Part shown: positions 1-64,000 of the stretch, piece after piece | Position numbering within the stretch: the first letter of the stretch is position 1 | Layout of the letters: the number at the start of each line of letters is the position of its first letter | From: Ramicandelaber brevisporus | Taxonomy: Eukaryota > Kickxellomycota > Ramicandelaberales > Ramicandelaberaceae | NCBI GenBank assembly: GCA_025201865.1 | Contig: MU602698.1 | Coordinates: 13,610-77,609 of the forward strand | Reading direction: 5' to 3' | Length of the DNA stretch: 64,000 nucleotides | Program-made: the position numbers and the translations under genes | Notes under the pieces: model-generated | What the model saw: only the letters and a program-made list of their open reading frames with translations | The model's database searches: none | Told to the model about the DNA's origin: nothing

Positions 1-52
1 TAAATGTAAATAGAGTGAATGAGCAATAAACTAATTAAAAAAGTAATAAAGA

Positions 53-3000
53 TTAGAAGTTTGACTTGAGCTCAATCTTCTTTGAAGCAGCCGAAGCGGT
101 AGATAGCTGCACATCGCCGCTGCTGGTGCCGAAATTAGAGCCGCCAGATGAACGGGCAGCATGGAGGCGAATGCTCTGCTCGAGAACCTGGCGAGCATCA
201 CCAGGCAAATTGGGCAGAACTGCTCTGAAAGCCGCAGCCGACTGGCCGAGTCGAAGCACGTGAGTGAGCACCAGAGTGTGCGCAGTGGACGCACGGGTTT
301 GAATGCCCTTGCGAACAACAACTTCGATCTCATTGTCTCCAGCATTGTCATCAAGACTGATAGGTGTGGCAGCAGCGACGGTTGGATTCAGTAGAGAGAC
401 CAGTGTCGGAATAGCAACGCCATACAGCAACGCGCGAGTCTGTTCGACTTTTTCGGTATCGGCAGGCGGAATCGCAGAAATTGTGCCATCGACAATATCA
501 ACTAGGGCTTGGCAGAGAAGCTTGCACTTTGCGGCGAATGCTGCAGTATGCTCGGCAACACCGTCAGCAATCATCAAGGAATCGGCCAAAGAGTCGCTAG
601 TCAGCACCGATTCGCCAGATGATTTGGCTTGCTCTGCCGCAGCAGAAGATGGTTTCGACGAGGTGGAAGTGTATGTGCGCAAATCCAAAATGGCAGATAC
701 GATGGCTGGCAAAGCATTACGACCGATCAGAGCCAGCAGCACACCGTGTGGGTCAACAACGCTTGATCCTTTGACACCAGTCACAGTCCAACCTGGCGCT
801 GTCGTCGACTTGGCCAGACGCTGCACAGCTTGAAGGGCGGCAGCGCTGACGGCCTTGTTCGGACAGCGAATGCACTGGACCAATCCGTCGACAAATGGAA
901 TCAACACAGTAGGGAGACTGAACGCAGCCTTGCTTGAGTGTGAAGCTAAAAGCGTGGTCAGGACTGAAATTGCCTGAGTCACACGACCGATGGCAGCGTT
1001 GTCAATGGGCGAGAGACGAGGCAGCGGACGCGGGCTCTGCGTGGCGGTGGAGGCTCGCAGATCATTGGCAGGCAGTTTGCTCAGAACTTCAGGCTTCAAC
1101 TGCGCGAGAAGACCTTTTACAAATGGGGTGATGCAGCTGCTGTTAATGGTGGACAGCACAGCATCAATGGTCTGAGCATCTAAGGAGCTTAGAGCCGTAG
1201 CCAGATCAATGGACAGCAGGGCATCAACTGACTTGAGCACAGTCAGCAGAGCAGGGCGAGAGAGCGGTGGCAGTTTGTTGCTACCAGAATCGACTAGAAC
1301 GCCAACTGTGAGCATTTGGATAGCCAACGAGTACAAATCAGACACCATTAGAGAGGGCAGTGGCTCCTTGGGCGAGAACTGGACAGCAACCTGGACGCAC
1401 GCAATCGCCAACTGAGAGATTACATTGACAGTGTCACAAATGACGACGGCGTCGGAAGTTGGCGCATCTTCACGGCCATCGTCCTGTGATTGCTGCTGCG
1501 TACGCTGAGGGGAAGCGTGGCCAGCGAGGGCAGCACGGGAGGTGGCGTGCATGTTGGGCAGAGTCAATTTGTGAACATGCAACAGACATGAGATCAGCAT
1601 CTGGAACTTGGTGTCAGGAGGAATGCGGCCAATGTCCAGTCCAATACGTCCAGCGAGAGCTGCAGCAGAATTGGTGGATGCTGGCACGGCGGAGATGGCC
1701 TCAGCAATGATGGCATCAAGGCCGTATACAGCCGAGAGTGTGTGAACAGCGTCAACAACAAGGCCATGAAGCATGGTAGCATCACTAGCATTGTGAGCAT
1801 CGGCAGCGGCGCTCAGCAGTCTAATCAAAGACTGCCATATTTCGTTGTAAACACCACCGCTACCGCCATCAATGCCAGCTGACTCAGAGGACGCGGGTAG
1901 AGTGCTTGCCGGAGAATGAAGAACGGCGTGGCCATATCCATCATACCGCAACAGTGTGCACAGGCATTCCACGGCAGCCATGATATCAGCTCCGAGCTGA
2001 TTACGCGCGGAGACACTTTGCTGCCCGCTGACAGTGAGAGAGTAACCATTCACGCTTGATACATTGGCAGCCGACGATGACGCATCAGAGAACGAGGAGA
2101 GCGGCACATCTTGCAGATACTGAACGCACTGCCCAAGAAGCAAGTTGAGGAACCAGCCGCACCCATCAGCACCGCTCTGTGAATCACTGTTTCCATTCAA
2201 CTCAGCCAGGTGTTGTGACGACGGAGTGAATGCAGATAAACCAGCAGCTTCACGGATGGCGCCAACCATGAGATGGTGCTTCGCCGAGAGAAGACGAGCG
2301 ACAGCAGCCGCAATCGGAATCCATTCACGAGCAAAGTAGCCAGCCAACAAACCCTTGATGGATCGAACGTACGAAGCTTGCAGGCCAAGAGCCAAGCCAA
2401 ATGCATCTCGGGTTGATTCGACAGCCAGAGCAACTGAGTCAGCATCGACAGAAACCAAGGCAGCGTCATGGAGAGCGCTGACCCACTGTGCACAGATCGG
2501 GGCTAGCTGCGGAATGACAAGTGTTTGCAAGTAGGCAAGTGGCTGCTGCATGACATCAGGGGATCCCATGGCAAGACCTGGTATCATTGCAGAATCACCA
2601 GTGGTATTGCACGCGAGGAACAGTCTAGCCCAGGCGCTCAACACACTGAGACGCACAATGACACTGGCGTGTGGAATCATCTCGGTCTGACCACCTGAGC
2701 CACCAGAGACACCCGAAGAGACACCAGTGTTGCCACTGGCAGAGCCCATACTCGAAGAAGCATTATTAGCAGCAGCGGCAGCGGCAAACCCGAGTCCAAT
2801 ACCCGAGGCGTCTGCTGTGCCGGATCCATGCAGCGCAGCCATCATTGGACGCATCACTCGAGCCAAAATAACGGGATCTTGGGTGATGCCGCTGGCCACA
2901 AAGTCAGCGCACAGATGGGTTGCAACAGCCTTCAAATCGGGGTCAACGGAGTCATCCTGGGCCATGGCAGGCACAAATGCAGATGTGACTTGAGCCTGGT

Positions 3001-6000
3001 ATTGATCAAGAATAGACACGCCGCGATAATCTGGATCCTCAACAGAAGCAAACACCTGAATAACACTGCGCAGCAAATTGAGGCCACCTCGGCGTAATTG
3101 AGCACTGTTGGCATTGGCAGCAGTGAATGCGATGCGAATCAAATCAGAGACGCGAGTCACAAGAGGCGGAACTTGGACCTCGTTTGATGCTGCATTAGCA
3201 ACACCGCTAGCACTGTCACTGTCACTGCCATCGTCGCTAAAGTCATCGTTCATATCAGACCGCGGGTTGAAGCCTCTGTTTCGATGTCCAAATCGATCAT
3301 CAGCTTCCTCATTGTCTTCATCATCATCATCATCGTCATCCCACTCTGAGCGACCACCTGCATGACCAGCGGCTGCACTCTGTCTCTGTTTCTGATCATG
3401 ACGACTCTTGATGTCAGCCAGCGATGCAGCAATGGATGGAGCATGTACTAACTTCTGAAGACAACTCAACACAAACAACTTGGTTTCATCGCCAAATGAC
3501 GTCCTTGAGAATAATTCAGCAGCGTCCGACTCAACAGCAGCGCGAATCTGACGCCTCAGAAGCTGATTATCGCCCGAAGAAGCTAGAGAATCAGAGAGTG
3601 TAGCATCATCTTCATTTCCAACAAACAGGAATGCAGCGTGGGATGATTGGATGGCTCCATCTGGACCAGCCTGCACATTGGCCGGTGTACCATCCTCAGC
3701 TGGCGAAGCATCGCTTGCGCTATTGCCAGAGCCACCAGCCGAAAAGATCATCCAAGCGAGATCCACCAGCTTGCCGGCATTTGTAACTGCCTTTGTAACT
3801 GCAGCAGCATGTGCGCTCGTAGTGGACATTGACTTTGATTGTGATGAAGGCAGTAATGTGCCCAGAAGCTGATCCAGAACAAGAGATATAGCAGAGCGCA
3901 AGCTATTCATACTCACTGGGTGTGCATTATATGCCACGAGGAGAGGAAGAGCAATGTTTTCACTGAGCCAGCTAGACAAAATTGATTCATGAGTTTTTGC
4001 CAGCTGGAGTAGACAGGAAGTGCTGGCTAGCCGAACTAGAGCATCATCAGCAACGCGTGGGTACACAGTGGCATCGGCAGCGGCAGCAGCGAGAGAGGCA
4101 CCAGGGCCAGAAGACAGTCGAGGACCTCCAGCAGCAGTACCGTTCTTGTTGATGTCAATTCCGAGATTAGACAAATAGCTGCTAATATTGGCTGCATCTG
4201 GAATGGAGCCACTGGACGAGGCGGCTGCAGCTCTAATAGCGCCGCGCAGTGTCAGAATAAGCTCGTCAACTGGCAAGTACCGATGAGCAAAAACAAGCAT
4301 TTGCATTGAGCAACGAATGTACTCGGCAACAACAGCTGGGCGGGAATCGAGGCGCAAATCTCTCATCATTACAATGCAGATTTGACGAGATCTGGTATCA
4401 ATCTGCATTTCAGGGCCAACTGCGCCAATCAGAGAGCACAAAACACGGCCAACGCCTTGTCTACAGTCGAATGAATCCAAATCATCATCAGCAGGAGTGT
4501 TCATTGCAATTCGCATGGCCTTTGTAACACTGCTACCGCCGCCAGCAGAGTCGTTACTTCCAGGGGATGCATCAGATGCGCCAAATGCAAATGGATAATC
4601 ATGAGCCTCACTCATTAGTAGTTTGGATATTCCAGCAAGAGTCATTTGCTTATAAGTGTCAAACATTACGCCTGCGGCATCGATGGCTACAGCCAGTGAA
4701 TAGAGAGCCCAGTTATGCAGTACAGGCTGGGTGTCTCTAGCCAGTGACAGCAATAGCACAACCACGCTTTGCAAATGAGCAGATGCAATCAGTGTGCCTG
4801 CATGTGAGTATATCGAGCCAAGAGCAAGGGCAACGCCTGAACGCGCAAGATGGTCTCTGTTGTGAATAGCCTGAACTGTCAGATGGTCAACCACTTGCGA
4901 GATAAATTTACGTGAGCTGCTTTGATCAGACAATACTCCCAGTGCCTCGCATGTAACAATACGCAATGACGCCGATTGATGAGATAATGTAAGCTTCAGC
5001 ACTTCAAATGTCACTGATGCGGTTTTATCTCCAATAGTTGAGCTGGCTGAGGAGTGTTTAAACTGCTGCAATGCTGCCAAAATAGCCAATACAATGTTAG
5101 ACTGGAGCGCTGTTCGCTTGGCTGATGTAAACTTCTGAATAGCTTGAGCTGCAGCTGCGCCACCAGAGCGCGAGCTACTGGACGACGACGACGACGATGA
5201 TGAATCAGTGCCTGCAGCCTGAGTAGCGAACATGGCTCTCAGTGCACCGAGGAACTCCTCAAGTGCTGCCATTTGGCGATTTTCATCAAGTGATCCTGCA
5301 AATAATCTGCCAAAGAACACAATTGCAGTGTCAACCAAGGCAGTTCGGACAGGGCGTGGCTCAGGCTGAGAGCGCGGGATGTGGATGACTGAGCCAGGCC
5401 CAATGGATACAGTGGCGGAGCTGTTTATAGTATCAATAGTCTCGCTATCAAGCATTGGAGTGGAGAACGTAGTGGGAGATGCCAAATAAACAAATGGATC
5501 ATAATGAAGCGAGCCAAGAACACTCCTGTCATATCCACAAAATGCAGTCTGTCCAATTCTGCCTGCATCTTCGGCCAGCAAGTCGCGTACAATCTCAATT
5601 GGAGCAACTCCATCATGGCCAACACTAACAGTAGAATTGCTAGTCTCCACATCAGAGTCGGCAAGTGGGCTGCTGCGGCGCAGAGTTTCGGCAACAAGGC
5701 TGGTTTGGCCAGATTCAACCTCGATAGACCACGGAGTGACGGATGGCAGCGAACGAGTCAAGGTTGGCGACTGAATCAAATCAAGAGTGAATCTAACCAG
5801 CGATGGCATCAGTTGCTCATAAACAGAGACAGGACGCAGCGCGAGGAAACACTGGATGAGTCGATACTTGACTCCGAGCAAGGCATCTGCAAACGGAGTT
5901 GAGCACGGCAGCAACAAATGGGCCAGAGTTGGTGGAGGTGAAGGCGAGGACCTTGTGCCCTGTAAGCTGCCTGCTCCACTAGTTGCATTGGAATCTCTAA

Positions 6001-8539
6001 ACACAGAAAGTGCAGCAGATCCAGCAGCATCAACAAAATGCAGCGCATTGCCAAGACAGGCCAAAACGGCTTTGCCAGTATCGACAGTGGCCAATGGGCC
6101 ACCACAGTGAGCCAAGAATAAATGCAGTGCAGCCAGAGCTGATTCCATGCTATGAAGGACATGCAGCGCATGCGGGTTGCAGGCATCCCGTACGAAACCA
6201 GCGGGAGAGCGCGGGAGAGCATCACGCCACAATGTTGTCCACGTGGATGCATGTGGACGACAAAAGTCGGGTCCAAGGCGAGTGAGAGCACCAACCAACA
6301 ACCATCCAACGCGGGCTTGAACGTTGGCCACTCGAACTGCTGCCAGCGCGTATCCACTGTTGCCAAAAGAAGGTGAGAGAGCGGCAGCTGAAGACGAGCC
6401 AAATTTCGATGTGCTTCCAGTGCCACTTGATCCGTAAGCCGACTTGAGGAGCTGCGTAGCAATAGACACAACCCACTCACACATTTCAAAATTGATGGCA
6501 AGCGGTCTGTCGGGAACTGAGCTGATGACAGCCACTACACCATGGGCATAGCCAATGCATCTACGAAGTGCATCCATTGATATCCCGCTGTTCGAGATAT
6601 TGGCAAGATCCTTCTGGAGCATGTTGAGCAATGGAGTCACCATACGTGGCAGCGAGGCTGGGACGGCCAGTGTTAGAACACGAAGAGCCCAGGCTGCGCC
6701 AAGTTGAATCGACTCTGAGGGATAGGCAAGCAGCGACATTAATGGTGCAGATGCTGAATCCTGAAGAGATACAGAGTGCCCACTAAGCTCACTCATTAGT
6801 GATGCCAGCTCAGCCAATGCAACGAGCACACCAGTCTCAGTCAGTGGAGTCAGTTCTGAAGCAGAGGCAGAAGTAGAAGCAGGGGCAGAGCTTGTTGATG
6901 TAGTCTTGCTTGCTGGGGTTCGAATCCATTGTACAAGTAGCTCTTGGCATGCCATAGTACGAGATTGATCAGAACCGAGACGCTTCCCAATACTGCCGCG
7001 CAAGATACGAGTACAAAGAACACGAACTGCGACTGACTCGGCAGCCGTCGGATTACTACTGTGTGAAGTAGACAGCGCCATATCCAATGCAGCCGGGGAG
7101 GATGTATCAAGTGTTTGATCATTTGAAGAGCTGCTGCTGCTGCTTGATGCGGCTGTGGCTGATTGCTGGAGTCTTGTGCCGGAAGCCAGATCCAATATGA
7201 TGTGTCGCAGGATGATTGGGTAGTTTACCTGAATAAATGTAGCGCCAAGAAGACCAAACAACAAGTCGTAGGTCTCAGCAACACCGACTCGCAGCTCTCG
7301 AGACGTGGTTGGGCGGGCAAATACTGTGGAAAGAACACGAAGCATGGAGACTAGCTGAAGCTGCTGAATGCGCGGTCTGACTGAAGATGCTCGAGAGGCA
7401 GCACGGGAGTTTGATGGTGCACTGCCGTCGTAATCGCGCTCGGAAACATCACGGTCATGCTGAGAGCCATCGGATCCAGAAGCGGCAGCAGCAGCAGAGT
7501 CATTCAAAAGCTGGATCTGCACCTGCTGGGTTGCACCCAATACACATGCAATCAAATGAGCGACACGTCTTCGTACAGCAACAATTGGCGTGTCAAGCAT
7601 GCGCAGTAGAGCCTGCAAAAGAGTCTCCATATCCGATGCAGGCGTGGTCGAACTCGCATTAACCGGTCCCATCAAATGCCCAGTGTTCAGAACGAGTGCC
7701 TCCAGAGCCTGCAGAGTTGAGATGGCAAGCAGCGGCTGCTTGTCTGTAAGCAGTCCACGCAGTACACGAGCGACATCTTTGACCTGGGCATCGGTCATGT
7801 TCGACGCGCCAGCCGCCGTGATCAGCTGGGCCAAGCAACGAGTGGCCTCAGTGCGCAAAAACAAGTTCTCGCTGCTTGATTTGACAATCTTGAGAACCTG
7901 GGTAATGATGTCTGGTGCTGAATCCAAGATACGGAATCCCAGTGCTGGTGCCAGCGATTCAAACAGCGCACCAATGCACTGCAAAGCTGCAATGCGATTC
8001 TCTTTGTGCAAGCGTGGAGAAACTCCAATGGTCTCAAGGAAACTGCTGCCGCTGATGCTGGCTGCGCTGGACTGAAGCTGCCCGCTGGTAGCTTGGAACT
8101 TGCCATCACCAGCAAGAATGCTCTGCAGATTAGTTAGCGTTGTAGCGATACCACGAGAATCCAGCCATGCGCCGCGGCCATAGGCTGTAACCAGACAACG
8201 CGCGAGATTATCACGAATGGCACGCGTTGGCCGAGGCTGAAGAAGGACGGCAATGTTGAGCAGATCGGCTTCGAGATGAGACCGCGCAGCATTCAGTGCA
8301 GCAGGCGATGCAGCTGATATTCTCTGGAGAAGAGCCGACAGGTGCTCAAAGAGGAAGAGCTCTTGCTCGCCGGCGTTTGGTAGACGCGCGAACCCGACGC
8401 GATCGAGCGTGAACCGCTGGATCACATTTTCAGCACCACCAGCACCACCACTGCCGCTGCTGCTGTTGTGAGGGATCGGGCTAGGGCTAGAGGCGCCTGC
8501 CATTGACTGTCGCGTCCCGACTGCTGTAGCCGCTGACAT
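53..8539 (-). CDS. LAA1: HEATR5/Laa1-type HEAT-repeat protein
   Basis: 2828-residue protein read in one uninterrupted frame. After a Ser/Gly-rich head (about residues 1-45) the N-terminus has the HEATR5/Laa1 pattern (FLFEHLSALLQRI, then a HEAT solenoid with the RDNLARCLVTAYGRG segment). Helical HEAT-like repeats continue to the C-terminus. In the family (yeast Laa1, animal HEATR5A/B) this protein binds the AP-1 clathrin adaptor and supports endosome-Golgi trafficking. That role is carried over from the family. At 2828 residues it is longer than the roughly 2000-residue yeast and human proteins. The extra length comes from low-complexity inserts: poly-Ser near residues 465 and 1115, and an Asp/Glu-rich tract near residue 1730. 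The start is the first Met of the frame, and the next gene upstream ends 212 bp away. Confidence 0.85.
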   Translation of the reverse strand: MSAATAVGTRQSMAGASSPSPIPHNSSSGSGGAGGAENVIQRFTLDRVGFARLPNAGEQELFLFEHLSALLQRISAASPAALNAARSHLEADLLNIAVLLQPRPTRAIRDNLARCLVTAYGRGAWLDSRGIATTLTNLQSILAGDGKFQATSGQLQSSAASISGSSFLETIGVSPRLHKENRIAALQCIGALFESLAPALGFRILDSAPDIITQVLKIVKSSSENLFLRTEATRCLAQLITAAGASNMTDAQVKDVARVLRGLLTDKQPLLAISTLQALEALVLNTGHLMGPVNASSTTPASDMETLLQALLRMLDTPIVAVRRRVAHLIACVLGATQQVQIQLLNDSAAAAASGSDGSQHDRDVSERDYDGSAPSNSRAASRASSVRPRIQQLQLVSMLRVLSTVFARPTTSRELRVGVAETYDLLFGLLGATFIQVNYPIILRHIILDLASGTRLQQSATAASSSSSSSSNDQTLDTSSPAALDMALSTSHSSNPTAAESVAVRVLCTRILRGSIGKRLGSDQSRTMACQELLVQWIRTPASKTTSTSSAPASTSASASELTPLTETGVLVALAELASLMSELSGHSVSLQDSASAPLMSLLAYPSESIQLGAAWALRVLTLAVPASLPRMVTPLLNMLQKDLANISNSGISMDALRRCIGYAHGVVAVISSVPDRPLAINFEMCEWVVSIATQLLKSAYGSSGTGSTSKFGSSSAAALSPSFGNSGYALAAVRVANVQARVGWLLVGALTRLGPDFCRPHASTWTTLWRDALPRSPAGFVRDACNPHALHVLHSMESALAALHLFLAHCGGPLATVDTGKAVLACLGNALHFVDAAGSAALSVFRDSNATSGAGSLQGTRSSPSPPPTLAHLLLPCSTPFADALLGVKYRLIQCFLALRPVSVYEQLMPSLVRFTLDLIQSPTLTRSLPSVTPWSIEVESGQTSLVAETLRRSSPLADSDVETSNSTVSVGHDGVAPIEIVRDLLAEDAGRIGQTAFCGYDRSVLGSLHYDPFVYLASPTTFSTPMLDSETIDTINSSATVSIGPGSVIHIPRSQPEPRPVRTALVDTAIVFFGRLFAGSLDENRQMAALEEFLGALRAMFATQAAGTDSSSSSSSSSSSRSGGAAAAQAIQKFTSAKRTALQSNIVLAILAALQQFKHSSASSTIGDKTASVTFEVLKLTLSHQSASLRIVTCEALGVLSDQSSSRKFISQVVDHLTVQAIHNRDHLARSGVALALGSIYSHAGTLIASAHLQSVVVLLLSLARDTQPVLHNWALYSLAVAIDAAGVMFDTYKQMTLAGISKLLMSEAHDYPFAFGASDASPGSNDSAGGGSSVTKAMRIAMNTPADDDLDSFDCRQGVGRVLCSLIGAVGPEMQIDTRSRQICIVMMRDLRLDSRPAVVAEYIRCSMQMLVFAHRYLPVDELILTLRGAIRAAAASSSGSIPDAANISSYLSNLGIDINKNGTAAGGPRLSSGPGASLAAAAADATVYPRVADDALVRLASTSCLLQLAKTHESILSSWLSENIALPLLVAYNAHPVSMNSLRSAISLVLDQLLGTLLPSSQSKSMSTTSAHAAAVTKAVTNAGKLVDLAWMIFSAGGSGNSASDASPAEDGTPANVQAGPDGAIQSSHAAFLFVGNEDDATLSDSLASSGDNQLLRRQIRAAVESDAAELFSRTSFGDETKLFVLSCLQKLVHAPSIAASLADIKSRHDQKQRQSAAAGHAGGRSEWDDDDDDDEDNEEADDRFGHRNRGFNPRSDMNDDFSDDGSDSDSASGVANAASNEVQVPPLVTRVSDLIRIAFTAANANSAQLRRGGLNLLRSVIQVFASVEDPDYRGVSILDQYQAQVTSAFVPAMAQDDSVDPDLKAVATHLCADFVASGITQDPVILARVMRPMMAALHGSGTADASGIGLGFAAAAAANNASSSMGSASGNTGVSSGVSGGSGGQTEMIPHASVIVRLSVLSAWARLFLACNTTGDSAMIPGLAMGSPDVMQQPLAYLQTLVIPQLAPICAQWVSALHDAALVSVDADSVALAVESTRDAFGLALGLQASYVRSIKGLLAGYFAREWIPIAAAVARLLSAKHHLMVGAIREAAGLSAFTPSSQHLAELNGNSDSQSGADGCGWFLNLLLGQCVQYLQDVPLSSFSDASSSAANVSSVNGYSLTVSGQQSVSARNQLGADIMAAVECLCTLLRYDGYGHAVLHSPASTLPASSESAGIDGGSGGVYNEIWQSLIRLLSAAADAHNASDATMLHGLVVDAVHTLSAVYGLDAIIAEAISAVPASTNSAAALAGRIGLDIGRIPPDTKFQMLISCLLHVHKLTLPNMHATSRAALAGHASPQRTQQQSQDDGREDAPTSDAVVICDTVNVISQLAIACVQVAVQFSPKEPLPSLMVSDLYSLAIQMLTVGVLVDSGSNKLPPLSRPALLTVLKSVDALLSIDLATALSSLDAQTIDAVLSTINSSCITPFVKGLLAQLKPEVLSKLPANDLRASTATQSPRPLPRLSPIDNAAIGRVTQAISVLTTLLASHSSKAAFSLPTVLIPFVDGLVQCIRCPNKAVSAAALQAVQRLAKSTTAPGWTVTGVKGSSVVDPHGVLLALIGRNALPAIVSAILDLRTYTSTSSKPSSAAAEQAKSSGESVLTSDSLADSLMIADGVAEHTAAFAAKCKLLCQALVDIVDGTISAIPPADTEKVEQTRALLYGVAIPTLVSLLNPTVAAATPISLDDNAGDNEIEVVVRKGIQTRASTAHTLVLTHVLRLGQSAAAFRAVLPNLPGDARQVLEQSIRLHAARSSGGSNFGTSSGDVQLSTASAASKKIELKSNF

Positions 8540-8751
8540 CTACAAGAAGAACCAAAAGAAGAAAAAGAAGAAATGAGTACGTGGAAAAAGTAATCGTTCA
8601 AAAAAGACAAGGCGATTAGGAAGCTGCAGCCGTGAACCAGAGACAGAGACAAAGTTTGCTCTGGAGGGAAAAAAAGAAAAAGCAAAAAGAAGAGTGTATG
8701 GCGGTGACCCTCGCCGTTTACTGCACTGTGGCGATGCGATCCATACTCAGG

Positions 8752-9831
8752 TTACCATTGAGAGGTACTGCCACCAGCCGCAGCACCAGCTCTTCCTTCT
8801 GCCATGCCGCCAGCAGCGCCAGGCGCTCCTCCGGCTGATCCAAACATCTGGTTTTGACTGATGCGATCCAGTTCGACCTGCAATGTGCCGAGCTTATCCT
8901 GCAAGCCGCGAATAGCCGTAATGAAGATTTCTTCCGGTCGCAGATGTCCAATAGTCTCGTATCCAATGTAGAACTTGTCGGGCACGGCATTCGGGTCGTA
9001 CGGTGCCTGGTGGCCATTGGCAGCACTGATGGCAGCTGGGTTTGTCGCACCGGCAGCACCGCCAGGCAATTGGGTGGCATGAATTTGGCCAAGCACAGAG
9101 TTTGGATCACCGCCAGCGCCACCCTCGGCGCCGGCCATCAACATGCCTACGGGCGGTTCTTCCTCACGAGCATTCTGACTGAGCGGCCACTCCTCCTGCT
9201 CATTCTTTTCAACCCAGTACACGGTGTGGCGCAGCTTGTTGTATGGATCGTACTCAAACTGCACTGCGCTCACCGGAATCCACTTTGCGTGGTCCTTGCC
9301 AACTCCCTTACGGGCGATGCAGTGCACCTTAAGCTCCTGCCCATATCGTAGCTTGGCAATCAAGATGCCGGTATCGTCGGGTCCACGCACAATCGGCTGG
9401 ACGTTCGGATCGCTGCTCACCAAATCTCTGCTCGTAACCTCCAATGTTCCGTCGTCGTTACATGTGGCATGCAATGTGATCACAACCGAGCACGCATTGC
9501 AATAATGAGTGCACATACAATCTCTCGAGTACTTCAAGTTGTCAACGCCGTGGCTGACCAGTGGAATCAAACCAAGACGGTGGGCGAGGAACTCGTCGGC
9601 CAGCATGGTGGTATTGACTTCGAACTGAACCAAATCGATCGCAATAGTGGGGACCTCGGCGATCATCATGCGACGAAGAGCGTTGGCAACGCTGAGGTCA
9701 GTGTTGGACAGAACAAAGTCGAGCTTCTTGTCAGTGAACTCACGGATCCTGACCTCAGGACCGCCAAGCGCACCACTGCCAGCTACGCCTCCACCGCCTC
9801 CACCAGCGCCAACAGCTCCATACCGATCCAT
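8752..9831 (-). CDS. RPB3: RNA polymerase II subunit RPB3
   Basis: 359-residue third-largest subunit of RNA polymerase II, which forms the alpha-like assembly platform with Rpb11 in the nucleus. Visible features are the conserved N-terminal alpha-like segment (VRIREFTDKKLDFVLSNTD, then LSVANALRRMMIAEVPT) and the Rpb3 zinc site C-x-C-x3-C-x2-C at residues 105, 107, 111 and 114. The tail is Gly/Ala-rich. The open frame continues 115 codons upstream, but that stretch runs into the divergent uroporphyrinogen synthase gene and a CTG-repeat leader and has no RPB3 homology, so the Met at 9831 (MDRYGAVG) is chosen. A Gly-rich stretch of about 15 residues precedes the conserved domain and is unusual for the family. 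Confidence 0.95.
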   Translation of the reverse strand: MDRYGAVGAGGGGGGVAGSGALGGPEVRIREFTDKKLDFVLSNTDLSVANALRRMMIAEVPTIAIDLVQFEVNTTMLADEFLAHRLGLIPLVSHGVDNLKYSRDCMCTHYCNACSVVITLHATCNDDGTLEVTSRDLVSSDPNVQPIVRGPDDTGILIAKLRYGQELKVHCIARKGVGKDHAKWIPVSAVQFEYDPYNKLRHTVYWVEKNEQEEWPLSQNAREEEPPVGMLMAGAEGGAGGDPNSVLGQIHATQLPGGAAGATNPAAISAANGHQAPYDPNAVPDKFYIGYETIGHLRPEEIFITAIRGLQDKLGTLQVELDRISQNQMFGSAGGAPGAAGGMAEGRAGAAAGGSTSQW

Positions 9832-9947
9832 TTCTTTTCTTGCTGATGTTGATGCTGCTGCTGCTGTTGCTGTTGTTGTTTTGTTTTTTGAAAAAAATCC
9901 AATCCCTTTGACAACAACCTTGACTCCCTCACTCCCCCTCAACAGCG
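9832..9947. promoter_or_regulatory. Shared divergent promoter region RPB3 / HEM4
   Basis: Only 116 bp separate the chosen start codons of RPB3 (minus) and the uroporphyrinogen-III synthase gene (plus), so both must be driven from this interval. It holds a CTG/GTT repeat stretch (about 9848-9888) and a pyrimidine-rich run next to the plus-strand gene. No TATA box was seen. Confidence 0.6.
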
Positions 9948-10883
9948 ATGAGGAGAATGGCGGACACGTTTGACGCGATCGTGCTGTTTCGAGAGTACAA
10001 CGAGATGTACGAGCAGGCGTTTGCTGCAGCTGGCGGTCTGCCTGTTCCAGTGTTCGTACCGGTTTTATCGACCGAGAATGTTCAATGCGATTCATCCGTG
10101 ATTGCCAAAACGAATCAGCACATTCGTGAGGGCAGAATTGCCGCAGTGGCTGTGACGAGCGCTCGAGCAGTGTCATCCATGCTCAGCCAGCATAGCCTTC
10201 TCTCGAGCGAATTGACTGAATCTGTCCCGTGGTATGCCGTTGGCAAGGCGACTGAACAAGCATGTAGGCAGCATGGTGTGCGGACAGTCAGAGGCGGCTC
10301 GGACACTGGCAACGCAAAGTCACTGGCTCAGTATATCGTCAATGACCTCCAAGATCATGAATCGATGAGGAGGATGCACTCGAGAGTATTGTTTCCATGC
10401 GGCGAAAAGCGACTGGATAACCTGCCTGCTACTCTCACATCTGCTGGCATAGCTGTCGATGACCTCATTGTTTACAAGACTGCTCCAAGTTCAACCATTG
10501 TCGCTGAACTTAGGCATGCACTCTCGCAAGCTTCATTGAGGAAAGGCAAATCGAAAGTTGCACTAGTCTTCTTCAGTCCGTCTGGATTCGAGGCTGTCGT
10601 GAGTGCTCTCAGCAACGAATCATCACTAAGAACATTGCAACTCATGGATCGCCTCACTAAATGGTTAGCAACGAATTGCATTGGCGCATTGACCAACGGC
10701 CGCGACAACAGCCATAGCGACAACCACAACGACGACGACAACAGTGTTGAAATTAGTTTTGGTTCAATTGGAGCAACCACAGCGGCGCATCTTCATGAAG
10801 TTCACGGAGTTGCTGTTCCTATTGTCGCGGCGAATCCAACTGCCGCCGACCTTGTTGCCGCCATTGAAAGTTGCTTGATATAG
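9948..10883 (+). CDS. HEM4: Uroporphyrinogen-III synthase (HemD/Hem4 family)
   Basis: 311-residue enzyme that cyclises hydroxymethylbilane to uroporphyrinogen III in haem biosynthesis, a cytosolic step. The two-lobed HemD fold is indicated by the N-terminal FREYNEMY segment, the VAVTSARAVSSML region, YAVGKATEQACRQHG, and the lobe-2 segments RVLFPCGEKRLDNLPATL and VYKTAPSS. C-terminal helices around VFFSPSGFEAV and ISFGSIGATTAAHLHE complete the domain. An Asp/Asn/Ser/His-rich insert of about 15 residues (near 10697-10740) interrupts lobe 1/2 sequence. An alternative start is at 9957 (MADTF), three codons downstream. Confidence 0.9.
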   Translation: MRRMADTFDAIVLFREYNEMYEQAFAAAGGLPVPVFVPVLSTENVQCDSSVIAKTNQHIREGRIAAVAVTSARAVSSMLSQHSLLSSELTESVPWYAVGKATEQACRQHGVRTVRGGSDTGNAKSLAQYIVNDLQDHESMRRMHSRVLFPCGEKRLDNLPATLTSAGIAVDDLIVYKTAPSSTIVAELRHALSQASLRKGKSKVALVFFSPSGFEAVVSALSNESSLRTLQLMDRLTKWLATNCIGALTNGRDNSHSDNHNDDDNSVEISFGSIGATTAAHLHEVHGVAVPIVAANPTAADLVAAIESCLI

Positions 10884-13038
10884 CTGTTTTAAATACACTG
10901 TTACTTGCCAAAATAGCCATCTTGAAAGAGTGAGGGATAAACCATACATGTGCATACACACACACATACACACATACACATGAAATGCGTATAGAAAGTC
11001 AGAGAGACCGATGGCTATGGCTGTGTAGAGAGAGGATTGAAAGTGGAACATTGCTTGGGGGAGGGCTCTTCAGTCAACATTAAAAGTGGAAGCGAATGTT
11101 CCCGCTTTCTATGTGGCGACATCTGCCACTCCCTCTCCCACTCTGATACAGCTTTGAACGAAGAGGGACACTCTTTCAATTTTGCAGTCGTTTATTTTTT
11201 TATCCCTCCATCCTGCTGTCAAGAGACTGTCAGGTAGACGAATGGGACCTACCAGAGTAGAGAAGAAATGGCACCATCCATCCCTTTACGAAGAGTAAGA
11301 AAAAAAAACTCAAGCTCTCGGTTGCTGATTGCTGATGGTTGATGGGGCGAGTGAATGATGAAGAGCGGCTCCCCAGGTTTACTCGGATCCGCACCTGCAC
11401 TTGGCATGTGCTCTCTACTCTGTAAAGCGGGGTAGCAGTCACTTTAATCACTATAAACAAGCTCGATCCGGTGGTTCTCGATTTTATCGCATCCTCCGTC
11501 TATATTCGCATCTTCACCTCCCCAGTAGAAACCTACATTCCCTTTCACCTGCTGTGTCCTTTGTCAACATACCCAGACCATCTGATTCCCTCACCTCTTT
11601 CATTCCCCCACCCCTCACATACACTTCCTCTCTCCCTCTCTCCCTCTCTTGCATTCCATTAAGGTCTTGACTCGAGCTCCTAGTCTATTTTCAGTTTAGT
11701 TGCCTTGTGACGTAATTGAACAGTCCGCATCTTTACATAACTCCCTGTCATCTCGTTTGCACTCCATTCGCATAAAAGGCTCTCATCCTTGCCTCTCTTT
11801 CTTTTTTTTTTACTGACATTTGGCCATCTTGTCCTACAGTATCATTAAAACCTTTATCCCGCTTATCAGCGACCGTCACACTCATCTACATTTGTCTTCA
11901 CTCTCATTTCATATAACGTCGTTTCACAATCTTGTGCGTGAGTGCGTGAGTGTGTGAGCGCAAGTGTATGCGTGTGTGTTGCTCAAAGTCTTCGTCTATT
12001 CATCGGCATTCCAGTCTCCTTTTCTCTTAACTCTCTTTTCTTTGCTTTTGACATCATACAATTAGATTGGTAATAACACAATAAAGAATCGCTTACTCAC
12101 TGTAGCAACATCCACGCGAGCCTGCACGCCATCGCCCGCATAAACCGTCACTCGCACAAGCCTTTTTTCTTTTATAGATCGAGCATTTTTTGTTGTCGCC
12201 ACATACACACACAACCTCATATTTTGTAGCTCATACATATCCCTATTTTTTGACATCATAAACATCATCATCATCATCATCGTGCTATAGCACTCACGCT
12301 TCGATCACTAGCCTTGTGTACACCATTTGAGCGCGCCTTAACTTCCGAGTTATCGTGATTTGATTGGCCATTGCTCCTTCTGCTGCGCGCACTATTTAAA
12401 CCCGCCCGCACGCACATCCCTTCTTGTTTTCTTCAGCCACATCGCCCATCGCCCATCGCCAATTACCCATCGCCAATTACCCATCACTATCGTATTTCCC
12501 CTCTTGCATAAACTACTCCATCCGTGCCGGAACGTCTTCTTTTGGCAAAGCTGCTTTCTTGGTCCACGAGACGAACCGTGTGTTTCATCCATCTACTGCA
12601 ACACTTTTCATCACTCCCCCTTCATCCATATTTTTTTCCCACTCCACTCCACTCCACTCCACTCCTCCTACCCCTTGACTGCTGGAACTGTTTTGGCACT
12701 CATCAATCAGAGGCAGTGACATACAACCTTATCCTTGCTTCTCCTCTCCTTCTCTCTCTCTCCTTCTCTCTCTTTCAAACCTGAACCACTATCACGCACA
12801 CCACCAATTTTCATTTTTTGTGACGAAACCAGTTCTATTATCCCGCCTTTGCTTTGTTCTCTCTTTCTTGCCACCATTTCCCGTTAGTCCCATTCGTGTA
12901 CTCTCTCCCTCTCTCTCTCCTTCTATCTGTATCTCTCTCTGTGTCACTCCCTTTTAGTGTATTCATAACCGTCATCCACCACCATCTCTCACTATCATCG
13001 TCATCGTCAGCATCATCATCATCAACAACATCACAGAA
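10884..13038. other. Long gene-free region upstream of the sulfate transporter
   Basis: About 2.15 kb with no convincing gene. It contains a CA-repeat run (10954-10980), an ATC microsatellite (12263-12280), short tandem copies of CATCGCC / CAATTACC (12440-12487) and five copies of ACTCC (12641-12665). The last kilobase is strongly C/T-rich on the plus strand, like an extended fungal promoter or leader for the SulP gene. No tRNA was seen. Confidence 0.6.
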
Positions 13039-16000
13039 ATGTCAGCAATTCTTTCGTTTAGCCGTCATTTGACGTCCAAGGTCTACCATGCCATCACTTC
13101 GCCTCGAAACATAAAGCGCCTCTTCCCCATCATCTCCTGGATACCCACTTACTCTCTCCGCCACCAGCTCCTGGGCGATCTCATTGCCGGTATCTCTGTG
13201 GGTATGATGGTCGTCCCGCAATCGCTGGCGTATGCAGCACTTGCTGGTTTGCCTGTTCAGTATGGTCTCTACTCGTCATTCATGGCCAATTTTGCCTACT
13301 TCTTCTTTGGCACATCACGCACTGTAACAGTTGGTCCGACTGCAGTCCTGTCCCTGATAATTGGCCAAGCCCTTGCTCAAATCGACCATGAGCATCCAGC
13401 AGTCTCGCACTTTGTCGCCACTGCCTGTATCGCATTCTTATCCGGCTGCTTCCTATTAGTGCTCGGTTTGTTCCGACTTGGATTCCTGCTCGACTTGATT
13501 CCTGGCCCCGTTATCAAGGGCTTTACGAGCGGCGCCGCTATTGTCATTTTGATTTCTCAACTGCCTGGTATGCTGGGGATTCCCGGTGTTAGTCCGCGTG
13601 GCAAGCCGTACATGGTGTTGGCAGACACGTTTGCGTCGATGGGCCGGATCAAATGGAACAACTTTGCGTTTGGAGTCGCAACGCTAGTGTTTTGCATCGT
13701 GACGAAGTGGATTCGGAACAGGCTGGTTGCGTCAGGTCAGCCAAAGATGGAGACCGTGTTGACGCGACAAGGTGCTTTGAACGACCCGGAGCTGTTTGCG
13801 GGCTCGGCACTCATCAGCAATGGCCACAGTCCGAATCAGCCGCAGCAACAGCAGCAGTCACTTGGCAAAGATGTGGAGATGGAGAAGCGTCCAGATTCTC
13901 CCGTTATGGCATCGGTTGGCAAGATGATGGACGAAATCAAAGAAGAAGGCGACAATGACGATGATGACGATGTTGACTTGAAAGCCGTTAAGGCTCCATC
14001 ATCCACAACTGCCTGTCTTGAGAATCTGGATGGTCCACGCCGTCGCAACTCCACGTACCTTGGTCTCAGCAGTATCCATCACAAGGACGAGGAGCATGGT
14101 CGCATCTCCGTTTCTGTGCCAATGTCGCCATCAGCCAAAGCCATCAAGCAGCATCTCAGCCGCCGCGCATCTCGTGTGTTCCACAACGACACGGCTCCAT
14201 CAACGTCATCACCAATGGCTTCACTTCCGTGCACTCCAAGCATCGAGCGTGCCTTCGCATTTGCCTCCACAACTGCTCCAATCACATTCAACACCAATGC
14301 CAACACACCGGCGGTTGAGAGTGGCAATGCTCTGCACATTCCACAGTCCTCCCATGACCATGTTGACGAGATGCACATCATTACCAGTGACGGACGCAAC
14401 GCCACCGAGGCTGTCATCATTGCGCCTCCAGTTCCCAAACGCCTTGCGTGGCTCAAAACAGTTGGCAACTACGTTGGCGTCCTCCAAACTGCCATTGCTG
14501 TCGTTCTGATGACTCTCGCTGCACTTGCGTACTATCGCATCTCGAAAGCAGACCACGATGCTGCGCACGGCATCGCCAAAGATGAACTACCAGTGGCTAT
14601 TATTCGTAGAGTTCCTGCTGGTTTGCCGCATCCACGCGTGCCTCAGCTATCATCAGATGTGCTCACAGCAATTGGATTCAACAGTGTTATCGGTACTGCC
14701 ATCATTGCGATACTGGAGCAGTTTTCAATAGCCAAGGCTCATTCCCGCCTCGATGGTGAGCGTATTGACCCGTCTCAAGAAATGGTTGCACTGGGTGCCG
14801 GAAATATTTTGGGATCGTTCTTTGGTGCATGCACTGTTGGTGGCTCATTCTCGCGCACTCCAGTCAATCGCGCTTCCGGAGCCACATCCCCCGTTGCCGG
14901 CGTCATTACCTCGTTCATTGTCATCTTAGCCATGCTATTGCTTCCACCGCTGTTCTATTACATGCCATCACCAGCCCTGAGTGCAATCATTTTTGCAAAC
15001 ATCATGGGTCTTGTATCAATGCCTGGCTACTATTTGGAGATTGCCAAGTACAGTCGCACGGATGCATTGGCTAGTTTGCTGGCGTTTGTGGTTACTATTT
15101 TCTCATCGCCTGAAGTGGGTATTGCTGTCAGTGTTGGATTCTCACTGCTGGCGCTGTTGTTACGCATTGCGCGGCCCAAGTGGAAGATTGTCGACACGCT
15201 GGATGAAGACCACGTTGAGCCACTCGCTAAATCACCAAAGCACAAGGCTGATAAATCCACAGCTTCGCCAACGGCCTCGCCACCAACTGCGCGTGCGGGT
15301 AAGAATGGTCACGCTCGTCGTCAGTCCAAGTACATTCCGGCATCGCAGCTTGTTACTGAAGGACTTGGTTCGACAACTCAGCTCGAGCTGCCCGTCATGT
15401 CTGGTTACACGGATGTCAACATCAGCAACCAGTCTGCTCTCGCTCCACCAGCCGCTGAGCCATCAACCAGTCTCGCCGGCTCCATACATCATGCTCTTGT
15501 CAGCCGCAACATGTTTGATCCAGATGACCATGGCTGGACTGCATTCGTTGAGCGCCATCTCTGTAGCGGTTTGGTCGTATTCCGCCTCGAAGAATCGCTC
15601 ATCTTCCCGAATGCCGAGTACGTTCGTCACAAAGTCACCACAGCGGCCAAGCGGCAGTTTGATGCAGCCATGGAGCACTTTGCAGCGTTGACGGTTTCTG
15701 TGGCTGCGGCTGCAGCCGCCGAGGCAGAGGCCACAGCAATTGTTGATGCGCCGGCATCGTCCATCTTGTCGCCTGATAGCAGCTGTTCAGCCAATGTGAG
15801 TCCATTAGCCAAGGCAACTACGATCAATTCAGCAGAAGACAGTTCATTCCAGCGTCAGAGACAGCAACAGCCTCAGCTCAACATGGACATTGAGGCACTG
15901 CCAACAACCACATCAATCACAGCCACAATGGTTGCCACAGACAAGTCGAATGCTCAGCCATCTGAGATACCAGCGACAGCACCAATTTCGACGACCGTTA

Positions 16001-16530
16001 CGCCAGCTACACCGGCACTGGCTCTGGCTGCAATCACATCGACGGCATTGGACAAGGCTGGCTTGCGTTCGCTCCACATTGGCCGCGTTCAGCACACCAA
16101 AGACGATCACATCACTGCCGACCAAGAGAAGCGCAATGACAACCCGTCTGCTCCATCCTGCGCTTTCAGCAATAACAATAGCAACCTCAGCAGCAGCGCA
16201 GCAATCATCAACGCCGCTTCGGCGCAGACTCACAAACATCGCAACCCACTATCTGCCATTGTATTCGATCTCAGCGCCGTCAACCACATTGATGCTTCAG
16301 GAATCCAGTGCCTCAATGACATTGAAGAATGCATAATGCGCATGGTTCGCCAGCATCAAGATGTGCTTCATCGCCACGATACCATAATGAACAGCATCAA
16401 CACTTCAGCGGCGACAGCATCGGTGCCATCTCATTCGCAGTCACAGCCACTCGAGTTCCACTTTATTGGAGCGCGTCCGGTTGTTCGTCAGAAGCTTATT
16501 CGTGCTGGTCTCATCCCAGCTCCTGCCTAA
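13039..16530 (+). CDS. SulP (SLC26) family sulfate permease with STAS domain
   Basis: 1163-residue membrane transporter, probably a plasma-membrane sulfate/anion permease. The N-terminal SulP signature is clear (GDLIAGISVGMMVVPQSLAYA, then AGLPVQYGLYSS and the SRTVTVGPTAVLSL strand). The second membrane block carries VPAGLPHPRVPQ, FGACTVGGSFSRTPVNRASGA and SRTDALASLLAFV. The cytoplasmic STAS domain is split: its first strand (SGLVVFRLEESLIFPNAEY) and its core (AIVFDLSAVNHIDASGIQCL) are separated by about 190 residues of Ala/Thr/Ser/Gln-rich sequence. A second insert of about 250 residues (about 225-475) interrupts the membrane domain and includes polyQ, an acidic run, and PKA-type RRNS and RRAS sites. 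Family members are typically 700-850 residues, so these inserts explain the length. The exact anion is inferred. Confidence 0.9.
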   Translation: MSAILSFSRHLTSKVYHAITSPRNIKRLFPIISWIPTYSLRHQLLGDLIAGISVGMMVVPQSLAYAALAGLPVQYGLYSSFMANFAYFFFGTSRTVTVGPTAVLSLIIGQALAQIDHEHPAVSHFVATACIAFLSGCFLLVLGLFRLGFLLDLIPGPVIKGFTSGAAIVILISQLPGMLGIPGVSPRGKPYMVLADTFASMGRIKWNNFAFGVATLVFCIVTKWIRNRLVASGQPKMETVLTRQGALNDPELFAGSALISNGHSPNQPQQQQQSLGKDVEMEKRPDSPVMASVGKMMDEIKEEGDNDDDDDVDLKAVKAPSSTTACLENLDGPRRRNSTYLGLSSIHHKDEEHGRISVSVPMSPSAKAIKQHLSRRASRVFHNDTAPSTSSPMASLPCTPSIERAFAFASTTAPITFNTNANTPAVESGNALHIPQSSHDHVDEMHIITSDGRNATEAVIIAPPVPKRLAWLKTVGNYVGVLQTAIAVVLMTLAALAYYRISKADHDAAHGIAKDELPVAIIRRVPAGLPHPRVPQLSSDVLTAIGFNSVIGTAIIAILEQFSIAKAHSRLDGERIDPSQEMVALGAGNILGSFFGACTVGGSFSRTPVNRASGATSPVAGVITSFIVILAMLLLPPLFYYMPSPALSAIIFANIMGLVSMPGYYLEIAKYSRTDALASLLAFVVTIFSSPEVGIAVSVGFSLLALLLRIARPKWKIVDTLDEDHVEPLAKSPKHKADKSTASPTASPPTARAGKNGHARRQSKYIPASQLVTEGLGSTTQLELPVMSGYTDVNISNQSALAPPAAEPSTSLAGSIHHALVSRNMFDPDDHGWTAFVERHLCSGLVVFRLEESLIFPNAEYVRHKVTTAAKRQFDAAMEHFAALTVSVAAAAAAEAEATAIVDAPASSILSPDSSCSANVSPLAKATTINSAEDSSFQRQRQQQPQLNMDIEALPTTTSITATMVATDKSNAQPSEIPATAPISTTVTPATPALALAAITSTALDKAGLRSLHIGRVQHTKDDHITADQEKRNDNPSAPSCAFSNNNSNLSSSAAIINAASAQTHKHRNPLSAIVFDLSAVNHIDASGIQCLNDIEECIMRMVRQHQDVLHRHDTIMNSINTSAATASVPSHSQSQPLEFHFIGARPVVRQKLIRAGLIPAPA

Positions 16531-17130
16531 CTAACTTCTTTTTTAGCCTTTTTTCATCTATTCATCTATTCATCAACTCATCCTTCATTTTCCATTTGAA
16601 TTTTGTATTGTTTATCCGCTACTCCACTTCAATTCAATTCACTCAATAAACACAGCGCCGATGCGGATCGGATCAGTGTGTGTGAGAGCACAGTATTAAT
16701 TAGCAAAGCCCACTCTCCTCGTTTTAAGGAACATGCATCTGGGTAGCGCCTCGTGCTGAGGCACGCTTCCTCCCTTGTGGTGGCGCACGCACGCAAATCA
16801 ATGCGTGAAAACGGTTGATTTGCGTAATAGGCAGCCAATACCGGCTTGACAACGTCGCTCCGCATTATCTGCCACTCCGTCGCGTCCGTCTCTTTTCAAG
16901 TATCTTTTTTAACCTGCTCTCTGTCGTGTTTTGCTCTCGTGCGCGATTGCTTACAAACCCACTGGCACTTGATCTTTCACTCCGAAAAACTCCTTGACAA
17001 CATCAGCCACGACAGCAACAGCGACAACGACAGCAAAAGTACACGCGTTTGACAACAGCAACAGCAACAGCAACAGCAGCAAAAGTAAAAGGCGCGTGCA
17101 AGAGGTACTTTCTCTCTCTCTCCCCCAGTC
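16531..17130. other. Intergenic region between SulP and C9-methyltransferase genes
   Basis: 600 bp. A canonical polyadenylation-like AATAAA lies at 16645-16650, about 115 bp after the SulP stop. The leader of the next gene holds an interrupted CAACAG/CAG repeat (about 17052-17085) and a CTCTCTC run just before the start codon. No gene was seen. Confidence 0.6.
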
Positions 17131-18591
17131 ATGTCCTCTTCCACGCCGGCGGCCTCACCGTTCGTGTCTGGTCCACGCGTTCCGTTTGTTGACAAGTTCA
17201 ACACTCCGTCGCCTCTGTTCAAGTATGAGGGCGGTGGCACCTGGACTTACCAGTATCTCCATGTTGCTGGCTTCGTCTTTGGCGTTCCGCTCTTCCTCGT
17301 CTACCTGACTGGATTCACCGTCTCAAAGCTGTTCTGGTCGACTGTCATTGGCGCCGTTCCGCTGTTCCTGCTACACCTGTGGGCTTTGTCGTGGTACTCT
17401 GGACCTGCACCCCATTTCAAGAACGATGCATTGCCGGGCCGTGATTTGGAGCACTACATTGACATCAAGGACGAGTTCTTGGCCAAGCACTACCGCGGCA
17501 AGACCAAGATTCCCATGGAGGTGTTCTTTGAGGCGTACTTTGACGACAAGATTGACCTGAAGGGCGACTGTCTTGAAATCTTCGAGAACCGCTACGACTG
17601 GGCCACGTTTGGACTGTGCTTTGGCCAGGTTTGGTACTTTTTGACCACGTTTATTCCTGACGTCATTTTGCACCATCGCCAGCAGGATGAGACCCAGGTG
17701 CGTGACCATTATGATCGCGGCGATGATTTCTATGAAGCATTCTTGGGCAAGCCGATGATTTACACCTCCGGCATCATTACCGATACGACTCGCAAGCAGT
17801 CCATCGATGAGCTCCAAGAGAACAAGTTGCGCCTGGTCTGTGAGAAGCTGCAGCTGAAGCCTGGTGAACGCCATCTTGACATTGGCTGTGGCTGGGGAAC
17901 TCTTGCCGTTTATGCTGCCAAGCACTACAAGACTCAGTCCACCGGTGTCACTCTTGCCCGCAACCAGACCGCCTACGGCAACAACCGTGCCAAGGCTAAC
18001 AAGGTTGACAACCTCGCCAAGATCATCTGCACTGACTACCGCGATGTCCCAGCTACTCCGCGCTTCAACAAGATTTCCTGCCTCGAGATGGCTGAGCATG
18101 TTGGTATCCGCCGCTTCACAGAGTTCTTGACCCAGGTCCGCGAAATGATGGATGATGACGGTCTCTTCTTCCTCCAGATTGCTGGTCTGCGCGCTGCCTT
18201 CCAGTTCGAAGATTTCGTGTGGGGTCTGTTCATGAACAAGTACGTCTTCCCTGGCGCCGATGCTTCCTGCCCGCTCAACTGGGTTATCGGCAAGCTCGAA
18301 CATGCTGGTTTCGAGATCCGCTCCACTGAGACTCTGGGTGTCCACTACTCTGCCACCATCCACCGCTGGTACGAAAACTGGATGAAGAACAAGGATAAGA
18401 TGGTTAAGGCGTATGGTAAGCGCTGGTTCCACATCTGGGAAATATTCCTTGCCTGGTCTACCATCGTTGCTCGCCAGGGTAACTCCACAGTGTTCCAGAT
18501 TGTTGCCCACAAGAACCGCAATGCCTTTGACCGCACCAGTCTCATCAAGTCTGACGACAACTCGCCAGTCCGTGAGCTCTCCGTCATTTAA
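17131..18591 (+). CDS. Sphingolipid C9-methyltransferase
   Basis: 486-residue enzyme of the cyclopropane-fatty-acid-synthase superfamily. It uses S-adenosylmethionine to add the C9 methyl group to the sphingoid base of fungal glucosylceramides. Two hydrophobic segments near the N-terminus (about residues 45-95) should anchor it in the ER membrane, as in known fungal enzymes. The SAM-binding motif HLDIGCGWGTLA is at about residues 248-259. Family segments QVRDHYDRGDDFYEAFLGKPMIYTSG (split here by no insert), SCLEMAEHVG and FLQIAGLR are present. The length is normal for the family. The start is the only Met before the conserved region and is preceded by a pyrimidine-rich leader. Confidence 0.92.
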   Translation: MSSSTPAASPFVSGPRVPFVDKFNTPSPLFKYEGGGTWTYQYLHVAGFVFGVPLFLVYLTGFTVSKLFWSTVIGAVPLFLLHLWALSWYSGPAPHFKNDALPGRDLEHYIDIKDEFLAKHYRGKTKIPMEVFFEAYFDDKIDLKGDCLEIFENRYDWATFGLCFGQVWYFLTTFIPDVILHHRQQDETQVRDHYDRGDDFYEAFLGKPMIYTSGIITDTTRKQSIDELQENKLRLVCEKLQLKPGERHLDIGCGWGTLAVYAAKHYKTQSTGVTLARNQTAYGNNRAKANKVDNLAKIICTDYRDVPATPRFNKISCLEMAEHVGIRRFTEFLTQVREMMDDDGLFFLQIAGLRAAFQFEDFVWGLFMNKYVFPGADASCPLNWVIGKLEHAGFEIRSTETLGVHYSATIHRWYENWMKNKDKMVKAYGKRWFHIWEIFLAWSTIVARQGNSTVFQIVAHKNRNAFDRTSLIKSDDNSPVRELSVI

Positions 18592-19920
18592 ATCAACGCT
18601 TCATTATTGATTTAACCTCTCTTTATTTATGCAAATTTATTCATTACAAATCCGCCTGGGTCCGGAAAGCTTCAATGGAGTGGGGGAAAAAACGCCAAAT
18701 AAATCGAACATTTTTATGTTAGCAGCTTCAATCCATTCTTTAACTATACTCCACCGTATGTCACCTCGATTCGGGTGTGATGAATAAGTTCTTAAAATTA
18801 GAGAGATTCAAGAGCGCGAGATCTACTTTACCAACCGTGTTCGACCGCGGCCCCCCGATTGGGCTACAATTCTCTTGCTCAATTAGCAGGATGCTGTGGC
18901 GGCGGCGAGCAAAGATGCGCTGCGGCAATCTCTGTTTCTTCTACATTCATCACAGTGCTGCCACAGCACCAACTCGCATCAAGGCGAAGAAGTTGATGAA
19001 TGAAGCTCTTTCTGCATTCACAAAGAACGACGCAAACGACCGCTCGAAACTGTGGTGGTTATTTGCTTTACAGGCTTCATGTTGCCATCAGTGAGCATAG
19101 CAGTCTGTATTGAATTCTTAAAAGTGTCAGATAAAAGTGATGTGTGCGAGAGAGAGAAATCGTGCTTAATTGTGAGAGCGGAGTCCGAAGTGTCAATAAG
19201 CTTGCAGATGCAGCAGTCTGAACACAATTAGTGCCTGTGGCAAACACAAATGGATGTTAGATTGTTTGACAACAGTCGGAGTGGCGTGTTCAACTACCCT
19301 ATTCAAACCGGAAATACGCGGCTGATCAAAGAGTCCCTTTGTCTTCTTTTCAGATATTGTAGTGTACACAGCTGTTAATTAAATCGCCAAGTAAATGTGG
19401 CTGAAGTGGCGCATTCAACTGTCTCTTTCAAACCGGAATTACTGCTGATCAAAGGACTCTTTGTCTCCTTTTGGATACGCGGCGGAATTGATTCACTAAT
19501 TACTTCATTGTTGACAGTTGCTCCTTTTGTGCCGGAATTACCAGACTCTGCAACGAATCACACAGCATCAACAAACATGTGCAACATCCAAAAAGGTGAA
19601 TTCATGTATACGAGAGAAGATCAATTTACAATCAAACAAAGAAAACGAGTAGTGGCGGTTTGTTTGTAAACATTGCAGCTTCGAAGAAAGGGTATAAGAA
19701 TGCGACGCTGTGTGTGTGCCTTCGACTGTTGTTGTTTAGCCCGTTCTCTCTCTCTTCCTCACAACCACCACAACACTAGCAAAAAAACACGCACTCTCTT
19801 CCTCGACTCCCTCTCAAGCACAGGCGTTGTTCCCTCGCTGTCCCCAGGTGCTGGCGTGTGCTGGCGTGGTGTTCGGTCCCCGTGGTGGTTGTCCCTCTGC
19901 CGCCAGGTTGGTGTGGCTGG
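18592..19920. other. Gene-free stretch downstream of C9-methyltransferase
   Basis: About 1.3 kb without a supportable gene. Short open frames here have no recognisable domains. The only structure seen is the imperfect 125 bp tandem repeat annotated separately and a pyrimidine-rich run at 19745-19820 before the dispersed repeat. Confidence 0.5.
19275..19472. repeat. Imperfect tandem repeat, two units 125 bp apart
   Basis: Two related stretches (about 19275-19350 and 19400-19472) share GTGGCG, TTCAACT, TTCAAACCGGAA and CTGATCAAAG followed by CTTTGTCT and CTTTT, at a constant 125 bp offset. A shorter third resemblance (CTCCTTTTGTGCCGGAATTAC) follows near 19521. Function unknown. Confidence 0.65.
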
Positions 19921-20323
19921 CATCCGGGTTTTCCCAGCGGCATGTTCCATCTGTTTCCCTCCTCTCTTGGTTCGTCCCTCTTCCGTTGGCTTTCTCCCCC
20001 ACCTCTTGCTTGCTGTCGTTGGTTGTCGCTGGTTGTCATCAAGTGAAGGTGGTTGCGTTGGCTGTCAGCACCTGTTCCCCCCGTTGCTGTCGCCATGCTA
20101 TGTTTTTTTCCTGTTCGGTTTGGCTATCGTTCGGTTCGGCTCGGTCTTAATCCTATATCATATCTGCTTAGATATGAGACGGGTTGTAAAGGATGTGGGA
20201 AAGTATGCAGCGGTTTGGCGTCATCCCTATATGTCCCTTTGGCGAGCTCTATCCTAGCTCGGAGGAACCCTGGTGCCAGGCGGTGATTTTAAAATCTCAC
20301 TGGGGCCAGGCGGATGAGCACAT
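19921..20323 (+). repeat. Dispersed ~400 bp repeat, copy A
   Basis: About 403 bp closely related to the minus-strand sequence at 38644-39433. Shared landmarks in order are GGGTTTTCCCAGCGGCATG, AAGTGAAGGTGGTTGCGTTG, GCTTAGATATGAGACGGG, GCGTCATCCCTATATGTCC and a terminal CCAGGCGGATGAGCACAT. Open frames inside differ between copies and look like by-products. No LTR, TIR or poly(A) end was recognised, so the class (SINE-like, solo LTR or other) is undecided. Confidence 0.75.
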
Positions 20324-20412
20324 TACAAATCTACGATAGCAGGAATGTTTACAATGAGGAAAAGATGGTCTATAGCTTAAAATGATCAGTAGTAGTAAAA
20401 AAAAGATTCAAT

Positions 20413-22779
20413 TTATATGTTGAAGTGGAAATTGTATGGTGTCCAGACTTGCACACTGCCAGGAACACCAAATGCTCCACAGTCAATTGATGCAATCGTC
20501 AGTGCGCTTGTTGAAGCTGGATGCCAGTCGAAGTCAGCCACAGGATGCGTGTGACCAAAGTGTCTGAACACCAGTGCTGAAGGGATTCCAGCCTGAGCTG
20601 CTGCAGGGTTATCCAGTGGTTCAGCAGATGGCTTTGATAAGTCCCAGATGCAAACAGTGCCATCTAGTGAAGAAGAAGCCAAGTATCTTGAGTCGTACGG
20701 ATTGAGTTTTAGCCGAGTGATCATTTGTGTGTGAACTGACAGTGTAGCCGATAATTTGAATGTAGCGCTCGTCTTCAATCCTGCTGTTGCTGCTGATGTT
20801 GCTGCTGTTGCCGCCAAATGACTGTTTGTCCTTTTAGACCATATCCGAATACGACCAGCAGCATCACCAGTAGCAAGGTGGTCGGCATGCAGCCAGCACA
20901 CTGACCGAATGGCTGAATTGTCACCAGCGCTGCTCAAAGGATGCAAAACAGTAGAAACAGATGACTTCAAGTCGTGTTCATTGATTTGCACAACTACTAC
21001 TTCGCCATAGTTCGAGGCAGCTGCGGCGAACCCAGCTCGGAATGGACTGACTGACAACGCTGTACACACTGCAGCATGTCCTGTGAACGGAAGATGTAAT
21101 GTACCAATTTGTGACCAGGTGCTGACCATTGGGCGATAAATGTACACTGCGATGTGACCAGATTCACCAAACAATGTCGGTCTCACAAGAATCTTCCCAT
21201 GAAGTGAAAAGATGCCGCTGGCTGGAGACTCAGTCACTCGATTCTGTACACTGCTCTTGATACGAACTGAAGCCTTGATTGCATCGTCCGATGTCTTTGC
21301 TGTAGTACTGAACGACATGAATGGATCTGTAGAACTGCAACGGCCACCGAGATTAGTAATCATGTATCGAAGAATATTTTGAGTGACTAGTTCAAGCTGT
21401 GATGCCAGGCCAGCTGTGGGAATCGACATGCTTTGGGTGAATAAATCGTCGCAGTCGCTGTATCGTGGATGTGATTCATGTTGCTTTTTGACTGATTGAG
21501 ACGCCGACTGAATACATTTGGATGCGTACATTGCATAGCTGACCACTTTATCAAAGTTATTCTTTGTGCCCAGCATTGTTGACTTGTGTCGAACCATCAT
21601 GATTTCGCTGGCTGATGTGCTGCTATTCTTGATTCGTTTCTCAACAGTCACGTACAAACTGGTGAATGTTGTCCACTCGGGTGGAAGTGAGCCGTCAGCA
21701 TTGTCACTATTGCTGCTATCTAAAGGTACAGACTGCGATGAAGGAATCCACCTGATAGCTCGTGGATGAACTGTAAATGTACTGGAATCCGCTGTAGCAT
21801 CTGGGAACTGATACACATGTAATTGAGCATACAATAGTGTAGATATGATACTATGCCAATCACGAGGTCGCGGTGTAACAATAGTTGGTGGGAAATCGCC
21901 AGACAATAGTAGTGTAGATGCATTAGTGGGCAATGCCTTTGCTGTCGTGCTTGGTATCCTAGATTGAGGTCGACTTGCTGCAACTTTATCTAGAAGAGAA
22001 GGGCCTGTTCGCCTCTGCATTGTTGGAGATTGCTGTTGCCGCTGTTGTTGCCGCTGTTGTTGCCGCTGTTGTTGTGGTGTTACTATTGTTCTATTTGGCT
22101 GTCGACTTGCAGTAACCTTCTCAAGCAAAGAAAGCGGCTTCTTTTGCTCTGGCAGCGGAGGCGTCATAGAGAATAATCTACCAGGCCGTGTTGTATTCTG
22201 AGAGACTGTGGTTGATGGTGATGGTGATGGTGATGGTGATGGTGCCGGAGGTAGCGCTCGAGGAAGCGAAGCCAGACTCTTCTTCATCCATGGCTGTTGT
22301 TTACTAACTATTGGGGTACTCGATGCGACATTATTTATCTTCTTGTTAGTCTTAATTGTAGTCGGTTGCTGCTGCTGTTGCTGCTGTTGCTGCTGTTGCT
22401 GCCGCTGCTTCTGGCTGGGTTCCTCTTCGCTACTACTCGCAGTGTTCAAATGTAGTCGAGGCGATTGCAATGTCAAGTCCTTTGTCTGTCTAACAGTCGA
22501 ATCAACTGAGCCACTATGCCGATGTTTTGCATCCCTTGATATTCGATCCTGTTGTTGTTGTTGTTGTTGTTGTTGTTGAGATTGTGGTGGAGATGGCCGC
22601 CTCACACCTGGTTGATACAATTGTGGCTGCAGGTGCTGATCTTGTTGACCAGCTGGCAGCTGAGCTCGTGGCTGGACAACATTACTAGGTGGTCGCTGCT
22701 GTTGCTGTTGCTGTTGGTGTTGCTTCTGTTGGTGTTGCTTCTGTTGTTGCTGTTGTTGTGTTTGTGGGTGTCTTCTCAT
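20413..22779 (-). CDS. WD40-repeat protein with polyQ N-terminus
   Basis: 788-residue protein. Residues 1 to about 300 are low complexity, with several Gln tracts, a Pro/Ser repeat encoded by a GATGGT-type microsatellite, and two similar LLDKV/LLEKV-ASR-P segments. The C-terminal half contains WD40-like blades: ATGDAAGRIRIWSK, YLASSSLDGTVCIWDLSKP and a final DFDWHPASTS...GSVQVWTPYNF blade, preceded by weaker strands. The GHTHPVADFDWHP-type blade resembles histone-binding or peroxin-7-like beta-propellers, but the central region (about 300-560) matches no family I recognise. It probably acts as a protein-interaction scaffold; no specific role is assigned. Confidence 0.75.
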   Translation of the reverse strand: MRRHPQTQQQQQQKQHQQKQHQQQQQQQRPPSNVVQPRAQLPAGQQDQHLQPQLYQPGVRRPSPPQSQQQQQQQQQQDRISRDAKHRHSGSVDSTVRQTKDLTLQSPRLHLNTASSSEEEPSQKQRQQQQQQQQQQQQPTTIKTNKKINNVASSTPIVSKQQPWMKKSLASLPRALPPAPSPSPSPSPSTTVSQNTTRPGRLFSMTPPLPEQKKPLSLLEKVTASRQPNRTIVTPQQQRQQQRQQQRQQQSPTMQRRTGPSLLDKVAASRPQSRIPSTTAKALPTNASTLLLSGDFPPTIVTPRPRDWHSIISTLLYAQLHVYQFPDATADSSTFTVHPRAIRWIPSSQSVPLDSSNSDNADGSLPPEWTTFTSLYVTVEKRIKNSSTSASEIMMVRHKSTMLGTKNNFDKVVSYAMYASKCIQSASQSVKKQHESHPRYSDCDDLFTQSMSIPTAGLASQLELVTQNILRYMITNLGGRCSSTDPFMSFSTTAKTSDDAIKASVRIKSSVQNRVTESPASGIFSLHGKILVRPTLFGESGHIAVYIYRPMVSTWSQIGTLHLPFTGHAAVCTALSVSPFRAGFAAAASNYGEVVVVQINEHDLKSSVSTVLHPLSSAGDNSAIRSVCWLHADHLATGDAAGRIRIWSKRTNSHLAATAATSAATAGLKTSATFKLSATLSVHTQMITRLKLNPYDSRYLASSSLDGTVCIWDLSKPSAEPLDNPAAAQAGIPSALVFRHFGHTHPVADFDWHPASTSALTIASIDCGAFGVPGSVQVWTPYNFHFNI

Positions 22780-22995
22780 TTTTCATTTTTCATTGTTTTT
22801 TTTTCATCATTTTTTTTTCATTTGGGCAAATTCGCCTGGGTTCAGGGAGGGTTTCGTTGTGACAACAGCGTGTTCATTTGTCACTCGACGCGTAATCTAC
22901 ATCATCTGAATACTAAAGAAGAAAACAAAAACTATCAATTAAAAGAGCAAAGGTGTTTTACTTTTTATTACTAAAACAACAAGTATGCTAATTAA

Positions 22996-24177
22996 CTAGT
23001 TATAGCCTTCGCGCTGCTTTACAATAGCAAAGTAAGGATGAAGCATAGCCTCTCTCGGAGTCAATCTCATCTGGTGATCGTATTGAAGCAGTCCATCCAA
23101 GAACGAAATGGCTTGCTCATTCGCCAAATGCTGATTTTCTGGAGTAATAAATTTAATCCAGGGTTTGCGAGAATAAACACCCATGATTGGATGATATCTT
23201 GGATGGAGCTTGATTCTGTACTTGTTCAAATACTTGTTAAACCCATCAGTTCCCAATACTTTGACAATTTTAACCAGCTGATCATCGTTGTCTGTTCCAT
23301 GGAAGAAGTTATCGCGCTTGAAGATCATCGATGCAAACATACAGCCCAAGGACCACATGTCAAGTGAATAGTCGTACTCTAGCAAATCAACCAGCAACTC
23401 AGGGCCTTTGTAGTATCTGGAGGCTACTCGCACATTGTACTCCATGTGTTCATGGTAAAATTCAGCCAGACCCCAATCAATCAGGCGCAAAGTGCGGGTT
23501 TGGTGATCAATCATGACATTGTGCGGCTTGACATCTCTGTGCATAATGCCTCGAGAGTGTGCAAATTCCAGTGCAATTAATAGTTGATAAATATAGTAGC
23601 GGATATCATAATCCGTGAATTGAGGATAGAGTGTCTTAAAGTCGGTGTTGTTCACATGTTCAAATATCAATGCAGGTGTCTTTGAATCAGGATCACGCAC
23701 AATATCATAGAGTTGAATAATGTTTGGACCGCCTCTCAAGTTTTGCAGAATTTTGATTTCACGCTTAATCTTCTTCTTTTTGACTGGCTTTAGCACCTTA
23801 ATCACACACTTGTCTGGATATCTCAGCATTCTGATATTGTCACTCTCAATTGCTTCGTCATGATTATCAACTTTACTATCCTCCCTTTTGATTCCATTCC
23901 CATTAATATTAATATTAGCATTGCCATCAATAAATGGAAGTGGATCTGGCTTTCCAGCAGCGGTGACTGCCACATGCCCAACGATTACACCTTCAAACAC
24001 TTCAGAGTACTTGCCTCTGCCCAACTTTCTTACAATTTCATAATTATCTGGAGTATGCCATTCAATCTCCACCTCGTCGTAATTCCAATAGCTCTGAGGA
24101 AGTCTTTTGTTCACATCCGAATGTTCACGAGCCACTGACGGCAAGTGATTGGTAGTCGGTGGTCCCACTGTAGCCAT
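22996..24177 (-). CDS. CKA1: Casein kinase 2 catalytic subunit alpha
   Basis: 393-residue Ser/Thr kinase of the CK2 tetramer, constitutively active in nucleus and cytosol. Diagnostic features are the glycine loop [11 protein letters not shown], the basic helix-C stretch [15 protein letters not shown], the catalytic loop [15 protein letters not shown] in place of DFG (a CK2 hallmark) and the activation segment [16 protein letters not shown]. Between strands beta-2 and beta-3 there is an insert of about 45 residues (Asn/Ile- and Asp/Glu-rich, near residues 75-122) that most CK2 alpha proteins lack; some fungal CKA1 proteins carry an insert in this area. All catalytic residues are intact. Confidence 0.96.
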
Positions 24178-25253
24178 TCAAGAGAAGATGAGCCGCTGTA
24201 TGCTTTGCTTGCTACGAAAATAAAAAGGAAGAGGAAGAGAATAGAGTGAAAGGAAGAGAGATTGGGTACTATGGGGTTTGAGGTTGTTGCTGTTATTGCT
24301 GCTGTTGTTGTTGTTGTTGTTGTTGTTGTTGCTGTTGTTGTTGGTGATGAGCACAGCGTCGGAATCTTTCGCTACAGCGGCAGCAGTCGTCGTCGCAGCT
24401 GTTGCAGTTTCTTTTTTTGAGGAGTTTGGGATTCAGAGAGTGCGGAAGATCAAACAAACAGCCACCACAACAGCCCGTCGCCGCAGAAAATTGCCCCAAA
24501 ATAACCTCCTCTATTTTAATAAAGAAAGCTAAAATCGATCAACAACTGCTTTAAAATAGAAGTAATTAGTCACCAGCCTCCGCTGTACGCAAGAGGTCAA
24601 CCTGACATCCATCAGCGCGGCCGCATTCATTCTCCCGAGTAAGCACGGCCTCCAGATACATGAACAAGCAACCGGTGTATTATTGCGCAAAGTTGACAGT
24701 TGTTTTCCTCCTGAATCCTTCATTTCTTGTGAACTGTGACTTTCGTTGCAATGACGGATGCTGTGGGAGTTAACCATACTTTGAGAGCCAAAAAGAAGCA
24801 AACACAAACAAGTAAAGAATGTTTGAAGAGTATGAGAGGGTTATATATGAGTACACAATCGACGAATTACACAAGAAAATGATCATCTTGATCGATAATC
24901 ATGAAGATTCTTAGCCAACGCAGCATGGGCACATCTAGACCGAAAGTGCCGCAGCTGATGTCTTAATCGCCTGTTTCAAGACCAACTTAATCCGGCAAGC
25001 GGACCAACAACACTCATTACACGCAGCGATTGGCACAGTTTCAATTAAAAAATTAATCGTGGCTTTGTTTTTTTGCCAAGGCAAGCCGCGGCTTGTTTGA
25101 CAAATTCTGTTCAACAACTTCCCTTCGCAAGTCCGCCTTTTTCTATTGAGAAACTTTGTACCTCTTTCCGTCGTGCGTGTATCTTCTTTCCTTCTTCTCT
25201 CTTCTCTCTTCTCTATTGACCACTCGCAACAATTCATCACTTTTCTATCAAAA
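24178..25253. other. Divergent intergenic region CKA1 / J-like gene
   Basis: 1.08 kb between two divergently transcribed genes. A GTT/GCT microsatellite lies at 24284-24343 in the CKA1 leader and creates a spurious poly-Leu/poly-Gln open frame. The final 100 bp before 25254 is CT-rich (leader of the plus-strand gene). No other gene was seen. Confidence 0.6.
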
Positions 25254-26435
25254 ATGACCGGTTCAACAGCTGTTTCTGTCGAGGAAGTTGAAGTGCCGCT
25301 GCTGCCTGCATACAACAAGGAATTCTATCGTGACCTCGATGTGCCTCAACACGCGTCACAAGACGAAGTTCTGGAGGCTGCCACTCACGCCTTCTATCAA
25401 CTCTGCGGATACTACCCATCGCCCACAACCGCCGAGCCAGTTTACAAGGTCGTCAAGAAAGATGTGCTCACCAAGAGTACAACCATCCTAACTGCATTCA
25501 GTACTCTCTACGATGCCAAGTCTCGTGCAGCCTACGACAAGTTTGGAGATAGAATGTTTAAATTGCTTAACATTGACAGTCATGTTGCAATTGGACATCC
25601 ATCAGCTTTCAATAAATGGGGCTGGGAGCTGGATGTTCGCCTTGTCTTGGTGGCTTTTCTGTTCATGATAGGGCTGGATGAGCTGCTAATTTATTATGAT
25701 ATACCTGGTCGTGCCACTCTGGTGAATCTAACTCCAGTATTTATATTATTAGGCACGCCTACAATCATCACGATTCGAAACATAGTGAGATATCTGTATC
25801 TTTCGTCGACCAGCGAGATCAAGCAGGCTAATCCTCATCTCACCAGCGCGATTGATCCATCTCGTGAGCACCTTGTCCGCCTGTATGGCAGTCATTTGGT
25901 ATTCAGCGAGTCAGCTCAAGCCATTTTATTCCTTTTCTGCGGCCTCGCTCATCTTATACTGTTTGTTGTATTTCCTACTGGTGTTGATTACATTTCACTC
26001 TTATACATCTATGTAATTTTATCTGCAATCGTTTCACCCATCGTTGGATTTGGTACTTCATTCAGCACATTTGCTCACAACGGCGGTTACAGCGTTCCAC
26101 ACCTGGGCATCTTCTTCCACACAGTCGCATCGCGTGTAAGCGTTGACCTTCCCAATCTCAATGCTGAAAGTCGTGAGAAGCTATTTGAATTGATCGACAG
26201 CGTGGTGTTTACTGCTCGTCGCAAAGCGCTCGTGCTCAATGCACCCTACATTGCGACTGTTGCTTCCGTTACACTCATGCCATTTACCTGGAATTTATTT
26301 TTTTGGCTTCTAGTGGTGTCTTGGGTGGCCTACTTTGGAACTTACTATGGATTCGTAGCGATTGTAAACATCGTCATGTATCTATCTAAGCGTCACTGGT
26401 CTTACACAGGCTATGCTCAACACAGTGCTGCCTAA
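25254..26435 (+). CDS. Multi-pass membrane protein with degenerate J-like domain
   Basis: 393-residue protein. Residues about 20-105 read like a DnaJ domain (EFYRDLDVPQHASQDEV, then a helix ending AYDKFGD), but the HPD loop that stimulates Hsp70 ATPase is replaced by a sequence around YYPSPTT, with about 20 extra residues before the third helix. It is therefore a J-like protein. About six hydrophobic segments follow (around LVLVAFLFMIGL, FILLGTPTIITI, AILFLFCGLAHLILFVVF, ISLLYIYVILSAIVSPIV, IATVASVTLMPFTW and FFWLLVVSWVAYFG), suggesting an ER or mitochondrial membrane protein. The frame extends to a Met at 25146, but the sequence between is CT-rich leader, so 25254 (AAAATGACC context) is preferred. 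The family is not recognised. Confidence 0.7.
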   Translation: MTGSTAVSVEEVEVPLLPAYNKEFYRDLDVPQHASQDEVLEAATHAFYQLCGYYPSPTTAEPVYKVVKKDVLTKSTTILTAFSTLYDAKSRAAYDKFGDRMFKLLNIDSHVAIGHPSAFNKWGWELDVRLVLVAFLFMIGLDELLIYYDIPGRATLVNLTPVFILLGTPTIITIRNIVRYLYLSSTSEIKQANPHLTSAIDPSREHLVRLYGSHLVFSESAQAILFLFCGLAHLILFVVFPTGVDYISLLYIYVILSAIVSPIVGFGTSFSTFAHNGGYSVPHLGIFFHTVASRVSVDLPNLNAESREKLFELIDSVVFTARRKALVLNAPYIATVASVTLMPFTWNLFFWLLVVSWVAYFGTYYGFVAIVNIVMYLSKRHWSYTGYAQHSAA

Positions 26436-26764
26436 GCTATCTAGTTTAACACGTCTGTTTTTTTTTTTATAATACCATTTCGTTTGATCAGATCACGATG
26501 ACTGGTTGAATCATTCCGCCAGCGTTGTACTGGCTGAGTGAGCATCTCATGCAGTCGCATGTGACTAAGATTTGGCGGCTGATATCTTGCGCACCACACA
26601 GAACGGATCGATGCAAAGTGATTTGTGATGAAAGAGAGGGACTGCTACGGTGTCGACAATGTTCAGATGTCAAACTCCATCCTTTTCTGCTCGTGCACAA
26701 CACAGTCTGTTTGCTCCTCTGTACGAATACTCCACCAGCTAACAAACACGACACACTCTCACAG
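26436..26764. other. Intergenic region before the first mitochondrial carrier
   Basis: 329 bp containing a poly-T run at about 26458-26470 (3' end of the J-like gene) and the upstream region of the carrier. The carrier frame is open back to 26525, but those 80 codons have no carrier features and are Cys-rich. Confidence 0.5.
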
Positions 26765-27817
26765 ATGACTACAAACGTTCTCCGAAATGAACTCCCACCG
26801 CCACTGCCACCATCTCATCAGGACGGTGGCAGCAGCAACAGCAGCAACAGCAACAGCAACAACAGCAGCAGCAACAGTAGCAACAGAGATGACAACGCCA
26901 ACGCCAACGCCAGCAACTCAAGTGCAGTTTGGAACCACCTCGCCGGCTTCGTTGTCGGAGTCGCGTCAGGCGTCACCAAGCTCCTCGTTGGCCACCCTTG
27001 GGACGTTATCAAGGTTCGAATGCAATCCGATGGCCAGCGATTTGGCGGTCCATGGAACTGCTTGCGCCAGACCATTTCTCAAGAATCAGTCAGGGCATTG
27101 TACAAAGGTGCATCGACGCCACTGCTTGGATGGACACTAATGGATTCTGTCATGCTCGGGACACTGGTCAATTCGCGGCTACTGATCAAACAGCACATTT
27201 TGAACGATGATCCGGATCTGCCACTGTTGTTTCATCACCATGCAGCGGCAGGATTGGCGGCGGGCATCACAGTGTCATTTGTGGCAACACCGATTGAGCT
27301 TGTTAAGGTAAAGCTACAGACGCAGTATGCAAGGTTTGGAGAAGGGTACATAGGTCCCGTTGAATGTGCACGACGGCTGGTTGCCAGATACGGTCCATTT
27401 AAAGGGCTGTACACGGGGCTTGTTGGTACGATGGCCATGCGTGGGTTTCTATCGGTGTATTGGTCGAGCTATGAATGGTATCTCAGCATGCTGAGGAAGA
27501 GTTTCCCCAACATGTCAGACACTGCTGCTACATTTTATGCCGGTGGAGTTGCTGCATCGACGTACTGGACGGTTGTATTTCCGGTTGATCTAGTCAAGAA
27601 CAAGTATATGGCACTGGCAAGTCCGATTGGAGACGATGCAGCACCTCAGCAGAAAAAGATTACACTGCGAAGTGTTGCGCGGCATGTGTATGCAACCGAA
27701 GGATGGCGTGGATTCTTCCGAGGATTCACGCCTGCGTTTATTCGCGCATTCCCCACCAACGCCTCGGCTGTCTTTGTGTTCAATCTCTTTGGCGGGTTCG
27801 CAAGTACATCCTCGTGA
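26765..27817 (+). CDS. Mitochondrial carrier (SLC25) family protein
   Basis: 350-residue inner-membrane solute carrier with three tandem repeats. The PX[DE]XX[KR]X[KR] signatures are HPWDVIKVRMQ, TPIELVKVKLQ and FPVDLVKNKYM. The first repeat (GVASGVTKLLVGHPWDVIKVRMQ region) most resembles the carnitine/acylcarnitine-ornithine branch, so the substrate may be a carnitine ester or basic amino acid, but this is inference. Residues 1 to about 55 are Pro/Ser/Asn/Ala-rich and include a CAACAG microsatellite. The Met at 26765 is chosen over the upstream in-frame Met at 26525 because the extra 80 residues have no family match. The next gene converges on it 102 bp downstream. Confidence 0.88.
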   Translation: MTTNVLRNELPPPLPPSHQDGGSSNSSNSNSNNSSSNSSNRDDNANANASNSSAVWNHLAGFVVGVASGVTKLLVGHPWDVIKVRMQSDGQRFGGPWNCLRQTISQESVRALYKGASTPLLGWTLMDSVMLGTLVNSRLLIKQHILNDDPDLPLLFHHHAAAGLAAGITVSFVATPIELVKVKLQTQYARFGEGYIGPVECARRLVARYGPFKGLYTGLVGTMAMRGFLSVYWSSYEWYLSMLRKSFPNMSDTAATFYAGGVAASTYWTVVFPVDLVKNKYMALASPIGDDAAPQQKKITLRSVARHVYATEGWRGFFRGFTPAFIRAFPTNASAVFVFNLFGGFASTSS

Positions 27818-27919
27818 TCCTAAATATGCACTCGGTAAACAAAAAAGGAAAAGAAGTGTATCACAATTGAACTTTTTTATTAATCAAAGACAGTGGTAGT
27901 GTATTAATATATCACATTG

Positions 27920-28774
27920 TTAAACTTTGTCGCTGAGAATGATTTTGCTTTGCTCATAGGCGCCAAGGAAGATGAATCCGCCAATACTGATCCAAATGAC
28001 TCGAGGCACGAATCCCTTCGTCAATGCTCTAGGTCCCTCCTCCCTCACAATTTCCTTGGCAGTGTCCCACATTGATCCTGATCTTGACAGCATCACTCGG
28101 GTCTTGACAACATCCAGCGGTGTCGTTAATCCAGCAGCCACTCCTCCGGATACAAATCCGCACATTGCACTTCGTAGTCCATCATCCAGTCTCTCTCTGC
28201 CTAATCGCTTGGCGTAGGATGCTCTTAATGCTTCATACAGCGAGAACTGAATGCAGGTGAATGGAATTTCTCGAGCAACTGTTGTCAGATATCCTCGATA
28301 CAAGCCTCTCACCAAGCCAGCGTCACTTTTGGCAATGTTGCGAATGGCATCTGCGATTGAGCTGTGCTGACCAGCCTGCATTCGCTGTTTGACAACTTCC
28401 GTTGGAACTCGCGCGATACATGCTGCAATCTCGCCAAGCGATGCTGCTGCCATGTGGATAAATGGACTTGGCAGCCCATCCTTCGATGTGCCAAACTGTC
28501 GAACTAGTGCGGCCTTTGTCTTTTCGTACCCGACAAAGAACAAGGCGGCACCGGGAGCCGATCCAATGACGGCTGAGCTGAGGCCATTGTACACGCCGCG
28601 GAAGCCACCAGCTGCTCTGAAGCCCTGCTTGGACTGCAAGCGCGTCTTCAGAGTGTCTAGTGGGAACAAGGCAACATCGACTGAAAGTCCAGCCATGGCG
28701 CCAGACAGCAAAGCCTGGGTAGCCGTTGCGGCCGGTGGTGGTGGCGGCGGACTGGAAGAGGAACTGGTCGTCAT
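27920..28774 (-). CDS. PET8: Mitochondrial S-adenosylmethionine carrier
   Basis: 284-residue SLC25 carrier that exchanges cytosolic SAM for S-adenosylhomocysteine across the inner mitochondrial membrane (yeast Pet8, human SLC25A26). Signatures are FPLDTLKTRLQSKQGF, VPTEVVKQRMQAGQ and TPLDVVKTRVMLS. The FRGVYNGLSSAVIGSAPGAALFF segment and the C-terminal FVPRVIWISIGGFIFLGAYE are typical of this subfamily. The frame is open to 28846, but the Met at 28774 gives the normal family length and removes a non-homologous 24-residue head. A Pro-rich stretch follows the start. Confidence 0.92.
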   Translation of the reverse strand: MTTSSSSSPPPPPPAATATQALLSGAMAGLSVDVALFPLDTLKTRLQSKQGFRAAGGFRGVYNGLSSAVIGSAPGAALFFVGYEKTKAALVRQFGTSKDGLPSPFIHMAAASLGEIAACIARVPTEVVKQRMQAGQHSSIADAIRNIAKSDAGLVRGLYRGYLTTVAREIPFTCIQFSLYEALRASYAKRLGRERLDDGLRSAMCGFVSGGVAAGLTTPLDVVKTRVMLSRSGSMWDTAKEIVREEGPRALTKGFVPRVIWISIGGFIFLGAYEQSKIILSDKV

Positions 28775-29090
28775 CACAAGAGCAGGAATATTTTTTTGGT
28801 ATGGAGATCTGCGGAGAGTTCGACTCCACATCAAACACACTGACAAAGAGGAGCGCCATCTGATTCAACGCTCGTTCGCAGTGGCGGCATTCATGATACA
28901 CACTTTCGAGAAAACCTATCATTAGCATCTACAAATCCAAATCAATGTCCTTTCCCCGTCCCTCCCCCCTAACTTCATCAAGCAGGATCAACTAAATCGA
29001 TTCGCCCTTTTTGTTTACAAAGGGACAACGATAGCGAACTATTCGAGGCAGAATTCAACATGTGCATTCATTGTATTTTGTTTTCAAAGT
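28775..29090. other. Intergenic region PET8 / RPL31
   Basis: 316 bp holding the PET8 upstream region and the RPL31 3' end. The RPL31 stop is followed (minus strand) by A/T-rich sequence. Nothing else was seen. Confidence 0.4.
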
Positions 29091-29447
29091 TTACTGGTCA
29101 TCCTCAACGGTCTCAGTCTCAAGGCCCTTGAAGGTGGTGACTGGGACGAAGGTAACATGAGAGTAAAGCTTCTCCTTAGCACCCTCAGCATCGTTACGCT
29201 TGCGAGCAATGCGGACACGAATGCGGTGTGGGACGGCCTTAACACCACGAGTCCACAACTGCTTGTTAAGCTCTGGGTCGAGACGGACGTCGGCGGTGCC
29301 CATGGCACGGAGGGCAAACTCCTTAACGGCCTTGATGGCCTTTGGAGCGCGCTTCTTGAAAGTAGCGCCGAAAACGTGCTTGTGGAGGTGGATCGTGTAC
29401 TCGCGAGTGACAACCTCGTTAAGAGAGCTCTTCTTTTGTTCGGACAT
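29091..29447 (-). CDS. RPL31: Large-subunit ribosomal protein eL31
   Basis: 118-residue component of the cytosolic 60S ribosomal subunit near the exit tunnel. Conserved blocks are [52 protein letters not shown] and [16 protein letters not shown]. The start at 29447 (MSEQKK) gives the usual family length; a Met three codons upstream (29456) is less likely. No intron is present, which is unusual for a fungal ribosomal protein gene and supports an intron-poor genome. Confidence 0.97.
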
Positions 29448-29863
29448 ATTGATCAAACTGCTACTCTGCGACTGATGTTGATTTTGGCTATAAATACGTT
29501 GTTCGGGTTGAGAGGGTGTAATCTGGCCCTTTTCTGAGCGGCTGATCTAGAGGCGGTGCAATTCTGTGTGTTGTATGTGCATGTGCATGTGTGTGTTTGC
29601 GCGCGATCTGTCTGGAAATTAATTTCTGAGTGCGTGAGTCAAATCTTGGAAAAAAGGCAGCAAAATTATTATTTTTGATAAAATTCAATTCAATTCAATT
29701 TCATTTTCAATGGAAAATACAACCAAACGGTCCCATTTAAGCAATGGCATGTCAATATATATATGTATAACTGTTGCTACAGATTGAGAGGAAGAGGATG
29801 AGAGCAAATGTTTATTCAAAAAAATATAGATAGATAGAATGTGAGAAAGAAAGAGAACTTGAC
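29448..29863. other. Intergenic region RPL31 / PHA2
   Basis: 416 bp. Contains the RPL31 promoter side (GTGTGT-rich run at about 29570-29600) and a TATATATATGTATA stretch at about 29755-29768. No gene was recognised. Confidence 0.4.
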
Positions 29864-30898
29864 TTAGCCACCAATTCCGAAGCGTGAATCAGTTGAAGAG
29901 GAATACACAGATGTATAGCGAGGATATGACCCAAGAACATGGACTTCACGGGCAAACTCTCGCAAATGCTCCAGCGCACGACGCACATTATCATCCGCAG
30001 AGCTACCGTCGATATCAACCAGAATTGTATATTCCCAGGGCGAGCCCATACGCGCCGGATTCGCCGAACGGGCAGATGGACGAGCATCAATCTTGCACAC
30101 GTTGATGTCGCGCATGGCAAAGCACCCCATTGTCTTGAACAACGTGCCAGTGCGATTTTGAACAACAACGGCAAGCGACGTCTTTGGAAGCAGGTGGCGC
30201 TCGGGAACGATGGGGCTGCGAGACACAATCACGTAGCGGGTGAGGTTGTGTGGCGCCGCCTCAGGGTGGGCAATGTCGTCAACGAGAACGCTGAGATCAA
30301 ACAGAGCAGCAGTCTCTTTGCTGGCGATGGCAGCGCGGTTCAAGTGACCCCCAAGAGCCACATCTTGGGCACAGCTGGCCGTGCTATTGCCATGGACCGA
30401 CAGCACACCACTTTTGGTGCCAACACCGCCCTTGGACTTCGTGGCAGCTGCCACAGCGGCCGGCAGCGTATCTACAAAGCGCTCGCACTGTGCCAAGACA
30501 TCAGGGTGGCTCCACACTTCTGTGATATCCTCCAGCTTGGATCCCTTTGGTGCCAGCAGGCAATACTTCTCCTCATTGACAAGCTCACCAGTAATGTGCA
30601 GCTGAGGACGCGAGCGCATCAGCAAGTCCATGTGCGCCGTCAGCGTACCCGTCAGGATATTCTCAAGTGGCAAGATGATGTGATCAACTTGGCCATTTTG
30701 CACAGCATGGACCAGAGCATCCAGAGTCGCGAATGGAACAGTTTCAACTTTGCAGTTCTTGCTGGAAAACAGAGGCACGCTTGGCAGCGGACCAGCAACG
30801 AACAGGCTATAAAGCTTCTTTGCAGCGCCGTCTGAGAACGCGCCGTGGATACCCTGGAAGCCGATTCGAACCGTTGCTGCGCTGGTAGTTCCCGTCAT
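29864..30898 (-). CDS. PHA2: Prephenate dehydratase
   Basis: 344-residue enzyme converting prephenate to phenylpyruvate in phenylalanine biosynthesis. The periplasmic-binding-like catalytic domain starts at IGFQGIHGAFSD and has LPLENILTGT and the loop HNLTRYVIVSR, the equivalent of the family TRF motif with Tyr in place of Phe; the catalytic Thr is kept. The ACT regulatory domain follows (LAVVVQNRTGTLFKTMGCFA, then INVCKIDARPS where ESRP is usual, then YTILVDIDG), so Phe feedback may be altered. An insert of about 25 residues rich in Ala, Lys and Gly lies near residue 155. Single frame; start at the first Met. Confidence 0.93.
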   Translation of the reverse strand: MTGTTSAATVRIGFQGIHGAFSDGAAKKLYSLFVAGPLPSVPLFSSKNCKVETVPFATLDALVHAVQNGQVDHIILPLENILTGTLTAHMDLLMRSRPQLHITGELVNEEKYCLLAPKGSKLEDITEVWSHPDVLAQCERFVDTLPAAVAAATKSKGGVGTKSGVLSVHGNSTASCAQDVALGGHLNRAAIASKETAALFDLSVLVDDIAHPEAAPHNLTRYVIVSRSPIVPERHLLPKTSLAVVVQNRTGTLFKTMGCFAMRDINVCKIDARPSARSANPARMGSPWEYTILVDIDGSSADDNVRRALEHLREFAREVHVLGSYPRYTSVYSSSTDSRFGIGG

Positions 30899-31325
30899 CT
30901 CGAACTTTTCTTTCTTTCTTTCGGCTCGTTGTATGTGTTATTTTGGTGTTTCAAGTTGTTGTTTTTTTCTCTCTGATTTGGTGTTCGGTGTGATCGGATG
31001 TCCAACGTGGGAATGTCAACACGGTGACACCAGACACGTCCCCCCTTCCTATCATGATGACTCAAGGAGATAATCTGAATAACATCAAAATAGAACAAGA
31101 ATGCTTGAATAGTATCAAACAAAAGCGATGAATGCAACAAAAAAAAACAAAGATGACGAGCAAAAGAAGAGAAAGAAGAGAGAGAAAAATAACATGTATA
31201 GAAGCAAAATAACAAGGTATAACAAGATAAAACAAATAATAACATGGATGGTATAAACAGTATCAATAAAAGAGTTTGTGAGTTTGTGAGTGCATGTGTG
31301 CCTGCGTAAGTGCGTGTGAGAGAAG
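30899..31325. other. Intergenic region upstream of PHA2
   Basis: 427 bp, A-rich on the plus strand (CT-rich leader for the minus-strand PHA2). It ends with a GTGAGTTTGTGAGTG repeat next to the stop codon of the polyQ protein gene. No gene was seen. Confidence 0.4.
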
Positions 31326-31734
31326 TTACTTGGAAGGCGATTTGCGAATAGACATGCTTTGAGCAACCAATTCGCCAAAACTATTGCCGTTGCCGTTTCC
31401 GCTACGTTGGCGCTGTCGACTTCGGCCTGAGCCTCCTCGTTGTTGGCGTGGTAATTGCTGTTGTTGCTGTTGCTGTTGCTGATGAGATGAGGATTGTTCG
31501 ACACCGCCATTGCCAGTATTTGATCGGCTGCGATTACCATGACCATTGCCATTACCATTGGAGCGGTCTTCTGACTTATTCTGGCGGAACTTGTTTGTGA
31601 TTGTTTTGAACAGAGATGTCTTGGAGGAGCTGAGAACATGTTCTTCAATAACCGGCTGTTCATCAGCTTGGGGCATTGCCACAGCAACAGTCGGCGCTGT
31701 AACATGATTGTTAGAGCCATGTTGCTGGCCGTCT

Positions 31735-31769
<35 letters not shown>

Positions 31770-33366
31770 ATGTATTGTTTGCTGACCGCCCTGTGCATTT
31801 CGATGCGCATCTTTATAGTGTTGATACTCTGGATAGTTTGATGCATACACAGCTGCGACATGTGCATTGGAGTCTGTCTCGTGATCGTTTTGCGGATGCA
31901 CTGGCTGAATCAAACCAGTATGCTCAATTTCTCGTTGTCGACGATTTCGTCTACGTTGCTCTTTCAGCTGCTGTTTCAGTTGCTGCTGCTGCTGCTGCTG
32001 CTCCTGTGCCTGCAATTGGGCTTGTTGTTCCGCTTGGCGAGCGCGGCGGTCTGTTTGAGCACGATGCTGACGTGATGCAGTGGCGTCTTGTTCACGCTGC
32101 TGACTCTGACTCTGATTCTGATTCTGACTCTGGCGGTGATTGTGACCATCAACTCTATCAACTCTATCGGTTTCACGTACCATCGCTGGAAGCTGTGCAT
32201 TAATGACTGGACGACGCTGATTCTGCTGCTGTTGCTGCTGCTGCTGTTGATCGTAAGCATAACTTGGCTGATATCTTCCCATGAACACTGCCCGATCCCG
32301 CTGTCCCTGAAGTAACACTGGCGATTGCTGGTGGTTGGTCAAAAATCCAGGTGGCTGATCTTGGCCAGTGAACACATTCAGATTGTGCGGCACAAATTCT
32401 TCAGTCAACTGTAATCCACCGGGCAGCGTTGTTCTTGCATATCGAGGAACGACACGATAGTTCATGGCGCGAGCACCATGGAGTCGCTTGCCAACTTGTT
32501 TCAACGTGGGCTCTTGGCCAGTCTTCTCGATGATGTCCTGTACAACCAGCTTGCTCTTCTGTGGCTTGACACGCTCCACCTTCTGGGACCGAATAAGCTT
32601 GCTTGGCTTGGTTGGGTCTGCAGATGCCTCCCTTTGGAGCGGTTGTGGACGCTGCATGGACGATGTTCGCCGAGGAATTGGTGGAAGTGACTGTCCTTCA
32701 CGCTGTTGTTTTTGTTGATGCTGTTGATGCTGCTGCGCCTGCCTGCTTGAATCAGCTGTCCACCAAACGTTATTTCGTATTGGCATTGATACTTGCCCAT
32801 CGGAGCTAGGGAAGTTACTGGAGACCGTTGGCAGTGACAATGCACCATCGACTGACGGACGAGAGGGCTGATGATGGTCAGGTGCTGGATCCGTGGCAGC
32901 TTGTGGTGCCGGAGCCGAGACAAGAGGAGGCATTGGTCCAACTGATGGAGGCTGTGCATGTCGAACCGAACCATTGCTAGTCGTGCCAAACCGATGTATC
33001 GAATCTGGTGCAGCCACCGCATCTTCAAACACATCGCTATCAGTTTCGAAACTCTCATCGTCCTCGTATTCATCTTGTATCGGCTGAGGCACAGGAGCTG
33101 GACGCTGTTGTTTCTGCTGTTGCTGTTGCTGATGATGATGATGATGAATAGCAGGCTGCAGTGTATTTGGCGGCTGCAGTGTGTGTTGGCTTGCTGCAGC
33201 AGCCGGAAGACGAGGGACTGCGCTTGAAGGAAGTGGTTCTAAAGCTGGAGGCAATATATCTGAAGTTCGCGTTAATGATGGTGATTTGTATGGCTGGAAT
33301 GCGGATGCTCGTCGTGAGCCAACAACTGGAGTTTGAATTGCACCTTGGGTGGAAGGAGTACCTTGC

Positions 33367-33403
<37 letters not shown>

Positions 33404-36400
33404 GCTGGCGTGGATGAGATGGTGTTTGGCGCGGAGTGTACTGGAGTTGTGAATGTACACCGAGCTGTGGAGGGCCATCGGAATTCACCATTGCATCAAT
33501 CTGAGCATGTTGTGTGGGTGGCTCATCAGAGCTGCTGAGTGATATTTCGGCACTGCTGTTACTGCCTCCTGACGACATGCCAAGAGCCATCTCCATTGTA
33601 AGACCAACGGGATATGGTGCGGGACGAGTATCATCACCAATCTTGGATGCCACTTCTATTGCAGTCTGCGAGATGCTTGCAGAATGAGGCTGCTGAGAGT
33701 GGCGTCGATTAGATGAAGAACGTGTCATACCAGAGTTGTGCTGTCCATCATCCCACATTGTAACTCCACCTTGTAAGTTTGCATCTGTCTCAGACTGAAT
33801 GGTGTCGCCAATTTGGCTCAATGCTCTAGTTGCGCCATTGAGGACAGATGCCACATCGCTGGAAGATGCTTGCCGCTTAGTCTCAGATTGAGCAGTATCA
33901 ATTGGAATCTGCTGCTCGTCTTGATCTTCATAGGCTACACCACGTGCAAGAGCATCACGAACAGATAGCGAATGGCGAGAAATGGATCGAGTTGGCGAAC
34001 CACGGGCGGTCTCAAGCTCACTTGCAGACAGAGAGAACGATGAAGATGATCCTGATGCAGATAGTTGTCGACCAGTTGCTGAAAGAGAAGAAGCAGCTGC
34101 ATCATGCTTTGTTACGGTGCGGCGACCATGACTTGTAGTTGTATCCACTGCAGTGCCATTTGGAGGCTGCTGCGGTTGAACATTATCACTGTCATGAGGC
34201 AGAGCCGAGCCGTTTGTCGAGTGATTGTATCTGGAATCTTGTCCATCTGAACTCTCATAGTCAGACTCAAAGGATTCATCGTCTGAATACTGATCTGGTT
34301 CTTCGTTTCCAACAGATTCAATACCAAGGCCAACTACACCGTCGCGAGCACTGAGGAATTCACCAGCATCCTCGGACACGAATGCATCATCCCCATAATC
34401 ATAGTCGCTAATATCGTCATCTTCATCTTCAACTTCATCTTCAGTTTCAGCTTCAGTATAAACGCCTATCACATCAGCCTCATCTACACCATCTACCGCA
34501 CTGTTGTCAATCTCAGAGTCAGAGTCAGATGAGATTGAATCGCTGCTTGACTCGACAGGTGGTTCTTCTTCAGATTGACCAGGCGACAGTAAAGGGTTGT
34601 TCACGTTTACATGATACTCAATGCTAGGCAGAGGAGGAATGGCTGGACCAGGAAGTGGGTGACTGTGCACCGATGAATCGCAAGTAGGATCTGTAATCTG
34701 AGGGGTATCCAAGTGGGACTGTGACACTCGATTCCACCATGAAACAAGCGGTGCTGGAGGTATCGATATTGCAATGTAATCGCCATTTGTTCCGTCACCT
34801 TGAATTGCTGGATCAGTTTCCACATCACCAAGAGCCAGATACATGCATTGCTGGTCAATGTAATCCTCAATACGCGAGCGATCGGTCGTTTTGTAATTCT
34901 CATTCTCAACCATCTGTGTAAATCTCTCCAGGTTGTCAGCCGTTAATCCGAATAAATCTTGCTGACCCTGTTCATTAGATTCACGTGGACGACCGCCACT
35001 AAACACACCGAAAATCTTGCGGAGGATGCCCTTCTTTGCCGCAGGATCACCATGTACGCTCTTAGCCTTGCGCAAATCAGGATGAACATCGCCACTAACT
35101 GACTTTGATTTCAGTGCACTTGCCATGAATTGCTTCACCTTGGCAACGCCTGCACGGAACCGTCCATGGGTTGAAGTTGACTGAGCAGACTTATCAAAGT
35201 GCTCATTGTGTTGCCGCTGATGTTGTTGCTGATGTTGTTGCTGATGTTGTTGCTGCTGAGGCTGATGAGACAGGTTTGTTACGGCTGGTACATAGCCACG
35301 AGCACTGTGCTGATTGGCATCCAAAGCTCGATTATTGCCATATGATAAGACATCGTGGTTTCCGCTGGGTAAATCATCATTGCTGCGTGAAAAGAGCCCA
35401 GAGAGTCGATTCCGCATCTTTGCAAGCATTCTAGGCGGCTCAGCATCGCTCGTGCCCAAGTGTTTCTGTGGCTGTCGGTTCATTGGAGGAATCTGCGGAA
35501 ATGGTGGAACAGGAGGTGGCGGCAGCGGGGGAAGCGGAGGAAGAGGAGGCGCATCGGCTAGATTGACTATGGGCTCTGGTCGAGCAGGTGGTGGTGGCGG
35601 CAGTTGGGACTGATGATTGAGCACTTCCTCCATTGAACTCCATTCCCGCAATCCTCGTCTTGGCGGTGACGATGGTGTTACTGCTTGTTGCTGCTGTTGC
35701 TGTGTTTGGTGCTGCGTTTGTTGCTGCTGGTCAAGCATGGTCGGGAAGGGTATTGGCTGGTGTTCGTAGTTAGAGACGACTTGTTGAAGATGGGATTGTC
35801 CGTTGCCGTTGCCGCTACCGTTACCAACGCGTCTGGAGTTTCTATTGAGAGTGCGAGACCGAGTTAGTATATGCTGCTGCTGCTGCTGCTGCTGTTGGTA
35901 TTGTTGGTGCTGTTGGTGTTGTTGAGTGTGACCAACCAATGCGGGAGGCTGCTGCTGTCGCTGTTGCTGTTGCTGTCGCTTCAGCGGGCCGTTCACTTCG
36001 GGAGGAACAAGACCAAGAGGACCTGCACTATTCAAGTTGGTGCTGTTGTCGTTGTGGTCGTGGTCGTGGCCGCCGTGATGAGAAGTGGTGGATAAAGGCA
36101 GAGGCTGCTGTCGTGTCCTTGAGGGTTGGAGAGACATTTCGACTGCAGCGACGGAGATGTCAAACGTCGTCTCGTTAATTGCGCCGTTGCCGTTGCCGTT
36201 GTTGCTGTTGCTGCTGTTGTTGCTGTTGGTTGTTTCCTGAAAGGCGAGATGAGGGTGAGGAAGGTCAGTTTTGCTGTCGGAGCTATCGTTTTCTTTGCTG
36301 CTGCTGTTGCTGTGGTTGCTGCTTCTGTGGTTGGTGTTGCTGTTACTATTGCTGTTACTGTTACTGTTGTTCACCTGGAGTTGGCTGCAGCACAGAGAGA

Positions 36401-36671
36401 CTGCGTCTGTGGAAACCACAGCTGTTTGTAGAGAGTTGGCTGACAATGTGCGGCTGTTCCTGCTGTTGTGGTCGGCTGAATCGACTGCTGTTTCTGCGAT
36501 GGAGGCAAACGGGTGGCTGTGATGGATATGGTCAAACTGTAATCGTTGAGCCGCAGGAAGCTCAGGGACATATTCGAGATACTCTTCACAGTAGAGAGGA
36601 TCGACATGCAAGTGTTCACATTCACCTGCAGTGGAAGAGTCACTTCTTGCATGTTGCAACGCGTCTGTCAT
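31326..36671 (-). CDS. Large polyQ/acidic low-complexity protein, unknown
   Basis: 1781-residue protein of unknown function. Most of it is low complexity: at least ten Gln tracts coded by mixed CAA/CAG, Asn/Ser-rich stretches, a proline-rich block near residues 350-400 (LPPLPPLPPPPVPPFP) and a long Asp/Glu/Ser-rich acidic region near residues 700-830. More ordered islands lie around residues 545-660 (including FGLTADNLERFTQMVENENY and EDYIDQQCMYLALG), and around 1385-1450 (KSKLVVQDIIEKTGQEPTLKQVG, then YRVVPRYARTTLPGGLQLTEEF). The C-terminus has basic, RNA-binding-like Arg/Gly/Ser patches. No catalytic motif was seen. Pro-rich and polyQ content suits a scaffold or a phase-separating regulator, but that is only a guess. 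Confidence 0.65.
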
Positions 36672-37278
36672 TTTGCGTAAGTGTGAAGTGAATCAGTCCT
36701 CTGTGTTGACGACAAAAGAGAAAGAGAGTCTATCGGATTTGAAGGAGGAAAAGGAACGTTTGCAATGAACGGAGCAGTTGACTGAACAAAGAACAAAGGA
36801 AAGCATGCGGCGACAGCGGTGGCAGAGGTGGAGAACGAAGAGAGGGAGAGCGAGCGAGGTGATGGGGGTCTTCAAAGAGAAGCCTCAGTGACTGGTAAGG
36901 GCATCTCAACAGCAATAGCAAACAGCCAACGTGCTCAGAGTAGATGTCCCAGTCTCATGGAAGTTGAGTGGAAGCAGTAGCTCTATTAACTATTTTCAGT
37001 CGGCAATGCATCACCAAGAAAGGAAGAGAAATTAATACTCGGAGCGGAATACCGGAAAGAAAGATTGCCAAAGGTGTAACATTGGACCAAGGCAAATATA
37101 TATAATATACTATGAAATGCAGTGTAAGCTCGGCTGTGTAACCCCACTTGAAATGTTCCAGCGCGAGCTAGCGTTCTCTACGAATTATTCCGTATAGAAC
37201 TGTAACTGTAGCATCATCATTGCTTGAATACGCTTTAATGGCTATGATCAAAAAAGCTTTAAATGAATAACTCAAAGT
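36672..37278. other. Intergenic region upstream of the polyQ gene
   Basis: 607 bp containing the upstream region of the minus-strand polyQ gene and the 3' end of TIF35. A TATATATAATATACTAT stretch lies at about 37098-37114. No gene was seen. Confidence 0.4.
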
Positions 37279-38199
37279 TTAAGTAGAGAAGGAAGCACGG
37301 ATAATTCTGCTGTCGTAACCGTGTCCATCGAGACGAGCAATGCAGCGCTCAGCAATGGAGCGGTCAGCAAAAGTAACAAAGGCAAAGCCGCGGCCAAGAC
37401 CAGTGGTGCGGCCCTTTGGGACAAACACGCGGACAACCTCACCGAATGGACGGCACAGGGCACGGATATCGTCTTCGGTGACATCGTCGGACAAGTTGCT
37501 GATACGAACGTCGTTGTCCTTGTTGCGCTTGCCATATGGAGAGTCATCCGGAGCTCCAGCACCGGCAGCACCGGAGCGGAGATGTGGAGGAACGTAGCGG
37601 CTACCACCCTCCTCGGCACCAGCAGCAGCGCCGGCATCGCGGCCACCGCCTGGAGCATCTGGGTTGCCGAAGGTATCCTTGAATGGACAGCGGGTCGTAA
37701 AGTGATCGCCACCGCAATAACGGCAGACAATGGCGGACGCCTGCAGGTTAGAAGCGCCAGCACCGTCCTCAGTCTCCTCGCCGCCCAACGTAGCACCGGC
37801 GATGATGGCAGCCTGCTCAGCGGCAGCAGCCTGTTGAGCTGCGGCAGTGCGGCGACCAGAGGTCAGCTTCAAGAGCACAACCTCAGAAATGATGGTGGTG
37901 GCAGTGTCAGGACCTGGTGGCTTGCCCTTGTCCGCGCCAAACTTTGCCCACTTCTTGCGCTCGGCAACGGACACGTTGACCTGTTCGGTGACCTTGCGGC
38001 GCTGGATCTTCTGCACAATCTTGACGCGCTTGCGGCTCTCGTCGAGCTTGTACTCGACAATGTACTTGATGGTCTCATCGCCGTTTGGATCTGGGAACAC
38101 GTGCTTCACCGGCAGATCCTCGTAGTCGGGGACTGGGTGGCTGTCGTACGTGTACTCGCGCTCGTCCTCGAGATCCCAGTTGTCGATGTTGGCAGACAT
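37279..38199 (-). CDS. TIF35: Translation initiation factor eIF3 subunit G
   Basis: 306-residue RNA-binding subunit of eIF3, which helps scanning and reinitiation on the 40S ribosome. The N-terminal eIF3g domain begins with NWDLEDEREYTYDSHPVPDYED and contains DETIKYIVEYKLDESRKRVKIVQKI (family pattern). A zinc-knuckle-like CRYCGGDHFTTRCPFKD follows, then a C-terminal RRM with RNP-2 VRISNLS and RNP-1 RGFAFVTF. The frame extends upstream to 38379, but the Met at 38199 is chosen because the extra 60 residues overlap the divergent COA5 start and lack homology. Confidence 0.95.
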   Translation of the reverse strand: MSANIDNWDLEDEREYTYDSHPVPDYEDLPVKHVFPDPNGDETIKYIVEYKLDESRKRVKIVQKIQRRKVTEQVNVSVAERKKWAKFGADKGKPPGPDTATTIISEVVLLKLTSGRRTAAAQQAAAAEQAAIIAGATLGGEETEDGAGASNLQASAIVCRYCGGDHFTTRCPFKDTFGNPDAPGGGRDAGAAAGAEEGGSRYVPPHLRSGAAGAGAPDDSPYGKRNKDNDVRISNLSDDVTEDDIRALCRPFGEVVRVFVPKGRTTGLGRGFAFVTFADRSIAERCIARLDGHGYDSRIIRASFST

Positions 38200-38373
38200 T
38201 TCCTTCGTATTTTTAACTTGATATTGTGTGCTTGCGATTAGGTTGGTTGCGGATCTGACCGCACACACACGCATACACACATATACACACAGACTCGCAC
38301 TTGCTTCCCTCCAAAAATTTTTTATTTCGACTTTGATTTTATTTATTGTGCCTGCCGCCCCCACTCGAAAGTA
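38200..38373. promoter_or_regulatory. Shared divergent promoter region TIF35 / COA5
   Basis: 174 bp between two divergent start codons, holding a CACACACGCATACACACATATACACACA run (about 38262-38290). This must contain both promoters. No TATA box was seen. Confidence 0.55.
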
Positions 38374-38601
38374 ATGCACCCAAGAGGAACCTGCGACAAG
38401 CTGCGAGATGAACTAGCAGATTGCGTGCTGGCCAGTCCGTGCGTTCTGGAGGCAGGTCACACTACAGGCAAGTGCATCACCGACCGCGAGCTGCGGGAGA
38501 CTTTGCCAGAAAAGTGCCAGCTGCTGGTCAGAAGTTTTTACGAGTGCAAGCGCAGCCTGCTGGACATGCGGCGGCGGTTCCGTGGACCGCGAGTAGAGTA
38601 G
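38374..38601 (+). CDS. PET191: Cytochrome c oxidase assembly factor Pet191/COA5
   Basis: 75-residue twin CX9C protein of the mitochondrial intermembrane space needed for complex IV assembly. Cysteines at 7 and 17 and at 48 and 58 form the two CX9C pairs, with two further Cys at 23 and 33. The C-terminal ECKRSLLDMRRRFRG block is diagnostic of Pet191/COA5. The length is normal for the family. The stop lies 42 bp before a dispersed repeat and just before the scaffold gap. Confidence 0.93.
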   Translation: MHPRGTCDKLRDELADCVLASPCVLEAGHTTGKCITDRELRETLPEKCQLLVRSFYECKRSLLDMRRRFRGPRVE

Positions 38602-38611
38602 ACTAGTAAAG

Positions 38612-39341
38612 TAGAGTAGGCAGTATCCTTTTTATTAAACATGATGTGCTCATCCGCCTGGAAACAGTGAAATTTTTAAAGTGGGCTTGCTAATGCCGGG
38701 GCACACACTGTCGGGACGCCAGGGCCGGTCGAGCTAGGAGAGGGGTCAATAAGTGGACATATAGGGATGACGCCAAGCTTTTGCATACTTTCCCCGGTCC
38801 TTTACAACCCGTCTCATATCTAAGCAGAATATGATATAAGACTAACACCGAAACGAGCCAAACCACAGCCAAAAGAAAAAAAAAACATAGCATGGCGACA
38901 GCAACGGGGGAACAGGTGCTGACAGCCAACGCAACCACCTTCACTTGGTGACAACCAACGACCAACGACAGNNNNNNNNNNTAGAGTAGGCAGTATCCTT
39001 TTTATTAAACATGATGTGCTCATCCGCCTGGAAACAGTGAAATTTTTAAAGTGGGCTTGCTAATGCCGGGGCACACACTGTCGGGACGCCAGGGCCGGTC
39101 GAGCTAGGAGAGGGGTCAATAAGTGGACATATAGGGATGACGCCAAGCTTTTGCATACTTTCCCCGGTCCTTTACAACCCGTCTCATATCTAAGCAGAAT
39201 ATGATATAAGACTAACACCGAAACGAGCCAAACCACAGCCAAAAGAAAAAAAAAACATAGCATGGCGACAGCAACGGGGGAACAGGTGCTGACAGCCAAC
39301 GCAACCACCTTCACTTGGTGACAACCAACGACCAACGACAG
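38612..39341. other. Scaffold gap flanked by identical 360 bp sequences
   Basis: Positions 38612-38971 are identical to 38982-39341 (offset 370), with ten Ns at 38972-38981 between them. One contig ends where the next begins again, which is the pattern of unmerged overlapping contig ends. The duplication should not be read as biological. Confidence 0.9.
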
Positions 39342-39433
39342 CAAGCGAGAGGTGGGGGAGAAAGCCAGCGGAGGAGGGGACGAACCAAGAGGGGAGGGGA
39401 CAGATGGAACATGCCGCTGGGAAAACCCGAATG
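38644..39433 (-). repeat. Dispersed ~400 bp repeat, copy B (interrupted by scaffold gap)
   Basis: Reverse-orientation relative of copy A at 19921-20323, sharing the same ordered landmarks and the same CCAGGCGGATGAGCACAT end. The region appears as 790 bp only because 360 bp are duplicated around the 10-N gap. After collapsing the duplicate, the copy is about 420 bp, matching the length of copy A. Confidence 0.75.
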
Positions 39434-39885
39434 GACATTGACGCGGATACAAAGACGCCGAGGAAAAGGTAGATACAATGGAAGACAAAGGTTAGAGGAA
39501 GGGAGAGAGAACGAAACAAAATGATAATGCAGCACGCTCGTCTTCAGCTGCAGAACAGGGTTTATGAGAAGATAGCTGAGACAGACAGCCAGCCACATCC
39601 TCGTATGAAACAATGTTTGAACGTGTACGATTTTAGGCATGAGAAGAAATGTAAACTTAATCAATAAGTAGAGTTATTGAAACAACATAAATCCTATCAT
39701 ATCCTATCCCAAGAGTATTAAGAGCATAGAGTAGTGTCCGTGCTTTTTAAGCATTCTGATTGGTTGGCGATACGACGCACAATTCACCACAGAAAGTCCG
39801 TCTACTACTTTTTTTTGCAACCACAAGTCTACTCACTATGTCTTTCTCTCTTTGTGTCACTCTACACACTTAACTAAAAGGACAT
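39434..39885. other. Gene-free stretch between repeat and Helitron remnant
   Basis: 452 bp with no convincing gene or repeat. It lies between dispersed repeat copy B and the first Helitron-related frame; its relation to either element is unknown. Confidence 0.4.
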
Positions 39886-40044
39886 TTGTCAGCACTGTCA
39901 GCCACAGTCAAAGATGGTCTGCGCACATTGCCTGTCAACAGGACATTGACATGCTGTTCCATTCTGATTCCATTGGTTTCAATCCCTACATGTTCACACC
40001 AAGTTACACTTTTAAGATGCACTGTTAATGTTTGCCAACTAACC

Positions 40045-40839
40045 ATGGTTCGTCCATCATCAAATGACTCGCCAGCTGAGAGACGTGCAGCTAACACAGC
40101 ACGGATGCAACGACAGCGTCAGAGTAGGTCACAGGAAGAAATTCGGCGTGACAGTTAGCGTAATGCAAGCTTGAGGCTTGCAGTGCGAACAAGACAAACA
40201 CCAGAAGAACGCCAGGCGGTCAACAGCCTACGACGCTCGGTACGTTTGCAAGAACAACAACAGCGACAGCGACAACAGCAACAACGAGAACAACAACAGC
40301 AGCAGCAGCGACAGGCAGTACGTGACGCGCAGTACGGCCCGCTGTCTGATGAAACCGCGTCCGAGCAGCGCCACAGAACACCAGCTCCCGGCACTCTTTC
40401 CACGAACGTCGATGTCCCCTGGTGGGATAAGCTGGCTGCCACTACCAACAGAATCAGGCCTGTCGTCATCAACTGGGATCAGCAGTGCGATCATTGCGGA
40501 GCTCGCTTCATGACCGGCGAAAACCGAAATGTCTGCTGCAACAATGGGAAGCTGGCCAGTCATGTTGAAGGCCAGGTATCACCAGGCAAAGTCACGAAGC
40601 TGCCACCACTGCCACCTGAGCTGCTGGAGCTGTATAAGAGTAACAGACTTATACGGAACTCCAGCGGACAGACGGAGACACTCGGTTGCTACATGTCACG
40701 CAACTCTCGGGGTGGAACGACGCTGTGCTTGAGACGCTTCCTGGCCAAGTGCATGAACTGTACAGTGTGGACAGTCTGGAGGAGGATGATCGCACGTCGA
40801 CACAAGATGCTCAATCGTTTGCATCATCTGAGTTCTTGA
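40045..40839 (+). pseudogene. Helitron RepHel N-terminal fragment, broken by in-frame stop
   Basis: The frame starting MVRPSSNDSPAERR at 40045 meets TAG at 40156-40158 and continues in the same frame with RLAVRTRQTPEERQ, an Arg/Gln-rich helix and the Helitron N-terminal zinc motif CDHCGARF...NVCCNNGKL followed by KLPPLPPELLELY. Canonical proteins go on to the HUH Rep domain. Here homology stops near LLELYKSN and the frame ends after about 60 unrelated codons. A CAGCGACAG-type microsatellite lies at about 40250-40315. Confidence 0.78.
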
Positions 40840-41357
40840 ATGCTCTGCAAGCACCTGGTATTCCCCGCCACAGACTGTGTCTCAAGCCCAACTGCACGGT
40901 GGTGCTCACCCGCAACCTCAGTATTGCCGAGGGAATCTGCAAGAACAGCCGTGCCATTGTCAAAGAGATCCGTCCCCGGTACATTACCGTTCAAGTGCTG
41001 AGCACCAGCCGATCCGTCCTGATTCCTCGCATTGATTTCCGGTTCGACCTCCCCCATGTTCCAGCCACCATCCGCCGTCGGCAGTTCCCTCTGCGTCTAG
41101 CATATGCATCAACATTCAACTCTGCTCAAGGTCTCACTCTCGACCGCGTCCTCCTCGACTTGCGCATCAAGCCGTTCGGCCACGGACAGCTGTACACTGC
41201 ACTGACACGAGTGCGTCGTCGCAACGATATCCGCATTCTCACTCTGCCTTCCAGCAATGAAGTCGATCCTGCTGCTGCTCTCACTACCACAAATGTGGTG
41301 TATAACCAAAATAGTTATAAAAGCATAATATGGATCTCAACGAATGGAAGTGTCTAG
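40707..41357 (+). pseudogene. Helitron helicase C-terminal fragment
   Basis: This frame encodes the last ~210 residues of a Helitron/Pif1-like helicase: WNDAVLETLPGQ, EFLNALQAPGIPRHRLCLKPN, VVLTRNLSIAEGICKNSRAIV, the RRQFPLRLAYASTFNSAQGLTLDRV block (Pif1 motif V region, with FNSAQG where INKSQG is usual) and GHGQLYTALTRVRRRNDI (motif VI). Walker A and B are absent, so it cannot be an active helicase. It is in a different frame from the N-terminal fragment. Confidence 0.85.
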
Positions 41358-42161
41358 TGAATGTAGCATAGCAATTTAAGAAGGGCAGTAACAAGGTTCT
41401 GAGTTGCATACATCGAAACATGGATGCCGCTGGTCGGGGTGCCGGCCCAGAGACGAGGCGCACTAGAGAATAAAAGTTTCATCGATAATAACTACAATTT
41501 GAACGTGGGAATACGATCATCGCTCCTATTCACATTCAACTCCTTCGCTTGCCTCCCATCCTTTAAGACATGCTGAATCCAAATTAGGCCAATCCCTCCC
41601 CACTTGAATTACTTTTTGATGATGATTTAAAACCTCCCCCAGAAAATAGTGAAGAAAAAGTATCGACTCATATACTCCGATTGCAACAGTGCGAACACGT
41701 TGTGTGTTGAATATGCGAAGGAGTGGGAAACACGTTCCTGCGAAGGAGGAGTCGAACGTGCTACTGCCAGAAATGAGGAATATCTGAGCACGTCACTTGG
41801 CGATTGCTAGAAAGTTCACTCACAAATACCGCAGAGGTAACCAACATCTAAACATTCTGGCTGTCCATATCTCTGCCATAACAATATTAGACAAAAAATT
41901 AAACCCATTTCTTTTTCTCAACAACATTCATACATACACATACACACGCACAAACCTCGCTCTAACTTTTTTCTGAACCCCCCTCTTCCTTTTTATTTTT
42001 ACCCTTAATCCTCTCATCTTCAAAGACTGCACACTACGCCGCCTGAAAATACTTCTGCCTTTTTGATTGACAATACCTTTTTTACCACCCACAGCCCCTT
42101 CCCAAAGCCACAAACACCACTTGTACTCATTTTTTTTAACTCCCCGGATACACGCTCAGAT
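41358..42161. other. Upstream region of the Fanzor gene
   Basis: 804 bp without a recognised gene. GCGAAGGAG occurs twice within 36 bp (about 41716-41751), near repeats of AACACGTT. A CATACACA-rich run lies at 41931-41953. The last 200 bp is pyrimidine-rich and looks like promoter and leader for the Fanzor gene. No terminal inverted repeat was identified by eye. Confidence 0.5.
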
Positions 42162-44621
42162 ATGCAAGTTTTCTATGTGCTTATCAATGGCAAGAAACGG
42201 CTTGTAAAGCGCTTCTCAACTCTCAAACAAATCACCACCACAGCTTCGAGCGGCGTTATTCGCGTCACAGGCGTGCAAGATACCTTTTCTCTACCTCCAA
42301 AACTCTTTCTTAATCGCAAAGACCGAGTAGCAGCAGTTCCCATCACGAAGCAGGTTGGCAACACCATTTGCACCAACTACCCTGCCGGTGTCCTTACTTT
42401 TCCTCACCTTGAGCACTTTGTACCAGCAGGCACCGCTGATCGCTTGCCATCTCTCGACCAGACTCGCAAGATCCTGAACAAGACAGCCGAGATTGTTCAG
42501 GCTGCCTTTAACAGTGTTAAAGCTGTATGCTCCGATCTTCCACGCTGTCGCGCTTGTTGGCCGTTGTACGGCAAATGGCTCTGCAACCAGCTCCACCAAG
42601 CCATCCGCAAAGCTTGCCCCGACGTTTACATTCCAGATCTAACTGGAGGCAAGTTGTTCGAGTGCAATGACTGCCATCGTTCCAAGTCTGGTTCTGCCGA
42701 TTCCACCAACACTGTCGATACCGCCACTGAGACCGACAACCTCGCCCGCATCTTTGCGGCCGATCCAGGCGCCATCGAGCTATTTGTTGGCAGCTCTAGC
42801 TTTACGCCTCTCTTCTTTGTCCACAGGTTGTATGTTATGTTGGTGAACAAGCTGATGGACGAGCTGATATTTGACGACAAGGCTTTGAAGAAGATGGTAC
42901 TGGAGAATAGGATCCAACATAACAAGCAAGATGATGATGATATGTTGGTTGATGATGATGATGATATTGTTGTTGTTGTTGATGATGATGATGTTGATGA
43001 TGATGATGATGATGATGATGATGCTATTCCAGGTGATTCTCCAGACATTATTAGCACGGCGCAAGCGAGACAAGTGCGGCGCCTCAAGAAACAGCTGGCT
43101 GACTTCCTGTATAGCGGCGGCGTGCACTATTCTCTATCTCGCTCTCGCTGGTGGCTTAAACGAGGCGGCAGGTACAGAGCATTAGCCAAGGAACATGTTA
43201 ACGAGCTTGAACTACAGTTTGTCGAGATGTTTCACGCTGTCGTCGTTCATTATCTTGGGCCTAAAAAGCAACAGCCACATGTCATTGAGGATGCATTGTT
43301 TAACAAACAGAAGCGTGATGAGATCATTCGTGGTATTCTTGGTCGGCGTGGTGAATATGTCAAGTTCTTTGACACCGCAGCCAAGATGTTGCCAGACACA
43401 GTTGATAACAACAACAGCGTCCGAATATTGGTTGAATGGCTAGATTATCTCTTGTGTTATTTTGCAGTAATGGTGGATTGGCAAAATGATGAGATTTACT
43501 CGTGGAATGAGCATCAAAATCAAAGATTCAACCAGGAGAAATCAAGTATTATTCCAACTGTGCTTCGCAATCGTGGTTTAATTTCTTCAGACTGTAAGTT
43601 GGCTGGGCGAATCAACGACTCTGGCTACTGGATGAACCGGTTTGCTGCAAAAATGGTTTGCAATTCTGTTTATGATCGATTCCAGCCTGGTACTCGTGTG
43701 GTCGCGTTTGTTGGCGACGCATTCCATGGCGGTGCCGGTGCCAAGAACGCCGCCTCGATTCTCCGCGAGTCTATCCTTATGGTAGACGTTTGTGAGCATA
43801 ATTCAAGCAAGCTCTGTTTCATCTGCAACAGCGCCACCATTTCGCCAGTTACATTTGCCAACAAGCTTCACCACAGTTCCAGCATGGAGTTTCGCAGCCG
43901 CCTCTCCTACCTAGCCACCAAAACCCGCCAGCAGCAGCGTAGCCGACGTCGCGATCGGCTCTGCTTGAGCTGCAAACGTCTCTACAACCGTGATTTCGGA
44001 GCTTCAATTAACATGGCGCAGATTGCGTTGCACGCAATGTACGTGTCGTTTATGCAGCGCACTCGCAATTACGAAGTCACAGATGACAAGCAGTATTGGC
44101 CACCCGCCTTCCGTCGTGGCCGTTACTATCAGATTGACAAGCGCCTGTTTGCAAGATACAAGCGTAATGTAAAGAAGCGGGAAGCCAAGGCTATCATCAA
44201 GCTGACAACACATGATACACGAAGCGCAGTGACAGCCTCGTTGCAAACTGCTGTCAACACGCAACAGCGGGTTCTGGAGCAATCGACTGCTCAGCTGGTG
44301 AGCGAGAAAAGCAAGATCACGGACTTCTTATCCCGCATCAAGCGTGGTGGTTGGCTCACCTATGGTCAACGTCGCATCCTGGGCATCATCAAGAGCAAGC
44401 TTCATTCAATTGAGAACAAGATCAAGGCCGCAAAGGATCTGATCGAATTGAATGGCCGCAAAATCGAGGCAATCGGCAACACTAAAGGGATCGGTTCGGC
44501 CAAACAAGCAAGCTCCAGTCGTTCAGTGCAGCGAGCCGACAGTGAAGGCGGTCGATATCGCAAATATTCCACACTATTTAGTCTTTTAAAAGATACAAAT
44601 CCACCTCCTTTTAACTTTTAA
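42162..44621 (+). CDS. Fanzor (eukaryotic TnpB-like) putative RNA-guided nuclease
   Basis: 819-residue protein with the C-terminal architecture of Fanzor/TnpB. VVAFVGDAF (Asp519) is followed by the rearranged RuvC-II glutamate in VCEHNSSKLCFIC (Glu545; the family has E-x-x-TSK-x-C-x-x-C), a split four-Cys zinc ribbon (Cys552, 555, 601, 604) and the RuvC-III motif NRDFGASINM (Asp611; NRDxNAxxNI in the family). The post-motif WPPAFRRGRY segment also fits. RuvC-I is unclear: no DPG is seen, and Asp439 in YFAVMVDWQND is the best candidate. Extra features are an N-terminal CRAC...CNDC pair, a poly-Asp insert from a GAT microsatellite, and a ~150-residue C-terminal coiled-coil-like extension. Known Fanzors are guided by an RNA encoded at the gene's 3' side. 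An in-frame Met at 42063 exists but lies in pyrimidine-rich leader. Activity cannot be judged from sequence. Confidence 0.85.
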   Translation: MQVFYVLINGKKRLVKRFSTLKQITTTASSGVIRVTGVQDTFSLPPKLFLNRKDRVAAVPITKQVGNTICTNYPAGVLTFPHLEHFVPAGTADRLPSLDQTRKILNKTAEIVQAAFNSVKAVCSDLPRCRACWPLYGKWLCNQLHQAIRKACPDVYIPDLTGGKLFECNDCHRSKSGSADSTNTVDTATETDNLARIFAADPGAIELFVGSSSFTPLFFVHRLYVMLVNKLMDELIFDDKALKKMVLENRIQHNKQDDDDMLVDDDDDIVVVVDDDDVDDDDDDDDDAIPGDSPDIISTAQARQVRRLKKQLADFLYSGGVHYSLSRSRWWLKRGGRYRALAKEHVNELELQFVEMFHAVVVHYLGPKKQQPHVIEDALFNKQKRDEIIRGILGRRGEYVKFFDTAAKMLPDTVDNNNSVRILVEWLDYLLCYFAVMVDWQNDEIYSWNEHQNQRFNQEKSSIIPTVLRNRGLISSDCKLAGRINDSGYWMNRFAAKMVCNSVYDRFQPGTRVVAFVGDAFHGGAGAKNAASILRESILMVDVCEHNSSKLCFICNSATISPVTFANKLHHSSSMEFRSRLSYLATKTRQQQRSRRRDRLCLSCKRLYNRDFGASINMAQIALHAMYVSFMQRTRNYEVTDDKQYWPPAFRRGRYYQIDKRLFARYKRNVKKREAKAIIKLTTHDTRSAVTASLQTAVNTQQRVLEQSTAQLVSEKSKITDFLSRIKRGGWLTYGQRRILGIIKSKLHSIENKIKAAKDLIELNGRKIEAIGNTKGIGSAKQASSSRSVQRADSEGGRYRKYSTLFSLLKDTNPPPFNF
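42931..43023 (+). repeat. GAT/GTT microsatellite inside the Fanzor gene
   Basis: 93 bp of mostly GAT triplets with a GTT run in the middle. It encodes an Asp-rich stretch broken by Val residues, in the region before the nuclease domain. The frame is kept. Confidence 0.9.
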
Positions 44622-45314
44622 ATACTATGTGCAATCTTTACAACATTTTAGATACGTTCCAATATAATTAAGTATGGGACAATCAGATTGAACATCTCCG
44701 GCGTTAGAGACTCTCAGATTGACGTGTATCGGAATCCCCAATAATGAAACCATAGCTATTCTCATTAATAGATATTAACCTTACCCAAGCGTATTTCCTA
44801 TGGTATAAAAGAGCACGGCTGTGAACAATTAAATAAAAGCCTTCTCTCCTTTCTCGATTCTCTCTCACCAAACCTTCTCCCTGTTTGGTTTCTCTTTCTC
44901 CCCATCTTCTTCTATAACAGTTTTTGAAAATAAATCTCTACAAACTCGTTTTTCGTGTCGAGCAACCGCTGGTCTGATCCACCTGTCGCAGCTGGCGTTA
45001 ACACCCCCTTTCTTGTCTCTCTCTTCATCCCTTTCGTTATCATTTTTAATACTCGTCTTGTTTCCCTCAAAGACACCTGTGCCTCCCCGCTAGAACCGCT
45101 GCCCCGCTCTGCCAGTTGACAACGGCGTTTCATCTGTTATGTCCCCATTCTTTTTCGCTTAATTCATCAACATCTTCACTCACTTTCTTATCTTCCCCTA
45201 TAAGTAAAAGACTTTTTCTCAAACAAGCATTAACCGCCGCCACAGTCTTTCAGCATCGACAACATTTCTTTTTGCAAAATTTAAATTTAAATATGAAGAG
45301 TCAAAGAATTAGAA
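44622..45314. other. Downstream region of Fanzor, candidate guide-RNA interval
   Basis: 693 bp between the Fanzor stop and the stop of the opposing 639-residue gene, with no supportable protein gene. CAGATTGA occurs twice, 29 bp apart (about 44686-44723), a TATAAAAG lies at 44804-44811, and a pyrimidine-rich run follows. By analogy with known Fanzor/TnpB loci, the 3' side is where a guide RNA would be encoded; this is inference only. Confidence 0.4.
44804..44811 (+). promoter_or_regulatory. TATA-like box downstream of Fanzor
   Basis: TATAAAAG on the plus strand, 183 bp after the Fanzor stop and followed by a pyrimidine-rich stretch as in leaders of other genes here. No plus-strand gene follows before 47.2 kb, so it may drive a non-coding transcript or be a chance match. 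Confidence 0.35.
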
Positions 45315-47234
45315 TTATTTTTTAGCAACTTTTCTTTCCTGAGCCTTGACTTTACTTTTGATCTTCGCCGTTCTCATTAGCTTACTCTGTTCACTTACAC
45401 TAGCCTTGTCTTCTTTCATTGCACTCGACATCGCCGCTTTCTTGGCATCAGCTGCCACCTTCAGCTCGGCCTTCGTCGTGACAACCTCCTTGGCAGCATC
45501 CACAGCAGCAGTGTAGCTTTCAACGCTGTCCTGAGTGGGCTTGGCAGAGCCGAGCTTCTTCTTGAGTTGAGTCTGCAGCTTGACCAGCTTCTTCTCGGCA
45601 TCTGTCAATTCACCAGCGGCTGATTTAGCTGCTTGTTTGACTTCATGCAGTATGTCTGTACTCACACCAGTCAGTGATAGAGACGCGCTCTCGATGTTCT
45701 GGAGGCAATGAGGTAGTAGTGGATGATGACACCACAGCTGTTTCACAGAGTTATCACCAAAAGACTCGCGCATTGTGAAGATTGCATCGATGCTGTCATA
45801 GCTATTAATGCCCAGTTCAATGCGTTCATCAATACAATCATAGCCAGGCTGCAGTCCATTTCCTTTGCGGAGTCCAACAATAATGCTAGCACGAAGATGT
45901 AAGAGAACACGACGTGCCAGCAGCCAAGTGTCACCAGGCTTGGAATTCGTTTTAACAGAGCTGTTGGAGTAATTAACAACTTCGTCAAAAATAGCAGAGC
46001 CAATGATACTCTTGACCAGCGTGAACGCAGCGATTATCGCCTTGTTCAAATCGTCCTCATTGTCAACAGTTTTGGTGGATTCACTGCCAAGGTACTTTGA
46101 TTGCCAAACTTTGTCGACAGCGTGTGAGATTTTTGATTGAGAATACTTGTCATCGGACACTAATATCACTAACACTTTCGCAAATCCAATCACATCTTTC
46201 TTTATGTTATCCAATAGTTTATCGTTACCCAAATGGACTTTGGTATTCGCTTGCATTGTTGTGCTGATGCTGTTTAAGATGGCTAGTCGCATAGTGCCAC
46301 TGTGTTTGGAATGATTCGCAATTGTGCGTTCATACAAAGCGCTCCAATCCATGCCTGCTTTCTCTAATAATGAATTAATGAACGACTCATGCTGGACCGG
46401 ATCACCGTGCTCACGTTCACCAAATTCTTTGATACCAAAATTCAGGCCAAAACCGTGGAGCAGAGCCATTGCAGCCACTCGTCGGAAGGTTGTATGGAGC
46501 GCGTCAATGTTATCGGTTGCTTCTTTGAGATGATCCACAGTTTCCTCGGGTGCACTGCGCTTGGTTCCAGCAGTGATAGAAGAGCCTCCAGATTCGCGTA
46601 AACATTTTTTCAATTCCACAGATGCGACACTTGTTGGTTTGAGTAAGTTGGAAATCAGCTGATCAAACTTTTGTTTGCCAGTAATTGCTCCACCTGCTTT
46701 AGTGTTGGTTTCACCAAGCAACATCCACAGCACATTGTTCAACTCCACAAAAAAATAACTGCCATCCATGAACTCAATCAAACTAACATCATATTTCGGC
46801 TGTGGCAGAGGTGCAACATTGTCGCTGCTGAAAGGAAGAATGGTACCAGCTGAACTCTTTGCCATTGACTTCGCGTTCTTTGGTAATAAACTGATGGCAT
46901 CAATCATGGGATGTGGTTCAAAGAGAGCAGCCAACATTAATTTGCACAAAAGGTCAAGGAAACCTGAGCTGATTTTCGACTTAACCGACTGCGTCTCTAT
47001 CACTGCGGCATCAATAACAGACATGTCGTCATCGCTCTTTATGTCATCCTTGCTGACGGCTACTGTTGAGTATCTACCAAACACTCCGTGATTCTCTTGG
47101 ATCAAAGCCAATCCACGCTGCATTTCTTCCAAACCCGGAACCATCTCTCCACGCTCAATCGGTTTGCCGCTCGAATTGGCGGTGGTCGAGGTGGTGGCAG
47201 TTGTAGCACGAGGCGGCATTGAGTTACGCGGCAT
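45315..47234 (-). CDS. Hypothetical protein, 639 residues, in the mobile island
   Basis: A long uninterrupted frame that I cannot place in a family. Residues 1-30 are Thr/Ala/Ser-rich. The middle is predicted mostly helical with no catalytic motif that I recognise (segments FLDLLCKLMLAALFEPHPMIDAI, DVSLIEFMDGSYFFVELNNVLWMLLG shown only in part, and VIGFAKVLVILVSDD). The last ~110 residues are Lys/Ala-rich and probably coiled coil (KKLVKLQTQLKKKLGSAK, then many KAELK/AKIKSK repeats), ending basic. It converges on the Fanzor gene from the other strand, and the 1.47 kb TIR transposon lies upstream. It may be a lineage-specific or element-borne gene. Confidence 0.6.
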   Translation of the reverse strand: MPRNSMPPRATTATTSTTANSSGKPIERGEMVPGLEEMQRGLALIQENHGVFGRYSTVAVSKDDIKSDDDMSVIDAAVIETQSVKSKISSGFLDLLCKLMLAALFEPHPMIDAISLLPKNAKSMAKSSAGTILPFSSDNVAPLPQPKYDVSLIEFMDGSYFFVELNNVLWMLLGETNTKAGGAITGKQKFDQLISNLLKPTSVASVELKKCLRESGGSSITAGTKRSAPEETVDHLKEATDNIDALHTTFRRVAAMALLHGFGLNFGIKEFGEREHGDPVQHESFINSLLEKAGMDWSALYERTIANHSKHSGTMRLAILNSISTTMQANTKVHLGNDKLLDNIKKDVIGFAKVLVILVSDDKYSQSKISHAVDKVWQSKYLGSESTKTVDNEDDLNKAIIAAFTLVKSIIGSAIFDEVVNYSNSSVKTNSKPGDTWLLARRVLLHLRASIIVGLRKGNGLQPGYDCIDERIELGINSYDSIDAIFTMRESFGDNSVKQLWCHHPLLPHCLQNIESASLSLTGVSTDILHEVKQAAKSAAGELTDAEKKLVKLQTQLKKKLGSAKPTQDSVESYTAAVDAAKEVVTTKAELKVAADAKKAAMSSAMKEDKASVSEQSKLMRTAKIKSKVKAQERKVAKK

Positions 47235-47606
47235 ATATTCTATCTATTTTTGCGAGTGTATGTATGTTTGTGTGTGTGTGTGTGTGTACGCCAAACGGAC
47301 AGAGCAGAGCCGCACCCCCACTCACTCCCATCGTCCTAGTTCTCCTCCTCACCCCCATCAGCAATATGCAGCTGTTTCATTGTCTCCTTCTCTTCAGAGT
47401 ATGTCTTCCTCCTCACTCCCACGAAAAAACTATCTTTTTTTGCCTCCTCGATTAAATTCCAAAAAAAAACAAAGATTCTAATACACTCAGTTCACCACAG
47501 CTTGCAAAGTAAATTTACTAATAACCGAATATAGTATGAGTGTATATGAAATTCGCATAGTGCTTCGCTCTCCTTTGAATACCAAAAGAGGTTACACATA
47601 ATTTTG
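47235..47606. other. Intergenic region upstream of the 639-residue gene
   Basis: 372 bp with a TG repeat (about 47265-47287) in the leader of the minus-strand gene. No gene was seen. It ends at the 8 bp target-site duplication of the transposon. Confidence 0.45.
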
Positions 47607-47614
47607 TTTTTTAA
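47607..47614. repeat. Target-site duplication, left copy
   Basis: TTTTTTAA directly before the left inverted repeat; the identical octamer follows the right inverted repeat at 49082-49089. Confidence 0.8.
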
Positions 47615-49081
47615 GGGAGACCGTCGTTGCACCCCGAATTGCACCCCGCTGGTACTTGAAAAATATTTTATTTTAATATTTCTCCCACAGAGAGTGCAGC
47701 GCACAGGCTTGCAGCAAAAGAAACAACACATCATCTCTGACAATAAACACAAAGCAAATAACGGAGCAGACAATCACAGACTATGACCCTATGGTTGTTC
47801 AGTAACTGAAAGAGCAGTGTCGACGTGTTTTCGCAGGCGGTAGTCTGCCCTCATCTCGCCAGCTTCATACAGCACAACTGCCTATCTGACGACTGCTTCA
47901 ACTGTGGTGGCACCATTGCACTGTGCTCTGATAGCAGCTCCCCGTGAAGCTAGTCCTGTGGTGGACTGTGTTCATGCTCACCTAACCACGTTCACATCGA
48001 CCAGGCAGAGTGTAGCCTGACGGCTCATGCCCTTGGTTGGCGGCCTGCTGCTAATCAGTGTTAAATGCTTAAATGACTTTAAAGATAGTGTGATAGTAGG
48101 TTAAAAGGTATAGATTGAGAGCTAGTCTGTGTCCATGGCATCGGAATCATCATCGCCGTCGCCGTTGTCATCATCATTATCATCATCATCATCGCCACCG
48201 TTGCCGTCGTTGTCGTCGTCGTTGTCGTCGTCTTCTTTTTCTTCTTGTTCAACATCTTGTTCCTTGTCTAGACGGTGGCGTTTGAAGCCTTTCCCTTTGC
48301 CTTTGCCTGAGCCAGGTTGGCGGCCGGGCTTTCTCTTCACCCCATGCAGGCTAGGTTTGCCGCAGCTGCCAGTACACTCCGCCAGCCCACAGTTCCGCAT
48401 ATTGTGCCCGGTTTGGTGGCACTTGCTGCACGTGGTCGTTCTTCCGCTCTTGATTGCCTTCTCAGCAACAGCGCCGTGATGTGAGTCGGCCTTCTTGGCA
48501 GGCTTGTGTGCACCTTTGTGTGGACGTCCAGGCCCCTTGATTTGTGCTGGCACGATATCCATGCTCAGATGCAACATTGTCTACAGGTTGTGCTGCTGGC
48601 TGCTGACGAGGACCATTAATCTGGTCGAAGAGAAACATGTATTCCTCCACCTTCGCTGTATCAAGCGGCTGGGCGTTGCCATAGGCTGCAAGAAGGCTTG
48701 ACAAGATATCGCGCATCTTAGTGTGTTGATGATTCAGTTTCTTGATGCATACAACCGCATAAGATACCTTCTCGCCAAATGATGAATCCAGCTGTGTAAG
48801 CTGCCCTGTAGCCAGTGGACTGAAAAGCTCACGTATCTGCTCAAGAAGCTCAAACAAGCGGAGTGCGCTGGTCGCCATTGATGTGTGGACGTAAGTCAGT
48901 TCGGGGATAGAGCTGTTACAGGCAGTGATATTAAAACAATGAAGTGGTGAAAGTGGCGAGTAGGAGTAATTTTGGGTCAAAAGTCAGAAGGGGACGTTAT
49001 TGTCTCCCTTGGGAAAAAATTAAAATATAATATTTTTCAAGCACCAGCGGGGTGCAATTCGGGGTGCAACGACGGTCTCCC
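47615..49081. mobile_element. 1.47 kb DNA transposon with ~71 bp TIRs and 8 bp TSD
   Basis: The ends are inverted copies beginning GGGAGACCGTCGTTGCACCC: the left arm is about 47615-47686 and the right arm about 49011-49081. The first 39 positions are identical and only a few mismatches plus one indel occur afterwards. TTTTTTAA flanks both ends exactly (47607-47614 and 49082-49089), an 8 bp target-site duplication. Each arm contains TTGCACCCCG twice. Long TIRs with an 8 bp TSD fit MULE, hAT or KDZ-type elements; no transposase core is seen, so it is probably non-autonomous. It carries a broken zinc-knuckle gene on the minus strand. Confidence 0.9.
48122..48878 (-). pseudogene. Frameshifted zinc-knuckle gene inside the TIR transposon
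   Basis: Two overlapping minus-strand frames appear to be halves of one gene. The first (from the Met at 48878, MATSALRLFELLEQIRELF) is a helical domain that runs to about 48580 and then loses sense. The second frame (from about 48577) encodes an AT-hook-like KGPGRPHKGAHKPAKK, a CCHC zinc knuckle CSKCHQTGHNMRNC, a basic patch and a long Asp-rich tail. The AT-hook plus zinc-knuckle order is common at the C-terminus of MULE-type transposases and related proteins. A single frameshift near 48577 would explain the split; programmed shifting is an alternative. Confidence 0.6.
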
Positions 49082-49118
49082 TTTTTTAAAACAAATACTT
49101 AATTACACATTTAATAGT

Positions 49119-49871
49119 TTACTTTACTCTTTGTCTCTTTGGGGCCGGTACTGTCTGGGAGTTAGCCTCCTTCTCTGTGACTGTTGAGGCTGTAGCTGTG
49201 TCCTTGATTGTGGATGTGGTCGAGATTTTATTCTCCAGCCATATCTCCAGCTCACAAGCGTGGTTTTGAAAAGACTCGCGATGAGCAGTAATGGCATTCT
49301 TGCAGCGGGTCAAGTCTTCTTTCAAGCCCATTCTTGTCATAATAAAATGTCCAAGTGCGTAATGTGATGTCGTTAGGAACTGTTCAACTTCCTGCAGAAC
49401 TTCAATAGCCACTTTATTCTTTGGTGTGAGTGGCACAATATAAACAGCCTCACATTTACCAAATCCCAACAACCAGTTGTACTTTCTATGAAGTTTATCA
49501 ATATTCTTCCGGCAATCATTCAGCGATGTAAGCCTCCACAGCATGTCAGCATCAATGCCCTTGTATCTCGACTGAGCATCCTCTTTGTTGTTGTTGTCGC
49601 TGTCAATATCCATGTCGCTATTGTCACTGCTCTTCTTCTTCTGCTTATTCTTCCTTTGGTTATCCCACTTGGTGACTTTCTTCTGCAGATAGAACTCCAA
49701 ACGTGCTTCTTCCGGTATCGTCTCTTTCAGACGCTCATCAACCCATAACAGTATCCACAGTGTCTCCATGAATATCTGAATCACATACTTGCCGGTTTGA
49801 AGCGAATCTTCACTTTCGTTAGCTCTGTGGCTAGCTGGAGTTGAAGCTGGTTCCGTGCTGAGCGTGTCCAT
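49119..49871 (-). CDS. Hypothetical protein, 250 residues
   Basis: Uninterrupted frame of unknown function whose stop is 30 bp from the transposon's right TSD. It starts with an STPASTPAS-type Ser/Thr region, then an amphipathic or hydrophobic helix (IQIFMETLWILLWVDERL), a Lys/Asp/Asn-rich low-complexity insert, and a helical C-terminal half (IDKLHRKYNWLLGFGKCEAVYIVPL, here quoted in part, and VLQEVEQFLTTSHYALGHFIM). It ends with a basic PKRQRVK that could be a nuclear localisation signal. No family recognised. Confidence 0.5.
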   Translation of the reverse strand: MDTLSTEPASTPASHRANESEDSLQTGKYVIQIFMETLWILLWVDERLKETIPEEARLEFYLQKKVTKWDNQRKNKQKKKSSDNSDMDIDSDNNNKEDAQSRYKGIDADMLWRLTSLNDCRKNIDKLHRKYNWLLGFGKCEAVYIVPLTPKNKVAIEVLQEVEQFLTTSHYALGHFIMTRMGLKEDLTRCKNAITAHRESFQNHACELEIWLENKISTTSTIKDTATASTVTEKEANSQTVPAPKRQRVK

Positions 49872-51892
49872 ACCGTGTACAAAGTAGCTGGTTATTTTTT
49901 TGTAAAAGACTTGAGAATGTGAAACAGTTGCGTGTTAAGGAGAGGGAAATATTTAGAAATTGTACATGTGTAGTGCGGCGAGCCGCTTTTGTGTAGGATC
50001 GTCGCCGCGAGTGTTGTTCTCAATCCTAAGTTCTTTCTCTCTTCTCTTCACCTCTTTTATTTTTAATATTACGCGTAATTGTTCACAACTTTGTTGTTGT
50101 TCTCAGATATCGGCTCAGAGGTTCACCGATATCGTTCACAGCCAGCATTACACATGTATAACACATTTAGGTTCTACTTCCTATAGTTAGTCGCCAACCC
50201 AGCCAGGTGGCTCCAATAGGGTAGCCCAGATGGGGCAGGCAGGCAATACAGGCAGCACAGGCAGCATGGCATGCTTGAGACTTGTACACAACACATGGGA
50301 GGATACACCACCACCACCAGCCGAGCGCGCACGACATAGCCACCACCACCCAGGATACTGCCACAGTCTTGCACGCACCACGACTACGAACCAAACGAAC
50401 ACAATTCCATGTGGAACCATCTTGAGCCACCGCCACCGTCACCGCAGGAATCAGATGTGCAAATGTCAACACTCGCGCCGCCATCTTGAATAAACCGCCT
50501 TTAACGCCGCTGTCGCTTCAATTCGATATTCAAAGCACGGCTGCCAGCCACGCCATCACACACCAAAGAGACTCTAATCAAGTCAACTTGCTACTAACTA
50601 GACAGCGCACCAAACCCACCACACACATACACGGTTTCAAGGTCAAATAAATATATGGATATCACGTTTGTCGAATATGGACTCGGAATAGAAGAATCAT
50701 TGTACAAAAGATGGTCATCAAGTCTGAGGAAATCAGTCGAAATAGCTCAGGATTGTTCAGGAAAGAATACGATCAGGATGTGTATGTGTATGTGTGGATA
50801 GGTTCGGTGGCTGAAAAGCCTTCGCAAGTCAACAAAAGTTGAGTCTGAATGATCTGGATGTTGCGGCCAGCGAGTGCTCGTCGGGTCGATGATACTGCCA
50901 CTGGCACAGTCGAAGTGCAGTGCAACAACAACCGCACGCTCCGTTTCATACTCGCTCGCTCGCTCGTTCGTCTGTTGTGTCTCGATCTGCCGTCGTTCAT
51001 CTCGTCTTCATATAGTTCGCACACTCCGTCGTCACCGTCTCCGCTCGAAAAACATCGTCAACTGCTACTGTAGCTGTCGCTCGCTCCGTTGTTCACCGCT
51101 GTCGCTTTCGTCCGTTCGCTCGTTCGCCGTGATCATCGTCGACCGCAAAGAATAAAAAAGAGTGGAAAAAATGAGTGAAAGGAGGCCGGACTTGCTCGAC
51201 TTTGCTGAAAAAAATCAGTCGAATCGCTCAAGTCACGCCGATGAACATGGCTTGCAGAAGGTCATATTGGAACACCCACAGGATGACCACCATTGTTAAA
51301 ATGAGATTAGAGAAAGTTGTAGAGTAGAACCCAGAGTACACGAGGTACAGTTCTCGCAGTGAAATCGACTCATTCTTTGCCTCGTTTGATGACTTCTTAT
51401 TTTTCAATTGGTTTTCTCAATGATTACATATTTGGCCTTCTTGAGACACCGTTCTGATGCTTCCAGGTGACTCAGCCGTGTCGAATTACCTAGACACATG
51501 CTTCCAGGTGTTGGTTGGAAAGTGGGTTGGGTGATTATTGGCGATATAGTAGGAGTGATGCAGTTTTCAGTCCATTTTCGGCTCAACCTCGATTCCACCT
51601 GGAACAAATTACCCATCTCACCGACGTTCACACTCGCCATTCCTGAACCCGTGATCCAACTCTCTCCAAACTTTGCAGCGCTACTAAGCCGACACTAACG
51701 AGCTCGTCTCTCTTTTGAATCGCGATTCTGACCGAGTTGGCAGTCGAATTGTGTCGAAATAATCTCTGAAAGTCTTTGATGGCACGAAGTGGATTAACAC
51801 TCCTAATCAACCTGTCGTTATGACTCGACCAATCGATCCGGACGGTAATTCTACGTATTATAGTCAAATATCATGAATTATTTTATGCTACA
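49872..51892. other. Gene-poor region right of the mobile island
   Basis: 2.0 kb with no supportable gene. It contains an 8 bp-stem palindrome (50106-50133, GATATCGG...CCGATATC), a diverged 15 bp inverted pair (49962-49976 and 50145-50159), GCAGGCA-type repeats (about 50234-50275), a CTCGCTCG run (about 50948-50965) and a duplicated ATGCTTCCAGGTG (about 51456 and 51497). It may hold the right boundary of the accessory island. Confidence 0.45.
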
Positions 51893-52084
51893 ATGTCCTT
51901 CAAAGAACGCGTTAGAGCCGGTGTCGGCCGATTTTTGCAAACTCCTATGATGAAATCCGAATTGGCGGGCTGGGCTACCGGTAGTGGTGCGATTATTGTT
52001 TGCATTTTCTTCACTCCAGCGAAACTTTTCTGGATTCAAGCGGACTTGCCCATATATAAACGACTAGCAGCAGACGGTGGATGA
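51893..52084 (+). CDS. Possible small single-pass membrane protein
   Basis: 63-residue frame starting MSFKERVRAGVGRFLQ, with one plausible membrane helix (GSGAIIVCIFFTPAKLFWI) and a short polar tail. The basic amphipathic start plus one helix resembles small mitochondrial inner-membrane subunits, but no family is recognised. Two upstream ATGs in another frame (51872 and 51884) weaken it, so it may be a chance frame. Confidence 0.3.
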   Translation: MSFKERVRAGVGRFLQTPMMKSELAGWATGSGAIIVCIFFTPAKLFWIQADLPIYKRLAADGG

Positions 52085-52786
52085 GTGAATGTCTTTCGTG
52101 TTTCCTATTGTGCGAGTGCCAATGCCATGGTCCGGCGAAAATGATCGATTGTGGCTGTTGGCTGGCTGGCTGGTCGACTGTGCTGACTGTGCTGACTGAG
52201 CGAGGGAGTTGCATTTGTTCAACGGGTTGAACTTGATCAGATGGCGTTGATTGGACAGTACAGGACGAAAAATTGGGGCTGCCTGATTTTTTTTCTTCTC
52301 TCTTCTTCCTTTCGGGCTGTATACGATAGCCCGTTCGACTTCGCTTTTTTTGTTGCTGCTGTCGTTGCCGTCTTTATCCAGCCTCCGACGCTGCCTTCGC
52401 CGTTTCCCTTTTCCTTCTTCCGCACCTTTATTTTCAAACCTTGTCACCAGCTCATTGTACCAAAAAAACCAAAACCGCCTTCAGTCTCGATACCGTCAGT
52501 CCTTCGCATACACTTTATCTGTCACCTCCACATTTTTGGACCGCAGCTCCCGTCGATTGGTAATAGAGTAGACACTCCCCAAAAAGCCACACCTCGTCTC
52601 CTCTTAGTCATCCCCCCTCCACCACCACAACCAGCAACTCTCCTGGCTCTATATCTATCTATCTATCTATCCTCTTGTTTGCTCGGTCTCACCCTGTGTG
52701 TTTTTTCTTTGTTCTTTGTTCTTTGTTCTTTGTTCTTCTTCACCACTCGCAGTCTTGTCTATCTTGTCTAACTAGCAAACTATCAC
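52085..52786. other. Leader region of the PP5-like gene
   Basis: 702 bp, strongly C/T-rich in its second half. Contains a TATC tetranucleotide repeat (52652-52671) and about four copies of TTCTTTG (52705-52740) shortly before the start codon. No gene was seen. Confidence 0.5.
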
Positions 52787-54673
52787 ATGATGGCCACCGA
52801 CAGCAACGCTAGCGCACTGCTGACTCCTGCCAAAGCATCGGCAGCAGCAGCAGCTCACAAGGTCAGTCCAGTGGATTCACTTCTTGATCACATTGAATCA
52901 GTAGACGACGAGGAGGAGACCCTGGTGAATGACGATGACGACGACGTTGCACAGATGGTCATGCTCAACAAGGCTGCGTCAAGCCAGTTCGATTTTGCAG
53001 TAGTTGGCGATGTCCTTGATGCCGATGTCGACGACGACGACGACGACGTCGACCAAGCCGGTGCTGCATTGTACTTTGATGACGATGATGACAGTGTATC
53101 CGCATTCGCACTTAGACAGTCTCGCCGCTCTTCATCCAAGGCATCCAGAAAGTCACTCAAGTCAAGCAACAGCGTCCGCTCCATCAGACAAGTCGAGCCA
53201 GTTCCACCACCGATGCCGCCGCCACGCAGTCCGTCTGCCATGGTTGATCTCGATTTGCTCACTGTTGAGGACAGCTACGAAGGCCCGCATTTGCCACTGC
53301 GCAGCGAGCGTGGCGTTGGTGCAGACCCACTGCTGCCATCGGAGCTTGGTGGAGACTACTTCATTGACGACCAGTTTGTACGAGACATGATCGAGTGGAT
53401 GCGCAACGAGAACAAGCTGCACAAGCGGTATGCGTACATCATCGTCATGGCCGCCATCAGATACATGGAGACCCAGCCAGCTGTTGTTGACGTTACCATT
53501 CCAAGCGACGATGATGACAAGCTGGACATGCGTGTACGCCGTATCAATGACAGCAGTAACAGCAGCAGCAGCAGTGATGATGATACTGAGAGCAGACACG
53601 GCCATATTCTGACCGTTTGTGGAGATGTTCATGGTCAGTTTTATGACCTGCTTCACATCTTTGAGGAGAATGGATTCCCTTCAGCAACCAACATGTATCT
53701 CTTCAATGGCGACTTTGTTGACCGTGGCTCGTTCTGCATTGAGGTCATACTCACCTTGTACGCATACAAGTGGCTGTATCCAAATGCAATGCTGCTCAAC
53801 CGTGGCAACCATGAGACAACCAGCATGAACGAGCTGTACGGCTTCAAGGGCGAGGTTCTGCACAAGTATGACTTCAGACTGTGGAGACTGTTCGAGGAGT
53901 CGTTCAATGCTCTTCCACTTGGCCACGTCCTGCAGAACAAGATTCTGGTTGTGCACGGCGGTCTGTTCAGCGACCGCAACGTCACTCTAGACCACCTGCG
54001 CCGTGTGGACCGTTTCAGACAGCCATCAAGCAGTGTCGAGCTCGCCAGGCCGTTTGACCAAAGGTTGTGCACCATGAACAGTCTTGAGTCGCGTGTTCTG
54101 CGCCACTTCAACGGTAGATTCCCAGGCACTTTTGCTGCTGCCATCGCTGCATCCAATCGCGACTTTGCTGACAACGATGACGATGATGAGTACAGCTACC
54201 GCTTCAACCGCTCGCCATCCTCCTCTTCTTCATCATCTTCATCCTCTTCTGGTGACGAGGCTGATGAGGACACCCTGGACCAATTTGGTTTGCCACTGGT
54301 TGATTACGACCGAGTCATGACCGAAGTGCTGTGGTCAGATCCCAAGACTGGCTTCATGCCGCATGGTATCACCCCCAATCCGCGCGGTGTTGGCGTCGAG
54401 TTTGGCCAGGATGTGACTCAGCGATTCCTGTCTCGCAGCGGTCTGGAATGCATCATTCGCTCTCATCAGGTCAAGCACGCCGGCTATGAGGTTGTCCACG
54501 AAGGCAAGTGTGTAACCGTGTTCTCTGCGCCAAACTACTGCGACTCGAATGGCAATCTTGGTGCCTATGTCACTGTCAAGCCAGATGGCTCGCTTGACTT
54601 TAACACGTTTGTTGCCAGCCCTCATCCACACATTCGTCCAATGTTCTATGCCAACAAGCACCGATTCGGCTGA
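52787..54673 (+). CDS. PP5-like Ser/Thr phosphatase without TPR domain
   Basis: 628-residue PPP-family phosphatase most like PP5/Ppt1. Metal and catalytic motifs are intact: GDVHGQFYDLLHIFE, FNGDFVDRGS, RGNHETTSMNELYGF, VVHGGLFS, RSHQVKHAGYEV and FSAPNYCD. The pre-catalytic helix (FVRDMIEWMRNENKLHKRYAY in part) matches the PP5 linker. The usual N-terminal TPR domain, which binds Hsp90 and autoinhibits PP5, is absent. Instead residues 1 to about 180 are acidic and Ser-rich with a proline patch. A ~90-residue Ser/Asp-rich insert lies between the RFRQPSS and LWSDPK segments. Start codon 52787 or the adjacent ATG at 52790. Confidence 0.88.
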   Translation: MMATDSNASALLTPAKASAAAAAHKVSPVDSLLDHIESVDDEEETLVNDDDDDVAQMVMLNKAASSQFDFAVVGDVLDADVDDDDDDVDQAGAALYFDDDDDSVSAFALRQSRRSSSKASRKSLKSSNSVRSIRQVEPVPPPMPPPRSPSAMVDLDLLTVEDSYEGPHLPLRSERGVGADPLLPSELGGDYFIDDQFVRDMIEWMRNENKLHKRYAYIIVMAAIRYMETQPAVVDVTIPSDDDDKLDMRVRRINDSSNSSSSSDDDTESRHGHILTVCGDVHGQFYDLLHIFEENGFPSATNMYLFNGDFVDRGSFCIEVILTLYAYKWLYPNAMLLNRGNHETTSMNELYGFKGEVLHKYDFRLWRLFEESFNALPLGHVLQNKILVVHGGLFSDRNVTLDHLRRVDRFRQPSSSVELARPFDQRLCTMNSLESRVLRHFNGRFPGTFAAAIAASNRDFADNDDDDEYSYRFNRSPSSSSSSSSSSSGDEADEDTLDQFGLPLVDYDRVMTEVLWSDPKTGFMPHGITPNPRGVGVEFGQDVTQRFLSRSGLECIIRSHQVKHAGYEVVHEGKCVTVFSAPNYCDSNGNLGAYVTVKPDGSLDFNTFVASPHPHIRPMFYANKHRFG

Positions 54674-54977
54674 TTTGACTTTTATGACCTGTAATGCCTG
54701 ATAAATATACACATAACTTCCTTAATGTCTAAAACATTGCCAACTAAGGTATCCTATCCCTTACTATTACCATCATTACCATCACTTCCTCTTCTTTTTT
54801 GTTCAATAGTTTTGTTTAAATTGACTTGGACGCATGCCGCGAAGGACATTGATGCAATGTACCGCTGTCAAGCGGTAATCGCCAAAGCCGCATATTGCCT
54901 GGTTGTATGCATCCAATTCGATTCAAAACAAAAGCACCAAAACCAAAACAAAAAAAAACACTCAAAAATAAGGAGTA
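54674..54977. other. Intergenic region PP5-like / TFC3
   Basis: 304 bp. A-rich just before the TFC3 start codon (CAAAACAAAAAAAACACTC). No gene or other feature was seen. Confidence 0.4.
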
Positions 54978-57900
54978 ATGGACTCGCTGATTGCGCTTGT
55001 TTTGCATGAGCTCTCGATCGAAGAGCCCAAGAACTGCACACCGTCAGTGTTCTGGGCCATGGTTCGCACCAGCGCAACGTTGAAGGCAGTGTCCTCGATG
55101 AGACCGCTCTTTTCTTTTGGCCATCTTCAGCCTCAGCAGCGGCAACAACAACAACAACAAACAGTAACAAGTGTTGCAACAGATGGATCAGAGCTGTCAC
55201 CGCCGTTGTCAGAAACTGGCCCATTTGCAAATGGTGCGCAACCAACCATGTTTGAAGAAGCGCTGTGGAACAGTATTGTGCGGATGTCTGAGGTAGTCTT
55301 TTACACTGTCAATGGTGATGGTGATGGTGATGGTGCCAATGTTGAAATGAAGGCTTTGGATCGCAATGTTAGCCGCAGCGACTGGTTGTCAGGCACTGGC
55401 TCATTGTCACCACTACCCAGCAACATGAGATTTGTCAATGCACCTCTGTCAGCTATTCATGCGACACTTGGCGATACACTTCGTATTACAACATCAACCT
55501 CAGCACCATCTTTGCGCGACGCGACATTATTTGGACAAGAGTATCTCTATCTTGCAGAACATCAGCAACAGACCATGCCATCAGTTGCACTGACTGAGAC
55601 CCTGTCCGAAGATGCATTGCGCACACTTTTGCTGGTGACACGTACGCGAGCTCGCGGCATTACGCAGGTTGAAGTTGCGCGCCAGCTGGGTTTAAAGCCG
55701 AATAAGGCATTCTTTTTATTGAAGCGGTTGATTGACAGCGGTCTTGTTATCAAGTTCCCCGTACGATTCGAAGGAATGTCAACTTCTTTGATTGTTCATC
55801 GTCGATACGCATTGCTTAATACTCAGTATCACGAGCATCTCACTTCAACTGCAGTCGCTAATCTAGGCAATGAAGCAACATTGCGTCGCACTGTTCTTCA
55901 GCACATGAGCAACACTGCTGCCGCTGCCGCTGCTATAGCTGCCGCTGAAGCTGAGGCTGAAGCATCGAATGCTGAGCCAACGGCGGCCACCGAAAGAACT
56001 GAGACTGAACAGGAACAAACCAGTGTGCTACCAGCTGCAGCTCTTCGTCTTCGTGTGCCACTTCGGGTTGTTCGAGAGCGGATTCTGACAGCATTAAAAG
56101 AGAATGAAGAACACATTATGCCAGAGTTGGATTTACGGTTTGCAATTGGACTCAAACTGGGCCGTAGAATGTCCTCAGATGGATTTAGAACATCCATCGA
56201 ACAACTGGCAGAGTCTGGGTTGGTTGAACGTGTACTGGTTCGCTCCACAGAGAATGTAAGATCAATGACAGCCAGCATGTACCAAAAGGCAACTCTGGAC
56301 ATTGCTCTGGAAAAGATCACTAAGCGAATGGTGCGCTGTGTCCGACTGGTTGATCCCGAGTCAAAGAAAAGGCAAGTGGCTGAAGATGCATCTGAACGTA
56401 TGGATATTGACAGTGACGAGGAAGTTGCCAGTAATCGCCAATCACAAGCTGGACCAAGGTCATCATTTTTCGCAGCAAATGCTAAAGATGAGACTGCTGT
56501 TGATGCCCCAATGCCAACTGAAGTAGCCACAGTTTGCCGCCCGCCAGCTGATGTTATTCCAAGTGGATTCTTGATGGGACATTATTTTGATGAAGCCATG
56601 TTCTTGCGTCTTTGTGCTGCCGGTGCTCGCGGCATTCCTGGTCCCCAACTACGTAAGACCAATACCCATATTCTCAATAGAATGCAGGATAGATTTATGG
56701 AGCGAATGTTAACAACTGAACCGCCCGAAATTGCACAAGAGACTGCCTTTGGTATTTATCAGAATCTTGGCGATCCAATGTCTGGTAAGCCACAGCCAGC
56801 TACAGTAACTGGGCTTGTGAAGGTCACCCCGGCCCGCAAAAAGGCTCGCACTAATGCTGCTACATCTGCTGTATCGGCTCCTACTACTCCTCTCGCAACA
56901 CCACTCGCTGTGACTCCCAGCACTTCCTTGATAGGCTCTCCAGCTCCAGCGCCACAATTTGCCATGACCAGTCAGTTGCCTCCGCCAGTTCGTATTGTTG
57001 CAACCACAAGTGGATCACAGCGCTTCAAAATGTACTTTGCAAATGAACGCTATTGGCTCAATCAAACTCATTCATTGGTCAAACAAGAGCATGACACTGA
57101 TATTGCAGATATAATGAGTAACCAGCATCAACGTCAGCAACAACATCAGCAACAATCAATGCCGACACCTGGTTCAGTCAAGGTTGCAGACACAGATTTA
57201 TCAGTCAACATTATCGAAGGACACAAGAATGCAATTATTACGGATAGATTTGTTGCACGTTGTAACTTGATGCTCAACATGCTCTCATCCGACGAGCCAG
57301 TTATTGATATCACACCTGTTGCATTCAGAAAGCGATTCTCCGAGCTGGAATCAGCATCAACTACACTGGCATCTGGCACTCCAGCTAAAACTGTTCAGAT
57401 GATTGACAAAAGAGTCCTGCAGCGCATTGTATCTAATTTGGAACAGCGCAATTTAGTCAAAACAATAAAAACAGCTGTACAGGCAAACATTGGTGCAGAT
57501 GATGCTATTGATGTAACTGGTCGAACTTCAACAAAGACCAAGAGTGTTGTGCTGCGTACACTTGTAATGAGAGCAGACATTGATCCAAGTGGAGCAGAAG
57601 TGCGATCTCTAGTTGAAAGCTCAGATTTTGGGGCAAAGAAGATGCCAAGTTCAGCCATTGATAGATTTGTTGTTGATGACGATGCTAGAGTTGCACCCAA
57701 GTTAAGAAGATACCCAAGACGTCGTTTGATGGGTGAATCGATTGATTCTCAAATGTCAAAATCTGGGCTGCGTGTTGTGGATGGCGGCTTAAATGCTGAA
57801 ATTGAAATGGGTCAAGCTTCATTGGTGTTATCTGATGATGAGATTAATGATAGTGGCCTATTTAATAATGATAATGATGGTGATAATGAGGATGATGCTG

Positions 57901-60900
57901 ACTTTATATACAACAGCAGTAATGATGATGATGATAGTGATAGTGATACTGATAGTGATGCTGATAATAACAGTGATGATAATAATGATAATGACGACAG
58001 TGATGATGGAGAGCAATGGATGTCTGATAAGGATAATGAGCAAGTGGAGCAGCGTGAAGATGACTATACTGTGTTCAAAAATTACCTTCTTCGTCGTTAT
58101 CAGAGGCTTCATGGCATTAGATTACAGCAGCGTAGTGCAGCTCTCAAGCGCCAAAAGCAATTAAAGAATCATCGCAAAACATCAACTAGCAGTGCACTTG
58201 GCGTAACCCCTAGAGTTGGTGGATCAGGCAGGCGCCATCCGTTATATGGAGCAGGTTTATCTCCCGGCTGGATCTTTGGTAAAGTATTACGTGCTCGTGC
58301 GTTGGCATCGTATATATTCAATCACCTAGATAAATTGGATGCAGTGGAGCCAGTGCCGCGGGATTCCAATGGCGCACGCTTCTTTGATGAATCCATCTTG
58401 AACATTGACTCAATGCCCACTCATATGGTTAGAAGCATCTTCCGTTTGACTCGCTCGACACCTCTACTCGATGCTCACTGTGCACCACCGGCTGATGAAC
58501 ACACTGTCACTCTTGGGGCACTGCCATCCGAAATTATTGATGAAGTGAGAGAATCTCTTCCACCAAGTGCGGCCAAGGCTGTCACCAGTTTGCTCAGTTT
58601 GCTATCAGCTGCCGGCGTGATTTCAGCCGTTGCTCCTGAAATTCAGACACAGATGGATGTTAGATTCTCTGCTGGGTACAAGTATTACACTGGCGACCAC
58701 CTTGCAGCTGATGCACTCAATACACAATCCCCTGCATCTCAGCATTTACTTGTGCGCACATTCCCACCAATCAGCAAGAGATATCGATTTCACACTCATG
58801 CTCCAGTCTTTGAGCACGTGTCACCCAATGCAGTTCCCGTTGCTCAGCTTCCAATGGATATGCTCCAAGCTCTGGTTGATACCCACACAACACTGCTGGG
58901 AGGCGGACGTGTAATCAAACGCATTCTCCCATTGGGTAACACTCAAGAATTGGATCAGTTTTGGGATGTGCTTTATGAAGAGTGTAAAGCTCAACAGCGG
59001 AAGAATGCATCCCTCATGCGTACTCGACATCATGCCCAGCGTACAACGGAAGCGAAACGTAGCATGCATCAGCTGGCGAATATTGTCACAACCTCATCTC
59101 GCTTCTCATCAAGCACTGGCATGGATACAGCCATTGACGCAGCATCTGGAAGCGTGAGTAACAATGACATGGAGATTGAGACTGAGATTGGTCCTGAGGA
59201 ACTTGCTAGCCACTCGACTGGATACACTTTGAATGCACGTGGTAGTCGTTTTGAGCATCTCGATGGCATAGCGAGTATGAGTATTGCTATCCACTGGCTC
59301 AAAGAAAACATACACTCTGTGCCGCATGGTGAGGAAAGCACTCCCAAACCCTCACGCAGTGCAGTCCGAAAGGAGAATGCCAAACGGCGCGTGGAGACTT
59401 TGCTGCTTCCATTCATTGACCGTGTGCCATCCCTTTCATCTGAACAGCATGCTATACTGGCTGGATTATGCCGCAAATCCATCGCAACGTACCTCGCTGG
59501 CCAGACTCTCGACTCAATTTACAATGAAATCGATCAGGCTGCTGTGAAAATGGGTGGTGATATCCAAGCTGGAAGCTTGCTGTTGTACTTGCAGGAGGTG
59601 CGCAATACTCAGGTGCTGTATACCCGTGCCCAAAAGGCTGAAGCACTTGGTCAGACTGTCAATCTTGGAAGATTGAACAAGATGATTCAAGATATGCCGC
59701 TGTACCCGCTTACCTACAAGCTGGACGCTGATTTGGCTCGCCAGCTTGGTGCGCTTCCAATCCACTCGTCGACTGGTCAAGATGGCGCTCGCTTTGGTGC
59801 TCAAGATACCAGCACTCGCGTGGTTATGCGCCGCATTCCTCTTCCATCTCGGCTGAATGATGCTGTCATGCGAACAATGATTCTGACCAAATCATGGGCT
59901 CTGCGCAACAAGGCTGTGAATTTTGATGCTGCCATTCTGCGAGTGTTCCGCTCACAGTGCACTGCCAAGGAATGGGGCGAGATGGCTGCTGCTAGTGATC
60001 AGAACTTCAACGCGGTTACATCGCGACTTGACATGCCATCAGTCAACGCTGAGCCATTGATGGCGGCACTCAATGGTCCGCTGATGAATGAAGGTGGTGC
60101 TGCGTCTGACTCTGGCCGTGGTTTATTAGCCAGTCAACCTCCCGCTGCTTCTGGACTGATGGCAAACATGGCCCTGTATCATGGCCTCAATCTCGTCCAG
60201 GCTATTCGCCGTAGATTCGCCTATTTGATGACAGTCCCGTATTATGCTGCATTTGTCAACTCTGCCACGTCTGTGTGGGACAAGGAGCGTCCAAAGGCCA
60301 TCAACAGCCACATTTTACTCTCCGATGAGCTGCAAGGCACTCGCGCTGAAGATGTCGACTTTGCATCGCAGCTCAAACTGTTGACTGAGCTGTGTCCACC
60401 AATTGAAACGCTGGAGAGTTTGCCAGCTGAGAATGTTACCAAGATGGGCATGGCTGCCATTTCGCGACGCAGGCTTGGTAAAGGAGCTGATACCCAGCGC
60501 AAGAGTCTCAACAGCCTTGGCGAGTTTGGCGATATAGATGCCGATGGTGGATCCACCCGCCGCGATGTTCCCGTCTTGCTCGATTCTGTCGATCAGCTCA
60601 TGGCACAGTTCGAGTTTACATCACTGGAAAGATCCGCCGGCTCTAGCACTGACCCTGCCCAGCAACTGCGCGTCGATCGCGTGCGTTCGGAATTTGTCGG
60701 TCCGGATTTCACGACGCAATGGATTGAGCATACATGGAACACGCAGCGGTTTGCGCTTCCGCTGTATCCTGAGCAGCAATCTGACGCTAGTGACCACGAC
60801 GAGACTGCCTATGTGGCATTGCTCGCTGCAGTTCGTGTTTTGAGTACTGAAGGTGCAGCTGATGCTGGAATCCGCAAGGCTGTCAGCGATATGCTGGATC

Positions 60901-61772
60901 AAGTCGATGCACCTGTGCTGATGGCCGCTATGAATCATGCCGTGGAGCGTCGTGCCATCACTGTAGCCGGGAACAAGGGATCCACTGCTGCCACTCTCCG
61001 CACTGCTGTGCTTGAAGACATTGCGAATCGCAGTCCGCTCAAGCCAAGTCGATTCTATCAATTCTTGATGGGCATTCACAATCCACACGACTTTGACCCA
61101 GTAGACAGGCCAGCATTTGAGCAGGTTGACGGCTGGCTTCGTCAGCTTCACGTCAACCCTGAAACTGGCTCAGCCGATGTCTTCGTTGCCAACGTTCACA
61201 TCAGCAATGGTGGGCATGTTCGCGGCATGATGAGTGCTGTCGAGGCCAACATTGCCAACCTGTCATTGGGTGACGCAAGATATCCCACGGATTCTGCACC
61301 AGGTGAGGTGTCTAATTCTGGACGCAGCTTGCTTCGCCCAATTTCAGCTGTGTTTGACGAGGATGCGGCCCATGCTTTGAGTGACATACACATTCCGCCT
61401 CTCTATTCAGCCGCCTTTGCCTCTGAGGTTGCAGAGGAGAGGCTTTCATCTGCCCCAATCTATATTTGGAGTGATTTACACACTGATGATGCACCTGACT
61501 CTATCTGTTGGTCGCTACTGCTGCGCTGTGCCTGTATTGTGGGCACGATTATCCACGAATCACCTGGCATCGATTTAAGTGGTATTGCTGCTGCGAACGA
61601 GGTTGTGAGCATCTTGCCGCGCTCGCACATTCGACTGTTGGTGCGGATGTTGGGTATTGCTGAATTGATTCTGACTATTGATCACAATTCGACACAGAAC
61701 TCCACGCTGGACACAGCCCACTTTGCCGCAGTTCCAGGGTTGCTGGTGCACCTCAACCGTCTTACATTCTAA
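54978..61772 (+). CDS. TFC3: TFIIIC B-block-binding subunit (Tfc3-like)
   Basis: 2264-residue largest subunit of RNA polymerase III factor TFIIIC, which recognises the B box of tRNA genes in the nucleus. The B-block-binding winged helix lies near residues 210-268 (LRTLLLVTRTRARGITQVEVARQLG in part, then AFFLLKRLIDSGLVIKF). A second winged-helix-like region follows at about 370-430 (VRERILTALKENEEHIMPELDL in part, then SIEQLAESGLVERVLV). An acidic Asp/Asn/Ser tract is at residues 961-1014. Fungal Tfc3 is about 1160 residues and animal GTF3C1 about 2100, so this is long for a fungus. Several polyQ and Ala-rich inserts contribute. Single frame. Confidence 0.85.
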   Translation: MDSLIALVLHELSIEEPKNCTPSVFWAMVRTSATLKAVSSMRPLFSFGHLQPQQRQQQQQQTVTSVATDGSELSPPLSETGPFANGAQPTMFEEALWNSIVRMSEVVFYTVNGDGDGDGANVEMKALDRNVSRSDWLSGTGSLSPLPSNMRFVNAPLSAIHATLGDTLRITTSTSAPSLRDATLFGQEYLYLAEHQQQTMPSVALTETLSEDALRTLLLVTRTRARGITQVEVARQLGLKPNKAFFLLKRLIDSGLVIKFPVRFEGMSTSLIVHRRYALLNTQYHEHLTSTAVANLGNEATLRRTVLQHMSNTAAAAAAIAAAEAEAEASNAEPTAATERTETEQEQTSVLPAAALRLRVPLRVVRERILTALKENEEHIMPELDLRFAIGLKLGRRMSSDGFRTSIEQLAESGLVERVLVRSTENVRSMTASMYQKATLDIALEKITKRMVRCVRLVDPESKKRQVAEDASERMDIDSDEEVASNRQSQAGPRSSFFAANAKDETAVDAPMPTEVATVCRPPADVIPSGFLMGHYFDEAMFLRLCAAGARGIPGPQLRKTNTHILNRMQDRFMERMLTTEPPEIAQETAFGIYQNLGDPMSGKPQPATVTGLVKVTPARKKARTNAATSAVSAPTTPLATPLAVTPSTSLIGSPAPAPQFAMTSQLPPPVRIVATTSGSQRFKMYFANERYWLNQTHSLVKQEHDTDIADIMSNQHQRQQQHQQQSMPTPGSVKVADTDLSVNIIEGHKNAIITDRFVARCNLMLNMLSSDEPVIDITPVAFRKRFSELESASTTLASGTPAKTVQMIDKRVLQRIVSNLEQRNLVKTIKTAVQANIGADDAIDVTGRTSTKTKSVVLRTLVMRADIDPSGAEVRSLVESSDFGAKKMPSSAIDRFVVDDDARVAPKLRRYPRRRLMGESIDSQMSKSGLRVVDGGLNAEIEMGQASLVLSDDEINDSGLFNNDNDGDNEDDADFIYNSSNDDDDSDSDTDSDADNNSDDNNDNDDSDDGEQWMSDKDNEQVEQREDDYTVFKNYLLRRYQRLHGIRLQQRSAALKRQKQLKNHRKTSTSSALGVTPRVGGSGRRHPLYGAGLSPGWIFGKVLRARALASYIFNHLDKLDAVEPVPRDSNGARFFDESILNIDSMPTHMVRSIFRLTRSTPLLDAHCAPPADEHTVTLGALPSEIIDEVRESLPPSAAKAVTSLLSLLSAAGVISAVAPEIQTQMDVRFSAGYKYYTGDHLAADALNTQSPASQHLLVRTFPPISKRYRFHTHAPVFEHVSPNAVPVAQLPMDMLQALVDTHTTLLGGGRVIKRILPLGNTQELDQFWDVLYEECKAQQRKNASLMRTRHHAQRTTEAKRSMHQLANIVTTSSRFSSSTGMDTAIDAASGSVSNNDMEIETEIGPEELASHSTGYTLNARGSRFEHLDGIASMSIAIHWLKENIHSVPHGEESTPKPSRSAVRKENAKRRVETLLLPFIDRVPSLSSEQHAILAGLCRKSIATYLAGQTLDSIYNEIDQAAVKMGGDIQAGSLLLYLQEVRNTQVLYTRAQKAEALGQTVNLGRLNKMIQDMPLYPLTYKLDADLARQLGALPIHSSTGQDGARFGAQDTSTRVVMRRIPLPSRLNDAVMRTMILTKSWALRNKAVNFDAAILRVFRSQCTAKEWGEMAAASDQNFNAVTSRLDMPSVNAEPLMAALNGPLMNEGGAASDSGRGLLASQPPAASGLMANMALYHGLNLVQAIRRRFAYLMTVPYYAAFVNSATSVWDKERPKAINSHILLSDELQGTRAEDVDFASQLKLLTELCPPIETLESLPAENVTKMGMAAISRRRLGKGADTQRKSLNSLGEFGDIDADGGSTRRDVPVLLDSVDQLMAQFEFTSLERSAGSSTDPAQQLRVDRVRSEFVGPDFTTQWIEHTWNTQRFALPLYPEQQSDASDHDETAYVALLAAVRVLSTEGAADAGIRKAVSDMLDQVDAPVLMAAMNHAVERRAITVAGNKGSTAATLRTAVLEDIANRSPLKPSRFYQFLMGIHNPHDFDPVDRPAFEQVDGWLRQLHVNPETGSADVFVANVHISNGGHVRGMMSAVEANIANLSLGDARYPTDSAPGEVSNSGRSLLRPISAVFDEDAAHALSDIHIPPLYSAAFASEVAEERLSSAPIYIWSDLHTDDAPDSICWSLLLRCACIVGTIIHESPGIDLSGIAAANEVVSILPRSHIRLLVRMLGIAELILTIDHNSTQNSTLDTAHFAAVPGLLVHLNRLTF

Positions 61773-62272
61773 CCACTCTATAGTTTTAAAAGCCACGTTA
61801 TTGATCCCTTCGCACATTGACTGCGGCCATTTCAGTTTGATTGTACACTGGTGCGGGAACACTCCTCTCCCAAATGTGCCCTGATGGTGTCATAGACTCC
61901 CTCTCCTTTCTTAATCGATCTGCGCTCCAATTTTAGATTCGCCACACATCTGCAAATGGTAGTTTGCAAATACTCACAGCACCCCCAAATCACCCACATC
62001 CTTCCCTGGTCCTTGATTCGTGGCAGTGCATCAAAGATGTAGGGGAAAGGAGGCTTGGCGCGAAGAGATGAGGCTAAGGCACTCGAGGGGCATCATTTCG
62101 CGACCTCTGCTTTATTCAGTTCCATCCAGAGCTCTTGTGCAATACGCTCAGCGCACGAGTACCTTTTGTTTTTATAAAAGGCACTATTGCACATAAGCAC
62201 CATTCGCATTACAGACTTCGCATCACATAAAGCACACAACACAGAAAGCCATCTCAACAAAAAAAATAAACA
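61773..62272. other. Intergenic region TFC3 / chitinase with promoter
   Basis: 500 bp. The right part is the chitinase promoter, with a TATA box at 62173-62180 and an A-rich leader (AAAAAAAATAAACA) directly before the start codon. No other gene was seen. Confidence 0.5.
62173..62180 (+). promoter_or_regulatory. TATA box of the chitinase gene
   Basis: TATAAAAG 93 bp upstream of the chitinase start codon, a normal spacing for a regulated fungal promoter. Most other genes in the window lack such a site, which suggests regulated rather than constitutive expression. Confidence 0.7.
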
Positions 62273-63763
62273 ATGAACATCATTCGCTTTATCTCGGCTT
62301 TCCTCGCCATTCTTTTGGCATTCTGCCTGGCTGTCGATTCTATGCCTGCACCCAGCGCAAACAAGACTCTTACCGGCTCACCAGAGCGCACGTACATCAT
62401 TGGCTACTATATGAGTGGTAACCACGACAAGTTCTTCAGTAACTTGCGGCTCGACCTGCTCACCAATATCATGTTTGCGTTTGCCATCCCGGAAGAAGAT
62501 GGCTCCATCACACTCTCTGAGCAAGACACGAGTAAACTCGACTCGCTGGTCAAGGAGGCTGCCAAAAGCGACACCTCTGCACTCGGTAAAGGCAAGCCGG
62601 TTCGTGTGTCACTAAGCGTGGGCGGCTGGACTCACAGCAAGCACATCCCGAAGATGATTGCATCCTCCGCATCTCGCTCTAATTTTGTCAGAAACGCAGT
62701 GGACTTTGCAGTCAAGCACAATGTTGATTTGGACATTGATTTCGAGTGGCCAGCCGGTGTTCCAGGCGAGTGTGACAGTCCCAAGGGTGTGGATCGTACT
62801 CGTGACACTGAGAACTTTTTGCTGCTGCTCCGGGAATTGCGGAAGGCGCTGGACGCGGCCACTGGAACTGGTGAGAATCGCAAGCTGCTGTCGCTGGCGG
62901 TGGCTACTCGCCCATTTGTTGACCGTGAAAAGAAACCACTCAAGGATATGACTGAATTTGCGCAAGTGGTTGATTTTGTGCAGCTCATGGCGTATGACTT
63001 GGGCGAGGGCCAGGCCAGCGTCGTCGCGAACGCACCGTTGAAGGTTGAAGGTGATGATCGTCAAGAGGGGAATATCAGCTCGGTGTCGCAGGCGGTCAAG
63101 AGCTGGGTGGATGCCAAGTTCCCAGCTAACCAGATTGTTCTCGGCGTTCCATTCTACGGCAAGGCCATCAAGATTGAAGACACTGGCAGCAAAAGTGATA
63201 GAAGCAGCAGCGGCGGCGGCAGTAACAAGAGGGTGTTTGGCGTTGAGGATTTCAAGAAGAATGGCCTGCCGGCCAAGCACAATGGTGCACATCCACAGGG
63301 CGACAAGGATGACAACAGAGTCCCGTCAAATGGCATTTGGAAGTACTGCAACTTGTTTGAGCAAAACCTCCTCAAGGCCGAGTCCGAGTTTCGATCGACT
63401 TCAGCAAGTGATGACTGGAAGATATATTGGGATGGGAATACCAGCACACCATGGCTCGCCAACGAGAAGGACGGGATCATGATCACCTACGACGACCCGG
63501 CATCGATTAATGCCAAGGTTGAGCTTGCGAAGAAGAACAAGTTGGCTGGTCTCATGGCATGGGAGTTGACATATGACACCAAGGAACACCAGCTGCTGAC
63601 CGTAATGAACAGATTCCTCCCGAAGCAAATGCCCGAGGGAATGGAAGATGTAGGAATATCACTCGAGATGGATAAAACCAGCGATGCATCCGGTGTTCAC
63701 TCTGCATCTCTGCTGACAGTAATCTGGACTACCGGAATTGCAACTTTAATTTTACTCTTTTAG
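62273..63763 (+). CDS. GH18 chitinase, secreted and probably GPI-anchored
   Basis: 496-residue glycoside hydrolase family 18 enzyme that cleaves chitin by substrate-assisted catalysis. A signal peptide covers about residues 1-22 (FISAFLAILLAFCLAV). The SxGG motif is SVGGWT (115-120). The active-site strand VDLDIDFEW keeps Asp154, Asp156 and the catalytic Glu158, but the first Asp of DxxDxDxE is Val151. MAYDLGEG and the C-terminal GLMAWELTYDT are typical barrel segments. The extreme C-terminus is a hydrophobic tail (LLTVIWTTGIATLILLF) after a Ser/Gly-rich region, consistent with GPI anchoring at the plasma membrane or cell wall. A Ser/Gly-rich loop lies near residue 310. Likely role in cell-wall remodelling. 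Confidence 0.9.
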   Translation: MNIIRFISAFLAILLAFCLAVDSMPAPSANKTLTGSPERTYIIGYYMSGNHDKFFSNLRLDLLTNIMFAFAIPEEDGSITLSEQDTSKLDSLVKEAAKSDTSALGKGKPVRVSLSVGGWTHSKHIPKMIASSASRSNFVRNAVDFAVKHNVDLDIDFEWPAGVPGECDSPKGVDRTRDTENFLLLLRELRKALDAATGTGENRKLLSLAVATRPFVDREKKPLKDMTEFAQVVDFVQLMAYDLGEGQASVVANAPLKVEGDDRQEGNISSVSQAVKSWVDAKFPANQIVLGVPFYGKAIKIEDTGSKSDRSSSGGGSNKRVFGVEDFKKNGLPAKHNGAHPQGDKDDNRVPSNGIWKYCNLFEQNLLKAESEFRSTSASDDWKIYWDGNTSTPWLANEKDGIMITYDDPASINAKVELAKKNKLAGLMAWELTYDTKEHQLLTVMNRFLPKQMPEGMEDVGISLEMDKTSDASGVHSASLLTVIWTTGIATLILLF

Positions 63764-64000
63764 ACTTTCCGCCTCTCTCATTTATTGATGACTTATGATA
63801 CCATGCATGCCTTTCCCCCTCCTCTAAATTGAATCGCTAATTTTTTTTAATTGCTAAACGAAGGAGAAGTGCAACCGGAATGTTGTCAGTTTGGAAAGAG
63901 CCACAAATGGCAGCAATATGTACACTATGCGTAATCTCTTTTTTGGCTCCTTTCTTCAACTTTATCTCGAATCTGTATATTATACAAACCTCTGTGTTAC
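63764..64000. other. Region downstream of the chitinase
   Basis: 237 bp of A/T-rich sequence to the window end; a poly-T run lies at about 63841-63848. No gene was seen. Confidence 0.4.

Follow-up and report, generated by a model that had tools for sequence, protein, structure and literature searches.

Few RNA-guided DNA nucleases are known from eukaryotes, Fanzors among them, and Ramicandelaber brevisporus is a little-studied kickxellomycete fungus. According to PMC10711439, the molecular fingerprint of Fanzors is the combination of DPG at RuvC-I with Ealt, a glutamate located six residues before the zinc finger; in typical TnpB, D and G of RuvC-I are separated by a hydrophobic residue, and the canonical glutamate is about 50 residues ahead of the zinc finger. 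The same source provides CxxC-x(12,18)-CxxC as a Fanzor search pattern, while a spacing of D-x(125,275)-[TS][TS] is given in PMC3627910, where Fanzor1 genes are described as carried by DNA transposons, namely Helitron, Mariner, IS4-like, Sola, and MuDR. Here, a 64,000-nucleotide stretch of R. brevisporus DNA (contig MU602698.1), referred to throughout as the window, was analyzed. It probably carries a divergent Fanzor-like nuclease of the TnpB superfamily, whose D-E-D RuvC site and zinc ribbon are intact and which lies on a mobile element together with a convergent partner gene. The features are collected in Table 1.

Table 1. Features of the nuclease locus and its surroundings in the window.
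Feature	Position	Strand	Remarks
Fanzor-like nuclease ORF, 819 aa	42162..44621	+	one frame, ATG 42162 to stop 44621
Stretch common to truncated copy on contig C304	42081..42505	+	96% aa over residues 1-112
Possible N-terminal zinc finger, C129/C132 and C168/C171	42546..42674	+	zinc binding presumed from sequence
RuvC-I catalytic Asp D201, in DPG	42762..42764	+	alignment of 6 sequences
GAT/GTT microsatellite encoding Asp runs	42930..43025	+	absent from aligned paralogues
RuvC-II Glu in rearranged position (Ealt), E545, six residues ahead of zinc ribbon	43794..43796	+	
Zinc ribbon CxxC no. 1: C552, C555	43815..43826	+	
Zinc ribbon CxxC no. 2: C601, C604	43962..43973	+	
RuvC-III Asp D611, in NRD (NRDFGASINM)	43992..43994	+	
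Region between the convergent stop codons, 693 bp	44622..45314	.	part folded: 44580-44968
Partner ORF, 639 aa, tail-to-tail with nuclease	45315..47234	-	between nuclease and TIR element
Broken Helitron-type helicase remnant, C-terminal Pif1-like	40171..41357	+	two overlapping frames; Pif1 2B; UvrD_C_2 below cut-off
Non-autonomous TIR element, 81-nt TIRs (90%), AAGGGAGACCGTCGTTGCACCCC...	47613..49083	.	

The original prediction had claimed a Fanzor/TnpB C-terminal signature, and its residues (E545, C552/C555, C601/C604, and NRD611) were all located in the ORF. D201 at RuvC-I and the ORF at 45315-47234 (-) had not been mentioned there. The open frame of the nuclease extends upstream to TTG 42063 in the ORF list. 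The protein resembles Fanzor1 and Fanzor2 (SpuFz1, GtFz1, PpFz) in its DPG, in the E545-x6-C552 spacing, which equals Ealt as defined for Fanzors, in the C4 zinc ribbon followed by R610-D611 of RuvC-III, and in its eukaryotic host. It differs from them in being longer between D201 and E545 (343 residues) and between the CxxC pairs, and in the additional N-terminal CxxC pair and Asp runs. Two spacings lie beyond the published values: D201 and S548 are 346 residues apart, compared with 125-275 in PMC3627910, and the CxxC pairs are separated by 45 residues, compared with 12-18 in PMC10711439. The protein was therefore classed as a divergent Fanzor-like variant and assigned to neither Fanzor1 nor Fanzor2. 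With bacterial TnpB and Cas12f it shares the C-terminal TNB zinc ribbon, RuvC-III, and a weak match to PF07282; it is distinguished from bacterial TnpB by DPG and Ealt and by being twice the length of a 408-aa TnpB chain.

None of 100,000 shuffled versions of the window protein contained the tail motif E-x6-CxxC-x(10,60)-CxxC-x(4,8)-RD. In a set of 786 frames, each 100 aa or longer, from the window and the other loci compared, which overlap one another, the motif was restricted to members of the nuclease family. These statistics are supportive and not independent, since the motif was composed after the protein was seen. The C7 and C69 nucleases fail the motif because a long insert separates their CxxC pairs. 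The retention of catalytic and zinc residues in paralogues that are 19-41% identical is the stronger argument. RuvC-I reads DPG in the window, C453, and C7 proteins and DAG in the C185 type. The first N-terminal CxxC, of the C129/C132 type, is also present in the C453, C185, and C7 lineages, and the second pair (C168/C171 site) appears His-like by eye in C185 and C7. The closest relatives of the window nuclease in the genome are C453 (39%, with an in-frame TGA) and the 112-aa piece on C304. Values of dN/dS reached 0.20-0.24 among the C185, C54, and C38 nucleases, 0.39 for C7/C69, 0.45 for C7/C61, and 0.77 for C61/C69; purifying selection is thus observed in most of the nuclease pairs compared.

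For the nuclease, the tail-to-tail ORF is a more telling neighbor than the Helitron. All three readable partner genes found in the genome (that of the window, C32, together with C7 and C61) face a Fanzor-like gene tail-to-tail, at an inter-lineage partner identity of about 23%. The partner family has a conserved C-terminal domain and, in the C7-type lineage, a probable PHD finger; no transposase family was matched by the partner ORFs in Pfam, NCBIfam, or PHROGs. We propose that nuclease and partner form a two-gene mobile element. The fuller version, an element of early-diverging fungi in which this protein of an undescribed family would serve as transposase or as chromatin/target adaptor, is tentative. 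Less likely than not is the explanation that the partner is a chance neighbor, or an unrelated gene moved by segmental duplication, and no part of the element. Since C7 and C61 are copies related to each other, only two independent lineages speak for the linkage. An N gap (C61:19748-23715) separates the two genes at C61, the partner was not found beside the C185, C54, and C69 nucleases, and synonymous divergence between C7 and C61 differs, being 0.56 for the partner and 0.18 for the nuclease. Against this explanation, three of three readable genes are arranged tail-to-tail at such low identity; the sole other match, on C70, is degenerate and interrupted by four stops. “Giant fusion ORFs” at C61 and C398 were ruled out, as they correspond to assembly gaps of N. 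A tail-to-tail ORF at C38 (C38P) was considered as a further partner relative and is kept as a candidate only: the likeness was noted by eye, BLASTP (five-sequence set) gave E 0.01 and hhalign E 0.028, and its hmmsearch score of 0.5 bits compares with shuffle scores of up to 6.7 (2000 shuffles, 1109 scored).

The C7-type element is mobile, because six copies have one left end in common: these copies (query included) start at leader base 1 or 2, and the outer flanks are unrelated in the four that were read. Short left-end copies without the nuclease gene also exist for this type. In both respects, a Fanzor-like gene in a mobile element and gene-less short left-end copies, it is similar to transposon-borne Fanzor1 as characterized in PMC3627910; it differs from that description in a partner lacking any transposase-family match, with the probable PHD finger in the C7 type. 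It is unlikely that the window gene is instead a Fanzor-derived relic that is no longer mobile, single-copy and domesticated or decaying, its nuclease fold having another role or none. Such a relic would fit two observations: no other full-length member of the window gene's subfamily was seen in the genome, and a comparison of two stretches flanking the pair gave no terminal repeats besides CA-rich simple sequence and two direct 13-of-16 matches. Against it, every catalytic and zinc residue is retained, dN/dS relative to C304 is 0.07, a value covering 110 N-terminal codons only, and related subfamilies are multi-copy, including the mobile C7 type.

The dead Helitron and TIR transposon that the original prediction named as neighbors are both real, but no link of the nuclease to either was found at the window locus or among the Helitron copies scored. 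That the nuclease travels as cargo of one of them is improbable. Proximity speaks for it, as only 0.8 kb lies between the end of the upstream Helitron remnant and the gene, and the TIR element begins 3.0 kb downstream; Fanzor1 genes are known from Helitrons (PMC3627910), and a high-copy repeat that occurs next to the Helitron remnant is also found directly adjoining the relatives on C453 and C304. However, the similarity of the Helitron copies on C8 and C172 breaks off at window position 41305, ahead of the nuclease, and the four contigs with Helitron copies (C8, C172, C208, and C323) yielded no Fanzor-like gene (40 of 159 candidates scored in both cases). The TIR element, 1.47 kb long, includes no part of the gene pair.

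Several profile and fold comparisons point in one direction. PF07282 (Cas12f1-like TNB) matched the window core with E 9.1e-5 and 23.0 bits, and the whole window protein with 17.8 bits, against a cut-off of 26.3; it matched 5 of 5 family cores and 6 of 6 family proteins scanned, every one of the latter under the cut-off. In the whole-genome PF07282 search, C54 alone was reported (23.8 bits, under the cut-off) and the window gene was not. The HMM check suggested earlier therefore yielded a match, but one scoring under the curated cut-off and absent from the whole-genome result. When family profile A3 was compared with the PDB, an AI-designed RNA-guided nuclease, two TnpBs, and Cas12m took ranks 1-4 (E 0.03-0.43), and five of seven rows (ranks 1-5) were RNA-guided nuclease, TnpB, Cas12, or “Transposase” chains. 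Core profile A5 gave seven such rows out of ten (best E 0.12), with hemoglobins at ranks 2 and 3; none of the 10 rows for profile A1 was relevant, and the single window sequence retrieved nothing relevant from the PDB. With the window protein, NCBIfam returned one unrelated row only, PADLOC no match, and PHROGs one row from a family whose function is not described. Protein P0002 weakly matched guided_TnpB in NCBIfam (E 0.002), the phrog_506 transposase in PHROGs (E 0.0019), and Cas12u4 in PADLOC (E 0.0021). None of the comparisons crossed a curated cut-off. In a Foldseek comparison with the PDB, the predicted model of the window protein had PpFz at rank 1 (E 0.11, TM 0.11-0.12) and Cas12f at rank 2; the proposed structural comparison thus did rank a Fanzor first, but from a model of low confidence (mean pLDDT 50.7), and in a second model (mean pLDDT 50.5) PpFz appeared at rank 8 with E 1.6. 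In the protein database, the query alone was among the matches listed from 8000 candidates for the full-length window protein and among 300 candidates for residues 425-660, and five R. brevisporus proteins were among the matches listed for alignment A1. A named Fanzor was not found by the sequence searches (PDB with the single sequence; protein database, among the matches listed), and one pattern scan of viral contigs gave 53 pattern matches, 0 confirmed. Individually these comparisons are not decisive, yet they agree on the RNA-guided nuclease superfamily. The Fanzor/TnpB reading, which was to be given up in case of no profile match or no such fold, is narrowly upheld and is the best supported, as the PF07282, PDB profile, and Foldseek matches, all weak, agree. 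A convergent zinc-ribbon protein showing a RuvC-like motif order by chance is highly improbable: scores under the curated cut-offs, poor structure models, and the A1 search without a nuclease would suit it, but Pfam, two PDB profiles, Foldseek, and P0002 in three databases lead to one superfamily, and key residues are identical in lineages about 20% identical.

The divergent Fanzor-like nuclease may act as follows. It would bind a non-coding RNA produced from the element, and the RNA-bound nuclease would locate a matching DNA site adjoining a short motif and cut it there. In a cell that also contains a filled copy, the cut would be repaired from that copy, by which the element would be kept or spread. 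RNA guidance, DNA cutting, and the role of the partner in the element are what we infer; motif conservation across diverged paralogues, purifying selection in most pairs compared, the mobility of a related element, and partner linkage were observed. In the usual plan, the guide RNA is read outward across the right end of the element. Different from Fanzor1 and Fanzor2, the window locus has a convergent partner gene and no guide RNA located by Rfam or folding: Rfam gave no match in the window, and three folded 3' stretches (44580-44968) displayed z-scores of -0.60 to +0.47, with no structured RNA detected. One of seven 3' stretches folded, from C185, reached z -2.33, and the seven together give no convincing signal. 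At C7, the stop codons of nuclease and partner are 61 bp apart, leaving no space for the usual right-end guide, and this lineage would therefore need a guide made elsewhere. This 61-bp gap offers an exception to the right-end guide rule that can be tested. A deeply divergent, multi-lineage Fanzor-like set in a kickxellomycete would extend known Fanzor diversity, and the linked partner could reveal how a eukaryotic element joins an RNA-guided nuclease to its own mobility machinery.

The conservation of catalytic residues was analyzed by aligning the Fanzor-like window protein with five paralogues (from contigs C453, C185, C54, C38, and C7 of R. brevisporus). The RuvC-I Asp (D201, in AADPG), the G-[DE]-x-F-x-G block at residues 518-523, the rearranged RuvC-II Glu (E545, context CEHNSSK), the zinc-ribbon CxxC pairs at 552/555 and 601/604, and the RuvC-III NRD at 609-611 were kept, with DRD in place of NRD in C7. 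The signature of rearranged Glu, four-Cys zinc ribbon, and NRD, on which the original prediction of a Fanzor/TnpB protein was built, is conserved apart from that substitution. According to the available text of PMC10711439, fewer than 1% of TnpB-family homologues combine DPG with a Glu six residues ahead of the zinc finger, a pairing termed the Fanzor fingerprint; both parts are present here. Compared with published patterns, the window protein exceeds both spacings: 346 residues between D201 and S548 against 125-275 for RuvC-I Asp to [TS][TS] (available text of PMC3627910), and 45 residues separating the two CxxC pairs, where the PMC10711439 search pattern allows 12-18. A GAT/GTT microsatellite encodes Asp runs which the aligned paralogues lack, and these make up part of the excess. 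The N-terminal first CxxC is common to the C453, C185, and C7 lineages.

Homology searches gave matches of limited strength. For the Pfam profile PF07282, all matches reported here fall below the cut-off of 26.3 bits: the window protein reached 17.8 bits (E 0.0037), all five paralogue proteins or pieces scanned reached 16.8-21.8 bits, and all five core segments matched, that of the window at 23.0 bits (E 9.1e-5). The whole-genome PF07282 search returned a single match, C54 at 23.8 bits, with the window gene absent. Against the PDB, neither the window protein as a single sequence nor family profile A1 (0/10 rows) gave a relevant match. With the full profile A3, five of seven rows, at ranks 1-5 (best E 0.03), were RNA-guided nuclease, TnpB, Cas12, or “Transposase” chains; such chains or TranC made up seven of ten rows for the core profile A5 (best E 0.12), haemoglobins taking ranks 2 and 3. 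The related protein P0002 matched guided_TnpB (E 0.002), phrog_506 (E 0.0019), and Cas12u4 (E 0.0021), none of which was matched by the window protein itself in NCBIfam, PHROGs, and PADLOC. The predicted profile similarity is found with PF07282, A3, and A5, but below the Pfam threshold, and not with A1 or the single sequence. None of these tests would convince singly, though their agreement does.

AlphaFold models built with nine sequences had a mean pLDDT of 50.7 (window protein) and 50.5 (P0002). In Foldseek against the PDB, the window model placed the Fanzor PpFz (9cf0_P) first at E 0.11 (prob 0.69), and PpFz stood at rank 8 (E 1.6) for the P0002 model. Cas12f (E 0.27) was second and Cas12X and Cas12-2 were at ranks 4 and 5, with nothing reaching E 0.001; the top match in BFVD was a Homavirus “Transposase” (E 0.012). 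The models lend weak support to the Fanzor/TnpB reading. Overall, the prediction of a Fanzor/TnpB protein is supported, the window gene being best read as encoding a divergent Fanzor-like nuclease.

Eleven Fanzor-like loci were seen in the genome (17,887,837 bases, 510 contigs; window at C32:13610-77609). Relatives from the profile searches carry the annotation “hypothetical protein GQ42DRAFT_...” from Ramicandelaber brevisporus, a member of Kickxellomycota. The translations of C185, C54, and C38 are identical letter for letter to P0002, P0003, and P0004. P0005 and P0006 match none of the loci examined; public records thus contain additional copies. The Nei-Gojobori dN/dS of the nuclease was 0.07 for window/C304 (110 codons), 0.24, 0.21, and 0.20 for C185/C54, C185/C38, and C54/C38, and 0.39, 0.45, and 0.77 for C7/C69, C7/C61, and C61/C69; for the partner gene of C7 and C61 it was 0.19. 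Purifying selection is present in most pairs compared, with hardly any in C61/C69.

Coordinates of Fanzor-like loci, partner genes, and pre-end motif sites
Feature	Location	Strand	Remark
Fanzor-like nuclease ORF	C32, window 42162-44621	+	819 aa
Fanzor-like locus	C453		39% identity, one in-frame TGA
Fanzor-like locus	C304		first 112 aa only, 96%
Fanzor-like locus	C185		
Fanzor-like locus	C54		
Fanzor-like locus	C38		
Fanzor-like locus	C69		
Fanzor-like locus	C485		duplicate of C185, 99.8% over 5.2 kb, ends at contig end
Fanzor-like locus	C7:65608-68082	+	
Fanzor-like locus	C61:23713-24414	-	interrupted by N gap
Fanzor-like locus	C398		interrupted by N gap
Partner ORF	window 45315-47234	-	639 aa
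Partner match	C7:68309-68944	-	E 4.4e-7
Partner match	C61:18980-19615	+	E 1.7e-4
Pre-end motif	C275:2982 (L064)		
Pre-end motif	C61:25354 (L051)		
Pre-end motif	C398:5776 (L052)		

A partner gene lies tail-to-tail with the nuclease, 693 bp from stop to stop in the window. Searching the genome with it returned itself and matches on C7 and C61, each tail-to-tail with a Fanzor-like gene. At C7, 61 bp separate the stop codons of the two genes; at C61 an N gap (C61:19748-23715) intervenes, so that contact between them is not directly visible. Used as a query, the C7 partner (1246 aa) matched its own locus, those on C61 and in the window, and a degenerate piece with four stops on C70, a contig for which the genome searches reported no Fanzor-like match. 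Three of four partner loci are therefore tail-to-tail with a Fanzor-like gene. Counted from the nuclease side, C32, C7, and C61 have the partner and C38 a candidate, while none was seen beside the nuclease at C185 (or its duplicate C485), C54, and C69; this count leaves out C453 (contig ending 178 bp past the ORF), C304, and C398. Since C7 and C61 are related copies, the linkage covers two independent lineages. The C38 candidate for a third (L014:4812-6869) is tail-to-tail with its nuclease, its resemblance to the partner not being significant. Window partner residues 310-510 align with 982-1192 of the C7 partner, which probably carries a PHD finger (PF00628 at 18.5 bits, cut-off 24; PHD chains in the PDB, E 0.02-0.04). 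The window partner matched no family of note in Pfam, NCBIfam, PHROGs, PADLOC, or PDB. Synonymous divergence between C7 and C61 (L015, L051) was 0.18 for the nuclease (235 codons) and 0.56 for the partner (568 codons), a possible sign that the nuclease half was recombined or replaced.

C7, C61, and C398 have one sharp left end in common, located ~840 bp ahead of the nuclease frame; the flanks outside it are unrelated. Six leader copies (query included) start at base 1 or 2; three (C7:28555, C275, C83) end at base 381-417 and are reminiscent of the S. punctatus “ghost” loci described in the available text of PMC10432273. The motif GGGCAAATCC(G/T)YTTGGGYY occupies the 19-20 bp directly before the left end in three of four insertions read (C275, C61, C398, not C7), which would place the real end 20 bp farther out or else represent a target motif common to the insertions. 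Similar patterns (<=3 mismatches) number three in the window against a mean of 0.20 expected, none at the nuclease gene. On the partner side, C7-C61 similarity stops just ahead of the partner start. At C61, both genes are preceded by a 65-bp block (77%), its two copies inverted relative to each other; the partner side at C7 gave no match to it, and CA repeats alone matched in the window. The C185 and C38 copies are alike up to an abrupt right end ~235 bp beyond the nuclease stop, C54 diverging sooner. Terminal-repeat comparison beside the gene pair found no element ends for the window copy.

Both neighbours named in the original prediction are real: the helicase remnant of the dead Helitron matches PF21530 (34.6 bits, cut-off 23.9), and the terminal inverted repeats of the TIR transposon are found in the window sequence. 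Helitron remnant copies on C8 and C172 end at window 41305 (40 of 159 candidates scored), and the window and scored genome copies showed no link of either element to the nuclease. A high-copy repeat (window 39000-39510 and 20319-19237, - strand) occurs at at least 36 further places among the same 40 of 159 candidates. It stops 54 bp short of the C453 nuclease ATG and 78 bp short of the ATG of the C304 fragment; other copies are located ~200-400 bp ahead of the C7 and C61 partner genes, and one near the C275 left-end copy. A 250-aa ORF at window 49119-49871 (-) has relatives on C338 (55%) and C3 (27%). A 10-N gap separates two identical stretches of 360 bases (window 38612-38971 and 38982-39341), which probably reflect duplication during assembly; locus L013 has a similar 1.95-kb case, also around a 10-N gap.

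With regard to a guide RNA, Rfam gave no match in the window. Among seven 3' stretches folded, C185 was the one with z = -2.33; the three of the window gave -0.60 to +0.47 over 44580-44968, part of the intergenic stretch. At C7, the close spacing of the stop codons should make a guide reading outward over the right end directly behind the nuclease impossible.

No paper naming Ramicandelaber together with Fanzor (open literature, main texts without supplementary tables) or with “transposable element” (open literature, main texts) was found; supplementary tables of the 2023 Fanzor surveys may include these proteins. Within that literature, which was searched by these names rather than for the partner, the convergent partner gene is the part without prior report, and the nuclease is a divergent Fanzor-like variant.
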